The translations under genes were made by a program, and so were the position numbers. Below, one piece after another: positions 1 through 37,619 of a stretch of 37,619 bases of DNA. The notes under the pieces were generated by a model. That model made no database searches. It was not told where the DNA came from and saw only the letters and a list, made by a program, of their open reading frames with translations. The first letter of the stretch is position 1; each line of letters opens with the position of its first letter. Origin of the DNA: Actinomycetota bacterium. GTDB lineage: Bacteria > Actinomycetota > Actinomycetes > Actinomycetales > Microbacteriaceae. The stretch spans positions 1 through 37,619 of the forward strand of contig JAIUOH010000001.1 in the NCBI GenBank assembly GCA_020161315.1. Direction: 5' to 3'.

Positions 1-119
1 TCGTGAGCGAGATCAATAACCGCCCCCGGAAGGTCCTGGGGTGGGCGACCCCGGCAGAGGTCTTCAACGAGCTAGCCTGGGAACTCACCCCCACGACCGG
101 GTGTTGCACTTCCAACTAG
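1..119 (+). mobile_element. C-terminal tail of an IS30-family transposase (cut by window edge)
   Basis: An open frame enters from the left edge and ends at TAG 117-119. It reads INNRPRKVLGWATPAEVFNE and, further on, ends CCTSN. The phrase 'NNRPRKVLGW.TPAEVF' is the usual end of the catalytic domain of IS30-family DDE transposases, which move an insertion sequence by cut-and-paste or circle formation. Only about 38 residues are visible, so the catalytic residues, the left end and intactness of the element cannot be judged. The mgtE remnant starts immediately after it, so the right end of the element must lie at about 117-128. Family assignment is by motif recognition and is fairly firm. Confidence 0.8.
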
Positions 120-755
120 AATCCGGGCATGCTCACTATTGACGATGCAGTGCGTATTCTCGAGTTCGAAGAGAGCGAAGATTCGGCGAGGCAGGGTGGA
201 ACCGAGCCGTTGCGGCGCCCGTACCTCTCAACTCCGGTGCGCACACTCGTGCGTTCGCGAGTGGTGTGGTTGCTGGTGCTCGCGATCGGTGCAACCCTCA
301 CTGTGCAGGTGCTTGAGGTGTTCGAAGCTACCCTTGAGCAGGTCACTGTGTTGGCGCTGTTCGTGCCGCTGCTGATTGGTACAGGCGGCAACACTGGTAA
401 TCAGGCCGCAACGACCGTCACCAGGGCGCTCGCGCTCGGAGACGTGCGTCCGCGGGATACTCTGCGTGTGCTCACTCGCGAATTGCGCACCGGATCAATG
501 CTCGGCCTGCTGCTCGGCACGCTTGGGTTTAGTATCGCGAGCCTTGTCTACTCGGTGCAGATCGGGCTCGTGATCGGGCTCACCTTGCTCGCAGTTTGCA
601 CTATCGCGGCAGCGGTCGGCGGCAGCATGCCCTTGATCGCACGAGCCGTGAAGGTCGATCCAGCGGTGTTCTCGAACCCGTTCATCTCGACGTTCGTCGA
701 TGCGACGGGGCTCATCGTCTATTTTGTGATCGCTAGGTTGATATTGGGTCTCTGA
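120..755 (+). pseudogene. mgtE: 5'-truncated magnesium transporter MgtE (end of CBS region plus membrane domain)
   Basis: The sequence from Met at 129 encodes 208 residues. It begins at what is normally the end of the second CBS domain (MLTIDDAVRILEFEE) and continues with about five hydrophobic helices, including the MgtE hallmark PLLIGTGGNTGNQAAT followed by TRALALGDV. Full MgtE proteins are about 450 residues, with a cytoplasmic N domain and paired CBS domains that gate Mg2+ flow; those parts are missing. An IS30-type transposase end lies directly upstream in the same frame, separated by its own stop codon, so insertion of the element (or a deletion next to it) removed the 5' half. The membrane domain could be translated from the internal ATG, but no good ribosome binding site is visible and regulation through CBS/N domains would be lost. 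Confidence 0.85.
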
Positions 756-879
756 ACTGGTGGCGCGGGGCGTCTGGCACGAATGTCGGTGGCCGATTGT
801 AGTGTCGAAGTAGAAGACATAGTCCTCGCAAATAGGTGGCGATGGGCGTTCGCGATAGCTCGAAGAACTGAAGGAAACC

Positions 880-2409
880 ATGGAAACGCTGCTTGTGGTG
901 CTGGTCGTGCTGAACCTGCTGTTGAGCGTCGGCCTGCTTGTTGCCGTGCTGCTGCGATGGCGGCGCGGCGGTGGGGCAGACATCGCCGATGCCGCGCAGG
1001 GTGTTCTTGCCACCGCAGATCTGCGGCAAGAGTTGCAGGGGCAGGTCGGTCTCGTGCGCCAAGACCTGCAGGCTCAGCGAGGCGAGCTCAGCCAGACGCT
1101 GCGGGTGTCTAGCGAGACGCAGGCCGCAGAGCTTGCTCGCGAGCGTGAGGCCCGCGCGCTCGCGAGCCGCGAGCTGAACGATGTGCTCGGCAAGTCGCTT
1201 ACCGACCTGCGCACCTCAGTTGAGCAGCGCTTCGACGTGCTGCGCGGTGAGAATGAGGCGAAACTCGAGCAGATGCGAGTCGCGGTAGACGAGAAGCTGC
1301 AGGGCACACTCAAGACCTCGCTCGAAGAGAACTCGAAGCGCATTCAGGCGCTTACCGAAGCAAACGCGACTAAGCAGATCGAGCTGCAGCGCACGCTCAC
1401 GACCGAGCTTGAGAAGCTACGCCAGGGTAATGAAGCGAAGCTCGAGAAGATGCGCGAGACCGTCGACGAGAAGTTGCAGGGCACGCTCGAGAAGCGCCTC
1501 GGCGAATCATTCTCGCTCGTCAGTGAGCGGCTTGAGCAGGTGCAGAAGGGCCTCGGTGAGATGCAGACGCTCGCCTCAGACGTGGGCGGGTTGAAGCGCG
1601 TGCTCACGAACGTCAAGAACCGCGGCGGCTGGGGCGAAGTGCAGCTAGCTCGGCAGCTTGAAGACATGTTGACGCCTGAGCAGTACGCAGAAAACGTCGC
1701 GGTCAGGCCGGGCTCTGCCGAGCGCGTCGAGTTCGCCATCAAATTGCCCGGCCGCGACGGCGAGCAGCCGGTATGGTTGCCAATTGACTCGAAGTTTCCG
1801 CAGGAAGACTACGAGCGGCTGCTCGAAGCGCAAGAGCTTGGCGACAAAACTGAGATCGACACGCAGTCGAAGAACATCGAGCGCGTCATTCTTGCGCAGG
1901 CGAAGCTTATTCGCGACAAGTACATTGAGCCGCCCTACAGCACAGACTTCGGCATCATGTACCTGCCGACCGAGGGGCTCTTCGCAGAGGTTGTGCGCAG
2001 GCCCGGTCTCACAAGTCGGCTGCAAAACGAATTTCACATCACCGTTGCCGGTCCCTCTGTGCTGATGACACTGCTGAACAGCCTGCAGATGGGCTTTCGC
2101 ACTCTCGCCATTGAGCAGCGCAGCAGCGAGGTCTGGAAGGTGCTGAGCGCAGCAAAGGCAGAGTTTCAGAAGTACGGCCAGGTCTGGGAAAAGCTCGGTA
2201 AGCAGCTGCAGACCGCGCAGAACACGGTCAGTGAAGCGGGCAGGCGCACGCGCGCTGTCGAGCGAAAGCTGCGCGATGTCGAGACGCTCGAGCTCGGTGG
2301 CGCTGATGGTGCCCTGCTCGAAGACGCACTTCCTGAGTTCGTCGCTGGCGACGGGGTCGATGCTGATGCGCCTGAACTCGATGTGTTCGGCACCCCCGAG
2401 AGCAAGTAA
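880..2409 (+). CDS. rmuC: DNA recombination protein RmuC
   Basis: A 509-residue protein of the RmuC family, associated with limiting DNA inversions and rearrangements, with a nuclease-like fold. Residues 3-25 form a single hydrophobic anchor. Residues about 30-240 are highly charged with heptad character and should form a long coiled coil. The RmuC domain follows from about residue 245 (GGWGEVQLARQLEDML, then LPIDSKFPQEDY and GIMYLPTEGLFAEV). Length and order are typical. The start at 880 is preceded by AAGGAAA. The gene stands 124 bp after the mgtE remnant and 24 bp before the acetyltransferase gene, so those two are probably cotranscribed. Confidence 0.93.
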   Translation: METLLVVLVVLNLLLSVGLLVAVLLRWRRGGGADIADAAQGVLATADLRQELQGQVGLVRQDLQAQRGELSQTLRVSSETQAAELAREREARALASRELNDVLGKSLTDLRTSVEQRFDVLRGENEAKLEQMRVAVDEKLQGTLKTSLEENSKRIQALTEANATKQIELQRTLTTELEKLRQGNEAKLEKMRETVDEKLQGTLEKRLGESFSLVSERLEQVQKGLGEMQTLASDVGGLKRVLTNVKNRGGWGEVQLARQLEDMLTPEQYAENVAVRPGSAERVEFAIKLPGRDGEQPVWLPIDSKFPQEDYERLLEAQELGDKTEIDTQSKNIERVILAQAKLIRDKYIEPPYSTDFGIMYLPTEGLFAEVVRRPGLTSRLQNEFHITVAGPSVLMTLLNSLQMGFRTLAIEQRSSEVWKVLSAAKAEFQKYGQVWEKLGKQLQTAQNTVSEAGRRTRAVERKLRDVETLELGGADGALLEDALPEFVAGDGVDADAPELDVFGTPESK

Positions 2410-2433
2410 CTTCTGCAACTGAAGGCTGAGCCA

Positions 2434-3036
2434 ATGGCACTCGAACACCCCGGAACCCTGGCCGGTCGACTCGTAACGCTCGAACCGCTCTCGTACGAGC
2501 ACCGCGAGGGGCTGTGCGAGGCTGTGCGAGACGGCGAGCTCTGGAACGCCTGGTACACGAACGTGCCAAGGCCCGAGGGCATGGAGGCCGAGATCGAGCG
2601 CCGGCTCGAACTGCAGCGCAAGGGCTCAATGCTGCCGTTCACCGCGAGGCGCAACGACACTGGCGCGATTATCGGCATGACCACTTTCATGAACATCGAC
2701 GCTGTAACCCCTCGCGTCGAGATCGGTTCAACCTGGAACGCGGTGAGCGCCCACGCGAGCGGCACAAACCCTGACTCGAAACTGCTGTTGCTCAGCCACG
2801 CCTTCGATGTCTGGGGGTGCCCCGCGGTCGAATTTCGCACCGATTTTCACAATCAGCAGTCGCGGGCCGCGATCGCTCGGCTCGGAGCGAAACAAGACGG
2901 GGTGCTGCGCTCACACCTGCGGCCCGCTGCGGGGTACACGCGCGATACCGTCGTGTTCTCGATCATCGACTCGGAGTGGCCGGGGGTGCGCCTCGGGCTC
3001 GAACAGCGGGTGCAGCGCCACCTCGGTGCTCGATAA
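2434..3036 (+). CDS. GNAT-family N-acetyltransferase (RimJ/RimL type)
   Basis: A 200-residue protein with the layout of the RimJ/RimL branch of GNAT acetyltransferases, which move acetyl from acetyl-CoA to an amine such as a protein N-terminus or small molecule. It opens with a beta strand 'GRLVTLEPLSYEH', has the mid-domain 'GAIIGMTTFMNID' and the C-terminal block 'VEFRTDFHNQQSRAAIARLGAKQDGVLR', where the N-x2-S-R-x-A-I-x-R-L-G-A pattern marks the acetyl-CoA site. The substrate cannot be inferred. The start follows a GAAGG at a suitable distance, 24 bp after rmuC. The C-terminus runs about 25 residues past the domain. Confidence 0.88.
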   Translation: MALEHPGTLAGRLVTLEPLSYEHREGLCEAVRDGELWNAWYTNVPRPEGMEAEIERRLELQRKGSMLPFTARRNDTGAIIGMTTFMNIDAVTPRVEIGSTWNAVSAHASGTNPDSKLLLLSHAFDVWGCPAVEFRTDFHNQQSRAAIARLGAKQDGVLRSHLRPAAGYTRDTVVFSIIDSEWPGVRLGLEQRVQRHLGAR

Positions 3037-3105
3037 GTGGCCCGGTAGCGCCCGCCCGGCTCGGGCCGACGCCGATCCTCGTCGCTCAATGAAGCGCTTG
3101 TAATT

Positions 3106-3190
3106 CCAAAAAGTAGAAATACTTCGAATCTTCACCCTTGATTCTGAGGTATCGGGTGCTTGATCGTGACCCAAAGTAGAAGTAGTTCAT
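3106..3190. promoter_or_regulatory. Twin palindrome in the aceA leader (candidate operators)
   Basis: Two 16-bp copies, AAAGTAGAAATACTTC (3110-3125) and AAAGTAGAAGTAGTTC (3173-3188), share 14 of 16 bases. The first contains a perfect inverted repeat, AAGTA-N4-TACTT; the second is the same with one arm mismatch. The copies are 63 bp apart, six turns of B-DNA, so they face the same side of the helix. They lie between the acetyltransferase gene and aceA. They do not resemble the corynebacterial RamB site as I know it. Binding by a regulator is inference. Confidence 0.5.
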
Positions 3191-3240
3191 CTAGACCACA
3201 GCGCTTGTGGGCTAGCGGCCACTACGCAAAAGGGATCACA

Positions 3241-4836
3241 ATGACTGAGTTCCAGAACGACATCGAGGCAGTGCAGGCTCTGAAAGAGCAGAATGGCGCG
3301 AGCTGGGATGCGATTAACCCCGAGTACGTTGCACGTATGCGGGCGCAGAATCGCTTCAAGACCGGCCTCGAGATCGCTCAGTACACGGCAGACATCATGC
3401 GCCGCGACATGACCGAGTACGACGCAGACTCGTCGGTCTACACCCAGTCGCTCGGTGTGTGGCACGGCTTCATCGGTCAGCAGAAGCTGATCTCGATCAA
3501 GAAGCACCTCAAGTCGACCAACAAGCGCTACCTCTACCTCTCGGGCTGGATGGTCGCCGCGCTGCGCTCGGAGTTTGGCCCGCTGCCCGACCAGTCGATG
3601 CACGAGAAGACCTCGGTACCCGCGCTCATCGAAGAGCTCTACACCTTCCTGCGCCAGGCTGACGCCCGCGAGCTCGACCTGCTCTTCACCCAGCTCGACG
3701 ACGCACGCGTTGCCGGTGACGAGACCGCTGTCGAGTTCATCCAGTCGCAGATCGACAACTTTGAGACCCACGTCGTGCCGATCATCGCCGACATCGACGC
3801 AGGCTTCGGCAACCCCGAGGCAACCTACCTGCTCGCGAAGAAGATGATCGAGGCTGGCGCCTGCGCGATTCAGATCGAGAACCAGGTTTCTGACGAGAAG
3901 CAGTGCGGCCACCAGGATGGCAAGGTCACCGTGCCGCACGAGGACTTCATCGCGAAGCTCAACGCGGTTCGCTACGCGTTCCTCGAGCTCGGCATCGACA
4001 ACGGCGTGATCGTTGCCCGCACCGACTCGCTCGGCGCGGGCCTCACCCAGAAGCTCGCCGTCTCGGCAGTGCCCGGCGACCTGGGCGACCAGTACAACGC
4101 GTTCCTCGACGTCGAAGAGATCTCTGAGGCCGACCTCGGCAACGGCGACGTCATCATCAAGCGCGACGGCAAGCTGCTGCGCCCGAAGCGCCTCGCTTCG
4201 AACCTCTACCAGTTCAAGAAGGGCACCGGCGAAGACCGCTGCGTGCTTGACTGCATCACCTCGCTGCAGAACGGCGCCGACCTGCTGTGGATCGAGACCG
4301 AGAAGCCGCACGTCGAGCAGATCGCTGGCATGGTCGACCGCATTCGCGAGGTCATTCCCAACGCGAAGCTCGTCTACAACAACAGCCCGTCGTTCAACTG
4401 GACCCTCAACTTCCGTCAGCAGGCATACGATCTGCTCGCAGAGCAGGGCAACGACATGTCGGCATACGATCGCGACAAGCTCATGAGCGTCGACTACGAC
4501 GGCACCGAGCTGGCAACCCTTGCCGACGAGAAGATCCGCACCTTCCAGGCGGATGGCTCGGCTCGCGCTGGCATCTTCCACCACCTCATCACCCTGCCGA
4601 CCTACCACACTGCTGCGCTGTCGACCGACAACCTGGCAAAGGGCTACTTCGGCGACGAGGGCATGCTCACCTACGTTCGCGACGTGCAGCGTCAGGAGAT
4701 CCGCCAGGGCATCGCAACGGTGAAGCACCAGAACATGGCCGGCAGCGACATTGGCGACAACCACAAGGAGTACTTCGCCGGTGACGCAGCCCTCAAGGCT
4801 GGCGGCAAGGACAACACCATGAACCAGTTCGGCTAA
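3241..4836 (+). CDS. aceA: Isocitrate lyase, long (531-residue) form
   Basis: Isocitrate lyase cleaves isocitrate to glyoxylate and succinate, the first step of the glyoxylate shunt needed for growth on acetate or fatty acids. The protein carries the active-site signature KQCGHQDGKVTVPHEDF with the catalytic cysteine at about residue 222, and DIDAGFGNPEATY for metal binding. At 531 residues it belongs to the long type known from Pseudomonas rather than the roughly 430-residue type common in actinobacteria. I chose ATG 3241 because AAAAGGGA precedes it and the family starts near 'MTEFQNDI'; the frame is open upstream to 3160 but that extension is not protein-like. No malate synthase gene is visible nearby. 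A twin palindrome upstream and a strong terminator downstream make it a single-gene unit. Confidence 0.95.
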   Translation: MTEFQNDIEAVQALKEQNGASWDAINPEYVARMRAQNRFKTGLEIAQYTADIMRRDMTEYDADSSVYTQSLGVWHGFIGQQKLISIKKHLKSTNKRYLYLSGWMVAALRSEFGPLPDQSMHEKTSVPALIEELYTFLRQADARELDLLFTQLDDARVAGDETAVEFIQSQIDNFETHVVPIIADIDAGFGNPEATYLLAKKMIEAGACAIQIENQVSDEKQCGHQDGKVTVPHEDFIAKLNAVRYAFLELGIDNGVIVARTDSLGAGLTQKLAVSAVPGDLGDQYNAFLDVEEISEADLGNGDVIIKRDGKLLRPKRLASNLYQFKKGTGEDRCVLDCITSLQNGADLLWIETEKPHVEQIAGMVDRIREVIPNAKLVYNNSPSFNWTLNFRQQAYDLLAEQGNDMSAYDRDKLMSVDYDGTELATLADEKIRTFQADGSARAGIFHHLITLPTYHTAALSTDNLAKGYFGDEGMLTYVRDVQRQEIRQGIATVKHQNMAGSDIGDNHKEYFAGDAALKAGGKDNTMNQFG

Positions 4837-4886
4837 GCCTTATCGCTTAGTTCGGGTTTCAGGGTGCGGGATCGCCCGCCCATCGA

Positions 4887-4916
4887 GAGGGGTCTCGGCT
4901 TCGGCCGAGGCCCCTC
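4887..4916 (+). terminator. Strong hairpin terminator after aceA
   Basis: A 13-bp stem (4887-4899 with 4904-4916, all Watson-Crick except one T:G pair) closes a TTCG tetraloop. It begins 50 bp after the aceA stop codon and just before the end of the convergent FBP gene (4930), so it may serve both directions. The T tract after it is short. Confidence 0.85.
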
Positions 4917-4929
4917 TTGGCGTGCTGGG

Positions 4930-5433
4930 CTAGCGACCAGCGATGAGCATCTCGGCGAAACCGGCGACACGCAATTGCAGGTCATCGATGCGCTTCACCC
5001 GTGCCGCGGCGACGTTGTAGCCCTGGTAGGCGGGCGGCGGGTCGTTGCGAACGTTGCGCGAGCACTCGAAGTCACGGCAGATCAGCGTGCCGACGGTCGC
5101 GCCGCGACGACCGGCGTCGCCGACGCGCTTCGCGCTCCAAAACACGACGTCATTCGGCAGGCGCACGTCTTGGCACCAGTTGCACATCGCGCGCGAGCGC
5201 GGGGTGGCCTCTGCCTGTTTCAACGAGATACCGGCGGGGGCGCCGTCGAGGCGAGGCAGCACCACATAGGCGCGGCGGGCAAACTTCGGGTCGCGCCAGC
5301 CGAGAAAGTCGAGCGTCGACCAAGCGGCCTCGTCGAGGGCCTCGAAGCTGTCTGCGAGGCTCATGTCTTTGACCTCTTTGCGTGAGGCGTTGATAAAAGA
5401 GGAGCGAATAAATGGTTCGGTGAGGGGTTGCAT
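4930..5433 (-). CDS. FBP-domain (FusB-like, EF-G-binding type) zinc protein
   Basis: A 167-residue protein with a C-terminal treble-clef zinc finger: Cys84-x2-Cys87 (MCNWCQDV) and Cys119-x4-Cys124 (LICRDFECSRNVR). This is the FBP domain seen in actinobacterial proteins and in FusB/FusC, which bind elongation factor G and rescue stalled ribosomes, giving fusidic acid resistance in staphylococci. A helical N-terminal part (residues 1-60) precedes it. The zinc finger is seen directly; EF-G binding is family knowledge and not certain for this homologue. The start at 5433 has GAAAGG upstream; Met24 is an alternative. A small palindrome, CGGTT-CTT-AACCG (5452-5464), lies 19 bp before the start codon. 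Confidence 0.8.
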   Translation of the reverse strand: MQPLTEPFIRSSFINASRKEVKDMSLADSFEALDEAAWSTLDFLGWRDPKFARRAYVVLPRLDGAPAGISLKQAEATPRSRAMCNWCQDVRLPNDVVFWSAKRVGDAGRRGATVGTLICRDFECSRNVRNDPPPAYQGYNVAAARVKRIDDLQLRVAGFAEMLIAGR

Positions 5434-5539
5434 GAGAAGCCTTTCGGGCGGCGGTTCTTAACCGTGCCGTCGAGTGTGAGTGTGGGGTCGCAAATGTCGC
5501 CGCCTCCTGCGGTGCGCAGGTGCGGCGAGGGCGGCGCGG

Positions 5540-5608
5540 TCACTCACCGTCGGCGAGTGCTTCGCCGACGACCTCCTGACGCTGTGCGTACAGCTCTCGA
5601 TAGCTCAC
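5540..5608 (-). CDS. Possible 22-codon ORF just downstream of fic
   Basis: Four bases after the fic stop, a GTG opens a 22-codon frame (VSYRELYAQRQEVVGEALAD, then GE and TGA). It is helical and charged, like the start of a real protein rather than noise. There is no separate ribosome binding site, so it could only be translated by coupling to fic. Its 3' end overlaps a 9-bp perfect hairpin (CGTCGGCGA, 5548-5556, with TCGCCGACG, 5562-5570), which may instead be the fic terminator. It could be chance or a remnant; confidence is low. Confidence 0.2.
   Translation of the reverse strand: MSYRELYAQRQEVVGEALADGE
5548..5570 (-). terminator. Hairpin after fic
   Basis: A perfect 9-bp stem (5548-5556 with 5562-5570) and 5-nt loop lie about 43 bp beyond the fic stop codon. 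No T tract follows, so intrinsic termination is uncertain. Confidence 0.4.
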
Positions 5609-5612
5609 GATT

Positions 5613-6500
5613 TCAGTGTACGCCCGCTGCAAACTCCTGGGCGACCATCCAGCGATCGCGCAGCCTGAATGCGGGAATGGTCTGCCGCTTCGCCTTGTTC
5701 GTGGCGATTGAGCCTGAGATGCCGTGTGCTTTTGCCCAGGCAGAGAGCGGGATCACGCGCCGACTGGTGACGAGCGCGATGCGCTTGTGCAGAGACTCGA
5801 TGACGAGAAGCGAGAGCAACCGAGTCATGCCCGCATGGTTACCTGTTCTCGCGTAGGTAGCGAGCAGCGAGTAGTAGTCTCTCTGCCGGTTTCGTGCGCG
5901 CACGATGATGGGTGGAAAGCCCGCATCTTGCAGTTGTTTGTTGATCAGCACGCGCCCGATGCGCCCGTTGCCGTCTACAAATGGATGGATGATTTCGAAC
6001 TCGCAGTGAAAGCGGGCGATCGCGTCTATCTTGGCGTTCAAGCCAGCTTCATGGCGCGCGGTGAGCGCATCGGAGAGTAGACCCCACACGAACTCGGGGT
6101 TTGCGCCCACGTGGCCGCCCACGCGCACCCACTCACCCGCTCGGCGAAGTCTGCCCGCGGCGTCATCGCGGATCCCGGCGAGCAACATGCCGTGCCAGCG
6201 CAGCATGAGCTCAATCGAGAGTGGCTCGGCTGAGCTCATGAGGTCGGTTGTGACAGCTGCCAGGTTCTTCGCTTCGTAGATTTCTCTGAGGTTGCTTTTG
6301 CCTCGCGGAAGGCGGCCATCGAGGATCTGCTCGGTGTCGTCGAGTGTGAGCGTGGAGTTCTCGATCGCGTTTGACTGCTGCACCGACTCCGCGAGCTCGG
6401 CTAACGTGATCTGGCTCATCGCTTCGGGGTGCTCTCTCGCGAGGTCGCGATATCTGCGAAGTAGGCCTTCGATGCGAGCGTGAGTGACTTGATTAACCAT
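5613..6500 (-). CDS. Fic-family protein (AMPylase) with C-terminal DNA-binding-like domain
   Basis: A 295-residue Fic protein. The catalytic motif HPFVDGNGRIGR (residues 172-183) is intact, so transfer of AMP from ATP to a hydroxyl side chain on a target protein is expected. An inhibitory-helix motif, SNAIEN (43-48, pattern S/T-x3-E-G/N), lies N-terminal to the core, which makes this a class II, self-inhibited Fic. The last 50 residues (IPLSAWAKAHGI and later IPAFRLRDRWMVAQEF) look like an excisionase-type winged helix, so DNA binding is possible. GAGGTGAG precedes the ATG. No separate antitoxin gene precedes it. The upstream 240 bp is poorer in GC than the surroundings and holds no convincing gene. 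The target protein is unknown. Confidence 0.9.
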   Translation of the reverse strand: MVNQVTHARIEGLLRRYRDLAREHPEAMSQITLAELAESVQQSNAIENSTLTLDDTEQILDGRLPRGKSNLREIYEAKNLAAVTTDLMSSAEPLSIELMLRWHGMLLAGIRDDAAGRLRRAGEWVRVGGHVGANPEFVWGLLSDALTARHEAGLNAKIDAIARFHCEFEIIHPFVDGNGRIGRVLINKQLQDAGFPPIIVRARNRQRDYYSLLATYARTGNHAGMTRLLSLLVIESLHKRIALVTSRRVIPLSAWAKAHGISGSIATNKAKRQTIPAFRLRDRWMVAQEFAAGVH

Positions 6501-6742
6501 GCGTCGCTCACCTCAACTAACCGTTCGTAGCCCGTTATCTTCAGAGTTTACGTGAATCAATGAGGTATCTTTCAAGATTTCACGCAAAATGAGAATGCGG
6601 CGAGAGCCTCCATTTGTGAGGCATCCGCAATTCTGGCGCATCTCAAGCGAGCACAGACTTCGGGCGCACCGCAGTGCAGCACCATTTACAAGACATGCCC
6701 TAGGTCTGTTCGGCATTGATGAGGCAGTGAGATACTCGTGTC
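6501..6742. other. AT-richer intergenic region between divergent fic and HhH-GPD genes
   Basis: This stretch separates two divergent genes and probably holds both promoters. It is visibly richer in A and T than neighbouring DNA, especially at 6530-6600. A small inverted repeat, GCCTC-N7-GAGGC, lies near 6607-6623. I see no RNA gene or convincing small protein. Confidence 0.4.
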
Positions 6743-7315
6743 ATGCCCGCAATTCACCTCACCGATGACGCCGAAGCCGACCGCCTGCTGAGCGATGACC
6801 CGCTCGCCCTGCTCGTTGGCATGCTGCTCGACCAGCAGGTGGCAATGGAGGTAGCGTTCGCGGGGCCACTCAAGATCAAGCAGCGCCTTGGCGCCTTCAG
6901 TACCGAGGCGATCGCGGGTGCCGAACCCGAGATGTTTGCTGGGCTCTTCAAAGAGACGCCAGCGGTGCACCGGTTTCCAGGGTCGATGGCGACGCGGGTG
7001 CAGCTGCTTGCGCAGGTATTGCTCGACGGCTGGGGCGGCGATGCCGCGGCGATCTGGCGACAGGGCGAACCCGATGGCCCGACTGTATTGAAACGACTCA
7101 AGAAGTTGCCTGGCTTCGGCGAGCAGAAGGCGAAGATCTTTCTCGCCCTGCTCGGCAAGCAGTACGGCTTTGAAGGTGCGGCTTGGCGCGAGGCGTCAAG
7201 CCCGTACGGAGACGAAGGCACATACAAAAGCGTCGCCGACATCACCTCGCCCGAAACCCTGGCGCTTGTGCGCGAGTCGAAGCGCGCAGCGAAGGCGGCC
7301 GCCAAGAAGACATGA
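6743..7315 (+). CDS. HhH-GPD-type base-excision repair family protein
   Basis: A 190-residue protein of the small actinobacterial HhH-GPD family. It has an N-terminal helical half (LLVGMLLDQQVAMEVAFAGP) and a helix-hairpin-helix motif, LKKLPGFGEQKAKIFLALLG, in the second half. Such motifs bind DNA backbone in glycosylases like Nth and AlkA. This short family usually continues with 'PYGDEGTYKSVADI' as here; the usual catalytic aspartate of larger HhH-GPD enzymes is not obvious, so activity is unproven. The tail is Lys/Ala-rich. The gene is divergent from fic and 70 bp before the thioesterase gene. Confidence 0.85.
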   Translation: MPAIHLTDDAEADRLLSDDPLALLVGMLLDQQVAMEVAFAGPLKIKQRLGAFSTEAIAGAEPEMFAGLFKETPAVHRFPGSMATRVQLLAQVLLDGWGGDAAAIWRQGEPDGPTVLKRLKKLPGFGEQKAKIFLALLGKQYGFEGAAWREASSPYGDEGTYKSVADITSPETLALVRESKRAAKAAAKKT

Positions 7316-7385
7316 GGGTCAGCGTGGGGTGCGATCCTCGCCTGAAAGTAGCACGTACAAACGCCGAGCAAAGGAGCGCAGGTAG

Positions 7386-7895
7386 ATGACAGCCGAACCC
7401 CAACGCGAGAAAACCGTCATCTGGCAAGACACCAAACCCGCCCTCGCTAAGCTGCCAGCGCTCGCGGGCATCGACTATCTGCGCGCCATGATGGCGGGTG
7501 AGCTGCCCGGGCCGCCCATTGCATCCCTCATGCAGATGGAGCTCACCGAGGTCGAAGAGGGGAGTGCGACCTTCGTCTGCACTCCCGACGAGTCGCACTT
7601 CAACCCGATCGGCACTGTGCACGGCGGCTACGCCTGCACGGTGCTCGACTCGGCGCTCGGTTGCGCGGTGCAGACCACCTTACCCGCGGGCACCGGCTAC
7701 ACCTCGATTGAGATCAAGATCAACTACTTGCGACCGATCATGCCGAGTTCGGCGCCGCTGCGCGCGATCGGCACCGTGACCAAGCCCGGCAACCGCGTGG
7801 CCTTTGCCGACGGGGTGCTGATCGACGCGGCGGGTAAGACCGTTGCGACCGCGACCGGCTCGCTGCTCGTGTTTCCGATTGGAGCCCAGGCGTAG
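7386..7895 (+). CDS. PaaI-type hotdog-fold thioesterase
   Basis: A 169-residue hotdog-fold protein of the PaaI/YbgC-like acyl-CoA thioesterase group. The motif 'HFNPIGTVHGGYACTVLDSALG' (residues about 77-98) holds the N-P-x-G-x-V-H-G-G active site and the long hotdog helix; 'SIEIKINYLRPI' forms the next strands. It should hydrolyse an acyl- or aryl-CoA, substrate unknown. The first 45 residues are an extension before the fold. AAAGGAG stands upstream of ATG 7386. It is convergent with the helicase gene, only 26 bp apart, with no clear terminator between. Confidence 0.88.
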   Translation: MTAEPQREKTVIWQDTKPALAKLPALAGIDYLRAMMAGELPGPPIASLMQMELTEVEEGSATFVCTPDESHFNPIGTVHGGYACTVLDSALGCAVQTTLPAGTGYTSIEIKINYLRPIMPSSAPLRAIGTVTKPGNRVAFADGVLIDAAGKTVATATGSLLVFPIGAQA

Positions 7896-7921
7896 CACGC
7901 AGCAAGGCCAGGGCGGTGGGG

Positions 7922-9217
7922 CTAGCTCTTTGGAACGATGCTTGCGTGCCCGCGCAGCGCTGCAGACATAAACCTCGTCACGTTGGGGTCGACAATCACG
8001 TCGCGCGGCTGCAGTGGGCGCTGCAGGTAGAGCCCCTCGAGTGAGCGCACGCGACTGAGCGCAACGTAGGTCTGCCCCGCGGTGAATGCGCGCGGCCCAA
8101 GGTCAACGACCGCCTGATCGTAGGTGTGACCCTGCGACTTGTGTACAGTAACCGCCCACGCGAGGCGCAGTGGAAACTGCTCGAACTCGGCCACGACCTC
8201 TTTTTCGAGCTTCTTAGTCTCGGCGTCGTAGCGGTAGCGGTAGCGCTCCCACACGGTCGGCTCGACCTCGAACTCCTCGTGGTCGACCTCGACCCACACC
8301 GTGCCCGACACTCGAGAAACCGTGCCGATCGTTCCGTTGACCCAGCGCCCATCCGGGTCGTTGCGCAGAAACATCACCTGCGCGCCCGGCTTGAGTTCGA
8401 GCACCTCATCGGCAGGGTAGGTGTTTTCGCGAAACTCACCGTTCACCTCGGCCACGGCTCGCAGTGCGTCGCCAGAGATTTTGGCGAGGCGCGTGGCATT
8501 GATCCTCGCTACCGTCGCGTTCGTTGTTGCCAACGTAAGCGCATCTTCGGGAGCCGGGCGCGCACCAGCCGCGTTCAGCTCTTCAGCCATGTCGGCGGTG
8601 ACCTCGCCGTAGCGAACCGCGCCAAGAATCTGCTTGAAGCGGTCGTCTTTCTGCCGGTGCACCTCGATCAGTTCGATCACGGTGAGCGGGGTGTCGATCC
8701 ACACTTGGGCGTCGAAGAACCACAGCGAACGGTAGGTGTCGGCGAAGTAGGCGCGCTCGTGCGGGTCGCGCGGCGGCACGGGCGGCAGCTGGTACGGGTC
8801 GCCGAACATGATGATCTGCACGCCGCCGAACGGGTCGTGCCCCCGGCCGCGGGCCTGGCGTAGCGAGCGATCAATCGCGTCCATCAGATCGGCCGACACC
8901 ATCGATACCTCGTCGATCACGAGGGTGTCGATCGCTGCCAGCATCTTCTTGAGCTCGGCAGGCTGGTCGAGCTCGTGGTCGGCAATCACGCCAGTGGGCA
9001 GGCGCAGCAGCGAGTGAATGGTCTGGCCGGCGACGTTGAGCGCGGCCACACCGGTTGGCGCGCACACCGCGATGATCTTGCTCGTGTGAAACGAGAGGTG
9101 GTTCAAGATCGTGCTTTTGCCTGTGCCCGCGCGCCCCGTCACGAAGACGTGTTCGCGGGTGTGCTCGATCCTCTCGAACACCGCCAGTTGCTCGGGTGAG
9201 AGGGCGACGTTCGGCAT
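7922..9217 (-). CDS. PIF1-like AAA helicase
   Basis: A 431-residue superfamily 1B helicase of the PIF1-like group. It has Walker A GRAGTGKST (28-36), Walker B VIDEVSM (about 100-106), motif III GDPYQLPPV (139-147) and, near the C-terminus, 'VHKSQGHTYDQAVVDLG' and 'GQTYVALSRVRSLEGL' (motifs V and VI). All ATPase motifs look intact. PIF1-type helicases unwind DNA 5' to 3'; bacterial forms are little studied, and many lie near mobile DNA, although nothing mobile is adjacent here. The length is that of the compact bacterial form. It appears to be a single-gene unit. Confidence 0.92.
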   Translation of the reverse strand: MPNVALSPEQLAVFERIEHTREHVFVTGRAGTGKSTILNHLSFHTSKIIAVCAPTGVAALNVAGQTIHSLLRLPTGVIADHELDQPAELKKMLAAIDTLVIDEVSMVSADLMDAIDRSLRQARGRGHDPFGGVQIIMFGDPYQLPPVPPRDPHERAYFADTYRSLWFFDAQVWIDTPLTVIELIEVHRQKDDRFKQILGAVRYGEVTADMAEELNAAGARPAPEDALTLATTNATVARINATRLAKISGDALRAVAEVNGEFRENTYPADEVLELKPGAQVMFLRNDPDGRWVNGTIGTVSRVSGTVWVEVDHEEFEVEPTVWERYRYRYDAETKKLEKEVVAEFEQFPLRLAWAVTVHKSQGHTYDQAVVDLGPRAFTAGQTYVALSRVRSLEGLYLQRPLQPRDVIVDPNVTRFMSAALRGHASIVPKS

Positions 9218-9295
9218 TGTTCAATCGTAGCCTTTCGAGCGACGCGGCTATTGCACGAAGCGCGAGGATCGCTAGGCCCATGCCACAGAATAAGT

Positions 9296-9337
9296 CGGGG
9301 CAAGAGCAGAGTGGTAAACACTCGAGCCCTTGCCCCG
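9296..9337 (-). terminator. Two-tier hairpin downstream of the lipoprotein gene
   Basis: The outer stem CGGGGCAAG/CTTGCCCCG (9296-9304 with 9329-9337) encloses an inner stem GAGTG-gtaaa-CACTC (9309-9323). It starts 25 bp past the lipoprotein stop on the minus strand and most likely ends that transcript. Confidence 0.7.
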
Positions 9338-9361
9338 GCCGATTGCTGAGGAATAGCTAAA

Positions 9362-10159
9362 TTACATGCCGAGAACCGAGGGGTCGATCAGCTCATCAGC
9401 AGACGGTGCCGCGATCGAGACCTTTTCGCCCCAGGCCGAGTAGTCCATGTTGAGGCCGACTCCACCAGCAACCGAAGGCGTGGTGATGCGGCGGGGCAGA
9501 TCGTCTGCGCCGATGTACATTACGTACTCCATGGTCTCACCGAGCGAATCAGCAACCGCGCCAGCCTGCTCCTTGAGCGTGACGTTGCTTTCAAGCAGCT
9601 TCTGCGTGTTAAGTACGAGGGTGACCTTGGCCACGTCGACACCGTCGATCTGCTCGGTGCCGGGCTCGGCCTTGAACGTCTCGATTGCGTTGGTGAAGCT
9701 CTGCAGCTGAGCCTCGGGGTTCATCTGCGAGATCGAAGCGTTGACCTGATCTTTCATCGGGGTCTGCGAGAGATCGATGAACTTGTTCTGGCTGAGCTCG
9801 CCCATGTTCATGTACATGTTGCCATCGACGATGCGCACCTCGGCACTACCGGTGGGCAGGGTCATGGTCATCTGGCCACTGATCTTGCTCGGATCTTCAG
9901 AGATCTGAATGCTGCCCTCAGTGGTGCCGGTGCCGTCTGGCATGGCCATCGAGACGTGCGCCGAACCGGCCTTGAGCTGAGCCTTCGAGATGCGCTCTGC
10001 GAAGTTCTCCTGGGTGAGCGGGCCTGCGGTGGGGCTTGCCTGCTGTTCGGTCTTTGCCGGGGCATCTGTTGACGGGGCTGCAGAGCTGCAACCCGTCAGT
10101 GCGAGACCGGCGATAAGAAGGATAGATGCGGACAGTTTCATTTTTCGGGGGGTGTTCAT
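9362..10159 (-). CDS. Lipoprotein, LppX/LprAFG-like
   Basis: A 265-residue exported lipoprotein. Residues 1-24 form a signal peptide with basic start (NTPRKMK), hydrophobic core and lipobox LALTGC, so Cys24 should be lipidated and anchor the protein on the outer face of the membrane. A Ser/Ala/Thr/Pro linker leads to a beta-rich domain with 'SAHVSMAMPDGTGTTEGSIQI', 'VRIVDGNMYMNM' and 'QIDGVDVAKVTLVLNTQ'. This matches the LppX/LprAFG fold, which binds lipids in mycobacteria; ligand and role here are unknown. I chose ATG 10159; ATG 10141 also fits the signal peptide. The frame is open further upstream but that part is not signal-like. A hairpin follows the gene. Confidence 0.75.
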   Translation of the reverse strand: MNTPRKMKLSASILLIAGLALTGCSSAAPSTDAPAKTEQQASPTAGPLTQENFAERISKAQLKAGSAHVSMAMPDGTGTTEGSIQISEDPSKISGQMTMTLPTGSAEVRIVDGNMYMNMGELSQNKFIDLSQTPMKDQVNASISQMNPEAQLQSFTNAIETFKAEPGTEQIDGVDVAKVTLVLNTQKLLESNVTLKEQAGAVADSLGETMEYVMYIGADDLPRRITTPSVAGGVGLNMDYSAWGEKVSIAAPSADELIDPSVLGM

Positions 10160-10256
10160 GCTTTTAAGTTTACGCGCACAATTTGGGTTGCCTCGCGTCG
10201 CTCCATCAAAGATCGGGCAAAGAAGTAGGGCGAGGAGCACGCGAGGTTTCGACCGC

Positions 10257-11675
10257 TTACGCGTCGATGCGGTCGCCGTTTCGCGCGCGCGCCGGCACCA
10301 GGAAGAGCATGAGCAGCAGGCCTGCGAGCAGCACGAGGGTGATGCCAAGCACGCCAAAGTGGGTGGCGCCGAACCAGCCGATAAAAGCTGCCCAGAACCA
10401 GGGCGCGAGAAAACTCATCACCCGGCCTGTGGTTGCGTAGAGGCCGAAGATTTCGCCCTGCATGTTTGGGGGAGTGACGCGGGTGAGTAGTGAGCGGCTC
10501 GAAGCCTGGGCTGGGCCGACGCCTGCCGAGAGCACGATGCCGCCGATCCAGAAGATGATCTTGCCGTGCTCCCTGAAAAAGAACACGAAGAGTGCGCTCA
10601 CGATCAGAATGACGAGCGACCAGACAATCACCTTGCGGGGGCCGAAGCGGTCATCGAGCCGGCCTGCGACGATGGTTGAGACGCCCGCAACGAGGTTGAG
10701 CGCGACGCCAAAAATCATCACCTCGTTCGCTGAGAAACCAAACGATACGGCTGCGAGGATCCCGCCGAATGCGAAGACCCCCGCGAGTCCGTCGCGGTAC
10801 ACGGCGCTCGAGATCAAGAACCAGAAGGTAGTGCGGTGCTCGCGAAAGAGCTTGCGCAGATCGTGCACCAGCACGGCATAGCTCTTGAAGAAGCCGACCT
10901 TTGGGCGGTCTGTGCGCGCCGGAGCTTCGGGCACGTTGAGCACGAACGGTAGCGAGAAGACGATCGTCCAGACGGCCGCGCCGACTGCGATGAGGCGGTA
11001 GGCAAGGCCATCAGAGACGTCCATGCCAAACCAGTCGAGCTGGGTGATCACCACGACGACCACGAGTGCCACGATGCCGCCGATGTAGCCGAGCCCCCAG
11101 CCGAGGCCGCTTACGCGACCGACGGTCTTTTTGGTCGAGACCTCGAGCAGCATTGCGTTGTAGCTCACGCCCGCGATCTCGCTTGCGACCGAGCCGAGCG
11201 CGACGGCGATCGCACCGAACCAGAAGTACATCGGCTCTGAGTAGACGAAGAAGAGCGCGAACTGCAGCAGCGCGAGCGCGGCGGTGCCGCCGACAACCCA
11301 ACGCTTCTTGTTGCCGCGTGCGTCTGCCTGCTGGCCGAGCACTGGGGCGAGCACGAGCACCAGAATGCCGGCGACGAAGGTGATCCAGCCATAGTTGGCA
11401 GAGAGGTCGGCGAGGCCCTTGCAGTACTCGGTGGCGGCGTCAGCGTCACGAGAGCACACGAGCGAGCCGTCGGCGTTCTGTGCCGCGATGTTGTCAGGCA
11501 AGAAGCTGTCTGACACCAGGTAGAGCGACACCCAGACGAAGGTGAGAATCACCGAGTTAAAGGGCTGTGTTGCCCAATCCCAGAGCGCCCACGACCTGAC
11601 GATGCGGCCCGGCACGGGGGTTTCGTCGGCTCCGGTGTTGCCATTCGCCGCCGTTGGCGCTGGTGTGTTCTCCAT
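10257..11675 (-). CDS. MFS transporter, UMF1 (Atg22-like) family
   Basis: A 472-residue membrane protein with about 12 hydrophobic segments and the UMF1/Atg22 opening 'SWALWDWATQPFNSVILTFVWVSLYL'. Atg22 exports amino acids from yeast vacuoles; bacterial members are thought to be permeases or effluxers of unknown substrate. An extracellular loop near residue 60-85 has two cysteines (CSRDADAATEYC) that may form a disulphide. The start at 11675 follows AAGGTGA at good spacing; the frame is open for 72 more codons, but that would run across the dnaK promoter and is rejected. It is divergent from dnaK, with two HspR-type operators in the shared 209 bp, so heat control of this gene is possible. Confidence 0.88.
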   Translation of the reverse strand: MENTPAPTAANGNTGADETPVPGRIVRSWALWDWATQPFNSVILTFVWVSLYLVSDSFLPDNIAAQNADGSLVCSRDADAATEYCKGLADLSANYGWITFVAGILVLVLAPVLGQQADARGNKKRWVVGGTAALALLQFALFFVYSEPMYFWFGAIAVALGSVASEIAGVSYNAMLLEVSTKKTVGRVSGLGWGLGYIGGIVALVVVVVITQLDWFGMDVSDGLAYRLIAVGAAVWTIVFSLPFVLNVPEAPARTDRPKVGFFKSYAVLVHDLRKLFREHRTTFWFLISSAVYRDGLAGVFAFGGILAAVSFGFSANEVMIFGVALNLVAGVSTIVAGRLDDRFGPRKVIVWSLVILIVSALFVFFFREHGKIIFWIGGIVLSAGVGPAQASSRSLLTRVTPPNMQGEIFGLYATTGRVMSFLAPWFWAAFIGWFGATHFGVLGITLVLLAGLLLMLFLVPARARNGDRIDA

Positions 11676-11760
11676 GGAGGTCACCTTATCTGATGCGTGT
11701 GACGCTCTGGTAGCGGCTCGGCCCCTGAGCTTGAATGCCCTCGCTGGGCAAAAGCTGAGA

Positions 11761-11781
11761 GTTGAGTCGATAAGGCTCAAG
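11761..11781. promoter_or_regulatory. HAIR-like HspR operator, distal copy
   Basis: GTTGAGT-N7-GCTCAAG fits the HAIR consensus CTTGAGT-N7-ACTCAAG with one mismatch in each arm. It lies 86 bp before the divergent UMF1 gene and 62 bp (about six helical turns) from the second copy, so HspR bound at both could interact on one face. Confidence 0.75.
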
Positions 11782-11796
11782 TTTGCTGTGAGTGAC

Positions 11797-11824
11797 TTGA
11801 CTTGATCCTCGCCCCGAATAAACT
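11797..11824 (+). promoter_or_regulatory. Probable dnaK promoter
   Basis: TTGACT (11797-11802), 16 bp, TAAACT (11819-11824) is a good match to the housekeeping sigma promoter. The -10 box runs into the proximal HAIR site, which begins at 11823, as expected if HspR blocks initiation. Confidence 0.6.
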
Positions 11825-11843
11825 TGAGTGCATGAGGCTCAAG
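11823..11843. promoter_or_regulatory. HAIR operator for HspR, proximal copy
   Basis: CTTGAGT-N7-GCTCAAG has a perfect left arm and one mismatch in the right arm against the HAIR consensus of actinobacterial HspR. It overlaps the -10 box of the dnaK promoter and lies 41 bp before the dnaK start. The cognate repressor gene is the last gene of the operon. Confidence 0.9.
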
Positions 11844-11860
11844 CTTTGGGCCGTAACTAG

Positions 11861-13732
<1,872 letters not shown>

Positions 13733-13734
13733 CC

Positions 13735-14361
13735 ATGACGCAGCACGAGGATCACACGCCTCACGGCGTGGAGCCCTCGGCTGAGAGTGCCGCAGGGTCG
13801 GAGGGCGTGACAAACGCCCCCGGCCCTCAGGCCGATCAGCACGAGAGCGAGCTGACCGTCGACGACATCTTGAACGCAGAGCAGAGCGAGGCGGCCGCTG
13901 AGGCAGAGGGCGCCGAGACTTCGATCGACCCGCTCGAGGACGCGGCAAACCCGTACCTCGAAGACCTGCGCCGCATTACGGCTGAGTACGCGAACTATCG
14001 CAAGCGCACCACCGAGAACGCAGAGATCGAGAAGCAGCGCGCAAAGGCTGCGGCGGTGAACCCGCTGCTGTCGGTGCTCGATGATCTCGACCGCGCCGAG
14101 GCGCACGGAGACCTCGAAGAGGGCAGTGCGTTCGCCACGATTGCGCAGAAGCTGCGCGGTTCGTTCGAGCGCATGGGTCTCGTTGGCTTCGGCGAAAAGG
14201 GCGAGGTGTTCGACCCGCAGGTGCACGAGGCGATCGCGCAGTTGCCGATGCCCGGCACCGAGCAGCCGACCGTGCTTGACGTTGTCGAGCGCGGATACCG
14301 TTTGGGCGAGGTGGAATTGCGCCCCGCCAAGGTAGCTGTGGCGGTGCCGGCTGATGGCTAG
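13735..14361 (+). CDS. grpE: Nucleotide exchange factor GrpE
   Basis: A 208-residue GrpE, the factor that releases ADP from DnaK. Residues 1-75 are acidic and low complexity. A long helix follows (NPYLEDLRRITAEYANYRKRTTENAEIEKQRA), then the small beta domain with the family signature 'GFGEKGEVFDPQVHEAI' and 'VLDVVERGYRLGEVELRPAKVAV'. It starts two bases after the dnaK stop codon and its own end overlaps dnaJ by 8 bp, so translation of the three genes is coupled. Confidence 0.96.
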   Translation: MTQHEDHTPHGVEPSAESAAGSEGVTNAPGPQADQHESELTVDDILNAEQSEAAAEAEGAETSIDPLEDAANPYLEDLRRITAEYANYRKRTTENAEIEKQRAKAAAVNPLLSVLDDLDRAEAHGDLEEGSAFATIAQKLRGSFERMGLVGFGEKGEVFDPQVHEAIAQLPMPGTEQPTVLDVVERGYRLGEVELRPAKVAVAVPADG

Positions 14362-15328
14362 TCAAGACTGGCTCGAGAAGGACTTCTACCAGATTCTGGG
14401 CGTCTCGAAAGACGTGAGCGATGCCGAGCTGAAGAAGACCTATCGCAAACTGGCTCGTAAGTATCACCCCGACTCGAACCCGGGTGATGCGGCGGCCGAG
14501 GCGAAGTTCAAAGAGATCAGCGAGGCGTTCTCGGTGCTCTCTGACAAAGAGCATCGAGCCGAGTATGACCAGGTGCGCGCGATGGGCGCTGGTGGCGCCC
14601 GCTTCACTTCGGGCGGCCAGGGCTTCGAAGACATCTTTGGCGGTATGTTTGGCGGCGGCATGGGCGGCCCCGGAGGTGCCGGCGGCCAGCGCTTCAACTT
14701 TCAGCAGGGTGGCGCCGGCGGCTACGAAGATCTCTTCGGCGGCATGTTCGGTGGGGGGCCGCGTGCGCGTGGCCCGCAGCCCGGCCGTGACCTGACGGCT
14801 TCGACCACGCTCGACTTCGAGACGGCTGTGCGTGGCGACACGGTTACGCTGCAGACGCCGAACGGTCAGGTGAAGGTCAAGATTCCGGCTGGTGTCGAAG
14901 ACGGCAAGCGCATTCGCGCTCGCGGTAAGGGCGAGCCAAGCCCGAACGGCGGCCCCGCTGGCGACCTCATTCTGACAGTGCAGGTGCGCAAGCACCCGGT
15001 GTTCGAGCGCGAGGGCAACAACCTGCGTGTGAAGCTGCCGGTCACCTTCGTTGAGGCCGCGCTCGGCGCGACGATCGAGGTGCCGACGCTCGGCGGCGCT
15101 CCCGTGAAGCTCAAGATGCAGCCCGGCACCCCCAGCGGGCGCGTGCTGCGAGTCAAGGGTCGTGGCGTGCACACCGCGAAGGCAACCGGCGATCTGCTCG
15201 CCGAGGTGCAGGTGGCGGTGCCGTCTCACCTCAGCGACAAGGCCCGCGAGGCGCTCGAGGCCTTCGACGCCGAGATGCCAGACGAGTCGCCGCGGGCAGA
15301 CCTGCTCGCCCGCGCGAACAGCAAGTAA
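14354..15328 (+). CDS. DnaJ-type co-chaperone without zinc fingers
   Basis: A 324-residue J-protein that delivers clients to DnaK and stimulates its ATPase. The J domain (residues about 7-75) has the essential HPD in 'ARKYHPDSNPGD'. A Gly/Phe-rich region with repeated 'FGGMFGGG' covers about 76-140, followed directly by the two C-terminal beta domains ('DLTASTTLDFETAVRGDTVTL', 'VRKHPVFEREGNNLRVKLPVTFVEAALG'). The four CxxCxGxG zinc repeats of classical DnaJ are absent, so this is a type II (CbpA-like) protein placed in the dnaJ slot. A classical dnaJ, probably near hrcA, may exist elsewhere. The gene overlaps grpE by 8 bp and is 33 bp before hspR. Confidence 0.95.
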   Translation: MASQDWLEKDFYQILGVSKDVSDAELKKTYRKLARKYHPDSNPGDAAAEAKFKEISEAFSVLSDKEHRAEYDQVRAMGAGGARFTSGGQGFEDIFGGMFGGGMGGPGGAGGQRFNFQQGGAGGYEDLFGGMFGGGPRARGPQPGRDLTASTTLDFETAVRGDTVTLQTPNGQVKVKIPAGVEDGKRIRARGKGEPSPNGGPAGDLILTVQVRKHPVFEREGNNLRVKLPVTFVEAALGATIEVPTLGGAPVKLKMQPGTPSGRVLRVKGRGVHTAKATGDLLAEVQVAVPSHLSDKAREALEAFDAEMPDESPRADLLARANSK

Positions 15329-15361
15329 TCGCTAAAGAACCACGATAGATAGGTGTAGCTC

Positions 15362-15796
15362 ATGCCGCAGCCGAGACAGCAGATGGATCGTTTCACCCCG
15401 ATCTTCGCGATCGCGGCTGCGGCAGAGCTCGCCGAGATGCACCCGCAGACACTGCGCCAGTACGACCGAATTGGCCTCGTGTCGCCGCAGCGCACGAGCG
15501 GCAACACCCGCCGCTACTCGTTGCACGACATTGAGCAGCTGCAAGAGGTCGCGAGGCTTTCGGCCGAGGGGCTGAGCCTCGAGGGCATTCGCCGCGTGCT
15601 GCAGCTCGAGGATGAGGTTCGTGAGCTGCAGGGCCGCGTGCGCGAGCTTGAGCGCGCCCTCTCTGACGAGATGCTCAATCGCCCCGAACGCCGCGTCTTC
15701 GCGGCCGGTCAGGCGGGCGAAATTATTACCATGCGCCGAGGATCGCGGCTTCGCCGCAGCGCCGAGGTCGTCGTGTGGAGGCCCGAGGGGCGCTGA
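15362..15796 (+). CDS. hspR: Heat-shock repressor HspR (MerR family)
   Basis: A 144-residue MerR-type regulator. The winged helix-turn-helix is at residues about 13-60 (FAIAAAAELAEMHPQTLRQYDRIGLVSPQRT, then NTRRYSLHDIEQLQ), followed by a helix 'LSAEGLSLEGIRRVLQLEDEVRELQGRVRELERAL', a dimer coiled coil. HspR represses the dnaK operon by binding HAIR sites; two lie upstream of dnaK here, so the operon is autoregulated. The C-terminus is basic and ends VVVWRPEGR. It is the last gene of the operon, 33 bp after dnaJ. Confidence 0.95.
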   Translation: MPQPRQQMDRFTPIFAIAAAAELAEMHPQTLRQYDRIGLVSPQRTSGNTRRYSLHDIEQLQEVARLSAEGLSLEGIRRVLQLEDEVRELQGRVRELERALSDEMLNRPERRVFAAGQAGEIITMRRGSRLRRSAEVVVWRPEGR

Positions 15797-16103
15797 GCCT
15801 CAGACGGGTGGGCGTCGGCTCCCTCCGTCCCCGCTGCACCCCCCTCTCCTTCCCCCCGTCTTCCCCCCTCCTTCGGTGTCCCCACCCTTCCCCCTCCCCG
15901 CGGTGTTTCCTCCCGGCCGGCGTTCCCGCTCTCCCTCCCCGCGTCCCCACCCTTTCCCTGAATTCGGGTCAGAAAAGCACGGTATTGACGCGTTCACACC
16001 CTGCATTTGCGACCCGAATTCATTGAGAGATTGGGGCGACGCGGGTAGTTGGTCGCGGGGCGTGGGATCAGGCCAGGCGGGCGGCGGGTGGCAGAATGGG
16101 GCG
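15797..16103. other. Gene-free stretch: pyrimidine-rich tract and long imperfect hairpin
   Basis: Roughly 15820-15957 is a run of C and T on the plus strand with almost no A. It is followed by a perfect 12-bp inverted repeat, TGAATTCGGGTC (15959-15970) and GACCCGAATTCA (16011-16022), whose arms extend inward with partial pairing for about 13 more bases. The hairpin is 160 bp after the hspR stop and could terminate that operon. No coding potential is convincing here even though a frame happens to stay open across it. Confidence 0.6.
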
Positions 16104-17501
16104 GTGACCGAATTGCCCGCGCCGCTCGCCGAACTTGAGGCATTCTTTGCGCAGCTCTCGCGTGAGCCCGACTTCGATGCGCCCGAGCTGCAGGCTTATG
16201 ATGCGGCCGATCTGCTGCTGTTACAGACCGCGCTTGAATGGCATGATCCCGCTGGTCGAGCTTGTCGAGACCAAGGAGCGGTGGCTGATCACCTCGACAA
16301 GCTCGATGATCGCAGCGGCGTATCTCCCGATCCCGTCTCGGGATCGGTTCATTTCGCGAAGAACGGCGCAGTGGTTACGATCGGCGACCGCCACGGAGCA
16401 AGCCGCTCAGGGCAAAGCATCGCTTTGCGCGGCGTATCTCCCGATCCCGTCTCGGGATCGGCTCGTTTCGCGAAGAACGGCGCAGTGGTTACGATCGGCG
16501 ACCGCCACGGAGCACTTACCCTGGGCGCAGCCAAGTTGCTCGGCGCAACGGGCATCAAGGTGCACCAAGACCCAGTGCTCTTTGAGCGGGCGCTCGCCGC
16601 AAACGCTGAGCGGCTTGGGCTGGGTGATGATCCCACGTCGGTGTTTACCCATCACCCGCTTGGCGAGCAACTGCTCATAGGCGCGAAGCTTGTGCTGCTG
16701 CAACTGCCCAAATCGCTCGCCGAGCTCGAAGAGATCTCGCACAGTGTTGCGCGCTACGCTGACCCAGACGTCGTGCTGCTCGCGGGCGGCCGCGACAAAC
16801 ATATGAGCCGCGGCATGAACGAGCTGCTTGCCCGCCACTTCGAAGATGTCAGCGCGGGGCTCGGGTGGCGCAAGGCGCGTGTGCTCACGGCACGCTCGCC
16901 GAAGACTGCTGCGGTGCTCGGTGCCGCGCCGTTTCCTCGGTTCGCGGGGGACCCAGATCTCCGGTTTCAGATGGCCGCGTTCGGCGCGACCTTTGGCGGG
17001 GCGACCCTCGACCACGGCAGTCGGCTGCTGCTGCGCACCCTGCGCGAGCAGTTACCCGCGGCCGCACCGAAGCGCGTTGTCGATATCGGCTGTGGCAACG
17101 GCGTGCTCGCCGTATCGGCGGCGCTCGAATGGCCCGAAGCGCAGGTAATCGCGAGCGACCAGTCGCTGGCTGCAGTGCGGGCCACGCTGCTGACCGCGCA
17201 GCGCGCGGGCGTCGACGGGCGAGTGGCCGTGCACCGCGCCGATGCCACCGAGGCGGTGCCCGACGGCTGGGCCGACCTCGTGCTGCTGAACCCTCCGTTT
17301 CACACGGGCTCGACCGTGCATGTCGGTGTGGGGCAACGGCTCATTCGCGCGTGCGCGCGTGCGCTCGCGCCGGGCGGCGAACTGCTCCTCGTGTTTAACA
17401 CGCATCTCGGCTACCGCCAGCTCGTCGAGCGCGAAATCGGGCCGACCCGCCAGCTCGCCCGCGATCGTACCTTCACTGTGCTGGCGGCCACCCGCCGCTG
17501 A
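16104..17501 (+). CDS. RsmC/RlmG-like guanine-N2 methyltransferase carrying an in-frame repeat insertion
   Basis: A 465-residue class I methyltransferase of the kind that methylates guanine N2 in rRNA. The SAM-binding motif VVDIGCGNGVLAVSAAL is near residue 327 and the catalytic LLNPPFH near 396, the NPPF(H) signature of RsmC/RlmG. Before it lies a degenerate methyltransferase-like N-terminal domain (DRHGALTLGAAKLLGATGIKV; FTHHPLGEQLLIGAKLVLLQLP), as in that family. Residues about 50-137 are unusual: they translate a palindromic TCGAGCTTGTCGAG element and two in-frame copies of an 86-bp unit ('GAVVTIGDRHGA' appears twice), probably lengthening the protein by 60-70 residues. The frame is open throughout. 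I chose GTG 16104 because the family starts there; the frame upstream is not protein-like. Whether the enzyme still works is unknown. Confidence 0.85.
   Translation: MTELPAPLAELEAFFAQLSREPDFDAPELQAYDAADLLLLQTALEWHDPAGRACRDQGAVADHLDKLDDRSGVSPDPVSGSVHFAKNGAVVTIGDRHGASRSGQSIALRGVSPDPVSGSARFAKNGAVVTIGDRHGALTLGAAKLLGATGIKVHQDPVLFERALAANAERLGLGDDPTSVFTHHPLGEQLLIGAKLVLLQLPKSLAELEEISHSVARYADPDVVLLAGGRDKHMSRGMNELLARHFEDVSAGLGWRKARVLTARSPKTAAVLGAAPFPRFAGDPDLRFQMAAFGATFGGATLDHGSRLLLRTLREQLPAAAPKRVVDIGCGNGVLAVSAALEWPEAQVIASDQSLAAVRATLLTAQRAGVDGRVAVHRADATEAVPDGWADLVLLNPPFHTGSTVHVGVGQRLIRACARALAPGGELLLVFNTHLGYRQLVEREIGPTRQLARDRTFTVLAATRR
16256..16306. repeat. REP-like hairpin inside the methyltransferase gene
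   Basis: TCGAGCTTGTCGAG (16256-16269) and its perfect complement CTCGACAAGCTCGA (16293-16306) form a 14-bp stem. The same palindrome occurs after the SpoU gene at 19562-19608. It resembles dispersed intergenic repeats of actinobacteria, but here it lies in coding sequence, in frame. Confidence 0.85.
16315..16514. repeat. 86-bp direct repeat, in frame, 114-bp offset
   Basis: 16315-16400 and 16429-16514 are identical except for two bases. The offset is 114 bp, exactly 38 codons, so the reading frame is kept. Each copy begins with a palindrome, CCGATCCCG-tct-CGGGATCGG. The 28-bp spacer holds a further small palindrome, GCAAAGC-atc-GCTTTGC. Confidence 0.95.
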
Positions 17502-17558
17502 GTGCTGGGTATATGGTGTGCGGGCTGATCCCGCGCCCCGTAGTCTTTGGTCTTTTCG

Positions 17559-17643
17559 GTGAACTCGGTGCCGTTTGCCGAACTCGTCTCCTTTGCGCCG
17601 TATAAACGGGCCGAGTTCGGTAAAAGGCGACGAGTTCGGCGGG
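17559..17643. repeat. 85-bp palindromic repeat, copy A (before the aldo/keto reductase)
   Basis: This copy shares about 70 of 85 bases with copy B at 18720-18804, in the same orientation. In copy A the right part pairs with an internal arm (GCCGAACTCGTC with GACGAGTTCGGC), giving an 18-bp stem with one mismatch. It ends 63 bp before the reductase start and 58 bp after the methyltransferase stop. Confidence 0.85.
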
Positions 17644-17706
17644 CATCGGTGGTGGTGTGTGTGGGTAGGGAAGCGGCTGGTTTCGCGCGCGAGTAGGGTG
17701 GAGAGC

Positions 17707-18666
17707 ATGACCGCTCGCACACACATCGGCCCAGAAATCGACATCGCCCCGCTCGTGCTCGGCTGCAACGTCTTCGGCTGGACCGCCGACCGTGAGGCCT
17801 CGTTCGCGGTGCTCGACGCTTTCGCCGCGGGTGGCGGCGACTTTCTCGACACCGCCGATGGCTACTCGCACTGGGTGCCCAGCAATGCCGGTGGCGAGAG
17901 CGAGCGCATCATCGGCGAGTGGTTGGCGTCGCGAGGGGCGCGGGATCGCGTCGTCGTCGCCACCAAAGTCTCGACGCACCCCGAGTTCTTGGGGCTTTCT
18001 GGCGCCAACGTGAGGGCGGCCGCTGATGCGTCGCTGCAGCGACTCGGCACCGATCGCATTGACCTCTACTACGCTCATTTTGACGACGCTGAAACGCCGC
18101 TCGAAGAGACCGTTGAGGCGTTCTCTCGGCTGGTCGATGCGGGCAAGATTCGCACCATCGGTATCTCGAACTACACGGCCGAGCGCGCCGCTGAATGGAT
18201 GAGCATTGCGAAGTCGGGCGGGTATCACCTGCCGGTCGCGCTGCAGCCGCACTACAACCTGGTCGAGCGCGGCTACGAGACGAGCGGGCTGCGTGCCGTC
18301 GCTGAGGCCGAGGGGCTCTCGGTGTTTCCGTACTTCTCGCTCGCGAAGGGCTTTCTTGCGGGCAAGTACCGCGCTGCGGACGACGCGACCGCGCAGGGCG
18401 CGAGCGTGCGTGCAGCTGGTGCGGCTGAGTACCTAAACGAGCGCGGCCTCGCGGTGCTCGGCGAGCTCGATGCGATCGCCGCCGCGCACGGCACCGTGCC
18501 AGCCGCCGTCGCACTTGCCTGGCTGCGCCAGCAGCCGACCGTCGCGGCGCCCATCGCGAGTGCCCGCAACGGTGAGCAGCTGCAGGCACTGCTCGCCTCG
18601 CTGCGGCTCGAGCTCGGCATTGATGAGCTGCGCACGCTCGACTTGGGAGCGGTAGCCGAAAACTAA
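17707..18666 (+). CDS. Aldo/keto reductase
   Basis: A 319-residue TIM-barrel aldo/keto reductase that should reduce an aldehyde or ketone with NADPH. The catalytic tetrad is complete: Asp48 and Tyr53 (FLDTADGYSHW), Lys87 (VATKVST) and His124 (DLYYAHFDD). The NADPH-binding end 'PIASARNGEQLQALLASL' is normal. It belongs to the AKR group of MocA/YghZ-like enzymes; the substrate is not predictable. I chose ATG 17707 since the family starts with about 20 residues before 'LVLGCNVFGW'; the open frame upstream crosses a repeat. The gene sits between two related 85-bp palindromic repeats in direct orientation. Confidence 0.93.
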   Translation: MTARTHIGPEIDIAPLVLGCNVFGWTADREASFAVLDAFAAGGGDFLDTADGYSHWVPSNAGGESERIIGEWLASRGARDRVVVATKVSTHPEFLGLSGANVRAAADASLQRLGTDRIDLYYAHFDDAETPLEETVEAFSRLVDAGKIRTIGISNYTAERAAEWMSIAKSGGYHLPVALQPHYNLVERGYETSGLRAVAEAEGLSVFPYFSLAKGFLAGKYRAADDATAQGASVRAAGAAEYLNERGLAVLGELDAIAAAHGTVPAAVALAWLRQQPTVAAPIASARNGEQLQALLASLRLELGIDELRTLDLGAVAEN

Positions 18667-18719
18667 GCGCCTGCTTTGGCCGTATGCACCTCCTGACGTG
18701 CTCAGCCGTTCACTTCTTC

Positions 18720-18804
18720 GTGAACTCGGTGCTGTTCACCGAACTCGTCGCCTTTGCCACGTTGAAACGGGCCGGGTTCGGCGAACAGCACCGAGTTCGG
18801 CGGG
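18720..18804. repeat. 85-bp palindromic repeat, copy B (after the aldo/keto reductase)
   Basis: Same family and orientation as copy A. Here the outer parts pair: GAACTCGGTGCTGTTC near the left end matches GAACAGCACCGAGTTC near the right, extending to a stem of about 25 bp. The element lies between the reductase stop and the GTG start of the SpoU gene and could act as a terminator for the former. Confidence 0.85.
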
Positions 18805-18856
18805 GACGGTGGGGAGCCGGCGGCGAGGCGGGTGTCGCGCCTGAGAGAATAGCTGG

Positions 18857-19552
18857 GTGACAGACACTGCTGATCCTCGCCCCGTGACATCGCAAGCAGC
18901 CGCAGCGCTGGCCGCCGAACCCAGCCACGAACGCAGCACCTCGGGCGTCGGCCCGTGGCCGGGCCCGAGAGAAGAGTGGCCGACCGAGCCTCACTTCGAC
19001 CCCGAACTGCTCGAGCACGGCGACACCCGCAACGTGATCGACCGCTACCGCTACTGGCGCACCGAGGCGATCAAAGACGACCTTGATCGGCAGCGGCACC
19101 TGTTTCACGTGGCGATCGAAAACTGGCAGCACGACATGAACATCGGTTCGATCGTGCGCAGCGCGAACGCATTCGGCGCCGACACCGTGCACATCGTGGG
19201 CCGCCGCCGCTGGAACAAGCGCGGTGCGATGGTCACCGATCGCTACCAGCACGTTGAGCACCGTGAAGATGTCGCCGCGCTCGTGGCGTGGGCGCGTGAG
19301 GAGGGCGTGCCGATCATCGCGATCGACAACGTGCCTGGCTGCGTGCCGATGGAGACCTTCGACTGGCCAGAGCGCTGCGTCATGCTGTTTGGGCAGGAGG
19401 GGCCCGGGCTCAGCGACGAGGCCGTTGCTGCGTCTGAGGCCGTGGTCGAGATTACACAGTACGGCTCAACCCGCTCGATCAATGCATCGGCCGCCGCCGC
19501 GGTCGCCATGTTCAGCTGGGTGCAGCAGCACTCGCCGCTGCGGCCGCGATAG
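18857..19552 (+). CDS. SpoU/TrmH-family RNA 2'-O-methyltransferase
   Basis: A 231-residue SPOUT methyltransferase that methylates a ribose 2'-OH in tRNA or rRNA using SAM. Three family motifs are present: 'NIGSIVRSANAFGADTVHIVG' (motif 1, residues about 95-115), 'VMLFGQEGPGLSDEA' (motif 2) and 'STRSINASAAAAVAMF' (motif 3), which together form the knotted SAM site. The first 60 residues are a variable tail. It begins with GTG. The RNA target cannot be told from sequence. A 16-bp palindrome follows the stop codon by 9 bp. Confidence 0.92.
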   Translation: MTDTADPRPVTSQAAAALAAEPSHERSTSGVGPWPGPREEWPTEPHFDPELLEHGDTRNVIDRYRYWRTEAIKDDLDRQRHLFHVAIENWQHDMNIGSIVRSANAFGADTVHIVGRRRWNKRGAMVTDRYQHVEHREDVAALVAWAREEGVPIIAIDNVPGCVPMETFDWPERCVMLFGQEGPGLSDEAVAASEAVVEITQYGSTRSINASAAAAVAMFSWVQQHSPLRPR

Positions 19553-19561
19553 TTGCGCCCA

Positions 19562-19608
19562 TCGAGCTTGTCGAGATGTAGCAGCTCGCCTGATCTCGAC
19601 AAGCTCGA
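19562..19608. terminator. REP-like hairpin between convergent genes
   Basis: TCGAGCTTGTCGAGAT (19562-19577) pairs perfectly with ATCTCGACAAGCTCGA (19593-19608) around a 15-nt loop. It stands between the ends of the SpoU gene (19552) and the convergent PLP enzyme gene (19646). It is the same family as the hairpin inside the methyltransferase gene. A bidirectional terminator role is likely from position. Confidence 0.75.
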
Positions 19609-19645
19609 AAGGTTCGATGAGCGACCGCGTGGGATCGGCCCGCAG

Positions 19646-20812
19646 CTAGAGCCCGCGGGCTAGGTCGGCGATGAGATCTTCGGGGCTCTCGAGCCCGATC
19701 GACATGCGCACGATGCCGGCGTCTGGCTTTGCGTCGCCCGCGACCGGTCGGTGCGTGAGCGCCGCCGGGTTCTCGATGAGCGAGTCGACCCCGCCGAGTG
19801 ACACCGCGTGCGTGAAGATCTGCACCGCGCCGGTCAGGCGTTCGGCAGCCGCGGCGCCACCCTTGAGCTTGATCGCGACCATCGCCCCCGGCCCCGTCAT
19901 CTGCGCGCCGAGCACGCCGTCGGGGTCTGCGTTCATACCAGGAAAGTACACCTGCTCGACCGCATCTTGCGTGCCCAGCCACTCGGCCACCCTCACGGCG
20001 TTCGCTTGCTGGGCGCGCACGCGAAGCGGCAGTGTGGTGAGCCCACGGTGCAGCAGGTAGGCGGCGAGCGGGTGCAAGATCGCGCCGGTAATCGCGCGAA
20101 TCGGGCGCAGCATCTGCGCGTGCGCCTCGGAGCAGGCGATCACACCGCCGATCACGTCGCCGTGCCCGCCGAGGTACTTCGTCGCGCTGTGCATTGACAT
20201 CGCCGCGCCGTGGTCGAGTGGGTTCTGCAAGATGGGGGTCGCAAACGTGTTGTCGACGAGCAGCGGCACATCGCCCGCCTGCGTCGCGACTCGCGAGATG
20301 CTGACGAGCTCGAGCGTCGGGTTTGCGGGGGTCTCCATGATTACGAGGCCGGTGTCTTCGCGCACGGCCGACGCCACGTCGCTTGCATCGCAGAACGTGA
20401 CCTCGGTGCCGAGCAGGCCCGTTGCGAGCAGGTGATCGGTGCCGCCGTACAGCGGGCGAACGGCGACTACGTGACGCTTGTTTGTCGACACGGTAAATGC
20501 GAGGATCGCGGCGCTCAGCGCCGCCATGCCGCTCGCGAAGGCGACCGCGGCCTCTGCGTGCTCGAGCTGGGCGAGGCCCGATTCGAAGCGGGCGACGGTG
20601 GGGTTCCAGAGGCGAGCGTAGACGTTGCTGCCGCCCTCGATCGGGGTGCCGCCCGTCGCGAGTGTCTCGTATGAGTCGCCGCCCTTTTCAATGTTTGGCA
20701 GCGGGTTAGTGGTCGAGAGGTCGATCGGCAGGGCGTGCAGGCCGAGTGCGGTGAGGTCTTCGCGGCCCGCGTGCACTGCGAGCGTGTCCATCGTCATTGA
20801 GAGATCATCCAT
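19646..20812 (-). CDS. Cys/Met metabolism PLP-dependent enzyme (cystathionine gamma-synthase/lyase or methionine gamma-lyase type)
   Basis: A 388-residue fold-type I PLP enzyme of the Cys/Met family. It has 'YARLWNPTVARFESGLAQLEHAEAAVAFASGMAA' (cofactor phosphate site), 'PLLVDNTFATPILQNPLDHGA' and the PLP-lysine motif 'SMHSATKYLGGHGDVIGG', and ends with 'SLGGVDSLIENPA' and 'GIVRMSIGLESPEDLI'. It acts on cystathionine, homocysteine precursors or methionine; the exact reaction cannot be separated by eye. The start at 20812 was chosen because 'MDTLAVHAG' is the normal beginning; Met at 20797 or 20791 are alternatives. It is divergent from an Lrp/AsnC regulator, which suggests amino-acid-responsive control and favours a catabolic lyase. 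Confidence 0.88.
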   Translation of the reverse strand: MDDLSMTMDTLAVHAGREDLTALGLHALPIDLSTTNPLPNIEKGGDSYETLATGGTPIEGGSNVYARLWNPTVARFESGLAQLEHAEAAVAFASGMAALSAAILAFTVSTNKRHVVAVRPLYGGTDHLLATGLLGTEVTFCDASDVASAVREDTGLVIMETPANPTLELVSISRVATQAGDVPLLVDNTFATPILQNPLDHGAAMSMHSATKYLGGHGDVIGGVIACSEAHAQMLRPIRAITGAILHPLAAYLLHRGLTTLPLRVRAQQANAVRVAEWLGTQDAVEQVYFPGMNADPDGVLGAQMTGPGAMVAIKLKGGAAAAERLTGAVQIFTHAVSLGGVDSLIENPAALTHRPVAGDAKPDAGIVRMSIGLESPEDLIADLARGL

Positions 20813-20925
20813 GCGCACATCTTCGCTGGTTCGCGCAGAAAACAGAAGTAGAGTTAATGAATATGCAATATGAACACGCAATAGTTGTGTTTATTGAGTG
20901 ATGCGACTCGGGCGAAGGGGCAAAG
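20813..20925. promoter_or_regulatory. AT-rich divergent control region (Lrp-type)
   Basis: The 113 bp between the PLP enzyme and lrp-like genes include a run (20857-20900) much richer in A and T than its surroundings, with AACAC-N9-GTGTT (20874-20892) and overlapping ATATTGCATATT-like words. Lrp/AsnC proteins bind such AT-rich degenerate palindromes. Both promoters must lie here. Confidence 0.5.
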
Positions 20926-21435
20926 ATGAAGTTTGAGCAGGGTGGTCAAAGCGTCAGATCTGTGGGGCTTACGCTCGACGCGCTCGATTTCGAGATCGTG
21001 CGCAAGCTGAGTGCTGATCCAACGCTCAGCAATAAAGCGCTGGCGACGCTGCTTGAGGTCGCCGAATCAACCTGCGCGTACCGGGTGCGACGCATGCGCG
21101 ACGCGAACGTGATTCGTGCGCGACGCCTCGAGTTCGACCACGCGCAGCTCGGCTACTCGCTGAATGCCGTGATCATGGTGGTGCTCACCAATCACTCACG
21201 CGAGACCGTCGACCGATTTATGGCGAGCATGGTGCGGGCGCCTCACGTGCTGCAGGTGATGAACCTTGCGGGCCGCTACGACTTCATGGTTACGGTGGCC
21301 GTGGCTGATGCCGAGCAGCTGCGCACCTTCGTGCTCGACCACGTGACGGTGCACCCGGGGGTGCGCGGCACCGAGACGCACATCGTCTTCGACCGCCGCG
21401 AGGGGGAGTGGGTGCCCGGCGAGGTGCAGGGTTAG
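20926..21435 (+). CDS. Lrp/AsnC-family transcriptional regulator
   Basis: A 169-residue feast/famine regulator. The N-terminal helix-turn-helix is at residues about 17-65 (LDALDFEIVRKLSADPTLSN, then LLEVAESTCAYRVRRMRDANVI), followed by the RAM domain, which binds amino acids and mediates octamer assembly ('MNLAGRYDFMVTVAVADAEQL', 'VRGTETHIVFD'). AAGGGG precedes the ATG. It is divergent from the Cys/Met-type PLP gene and is its likely regulator. A short perfect hairpin (21441-21458) follows the stop. Confidence 0.94.
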   Translation: MKFEQGGQSVRSVGLTLDALDFEIVRKLSADPTLSNKALATLLEVAESTCAYRVRRMRDANVIRARRLEFDHAQLGYSLNAVIMVVLTNHSRETVDRFMASMVRAPHVLQVMNLAGRYDFMVTVAVADAEQLRTFVLDHVTVHPGVRGTETHIVFDRREGEWVPGEVQG

Positions 21436-21440
21436 CCCAC

Positions 21441-21458
21441 TCGCGGCTTTAGCCGCGA
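21441..21458 (+). terminator. Hairpin after the Lrp-like gene
   Basis: TCGCGGCT-tt-AGCCGCGA is a perfect 8-bp inverted repeat, six bases past the stop codon, with no T tract. Confidence 0.5.
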
Positions 21459-21466
21459 AGGTCTAC

Positions 21467-21529
21467 CCGCAAAGGGTCGCAAAGTGGGCTATGAAACCAG
21501 GTGAGACCCCACTTTGCGACCCTTTGCGG
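21467..21529. repeat. 22-bp perfect inverted repeat between convergent genes
   Basis: The arms 21467-21488 and 21508-21529 are perfect complements over 22 bp (the left arm begins CCGCAAAGGGTCGC) around a 19-nt loop. It lies between the ends of the lrp-like and pucR-like genes. A bidirectional terminator or a REP-type element are both possible; I see no second copy in this window. Confidence 0.85.
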
Positions 21530-21607
21530 TTGGGCGACGGGGTGGCGGGGCGGTCGGCGGGCGGTGGTTGCGCGGGTCGGCGGTCGGGGAAGCTCACCGT
21601 AGCGGTC

Positions 21608-21657
21608 GCACCTATTGCGGTCGCGCCAGCAGCGCGTTCGCACCTCGCGGTGCGAAC
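21608..21657. repeat. Duplicated 3' end of the PucR gene, with a hairpin
   Basis: 21608-21636 matches the real 3' end of the PucR gene (21667-21695) at 25 of 29 positions, 59 bp away. On the minus strand both encode ALLARPQ and a stop. Next to it is a perfect hairpin, GTTCGCACC-tcgc-GGTGCGAAC (21636-21657), a likely terminator for the PucR transcript. Confidence 0.75.
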
Positions 21658-21670
21658 GTAGTGACAGCGC

Positions 21671-23329
21671 CTACTGCGGTCGCGCCAAAAGCGCGACCGT
21701 GAGCGCGGCGATCGTCTCGCCGTTTGCGAGGCTCACCCCGAGCAGCCCCTCGATTAGGTCGATCCGCTGGTAGAACACCGAGCGCGACAAGCGCGCCTCT
21801 TGCGCCGCGAGCGAGCGGTTCGCGGGGTGCGCGAGGTAGGCGGCGAGCACGCGCAGCAGGTCGCCGCTGTGCCCGGGGCCGGTCCCGCGGTCGTGCTCGA
21901 GCAGCGGGCCGAGCATGTCTGCGGCAAACTGCTGCAGCTCTGGCGCACCCGCGAGCGAGCGCACGAGGTGGGCGAGCGGCTGCCGCTCGGCCTGCTGCAC
22001 CGTGACGCGGCCCACCTCTGACGACGGGGCGAGCCGCCCTGCAGCCCGAAGCTGTTCGAGCGACGCAACCAGCTGCCGCAGCCGCCTGTCTGGCGTGCCA
22101 AGCGCCAGGTGTGCGCGCCAGGCCGCGGGCGTGGGGTCGGGCACGAGCATGTCAAGCTCGTGAGCCAGCCGCACTGCGAGCAGGGGGGCAGCTCGGCTCG
22201 CATCCCAGCTGAGACGCGTGTCGCCATCGGGCAACGACACGACCGCGAGCAGCGAGCCCTCGGTCTCGCCGGCATTGGCAATCAGCACGCGCCCCTCGGG
22301 CGCAACCGCCCGCCTCAGTGACGTCTCAAGAATGGCGTGGGCGAGCGAGTCGTGGGCGCCGAAGTCGCTGGTTCCCTGCAGCGTTGCGGCGAGGATCACC
22401 CGGCCTTCGACAGGGAGGCCCGCAGCGGTGAGCTGCGCTTCGAGCTCGGTGTCGTTGCGATAGCGGCCACTCAGCAGTGCCTCGAACACCCGCTTCGACG
22501 CGAGCTGCAGCCACTGATCGGCACTCGTGTCGGCGAGCCGCCCGAGCGCCAGCGCGAATGCCCCGAGCTCGAGCACTGTGCGCCTCCCGGCAGGGTGCGG
22601 CGGGCCGGGCAACGCCGTCAAAAAGCCCCACCGGCTGCCGCGCGCCTCGACCGACACCCGCGCGCTCGCCGCCGAAAGCTTTGGTTCGCCGCCCAGGCCC
22701 CAGGGGGCAAGCGAATGCGCGGGATCCTCGCCCTGCATTGAAACAGCGACCACCCGGTGAGCTGAATCTTCGAGCACAACCGGGCAGCCGAGGGTCGCCG
22801 CGAGCCGCTCGACCACATAGTCGACGGGGCTGCGGTTGAGGCCAAGCTCGGTGAGCATCTTGTGCACCTCTTCGCGCGCCTGCAGCGCCTCGGTCTGCGC
22901 TGCGAGAATACGTTGGTGCACGCGCTGGGTGATCTGCACGAAGCGCACCTCGTGGCTGAGCACCACGAGCGGCACCCCGGCCGCGTCGCAGGCCGCGGCG
23001 AGTTCGACGGGCACGCGGTCGAATGCGATGCCGAGTTCGAGCAGGATCGCGGCAACACCGACCCCGCCGGCGCTTGTGAGCGCGTTCGCAAACTCGGCGA
23101 GGGCCTCGTGCTCGCGCGGCCAGCCAGCGCCGGTCGTGAGCACGAGCTCGCCGCCGTCGACGAGCTCGGCCGCGCCGGCGCCCGCGACGACGTGCGCCCA
23201 TCTGATCTCGCGGGCGAGGCCCTGGCCACCGGCTACGAGCTCGGGCGCCCCGACTCGAACCTCTTGCAGCTCAAGCACCTCGGCCACGGTCGGCAGGGGG
23301 GCGGCGTTTGGTTCAGTGGCGGGCTCCAT
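21671..23329 (-). CDS. PucR-family transcriptional regulator
   Basis: A 552-residue regulator. The N-terminal PucR domain (residues about 10-135: PTVAEVLELQEVRVGAPELVAG, GELVLTTGAGWP, LELGIAFDRVPVELAAACDAAGVPLVVLS) binds a small ligand, a middle region resembles GGDEF-like CdaR domains, and the C-terminal HTH_30 domain reads 'LLRVLAAYLAHPANRSLAAQEARLSRSVFYQRIDLIEGLLG'. PucR proteins control purine, GABA and related catabolism; in Corynebacterium glutamicum a PucR-type protein, GabR, activates GABA use. It is divergent from a semialdehyde dehydrogenase and aminotransferase operon, its likely target. ATG 23329 fits the normal start; the open frame upstream covers the control region. Confidence 0.9.
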   Translation of the reverse strand: MEPATEPNAAPLPTVAEVLELQEVRVGAPELVAGGQGLAREIRWAHVVAGAGAAELVDGGELVLTTGAGWPREHEALAEFANALTSAGGVGVAAILLELGIAFDRVPVELAAACDAAGVPLVVLSHEVRFVQITQRVHQRILAAQTEALQAREEVHKMLTELGLNRSPVDYVVERLAATLGCPVVLEDSAHRVVAVSMQGEDPAHSLAPWGLGGEPKLSAASARVSVEARGSRWGFLTALPGPPHPAGRRTVLELGAFALALGRLADTSADQWLQLASKRVFEALLSGRYRNDTELEAQLTAAGLPVEGRVILAATLQGTSDFGAHDSLAHAILETSLRRAVAPEGRVLIANAGETEGSLLAVVSLPDGDTRLSWDASRAAPLLAVRLAHELDMLVPDPTPAAWRAHLALGTPDRRLRQLVASLEQLRAAGRLAPSSEVGRVTVQQAERQPLAHLVRSLAGAPELQQFAADMLGPLLEHDRGTGPGHSGDLLRVLAAYLAHPANRSLAAQEARLSRSVFYQRIDLIEGLLGVSLANGETIAALTVALLARPQ

Positions 23330-23500
23330 ACTGCAATCGTACAAAGTGTATGAGACATACGCCACTTCAAGATGATTTGCGCAGGCGCGCGGCATCGATC
23401 CCTTGTGATACTTAGAAAGATCGCGAAATATGCGACCGTACAGTTTGACCAATCTGTGTCAAACCAGTCACAGCACACACGCACTGAGAGGGCCAGCACA
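23330..23500. promoter_or_regulatory. Divergent control region with two palindromes
   Basis: GTATG-aga-CATAC (23348-23360) lies 18 bp before the PucR-type gene, and GTTTGAC-N8-GTCAAAC (23443-23464) lies 36 bp before the dehydrogenase start. Both inverted repeats are perfect. The first suits autoregulation and the second activation or repression of the operon. Confidence 0.55.
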
Positions 23501-24985
<1,485 letters not shown>

Positions 24986-25009
24986 TTCGAGTTCGAAAAG
25001 GATCGCATA

Positions 25010-26401
25010 GTGTCTGACTACATCGACCTCAACGGCGAAGCACAGAGCTTCGGTGACACCGACGCGCAGCGCGAGGTGCGCGAGAACGACCGCCAGTACG
25101 TCTTCCACTCGTGGTCGGCGCAGGGGCAGATCAACCCGCTGCCCATCGCCAAGGGTGAGGGCGTGCGCTTCTGGGATTACGACGGCAAGGAATACCTCGA
25201 CTTCTCGTCGCAGCTTGTCAATCTGAACCTCGGTCACCAGCACCCCGGCCTCGTGAAGGCGATTCAGGATCAGGCCGGTCGCCTGGCCACGATTCAGCCC
25301 GCTCTCGCGAACGACGTGCGCGGCGAGCTCGCCAAGCGCATCGTCGAGCACTCGTTCGAGGGTGCCCGCTCGGTGTTCTTCACCAACGGCGGCGCTGAGG
25401 CCATCGAGTACGCAGTGCGCCTGGCTCGCCAGTCGTCGGGCAAGCGCAAGATTCTCTCGCGCTACCGCTCGTACCACGGCTCGACCGGCACCGCCATCAC
25501 GATGACCGGTGAGCCCCGCCGCTGGGCAAACGATGTCATCGACGGCGAGGTCGTGCACTTCTTCGGCCCGTACGCCTACCGCAGCGCGTTCTTCGCCTCG
25601 ACTCCCGAAGAAGAGGCGCAGCGCGCACTCGCTCACCTTGAGCAGCAGATTCAGCTCGAGGGCGCGAGCACCATCGCAGCCATCGTGCTCGAGACAGTCA
25701 CCGGCACCAACGGCGTGCTCGTGCCGCCGCCAGGCTACCTGCCAGGCGTGCGCGCACTGTGCGACAAGTACGGCATTCTGATGATCTGCGACGAGGTCAT
25801 GGTCGGCTTCGGCCGCACCGGCGAGTGGTTCGCCTACCAGGGCTTCGACGTCGCACCCGACCTCGTCACCTTCGCCAAGGGTGTCAACTCGGGTTACGTG
25901 CCGCTGGGCGGTGTCGTGATTTCTGAGGCGATTCACGAGGCATTCAAGGATCGCGCGTTCCCCGGCGGCCTGACCTACTCGGGCCACCCGCTCGCGTGTG
26001 CGGCCGGCGTTGCCACCTTCGACATCTTCGAAGAAGAGGGCATCATCGAACGCGTGCGCGACCTCGGTTCGCGCGTCATCGAGCCCCGCCTGCGCGAGAT
26101 GGCAGAAAAACACCCGTCGGTGGGCGAGTACCGAGGCAAGGGCCTATTCTGGGCGCTTGAGCTGGTGCTCGATCGCGAGACCCACGAGCCGCTCGTGCCG
26201 TTCAACGCCGGTGGCGAGGCTGCGGCCCCGTTCAACGCCGTTGTCGCCGCGTGCAAGAACGCCGGTCTCTGGCCGTTCGCTGCTGGCAACCGCCTGCAGA
26301 TCGCGCCGCCGTTGATCATCAGCGAGGAAGATCTGGTGAGGGGCCTCGACATCATTGACGAGGCGCTGACCGTGGCAGATAGTTACTACCAGGGCAACTA
26401 G
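25010..26401 (+). CDS. Class III aminotransferase (omega-amino acid:pyruvate or GABA type)
   Basis: A 463-residue PLP-dependent class III aminotransferase. It has the phosphate site 'FFTNGGAEAIEYAVRLARQ', the aspartate motif 'GILMICDEVMVGFGRTGEWFAYQ' and the PLP lysine in 'VTFAKGVNSGYVPLGGV', with 'TYSGHPLACAAG' near the active site. Such enzymes move the terminal amino group of beta-alanine, beta-aminoisobutyrate, taurine or GABA to pyruvate or 2-oxoglutarate and yield a semialdehyde. Semialdehyde dehydrogenases on both sides fit this. It begins with GTG after AAAAGGA, 24 bp from mmsA. The exact substrate is inference; beta-alanine (via MmsA) and GABA (via the next gene) both fit. Confidence 0.9.
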   Translation: MSDYIDLNGEAQSFGDTDAQREVRENDRQYVFHSWSAQGQINPLPIAKGEGVRFWDYDGKEYLDFSSQLVNLNLGHQHPGLVKAIQDQAGRLATIQPALANDVRGELAKRIVEHSFEGARSVFFTNGGAEAIEYAVRLARQSSGKRKILSRYRSYHGSTGTAITMTGEPRRWANDVIDGEVVHFFGPYAYRSAFFASTPEEEAQRALAHLEQQIQLEGASTIAAIVLETVTGTNGVLVPPPGYLPGVRALCDKYGILMICDEVMVGFGRTGEWFAYQGFDVAPDLVTFAKGVNSGYVPLGGVVISEAIHEAFKDRAFPGGLTYSGHPLACAAGVATFDIFEEEGIIERVRDLGSRVIEPRLREMAEKHPSVGEYRGKGLFWALELVLDRETHEPLVPFNAGGEAAAPFNAVVAACKNAGLWPFAAGNRLQIAPPLIISEEDLVRGLDIIDEALTVADSYYQGN

Positions 26402-26418
26402 TAGTTCAGCGTGGCATG

Positions 26419-26455
26419 GGGCTGCTGCGATCCTTTTCGGATCGTTTAGCAGCCC
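26419..26455 (+). terminator. Hairpin inside the semialdehyde operon (possible attenuator)
   Basis: GGGCTGCT (26419-26426) pairs with AGCAGCCC (26448-26455) and an inner GATCC/GGATC stem (26429-26443) closes a TTTTC loop; TTT follows. It lies 18 bp after the aminotransferase stop, 60 bp before the next start, so it may lower expression of the third gene or end the first transcript. Confidence 0.6.
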
Positions 26456-26514
26456 TTTGCCGCATATTTCAGGATTTGGCGGGCACCCGCCTACACGTAG
26501 GGCAAGGAAGCAAC

Positions 26515-27891
26515 ATGGCTAAATATCGAGTGCAGAACCCCGCGACCGGCGAGATTCTCGCGACCTTCGAGAGCGCGACCGACGCGCAGATTGAGCAGGC
26601 GGTTGCTGCCGCCGACAGCGTCTACCGCGAGTGGCGCGAAAAGAGCGTGCAAGAGCGCGCGACCGTTGTGAAGCGTGTCGCCGAGATCTTCGCCGAGCGC
26701 CGCGAGGAGCTCGCGCGACTCATCGCCGTCGAGATGGGCAAGTCGATCGCCGAGAGCCTCGACGAGGTCGACTTCGCGACCGACATCATCGAGTACTACG
26801 CGGTGCACGGGCCGTCGCTCATCACGAGCTACGAGATTCCGTCGACCGTGCCGGGCAAAGCAATGATCGAGCAGCTGCCGGTCGGCGTGCTGGTTGGCGT
26901 CATGCCGTGGAACTTTCCGTACTACCAGGTCGCACGCTTCGCGGCGCCAAACCTCGTGCTCGGCAACACCATTCTGCTGAAGCACGCCGATATTTGTGCA
27001 AGCTCGTCGCTTGCGATGCAGCAGATCTTCGAAGAGGCCGGCGTGCCCGTCGGTGGCTACCAGAACGTCTTCGCGTCGCACGACCAGATCGCGTCGATGA
27101 TCGCTGACGACCGCGTGCAGGGCATCTCGCTCACCGGGTCTGAGCGCGCGGGCGCCATCATCGGCGCGCAGGCCGGCCAACACCTGAAGAAGTGCGTGCT
27201 CGAGCTCGGTGGCATCGACCCGATGGTGGTGCTCGACTCTGACGATGTTGCTGCGGTCGCTGCCGAGGCCTGGAACTTCCGCGTCTACAACGGCGGCCAG
27301 GTCTGCAACTCGAACAAGCGCCTCATCGTCATGGATGACATCTACGACGAGTTCGTCGAGGCCCTCGTTGGGCTCGCCACCGGCCTCGTGCCCGGCGACC
27401 AGCTTGCGTTGGGCGACGGTGAGTACGCACCGATGTCGTCGCGTACTGCGGCCGAGACCATCGACGCGCAGGTGCAGAAGGCCGTGGCCGAGGGCGCTCG
27501 CGTGCTCGCCGGCGGCGTGCTGTCTGAGGGGCCGAGCGCGTACTACGCGCCGACCGTGCTGGTCGACGTGCCCCGCGACTCTTCGTCTTATGGCGAAGAG
27601 ATCTTCGGGCCGGTTGCGACCGTCTACCGCGTTTCGAGCGACGAAGAGGCGCTTGAGCTCGCCAATGACTGCGCGCTCGGCCTCGGCGGTTCGGTGTTCT
27701 CGACCGACGAGGCCCGCGCGGCGCGCGTCGCCTCGCGCCTCGAGGTCGGCATGGCGCACGTCAACACTATTGCGGCCGAGGCGGCCGAGCTGCCCTTCGG
27801 GGGCGTAAAGCGCTCGGGCTTCGGCCGCGAGATGGGCCCGATCGGCATCGGCGAGTTCTCGAACAAGCGCCTCTACTTCGTCGCGAAGTAG
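26515..27891 (+). CDS. NAD(P)-dependent succinate-semialdehyde dehydrogenase type ALDH
   Basis: A 458-residue aldehyde dehydrogenase that should oxidise an aldehyde such as succinate semialdehyde to the acid. The catalytic cysteine is in 'YNGGQVCNSNKR' and the base glutamate in 'CVLELGGIDPMVVLD', both intact. 'MPWNFPYYQVARFAAPNLVLGNTILLKHA' is the cofactor site; the pattern resembles Sad/YneI-type enzymes. GGAAG precedes ATG 26515. It is the third gene after PucR-controlled mmsA and the aminotransferase, separated from them by a hairpin. If the aminotransferase uses GABA, this enzyme completes the path to succinate; the nearby glutamate decarboxylase would supply GABA. Confidence 0.92.
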   Translation: MAKYRVQNPATGEILATFESATDAQIEQAVAAADSVYREWREKSVQERATVVKRVAEIFAERREELARLIAVEMGKSIAESLDEVDFATDIIEYYAVHGPSLITSYEIPSTVPGKAMIEQLPVGVLVGVMPWNFPYYQVARFAAPNLVLGNTILLKHADICASSSLAMQQIFEEAGVPVGGYQNVFASHDQIASMIADDRVQGISLTGSERAGAIIGAQAGQHLKKCVLELGGIDPMVVLDSDDVAAVAAEAWNFRVYNGGQVCNSNKRLIVMDDIYDEFVEALVGLATGLVPGDQLALGDGEYAPMSSRTAAETIDAQVQKAVAEGARVLAGGVLSEGPSAYYAPTVLVDVPRDSSSYGEEIFGPVATVYRVSSDEEALELANDCALGLGGSVFSTDEARAARVASRLEVGMAHVNTIAAEAAELPFGGVKRSGFGREMGPIGIGEFSNKRLYFVAK

Positions 27892-27910
27892 TTTTCGCCT
27901 CGCTTTGCCA

Positions 27911-27955
27911 ACCCGACTCCTGGTTATTGGAGATTCCAATAACCAGGAGTCGGGT
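27911..27955. repeat. TTATTGG palindrome, copy 1 (21-bp arms)
   Basis: Arms 27911-27931 and 27935-27955 are perfect complements (ACCCGACTCC... outside, TTATTGGA inside) around GAT. The inner 25 bp matches copies 2 and 3 closely; the outer 9 bp of each arm is specific to this copy yet still complementary. Confidence 0.9.
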
Positions 27956-27975
27956 GCACCCGCTTTACGCCTTCT

Positions 27976-28009
27976 GGGGTGGCCACGCGGTATCTTGCGT
28001 GGCCACCCC
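27976..28009 (+). terminator. Terminator after the semialdehyde operon
   Basis: GGGGTGGCCACGC (27976-27988) and GCGTGGCCACCCC (27997-28009) form a perfect 13-bp stem with an 8-nt loop, followed by TTT. Confidence 0.8.
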
Positions 28010-28054
28010 TTTGCGTGTTCGGTCTTCATGCCCGTGTTTGTTCAGCCGGACCAT

Positions 28055-28118
28055 GCACGTAACAGCGGATCAAGCTCGAGATTTCGTCCGCTGTTACGTG
28101 CGCGATCCGCTGTTGCGC
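28055..28118. repeat. 15-bp inverted repeat with a third degenerate arm
   Basis: GCACGTAACAGCGGA (28055-28069) pairs perfectly with TCCGCTGTTACGTGC (28087-28101). A further partial copy, GATCCGCTGTTGCGC (28104-28118), follows in the orientation of the right arm. It lies between two TTATTGG palindromes. Confidence 0.75.
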
Positions 28119-28152
28119 ACACGAGCGAGGGGCCGCGCCACCGTACGGCCCC

Positions 28153-28179
28153 TTGGTTATTGGAATTTCCAATAACCAA
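28153..28179. repeat. TTATTGG palindrome, copy 2
   Basis: 13-bp arms (28153-28165 and 28167-28179) around a single T. It lies 17 bp beyond the stop codon of the alcohol dehydrogenase gene on the minus strand and could end that transcript. Confidence 0.9.
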
Positions 28180-28196
28180 TCAAGTAGTGCGCGGGA

Positions 28197-29240
28197 TCAC
28201 CCGAGCGTCGACGCGTCGATCACGAAGCGGTAGCGCACGTCTGAGGCGAGTACCCGCACCCAGGCCTCGTTAATCTGCGCGGCATCGATCACCTCGACGT
28301 CGGCCGCAACCCCGTGCTCGGCGCAGAAGTCGAGCATCTCTTGCGTCTCGGCGATGCCGCCGATCTGCGAACCGGCGAAGCTGCGGCGCCCACCGATGAG
28401 TGATCCGGCGCGAAGACTCATCGGCTCGGGTGGCGCACCTACGTTGACGAGCGCACCATCGACGGCGAGCAGCCGCAGGTAGGCGTCGACGTCGATCGGC
28501 GCGCTGACGGTGTTGATGATGAGGTCGAACTGCTTCGAGAGCGTCTTGAACGTCGCCGGGTCGCTTGTCGCGTAGAAGTGGTCGGCCCCGAGTCGAAGCC
28601 CATCGTCCTGTTTCTTCAGCGACTGCGAGAGCACGGTCACCTCGGCGCCCATCGCCTTCGCGAGCTTCACCGCCATGTGGCCGAGCCCACCGAGACCGAG
28701 CACGCCGACCCGTTTGCCTGATCCCGCGCCCCATCTCTTGAGCGGCGAGTAGGTGGTGATGCCGGCGCACAAAAGCGGTGCTGCGCGCTCGATGGGAATC
28801 GATTCGGGCACGCGCAGCACGAAGTCTTCGACAACCACGATCTCGCGTGAGTAGCCACCCTGGGTCACGGTGCCATCGCGATCGATCGACCCATAGGTGC
28901 CGACGCTGCCCTTCGCGCAGAACTGCTCGTCGCCGGCGACGCAGTTCTCGCACTCGCCGCACGAGTTCACCATGCAGCCGACGCCCACCCGGTCGCCGAC
29001 CTGATGTTTCGTGACCTCGGCGCCAACCTCTGCAACGACACCCACGATCTCGTGGCCGACGGCGAGCGGGTAGTGCTGCGGGCCCCAATCGCCGCGCACG
29101 GTATGAATGTCGGAGTGGCAGATGCCCGACCACTGAATCTCGATGCGCACGTCGTTCGGGCCGACCTCGCGGCGCTCGACGATGCCCGGCGCGAGCGGGT
29201 CGGTGGCGTTTGGGGCGAGGTATGCGGCGACCTGAGACAT
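28197..29240 (-). CDS. Zinc-dependent alcohol dehydrogenase (CAD/YahK type)
   Basis: A 347-residue medium-chain dehydrogenase that interconverts alcohols and aldehydes with NAD(P)H. The catalytic zinc ligands are in '[15 protein letters not shown]' and '[12 protein letters not shown]', the structural zinc site in '[20 protein letters not shown]', and the Rossmann motif is '[17 protein letters not shown]'. It resembles the broad aldehyde reductase YahK and cinnamyl alcohol dehydrogenases. AAGGAG stands before ATG 29240; the frame continues upstream antisense to gadB but that is not real. It is divergent from gadB. A role in reducing semialdehydes from the neighbouring cluster is possible but inferred. 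Confidence 0.93.
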
Positions 29241-29276
29241 TGCTGCTCCTTCGAACGAGGGGTAGAGGAAAATTCC

Positions 29277-29296
29277 CTGATCACTAGAGTAGTCAG
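29277..29296. promoter_or_regulatory. Imperfect palindrome between adh and gadB
   Basis: CTGATCACTAGAGTAGTCAG has matching CTGA/TCAG ends and ACT/AGT centre (14 of 20 positions symmetric). It sits in the 126-bp divergent region and could be an operator. Low confidence. Confidence 0.3.
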
Positions 29297-29366
29297 CAAC
29301 GCAGAAGCGTATGCGGCTGGCCTTCACGGCGCCGCGCGACCCCGCCAATGACGACGAGGAGCCCAT

Positions 29367-30776
29367 ATGTCTCACCTGTTTCGTAGTGCGTCCGAGATGG
29401 ACCCAGAAGCGATGCTTTCGTTCAGCCCCGTGTTCGCGCGACCCGGGGAGGCCACCGAGCTGCCCGCATTCGAGCTTCCAGATGGCCTGATGGACCCCGA
29501 TACGGCCTATCAGATCGTGCACGACGCGGCGATGCTTGACGGCAACTCCAGGCTCAATCTCGCGACCTTCGTGTCGACCTGGATGGATGACAACGCGAAG
29601 AAGATCTACGCCGAGAGCGCAGATAAGAACATGATCGACAAAGACGAGTACCCGGCAACCGCGACCATCGAAGATCGCTGTTGGCGCATGCTGGCCGACC
29701 TCTGGAATGTGCCAGACGCCGATGACACCATCGGCACTTCGACGATCGGATCGAGCGAGGCCTGCATGCTCGGCGGTCTCGCCCTCAAGCGCCTCTGGCA
29801 AGAGCGACGCAGGGAAGAAGGCAAGTCGACTGAACGACCGAACCTGGTGCTCTCGGCAGGGGTGCAGGTGGTCTGGGAGAAGTTCTGCAACTACTGGGAT
29901 GTCGAGGCGCGGTATGTGCCCGTGACCGAAGACCACTTGGTGCTCGACGGCTTCGAGCTTGAGAACTACATTGACGAGAACACCATCGGAGTTGTGGCGA
30001 TCCTCGGCCAAACCTATACCGGGCTCTACGAACCGGTGCAGCAGATTGCCGAAAAACTCAACCAAATTCAGGCATCGACCGGGGTAGACGTCAAGATTCA
30101 CGTTGACGGTGCCTCTGGTGCGATGGTCGCGCCGTTCTGCCAACCCGAGCTCGCCTGGGATTTTCAGATCGACCGGGTCAACTCGATCAGCACCTCGGGC
30201 CACAAGTACGGCCTGGTGTATCCCGGCGTCGGCTGGGTGGTCTGGCGCAACAAGGCTGCCTGCCCTGAGAGTCTTATCTTCCACGTCAGCTACCTTGGCG
30301 GCGACATGCCAACGCTCGCGCTCAACTTCTCGCGGCCCGGCGCCCAGGTGCTGCTGCAGTACTACCAATTCTTGCGCCTTGGCCGCGAGGGGTATCGTCT
30401 GGTGCAGCAAGACTCGCTCGACGTTGCGCAGTATCTCTCGTCAGAGATCGAGAAGCTCGGCCCGTTCGAACTCGTGAGCCGCGGCGACACGATTCCGGTG
30501 TTTGCCTGGCGGCTTCGAAGAGGCAGCGAGCCGAGAAACTGGAACCTCTACGACCTCGCAGATCGCCTACGCATGCGCGGTTGGCTCGTTCCCGCCTACC
30601 CGATGCCCGACAATATGACTGACCTTGTGGTGCAGCGTATCGTCGTGCGGGTTGGGCTCAGTCGCAACCTGGCGAGTTTTCTGCTCGACGCGATCAAGGA
30701 AGAGGTTGCGCTGCTCGAGTCACTCGAGGCTCCGCTGCCGCGTGCTTCGTCTGCGGGCGCGGGTTTTGCGCACTGA
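29367..30776 (+). CDS. gadB: Glutamate decarboxylase
   Basis: A 469-residue PLP enzyme that converts glutamate to GABA and CO2, consuming a proton; it often serves acid tolerance. Family blocks are '[45 protein letters not shown]', '[22 protein letters not shown]', '[14 protein letters not shown]' and the PLP lysine in '[22 protein letters not shown]'. Length equals that of E. coli GadB. GAGGAG precedes the ATG. No GABA antiporter gene is next to it. It is near an aminotransferase and semialdehyde dehydrogenase that could recycle GABA to succinate (GABA shunt). Confidence 0.96.
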
Positions 30777-30789
30777 TTCGGCTCGCGCG

Positions 30790-30810
30790 GTGAATTCTCG
30801 GTAAATTCAC
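30790..30810 (+). terminator. Hairpin after gadB
   Basis: GTGAATT-ctcggta-AATTCAC is a perfect 7-bp inverted repeat 13 bp after the gadB stop; GTTTT follows after 6 bp. It could end the gadB transcript or be an operator for the next gene. Confidence 0.45.
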
Positions 30811-30883
30811 TCGCAAGTTTTGCGGCCGTGCGTAAGAATGAGCACACCCGAATCTGGGCCACCCCTCGAAAGGAATCTCAAAG

Positions 30884-31192
30884 ATGAGCGCACTGGAAGA
30901 CATTTCGAAGTACGTTTCTAGCCCCGATGAGGCGGTGATCGAGGCGATGGAGAAGACCTATGCACTCGCGCTCTCGAACGCAGACGCTCGCCAGGTGTCG
31001 TTCAGCGACGCCGATGAGTTGAAGACGGTGCGCGAGAACTTCGTGAAGAAGAAGCTCGGGGTGACCGACTCAGACGATGACATCGATGCTGTGATCAGGG
31101 CGGTCGGCGAGCGCGTGCCCGGGCACAAGCAGCGCCTCACCGTGTACTACCTGCTTGCTGAGCAGTACGGCAAGCTTGGGGTTTTCGCCTAG
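30884..31192 (+). CDS. DUF2853-family protein
   Basis: A 102-residue soluble protein. The C-terminal half ('ELKTVRENFVKKKLGV', 'IDAVIRAVGERVPGHKQRLTVYYLLAEQYGKL') matches DUF2853, small helical proteins of unknown function. It is acidic in the first half and has no signal peptide or membrane segment. AAAGGAA lies 12 bp before the ATG. It follows gadB by 107 bp with a hairpin between. A TTATTGG palindrome lies downstream. Confidence 0.8.
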   Translation: MSALEDISKYVSSPDEAVIEAMEKTYALALSNADARQVSFSDADELKTVRENFVKKKLGVTDSDDDIDAVIRAVGERVPGHKQRLTVYYLLAEQYGKLGVFA

Positions 31193-31267
31193 TAGCTTTG
31201 GGTTCAGCATATTGAGTATGTCGAGACGTGCGGTGATCTGAATTTTCGACGAGGATCGCGGGGGTTG

Positions 31268-31292
31268 TGGTTATTGGAAATTCCAATAACCA
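31268..31292. repeat. TTATTGG palindrome, copy 3
   Basis: 12-bp arms (31268-31279 and 31281-31292) around one A; the core is TTATTGGAAATTCCAATAA. It lies between the convergent DUF2853 and FMN reductase genes, about 3 kb from copies 1 and 2. Confidence 0.9.
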
Positions 31293-31328
31293 AGAGGTGA
31301 GATTAGCGGAGTCGGCGCGATGCGCCTC

Positions 31329-32027
31329 CTACTGACCCCCAGCCGCCAGCTTCATCAGGTCGCTGTCGAAGTCGATCGCGGTCTCGGCACCGCCCGCACT
31401 GCCGAAGCTGTGCTGGTACGAACCCCACGAGCCCCCGCGCAATTGCTCGCGCAGGCCCGCCTGCATCAAGAGCACCAGCTCGTTCGCGGCCCGGCCGATC
31501 CTCGAACCAAGGCTCTTCTCTTGCCAGTCTTCGGGAGCCGCGTACACGGCCGTTGGTGCGGTGAGCGTGCGCAGGTACGCAAACATCGCGCGCAGCTGGT
31601 CGTCGATCACGAGCGAGTGTCGTGAGGTGCCGCCGGTGCCGGCGAGCACCACGGGCGTGCCGATCAGCAGGTCGGTGTCGAGCAGCTGAAAGAACTGCGT
31701 GAACAGCCCGCTCGCGCCCGCCTGGTAGACGGGGGTGCTCGCGACGAGGCCGTCGGCGTCGCGCATCAGGTCGAGCGCGCGCTGCAGCTCTGGTGACACG
31801 TGCTGGCTGATCATCGCGTTCGTGATGTCACCCGCAAGCCCGCGCAGATCGATCTGGCGCAGCTCGATATCGAGGCCGTGCTCCGCGCCGACGGTCACAG
31901 CGCGATCGGCGATGCGATCGGCGAGCATCTGGGTCGACGACGGGTCACTCGTGCCCGCGTTGACCGAGACGAGCTGCAGGGTGCGGGGCTCGGAAGTGGT
32001 GTCGCTGGGTGTCTGTGTTTGAAGCAT
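31329..32027 (-). CDS. LLM-partnered FMN reductase, CE1759 type
   Basis: A 232-residue flavodoxin-fold NAD(P)H:FMN reductase. The FMN phosphate loop is near the N-terminus ('LVSVNAGTSDPSSTQMLADRI'), with 'DGLVASTPVYQAGASGLFTQFFQLLD' and 'VLAGTGGTSRHSLVID' completing the flavin site. This subtype (CE1759) is known to sit beside a luciferase-like monooxygenase of the CE1758 type and to feed it reduced flavin; that partner is in the same operon here. The start follows AAGGAA and is 6 bp after the MarR stop codon. Confidence 0.9.
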   Translation of the reverse strand: MLQTQTPSDTTSEPRTLQLVSVNAGTSDPSSTQMLADRIADRAVTVGAEHGLDIELRQIDLRGLAGDITNAMISQHVSPELQRALDLMRDADGLVASTPVYQAGASGLFTQFFQLLDTDLLIGTPVVLAGTGGTSRHSLVIDDQLRAMFAYLRTLTAPTAVYAAPEDWQEKSLGSRIGRAANELVLLMQAGLREQLRGGSWGSYQHSFGSAGGAETAIDFDSDLMKLAAGGQ

Positions 32028-32033
32028 GATCGG

Positions 32034-32501
32034 TTATTCCTTGTGTGCGTTCTGTGAAGACTGTTCGGGGGCCTGGTTCAGTTTTGTGACGAGCCGCTGC
32101 AGTTCGCGTAGCTCATCGATCGTGAGCGCTCGCATCTCGCGTTCGACGCTTCGTGCGTGGGATCGGCCCACTGCCCGCTGCAACTCAGTGCCTGTGGGCG
32201 TGAGCTCTACAAGCACGGCACGGCCGTCGGCTTGGTCGCTGACGCGAGCGACCAAGCCGCGGGCCTCGAGCCGATCGACGAGGCGCGAGAGTGCGGGCTG
32301 GCTGAGCACGACGTGCTGCTGCAGCTCGCCCACGCGGGCCGGAGCCCCGCACTTTGCCAGCGTGTAGAGCACGTCGTACTCGCGCATGCTCACGCCGTGC
32401 TCTCGCCAGACCGGCTCCGCGGCAAAGCGGCGCATAGTCGCCGAGTGCGTGGTGAGCAGCGCCTCCCAGGCCTCGTTGGCCTGGCGCAGATTGCTTGGCA
32501 T
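32034..32501 (-). CDS. MarR-family transcriptional regulator
   Basis: A 155-residue MarR winged-helix protein with 'SMREYDVLYTLAKCGAPARVGELQQHVVLSQPALSRLVDRLEARGLVARVSDQADGRAVLVELTPTG', the recognition helix and wing. A single cysteine precedes the recognition helix. It lies between the monooxygenase and FMN reductase genes in the same operon and probably represses it, with a phenolic or oxidant ligand as usual in the family. Confidence 0.93.
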   Translation of the reverse strand: MPSNLRQANEAWEALLTTHSATMRRFAAEPVWREHGVSMREYDVLYTLAKCGAPARVGELQQHVVLSQPALSRLVDRLEARGLVARVSDQADGRAVLVELTPTGTELQRAVGRSHARSVEREMRALTIDELRELQRLVTKLNQAPEQSSQNAHKE

Positions 32502-32543
32502 GATCCTCGTCCTTGATCTTGAAATTACTGGCGTTTGAGCTGA

Positions 32544-33725
32544 TTACAGCCCGAACGCGCTGCCCTTCTTGGCGGGCGAGTCTTGGTACGGCGACCCGCC
32601 GGTCACGTTGTCGCCGCGGTTTGCGTTGGGGCGTGGCTGGCGAGGCTCTTCGTCGCCGTACTTCTCCTTGACGCGCGAGGCGTGCGACGGGGTGTCTGGC
32701 GTCTCGGGGTCGCGGCGTGCGGCAAGTTCCTTGCGAAGCGCCGGCAACACCTCTTCGCCGAGCAGGTCGAGCTGGTTCAGCACGGTCTTCAGCGGTAGGC
32801 CCGCGTGGTCGACGAGGAATGCCTGGCGCTGGTAGTCGCCGAACTCATCGTGGAAGCCCAGGGTCTTGTCGATGATCTCTTGCGGGCTACCAACCGAGAG
32901 CGGGGTCGTCTCTGCGAAGCTCTCGAGCGAGGGGCCGCCGCCGTAGACGGGCGCCTCGTTGAAGTAGGGGCGAAACTCGTTCCAGGCATCTTGCGATTTC
33001 TTCGCGACGTAGGCCTGCCCACCGAGCCCCACGATGGCCTGCTTCTTGTTGCCGTGGTAGTGCTCGAAGCGCTGGCGGTAGAACTCGACGAGGCGCTTGT
33101 AGTGCCCCTTCGGCCAGAAGATGTGGTTCGCGAAGAAGCCGTCGCCGTAGAACGCGGCTTGCTCGGCGATCTCGGGGGTGCGAATCGAGCCGTGCCACAC
33201 AAAGGGGGCAACGTCGTCGAGTGGGCGCGGCGTCGAGGTGAAGCCCTGCAGTGGGGTGCGGAAGTTGCCCTCGTAGTCGACCACGTCTTCTGTCCAGAGG
33301 CGGTGCAGCAGGTTGTAGTTCTCGAGTGCCATTGGCAGGCTCGAACGAATATCTTTGCCGAACCAGGGATAGACAGGGGCGGTGTTGCCGCGGCCGAGCA
33401 TGATGTCGAGGCGCCCCTTGGTGAGGTGCTGCAGCATCGCGTACTCTTCGGCGACGCGCACCGGGTCGTTCGTGGTGATCAGCGTGGTCGAGGTGCTCAT
33501 CTTGAGCGTCGTCGTCTGCGCGGCGACGTAGGCCAGCAACGTGGTGGGGCTCGACGAGAAGAACGGCGGGTTGTGGTGCTCGCCGATCGCGAAGACATCG
33601 AAGCCAACCTCTTCTGCCTTTTTTGCGATCTGCACGGTGGCGTCGATGCGCTCGGCCTCGCTCGGCGTGTAGCCGGTTGTCGGGTCGCGAGTGATGTCGC
33701 TGACGCTCATGATGCCGAATTCCAT
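32544..33725 (-). CDS. LLM-class flavin-dependent oxidoreductase, CE1758 type
   Basis: A 393-residue luciferase-like TIM-barrel monooxygenase that should use reduced FMN and oxygen on an unknown substrate. Typical blocks are 'MEFGIMSVSDI', 'DVFAIGEHHNPPFFSSSPTTLLAYVAAQT', 'RLDIMLGRGNTAPVYPWFGKD' and 'VWHGSIRTPEIAEQAAFYGDGFF'. The Pro/Arg-rich tail after residue 335 is disordered. GAGGAG precedes the ATG. It heads the operon with a MarR regulator (42-bp gap) and a flavin reductase, divergent from the ABC/YhgE genes. Confidence 0.92.
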   Translation of the reverse strand: MEFGIMSVSDITRDPTTGYTPSEAERIDATVQIAKKAEEVGFDVFAIGEHHNPPFFSSSPTTLLAYVAAQTTTLKMSTSTTLITTNDPVRVAEEYAMLQHLTKGRLDIMLGRGNTAPVYPWFGKDIRSSLPMALENYNLLHRLWTEDVVDYEGNFRTPLQGFTSTPRPLDDVAPFVWHGSIRTPEIAEQAAFYGDGFFANHIFWPKGHYKRLVEFYRQRFEHYHGNKKQAIVGLGGQAYVAKKSQDAWNEFRPYFNEAPVYGGGPSLESFAETTPLSVGSPQEIIDKTLGFHDEFGDYQRQAFLVDHAGLPLKTVLNQLDLLGEEVLPALRKELAARRDPETPDTPSHASRVKEKYGDEEPRQPRPNANRGDNVTGGSPYQDSPAKKGSAFGL

Positions 33726-33899
33726 GATTGCTCCTCTTGTCTGTGTTGCTTGCTTGTCTGCTAGCTCAGCGAGCGATTCCGCCTCGCGTTCTATGCGTAT
33801 GCATATATCAACTACGATCCGGCGATCTTATTCCCGACTACTTCTGCTGATTTTGAACTTCTTTCGCCACTTGTTGGCCTGGCCCGCGCCCCGGCCGGG

Positions 33900-33928
33900 T
33901 TGACGATTCATAAGTCACGCTCTAAACT
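33900..33928 (+). promoter_or_regulatory. Probable promoter of the ATPase-YhgE operon
   Basis: TTGACG (33900-33905), a 17-bp spacer and TAAACT (33923-33928) make a good housekeeping promoter; the -10 box is the same hexamer as at dnaK. It is 36 bp before the first start codon. Confidence 0.65.
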
Positions 33929-33939
33929 GACTAGTCAGT
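33926..33939. promoter_or_regulatory. Perfect 14-bp palindrome over the -10 box (TetR-type operator)
   Basis: ACTGACTAGTCAGT is perfectly symmetric and overlaps the last three bases of the -10 hexamer, the classic place for a repressor. The TetR gene at 37139 is the nearest candidate. The pairing is inference. Confidence 0.65.
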
Positions 33940-33964
33940 ACAAAAAGCTACGAAAAGGATCAGT

Positions 33965-34630
33965 ATGCCCAGCAACGTCATCGCCCTGCGAGGGGCAACT
34001 GTGCGTGCGGCCCGCGGCCCGGTGTTCGGTCCGCTCGACGCAGCCTCAGACAGCCCGATCACCGTGGTGGTCGGTGCGCGCGGCACCGGCCGCACCTCGC
34101 TGCTGCTGAGCGTTGCGGGGCGCATGCGCCTCAGCGAGGGGTCAGCGAGTGTGTTGGGCGTCGACACAAGCACCCGCGCGGGCCTCGCTGCGGCTCGTCG
34201 CCGCACCGGGGTGGTCGGCTTCGCCGAACTCGACGCGCTCGAACCGAGCGTCACCGTGGGTGCAACGCTGCGCGAGCGCCTCGCCTGGGCGATGCCCTGG
34301 TGGCGCCGCACGCCGCACGTTACCGCAGACCTTTCGAGCGAACTGCTCGCAGAGGCCTTTGGCGAATATGAGCAACCAACGCCAAACACGCTCGTGCGCG
34401 ACCTCGACGCAGCATCTGAAATGCTGCTGCGCATCTCGCTTGCACTCATCGAGGGCCCCGAGCTGCTCTGCATCGACGACTTCGACGCGTTGCTGCTCGG
34501 CCCCGCAGAACGCGCACTCGTCGCAGAGCGATTGTGCGCCCTCGCAGCACGCGGCACTCGCGTGCTGGTTGCCACGAGCGATCCGGGCGACGCAGACCTG
34601 CTCGCCACCCCCGCAATCATCGAACTCTAG
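33965..34630 (+). CDS. ABC-type ATPase with non-canonical Walker A, paired with YhgE
   Basis: A 221-residue protein with the outline of an ABC ATPase. The P-loop reads GARGTGRTS (residues 38-46): the position normally held by lysine is arginine. The ABC signature LSGGQ is not recognisable; 'LVRDLDAASEMLLRISLAL' occupies its place, followed by a Walker B-like 'LLCIDDFDALL', where the usual catalytic Glu after Asp is Asp. It may therefore bind nucleotide but hydrolyse it weakly or need a partner. AAAAGGA precedes the ATG. It is 23 bp before the YhgE gene and cotranscribed with it. The likely role is nucleotide-dependent control of YhgE. Confidence 0.75.
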   Translation: MPSNVIALRGATVRAARGPVFGPLDAASDSPITVVVGARGTGRTSLLLSVAGRMRLSEGSASVLGVDTSTRAGLAAARRRTGVVGFAELDALEPSVTVGATLRERLAWAMPWWRRTPHVTADLSSELLAEAFGEYEQPTPNTLVRDLDAASEMLLRISLALIEGPELLCIDDFDALLLGPAERALVAERLCALAARGTRVLVATSDPGDADLLATPAIIEL

Positions 34631-34653
34631 ACACGCAAAGCCAAGAACAAGCC

Positions 34654-36675
34654 ATGTCACTTTTTACCCGCACCACAGAACTGAAGCGCTTCAAGCGCGG
34701 CGCACTGCCCAAGATCGCCATTGCAGTGCTTCTGGTGATCCCACTCATTTATGGCGCCCTCTATCTCTGGGCGTTCTGGGCGCCAACCGACAACATGAAC
34801 AAGCTGCCGGTTGCGGTGGTGAACCTCGACCAGCCTACGAAAGCGCCGGGCGGCAAAACGCTCGCCGCCGGCAGTGACGTAGTCGACGAGCTGCTCGCCG
34901 GCGGCGATCTCGACTGGAAGCTGCTCGACGCCGCCGAAGCGGAGCGCGCGGTTGCTGACGGCGAGGTGTATTTCGCGGTGACGATTCCTCGTGACTTCTC
35001 GAGCACGCTCGCGGGCCTGCAAGACGACCCGAAAGCCGGCCAGATCGAGGTGCAGTACAACGACAGCAACTCGTTCTTGGCGTCGACGCTCGGCAAGACC
35101 GCGATGGTGCAGCTGCGCGACGCGGTCGCCGAAACCGCGACCGAGACCGCGGCCGAGCAGGTGCTTGCCGGTGTCGAAAAGCTCAGTGACGGCACGCGCC
35201 AGGCGGCCGACGCCGCAACCACGCTGCACGGCGGCACCACGACGCTCGCCGAGGCGAGTGCTCAGCTGGGCGCCGGGCTCACCGAGCTGAGTGAAGGCAC
35301 CTCGCAGCTTGCGTCGAAGGCCCCCGCGCTCGCGCAGGGTGCGGGGCGCCTCGCCGACGGTACTTCGCAGCTTGCCGCGAAAGCCCCCGAACTCGCCGCC
35401 GGCACCGCTCGAGTCGCCGCCGGTGCGTCAGAGCTCGCCTCGAAGCTTGCCCCCGCAGCCGAAAGCGCACCCGAATTGCTCAGCGGTTTCGAAAAATTGA
35501 ACGCGGGATCGGCGCAACTCGCCGCCGGTACCGGTGCCATCGCGCAGATTGCCGCAGCCAACCCAGACATGACCCTCGCTCAACTTGACGCTGCGCTGCA
35601 GTCGAAGGGCCTGTCGCTGCAGACCGTCGCCGCGGGGGCCACCACCATGCACGACAGCGTTGCTGCTTCGCTGCCCTCGGTGCAGGCGCTGGCTGCCGGG
35701 CTGCCACTCGCATCGCAGGGTGCGAACGACCTGGCATCTGGCAGCGCGCTCGCAGCCAGCGGGGCAGCTCAGATGAATGCTGCAGCCAGCCAGCTTGCTG
35801 CGGGCGCTTCGCAACTGAACGACGGCGCCGGGCAGCTCTCGACGGGTGCGGCTCAGCTGAACGCGGGTGCTTCGAAGGCCGCCGCGGGCGGCACTCAACT
35901 CGCAGACGGGGCAAAATCGCTCGACGAGGGAGCCTCGACGTTCGCGAAGAAGCTCACCGACGGTGCAGCCGAGGCGCCCGAGTTCGCGACTGGGCAGGGT
36001 GAGAAGATCGCCTCGACCATCGCCGCGCCCGTGCAGCTGAACGAGCACACCGAAAATGCGGTGCAGGGATTTGGCGAGGGCTTCGCGCCGTTCTTTATAG
36101 CGCTTGCCTCGTTCGTTGGCGCGCTGATCACCTGGCTGATCCTGCGCCCGCTGCCGCGTCGCCCCCTCGCCTCGAATGTGTCGGGCCTGCGGTCGGTGTT
36201 GGCAGGTTTTGGCCCTGCCGCGCTGATCGGCGTGGGGCAGGTTGTCATCATGATGCTCGTGCTCGTCTATGCGGTTGGCATGCAGCCGGTGCACTGGGCC
36301 AGCATGGCAGGGTTCATGCTGCTCGTGACGCTTGCGTTCTTGGCGCTGCAGCAGATGTTCATTGCGCTGCTCGGCACCGCGGCGGGCCGCGTGGTGAGCC
36401 TCGTGCTGCTCATGCTGCAGCTCTCGTCTTCGGGTGGTACCTACCCCGTCGAGACGACGCCCGGTTTCTTCCAGGCGCTGCACCCGTTCATGCCCGCGTC
36501 GTACGTGGTGACCGGGCTGCGTCAGCTGATCGGTGGCGGCGTAGACGCCAGGTTCTGGGGCTCGCTCATCGTGATGCTCGGGGTGCTTGTCGGTTCGCTC
36601 GCGATTAGCGCGGTGGCGGCTCGCCGCCAGAAGGTGTGGACGGTCGCGCGGCTGCATCCGAGCCTCGCAATCTGA
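34654..36675 (+). CDS. YhgE/Pip-family membrane protein
   Basis: A 673-residue protein with one N-terminal transmembrane helix (about residues 20-45), a long extracellular region and five to six C-terminal helices (about 480-665). The start 'VAVVNLDQPTKAPGGKTLAAGSDVVDEL' and the phage-infection-protein-like core match YhgE/Pip, relatives of EsaA and ABC-2 exporters. Residues about 170-460 hold many repeats of an A-x-Q-L-x-x-G-A pattern ('LASKAPALAQGAGRLADG'), forming long amphipathic helices outside the cell. 'GGTYPVETTPGFFQALHPFMPASYVVTGLR' is the conserved ABC-2-like C-terminal block. It follows the ABC-like ATPase gene by 23 bp. The exported substrate is unknown. Confidence 0.92.
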   Translation: MSLFTRTTELKRFKRGALPKIAIAVLLVIPLIYGALYLWAFWAPTDNMNKLPVAVVNLDQPTKAPGGKTLAAGSDVVDELLAGGDLDWKLLDAAEAERAVADGEVYFAVTIPRDFSSTLAGLQDDPKAGQIEVQYNDSNSFLASTLGKTAMVQLRDAVAETATETAAEQVLAGVEKLSDGTRQAADAATTLHGGTTTLAEASAQLGAGLTELSEGTSQLASKAPALAQGAGRLADGTSQLAAKAPELAAGTARVAAGASELASKLAPAAESAPELLSGFEKLNAGSAQLAAGTGAIAQIAAANPDMTLAQLDAALQSKGLSLQTVAAGATTMHDSVAASLPSVQALAAGLPLASQGANDLASGSALAASGAAQMNAAASQLAAGASQLNDGAGQLSTGAAQLNAGASKAAAGGTQLADGAKSLDEGASTFAKKLTDGAAEAPEFATGQGEKIASTIAAPVQLNEHTENAVQGFGEGFAPFFIALASFVGALITWLILRPLPRRPLASNVSGLRSVLAGFGPAALIGVGQVVIMMLVLVYAVGMQPVHWASMAGFMLLVTLAFLALQQMFIALLGTAAGRVVSLVLLMLQLSSSGGTYPVETTPGFFQALHPFMPASYVVTGLRQLIGGGVDARFWGSLIVMLGVLVGSLAISAVAARRQKVWTVARLHPSLAI

Positions 36676-36860
36676 AAGGCCCATTTCTGGTCCTTTCGCC
36701 CGAGGCGGTGGCCTCGGCGCGCGCGAGCGCAATCGCGCGGCGATTGCTTGCGATCGCCACGCGCCTTCGCGCGTCTCGCGCGAAGTACAGGCGACTGCAC
36801 TCGGCGTCGCCGTGAGTTGGCACTGTAGGACCGGTGCCTGCCGATCGGCATTGCCACCCT

Positions 36861-36930
36861 CTGCGCGCTCCTGCGCGCTCCCGCCCGCTCCCGCGCGCTC
36901 CCGCCCGCTCCCGCGCGCTCCCGCCCGCTG
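36861..36930. repeat. Seven tandem 10-bp repeats
   Basis: Seven copies of the unit CYGCSCGCTC follow head to tail; after the second copy, units with G and C at the variable position alternate, giving a 20-bp higher period. It is a candidate variable-number locus. Confidence 0.9.
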
Positions 36931-36987
36931 GTGCTTGGCGGGTCGGGCGACTGGCCGATCCCACGCTGCCGAATGTATATAAGCCTT

Positions 36988-37030
36988 GCGAATGTGCTGC
37001 TTACTAACGGTATTTAAGGGGCACATTCGC
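36988..37030. promoter_or_regulatory. Inverted repeat in an AT-rich patch before the TetR gene
   Basis: GCGAATGTGC (36988-36997) and GCACATTCGC (37021-37030) are perfect complements around 23 bp that include TTACTAACGGTATTTAA. The patch 36970-37030 is far richer in A and T than its surroundings. It may be an operator or promoter for tetR, or a hairpin ending the YhgE transcript. Confidence 0.45.
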
Positions 37031-37138
37031 GAGCGCTATGTACGTTCGATGCACGCGGGGTGTTAGACGCGAGGGGGCAGCAGGCGCGCGAGCGACCACG
37101 CCGAACACAAGTTACACAAGATACGCAAGGATAGAGCC

Positions 37139-37619
37139 ATGGCACGGGTGAATACGAAGCAACTCATCGTCGATGCGGCGATCACTGTTGCGGCGCAGCA
37201 CGGCATTAGCGGCGCCTCGATGGATCAGATTGCCGAGACCGCCGGCGTCGCCAAGGGCAGCCTATATTACAACTTCGCCTCGAAAGACGCGCTCTTCGCC
37301 GAGGTAATGCGCCGCGGCTTCGAGCGCCTCAGCTCTGCTATCGACGCGGCCCGCGAGGGAGTGTCCGCCGCAGACGCGCCGCGCGCCGTCGCCGCCGCAA
37401 CCCTTGAGGCACTGCGCAACAACATCGACCTCGCGAAGCTCATGGCGGCCGAGGTATTTCGCACCGACCGCGCCTGGGCCGAGACCATGAACGAGGCTCG
37501 CAGTGCGGTCGCCACCCGGCTGCGCGATGCGCTCCGCGACGCGCACGCGGCTTCGGGGCAGCCCGCAGAGCGCACCGAAAGGATCACCGAGACCGCTGGC
37601 GCGGCGTTCTTCGGGGCGC
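37139..37619 (+). CDS. TetR-family transcriptional regulator (3' end outside window)
   Basis: The visible 160 residues start MARVNTKQLIVDAAITVAAQ and include the TetR helix-turn-helix 'GASMDQIAETAGVAKGSLYYNFASKDALF' (residues about 25-53), then the ligand-binding helices. The end is cut by the window edge. AAGGATAG stands before ATG 37139. It lies 463 bp after the YhgE gene, in the same direction. TetR genes often accompany YhgE/Pip exporters, so it may bind the palindrome at 33926-33939. Confidence 0.9.
   Translation, partial: MARVNTKQLIVDAAITVAAQHGISGASMDQIAETAGVAKGSLYYNFASKDALFAEVMRRGFERLSSAIDAAREGVSAADAPRAVAAATLEALRNNIDLAKLMAAEVFRTDRAWAETMNEARSAVATRLRDALRDAHAASGQPAERTERITETAGAAFFGA

Follow-up and report, generated by a model that had tools for sequence, protein, structure and literature searches.

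In-frame palindromic repeat and flanking duplication in an RlmG/RsmC-like methyltransferase gene of Leucobacter

How can palindromic repeats and a long direct repeat lie near the start of a conserved methyltransferase gene while its reading frame stays open? The gene was found in a window of 37,619 nt (the whole stretch of DNA analysed). It begins with GTG at 16104, ends with the stop codon at 17499-17501 and comprises 465 codons with zero internal stops, in agreement with the initial annotation, which had seen neither a stop nor a frameshift. We consider the best explanation, with a probability of roughly 0.78, to be that a short, non-coding, GC-rich mobile repeat of Leucobacter, here called E, which folds into two hairpins and is accompanied by a duplication of neighbouring DNA (X), entered the RlmG-like gene in an ancestor, and that the resulting array was homogenised later.

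Composition of the repeats within the gene

The coordinates of all features are collected in Table 1. A perfect inverted repeat in the coding DNA (14-nt arms, 100% complementary, 23 nt apart) had been assigned to the same family as an intergenic palindrome, and this assignment held: the exact arms, used as a pattern, occur at four places in the genome, including 16256-16306 and 19562-19608. A similarity search placed this palindrome, F1, at 19 other places in the window's own genome; we take it to resemble REP/BIME sequences. The direct repeat of 86 nt was likewise recovered as described, with 84/86 identical positions and a spacing of 114 nt, i.e., 38 codons.

Comparison of the whole region with the window's own genome revealed two dispersed families, F1 and E, and some stretches of the region match repeats scattered over the rest of the genome, with E-values down to 4e-14. 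The 86-bp unit is composed of a 33-bp piece of E and 53 bp of the host gene, and a complete E lies between the two host copies. Since E spans the junction between the 86-bp copies, these copies are not the unit. Further upstream, 16315-16350 matches positions 35-70 of the E query at 97%. X encodes FAKNGAVVTIGDRHGA, of which the GDRHGA part is present once in homologues. Hairpin 1 of the window copy of E consists of an outer stem, GGAG..CTCC, followed by GCCGC/GCGGC and GCAAAGC/GCTTTGC; hairpin 2 is CGATCCCG-TCT-CGGGATCG. The earlier view that repeat DNA had become protein sequence is correct in that the repeats are read in frame in an open gene, but the duplicated part is mostly host sequence, and two repeat families are involved.

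Because of the dispersed matches, and because a second assembly has X-E-X at the identical codon, we regard the layout as beyond chance. Tandem Repeats Finder (TRF) did not list the X-E-X array in the window or in locus L101; the array comprises only about 1.75 units. The assembly is a draft of 74 contigs and repeats are error-prone, which would speak for an assembly artefact, a possibility named in the initial annotation. It is contradicted by the second assembly, in which the same architecture is present with a different X and, as in the window, in frame, and an artefact is thus extremely improbable.

Table 1. Positions of the methyltransferase gene and its repeats in the window
Feature	Position	Strand	Basis
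RlmG/RsmC-like methyltransferase gene bearing the insertions	16104..17501	+	465 aa, open frame, Pfam, NCBIfam, fold match
F1, REP-like palindrome (arms 16256-16269/16293-16306)	16250..16312	.	inverted-repeat search, own-genome matches
E0, remaining 3' portion of an E copy, with hairpin 2 and some of hairpin 1; precedes X1	16313..16347	+	
X1, first of the two copies of the 53-bp host coding segment (FAKNGAVVTIGDRHGA)	16348..16400	+	
E, complete element	16395..16466 (core 16401-16461)	+	covariance model R1, 82.4 bits (this copy was among the sequences used to build R1); covariation; own-genome matches
X2, second host-segment copy, continuous with the conserved gene (GDRHGALTLG...), forms a predicted strand	16462..16514	+	
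First copy of the 86-bp repeat (part of E0, and X1)	16315..16400	+	
Second copy of the 86-bp repeat (part of E, and X2), 114 bp downstream	16429..16514	+	
F1, intergenic copy	19562..19608	.	

The host protein and a shared site in a second species

Like RlmG and RsmC, the predicted protein has a two-domain fold; its best PDB match is RlmG (4dcm; TM 0.87 by target, 0.68 by query), and Pfam places an MTS domain at residues 295-460. It differs from both by a long insert ahead of the first strand predicted in the N-terminal domain, and the curated equivalog scores were not reached (NCBIfam RsmC, 89.2 bits versus a cut-off of 295; RlmG, 79.1 bits versus 468). By modelled fold and MTS domain, the host is an RlmG/RsmC-like methyltransferase; the initial naming as an rRNA methyltransferase agrees with fold and domain, whereas the curated level of either family is not attained.

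Structure prediction, proposed at the outset as a check, was performed with AlphaFold2 (32 sequences, mean pLDDT 84.8). Residues 57-119 have a pLDDT below 50 and are predicted to be disordered, as is X1, and the first strand of the N-terminal domain (residues 128-131) is built from X2. Owing to this low pLDDT, the strand supplied by X2 and the RlmG-like fold kept in the model, the insert looks like a tolerated disordered loop. Further, codons 1-41, 5' of the insert, yielded a dS of 0.75 and a dN of 0.11 (dN/dS approx. 0.15), and the part from X2 onward a dS of 0.73 and a dN of 0.15 (dN/dS approx. 0.2). Such similar constraint on both sides argues that both belong to one maintained protein and, judged by these substitution rates, the reading frame most likely runs through the insert. 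We infer that the insert is translated and that the cell produces a functional long protein.

Aligning homologues, another check proposed at the outset, indicated that the segment around residues 50-137 is an insertion relative to them: it is absent in 42/44 aligned rows (the partial sequences L034 and L037 were left out), and the two rows with it (L010 and L039) represent one genome, Leucobacter sp. UBA1945. One homologue (L032) has a different short Gly-rich stretch at this position and another (L038) aligns poorly. Among the rows aligned, F1 is found in the methyltransferase of the window's species only; the UBA1945 gene is without it.

In UBA1945, E follows the same codons (GDRHGA) and is 58/61 identical to the window copy. 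Its two X copies are 111 bp apart, compared to 114 bp in the window's species, and both are in frame; of E0, only the last 10 nt are kept. Within a species, X1 and X2 agree at 96% (window's species) or 94% (UBA1945), compared to only 58-64% between species. In 20 columns, X is alike within and different between species; 0 columns are orthologue-like and 5 fall in neither class, and both UBA1945 copies have a 3-nt gap in common. The E copies of the two species share the outer stem (GGAG/CTCC) and hairpin 2, which are unlike those of the other 33 copies aligned. At a second shared E site, the end of an amine-oxidase gene (E 62/72 identical), the counts are 5 versus 0 columns with 25 others; this site is weaker, as an N-stretch in one copy inflates the last number.

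Species-specific X copies could have arisen by concerted evolution or by separate new insertions in the two lineages. Independent entry, with local X duplicated each time, would account for them directly, and several genomes indeed carry E at ruvC and tRNA sites, the E types at ruvC being different. However, the near-identity of E between the species, the outer stem and hairpin 2 common to both and the piece of a preceding E retained in each favour a single entry followed by concerted evolution, and we consider independent entry improbable. The likeness of the X copies would then be due to unequal exchange or gene conversion; the methyltransferase gene is the one clear site for such homogenisation.

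The E family, its flanking duplications and its target sites

E is a dispersed family of structured repeats with a body of approx. 70 nt (65% GC in the window copy). In the aligned copies, hairpin 1 is built from stems of 4 bp (outer), 5 bp and 7 bp, with a 5-nt bulge between the last two and a triloop at its tip; hairpin 2, located 3' of it, is variable in sequence. Covariation was scored for hairpin 1 in 27 sequences, with 97.5% of cells paired and 9/16 pairs changed on both sides, compared to a mean of 4.6 in shuffles. The covariance model detected 23 matches in the window's genome and E in 18/41 Leucobacter genomes. Searches over more than 40 genomes were performed with stricter filters, under which E was found in 2/249 genomes of a draw from the family, one being the window's, and in 1/396 of a draw from the order, again the window's; absence outside Leucobacter is, therefore, provisional. 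The sole match outside the genus in these draws (L209, genome G116, from another genus of the family) is a tandem of E copies, spaced approx. 114 bp, right at a tRNA-Leu gene. No match was obtained in plasmids and phages using blastn or in viral contigs using two exact patterns, and a search of Rfam 15 gave nothing above gathering score for E, with only tRNA exceeding its own. This distribution suggests that E is mobile.

E is in frame in three unrelated protein genes. Besides the methyltransferase, it occupies residues 490-513 of an AcrB-type RND transporter (L137, genome G052), where it is absent in 15/15 homologues compared, and the linker of an SMC protein (L196, genome G044), a less clear case given that this linker varies among the 15 homologues compared. 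Four further E loci have long open frames across E, in which no Pfam domain was found.

To characterise the insertion scar, the 100 nt 5' of E were compared with the 150 nt 3' of it for 79 copies in 76 loci (77 distinct sequences), a score of at least 15 being counted as a flanking repeat. The set derives from 94 model hits in 82 loci, fewer than all places in the genus-wide search, after exclusion of 15 (partial or weak hits, one duplicate locus, extra array copies and one at a contig end), and the 79 copies are not independent, as several belong to one array or occupy orthologous sites. E is flanked by direct repeats of 18-100 nt in 51/79 copies, compared to 2/79 with swapped flanks and 4/316 in a wider swap. 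In 46 of these 51, no more than 4 nt separate the end of the upstream copy from the start of E, and the downstream copy starts -6 to +68 nt relative to the end of the model hit. The other 28 copies, among them those in the RND transporter and SMC genes, have no flanking repeat of this score, so the duplication is either not obligatory or lost with age. When a distant X copy, the sign of a longer element, was sought in these 28 loci, only L136 emerged as a candidate; L008 matched its own hairpin. L136 holds a 17-nt near-copy of the sequence 5' of E, 661 nt downstream, which could mark a longer element or be due to chance.

E recurs at the T-arms of tRNA/tmRNA genes. The T-arm motif TCGAAC or TTGAAC is present at 22/79 junctions compared to 114/15,800 random windows, and ARAGORN identified a tRNA or tmRNA gene in 20/23 loci scanned, which had been chosen mainly for T-arm-like junctions. 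The tRNA genes include those for Gly, Val, Ser, Leu, Arg and Thr, and in the cases inspected the downstream copy of X keeps the gene whole. One locus (L198) has E adjoining a tmRNA gene, with part of the T-arm and the sequence after it duplicated. The 5' end of ruvC (identity confirmed by Pfam in the two loci tested) carries E in four Leucobacter genomes (L107, L155, L166 and L207), with the first ruvC codons duplicated upstream; the E types differ among these sites.

TRF, applied to 24 loci, listed eight arrays around E, the window site not among them. One of these (L008, period 43 bp) is a tandem of hairpin 1 only; E+X arrays were listed at 7/24 loci, with 1.8-4.2 copies and 95-99% matches. 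Behind a tRNA-Gly gene (L156, 1501-2065), 4.2 copies of a 165-bp E+X unit are found with 98% matches. The arrays suggest that E+X units multiply in tandem, which provides a plain route to homogenisation and makes length variation possible. The latter might even be programmed, as suggested in the initial annotation, with recombination adding or removing 38-codon units and thereby tuning or switching the methyltransferase; these arrays, the X copies being alike within species and the units being in frame in both species would agree with this. On the other hand, two X copies are present in each of the two genomes with the site, with no length variant among them, the insert is predicted to be disordered and belongs to the N-terminal domain rather than to the MTS domain, and 5/7 arrays are located at tRNA genes or ruvC. 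We thus consider programmed length variation distinctly improbable.

Possible mode of insertion and comparison with known systems

According to the main reading, E would favour certain insertion sites, and in many cases a long stretch of the DNA flanking it on one side would end up duplicated (X). In the common ancestor of the two Leucobacter species, E would have entered the RlmG-like gene at the loop that immediately precedes strand 1 of the N-terminal domain. As E plus X is a stop-free multiple of three and X2 would have restored the native strand, the enzyme could have been preserved, with E becoming a disordered insert. The array E0-X1-E-X2 may then have been homogenised within each species by recombination between direct copies, and F1 may have entered the same loop later in the window's species.

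The fixed junction together with a long, variable duplication suggests nicking, copying and a distant second cut. In the mechanism we prefer, at odds of about one in three, a specific nick would be made, its 3' end extended through E, and a second cut at variable distance would create X. An origin by reverse transcription, SINE-like and mobilised in trans, is a possible but tentative alternative. A junction fixed on one side with a long variable target duplication on the other would fit target-primed copying, and the conserved terminal hairpin of E also speaks for such an origin; the SINE-like combination is seen at E in 46/51 duplications, within 4 nt, with 28/79 copies lacking a repeat. However, RVT_1 was detected in 6/41 Leucobacter genomes, namely 5/18 with E and 1/23 without, and is absent from the E-rich genomes G044 and G052.

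Integrative elements that target tRNA genes join at the T-arm and leave the tRNA gene whole, since its 3' end is present twice. E is similar in both respects but has a body of approx. 70 nt only, no integrase was recognised adjacent to it, its X is target-local and it occupies protein genes as well. E might be a folded attachment site joined at T-arms by a tyrosine recombinase, with integron-like mobility; the T-arm sites and tandem units resemble tRNA-targeted integrative elements, and folded single-strand sites are similar in kind to attC. Against this, X is whatever sequence lies at the given target, extending past the gene end at several tRNA genes, and hence was hardly carried in. Its length varies between 18 and 100 nt, no integrase was recognised among the genes beside E, and plasmids, phages and viral contigs gave no match in the searches described above. 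We consider a recombinase rather unlikely.

A third possibility is that ordinary REP sequences, moved by a RAYT (Y1) transposase, were combined with chance slippage. REP/BIME sequences, F1 and E are all many-copy, dispersed palindromes, and F1 looks like a REP. In contrast to RAYT-associated REPs, E has long flanking duplications fixed at one end at many sites, and Y1_Tnp was found in 0/41 genomes of the genus, the same search being positive in 5/14 control genomes. This combination is very improbable. Neither the reverse transcriptase nor the Y1 transposase tracks E. No autonomous partner was recognised among the ORF clusters beside E either: open stretches of at least 90 aa in 76 E loci were clustered, and the 40 largest clusters listed, which derive mainly from shared sites (ruvC and tRNA-bearing regions), contained no recognisable mobile-element gene.

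Tails of E complementary to the target were also scored. A score of at least 18 was reached in 18/79 copies compared to 2/395 shuffles, although tails of different tRNA sites are alike, swapped tails score high as well (up to 24.2) and some high scores (L115, L189, L155) stem from palindromes inside X. Read row by row, 18/79 copies have, after hairpin 2, a tail complementary to the X end apart from 4-6 additional nt (score at least 15) in a bulged layout much like hairpin 1; 16/18 are at tRNA or tmRNA T-arms and 2/18 at the amine-oxidase gene. Target recognition by pairing would agree with such tails, but none is seen in the window copy (score 13.6), and 16 of the 18 are at tRNA/tmRNA sites with shared sequence. 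It is with more doubt than confidence that we propose E as the first of a bacterial class of elements that pick targets by base pairing, insert by nick-primed copying and duplicate up to 100 nt, such that tRNA, tmRNA and protein genes survive and, in the methyltransferase, E and its duplication now form a uniform in-frame protein segment.

In-frame palindromic repeats are already known from Rickettsia, whose palindromic elements (RPE) lie within unrelated protein genes, according to the portions consulted of PMC2229807 and PMC10969869. Compared by description, E is similar in being a small, dispersed palindromic repeat in frame in such genes. Unlike RPE as described there, E is 65% GC (window copy), often at tRNA genes and often accompanied by 18-100-nt duplications; it is also shorter, approx. 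70 nt versus 105-146 nt in the excerpt of PMC2229807, whose table enters the RPE target duplication as "?". Bacterial MITE-like repeats (Correia/NEMIS, ERIC/RU-1, RUP, RU-2/3) are described in the same excerpt as non-autonomous, shorter than 200 bp, structured and sometimes intragenic, all of which applies to E. Most of them are rich in A+T, carry terminal inverted repeats and TA ends and duplicate their target (PMC2229807, in part), whereas E is GC-rich, and its duplication is long and varies in length (18-100 nt), unlike the short one of fixed length typical of MITEs. Stem-loop families were surveyed in 40 genomes (PMC2267715, as far as excerpted). In the open-licence literature searched, no earlier description was found of E, or of any small repeat whose duplications at T-arms are long and variable.

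Small palindromic repeats are common in bacteria and, to our knowledge, the way most of them move is unknown. E leaves an unusually informative scar, i.e., one fixed junction and a long, variable target copy, and since it recurs naturally within one genus, at tRNA, tmRNA and ruvC as well as at further protein genes, the mechanism is testable. The window case would illustrate how a conserved enzyme can take up such an element and stay intact, since the duplication rebuilds the interrupted strand, and how the direct copies may then evolve together.

Other repeats were seen in the window. An imperfect inverted repeat of 46 nt (74%; 15945-16036) lies directly upstream of the methyltransferase gene, and a tandem repeat with a 10/20-bp unit, GCGCGCTCCC, at 36863-36929. 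Two similar intergenic, palindrome-rich stretches (GAACTCGG...CCGAGTTCGG) at 17561-17640 and 18719-18800, 3' of neighbouring genes, possibly represent a third repeat family of this genome.
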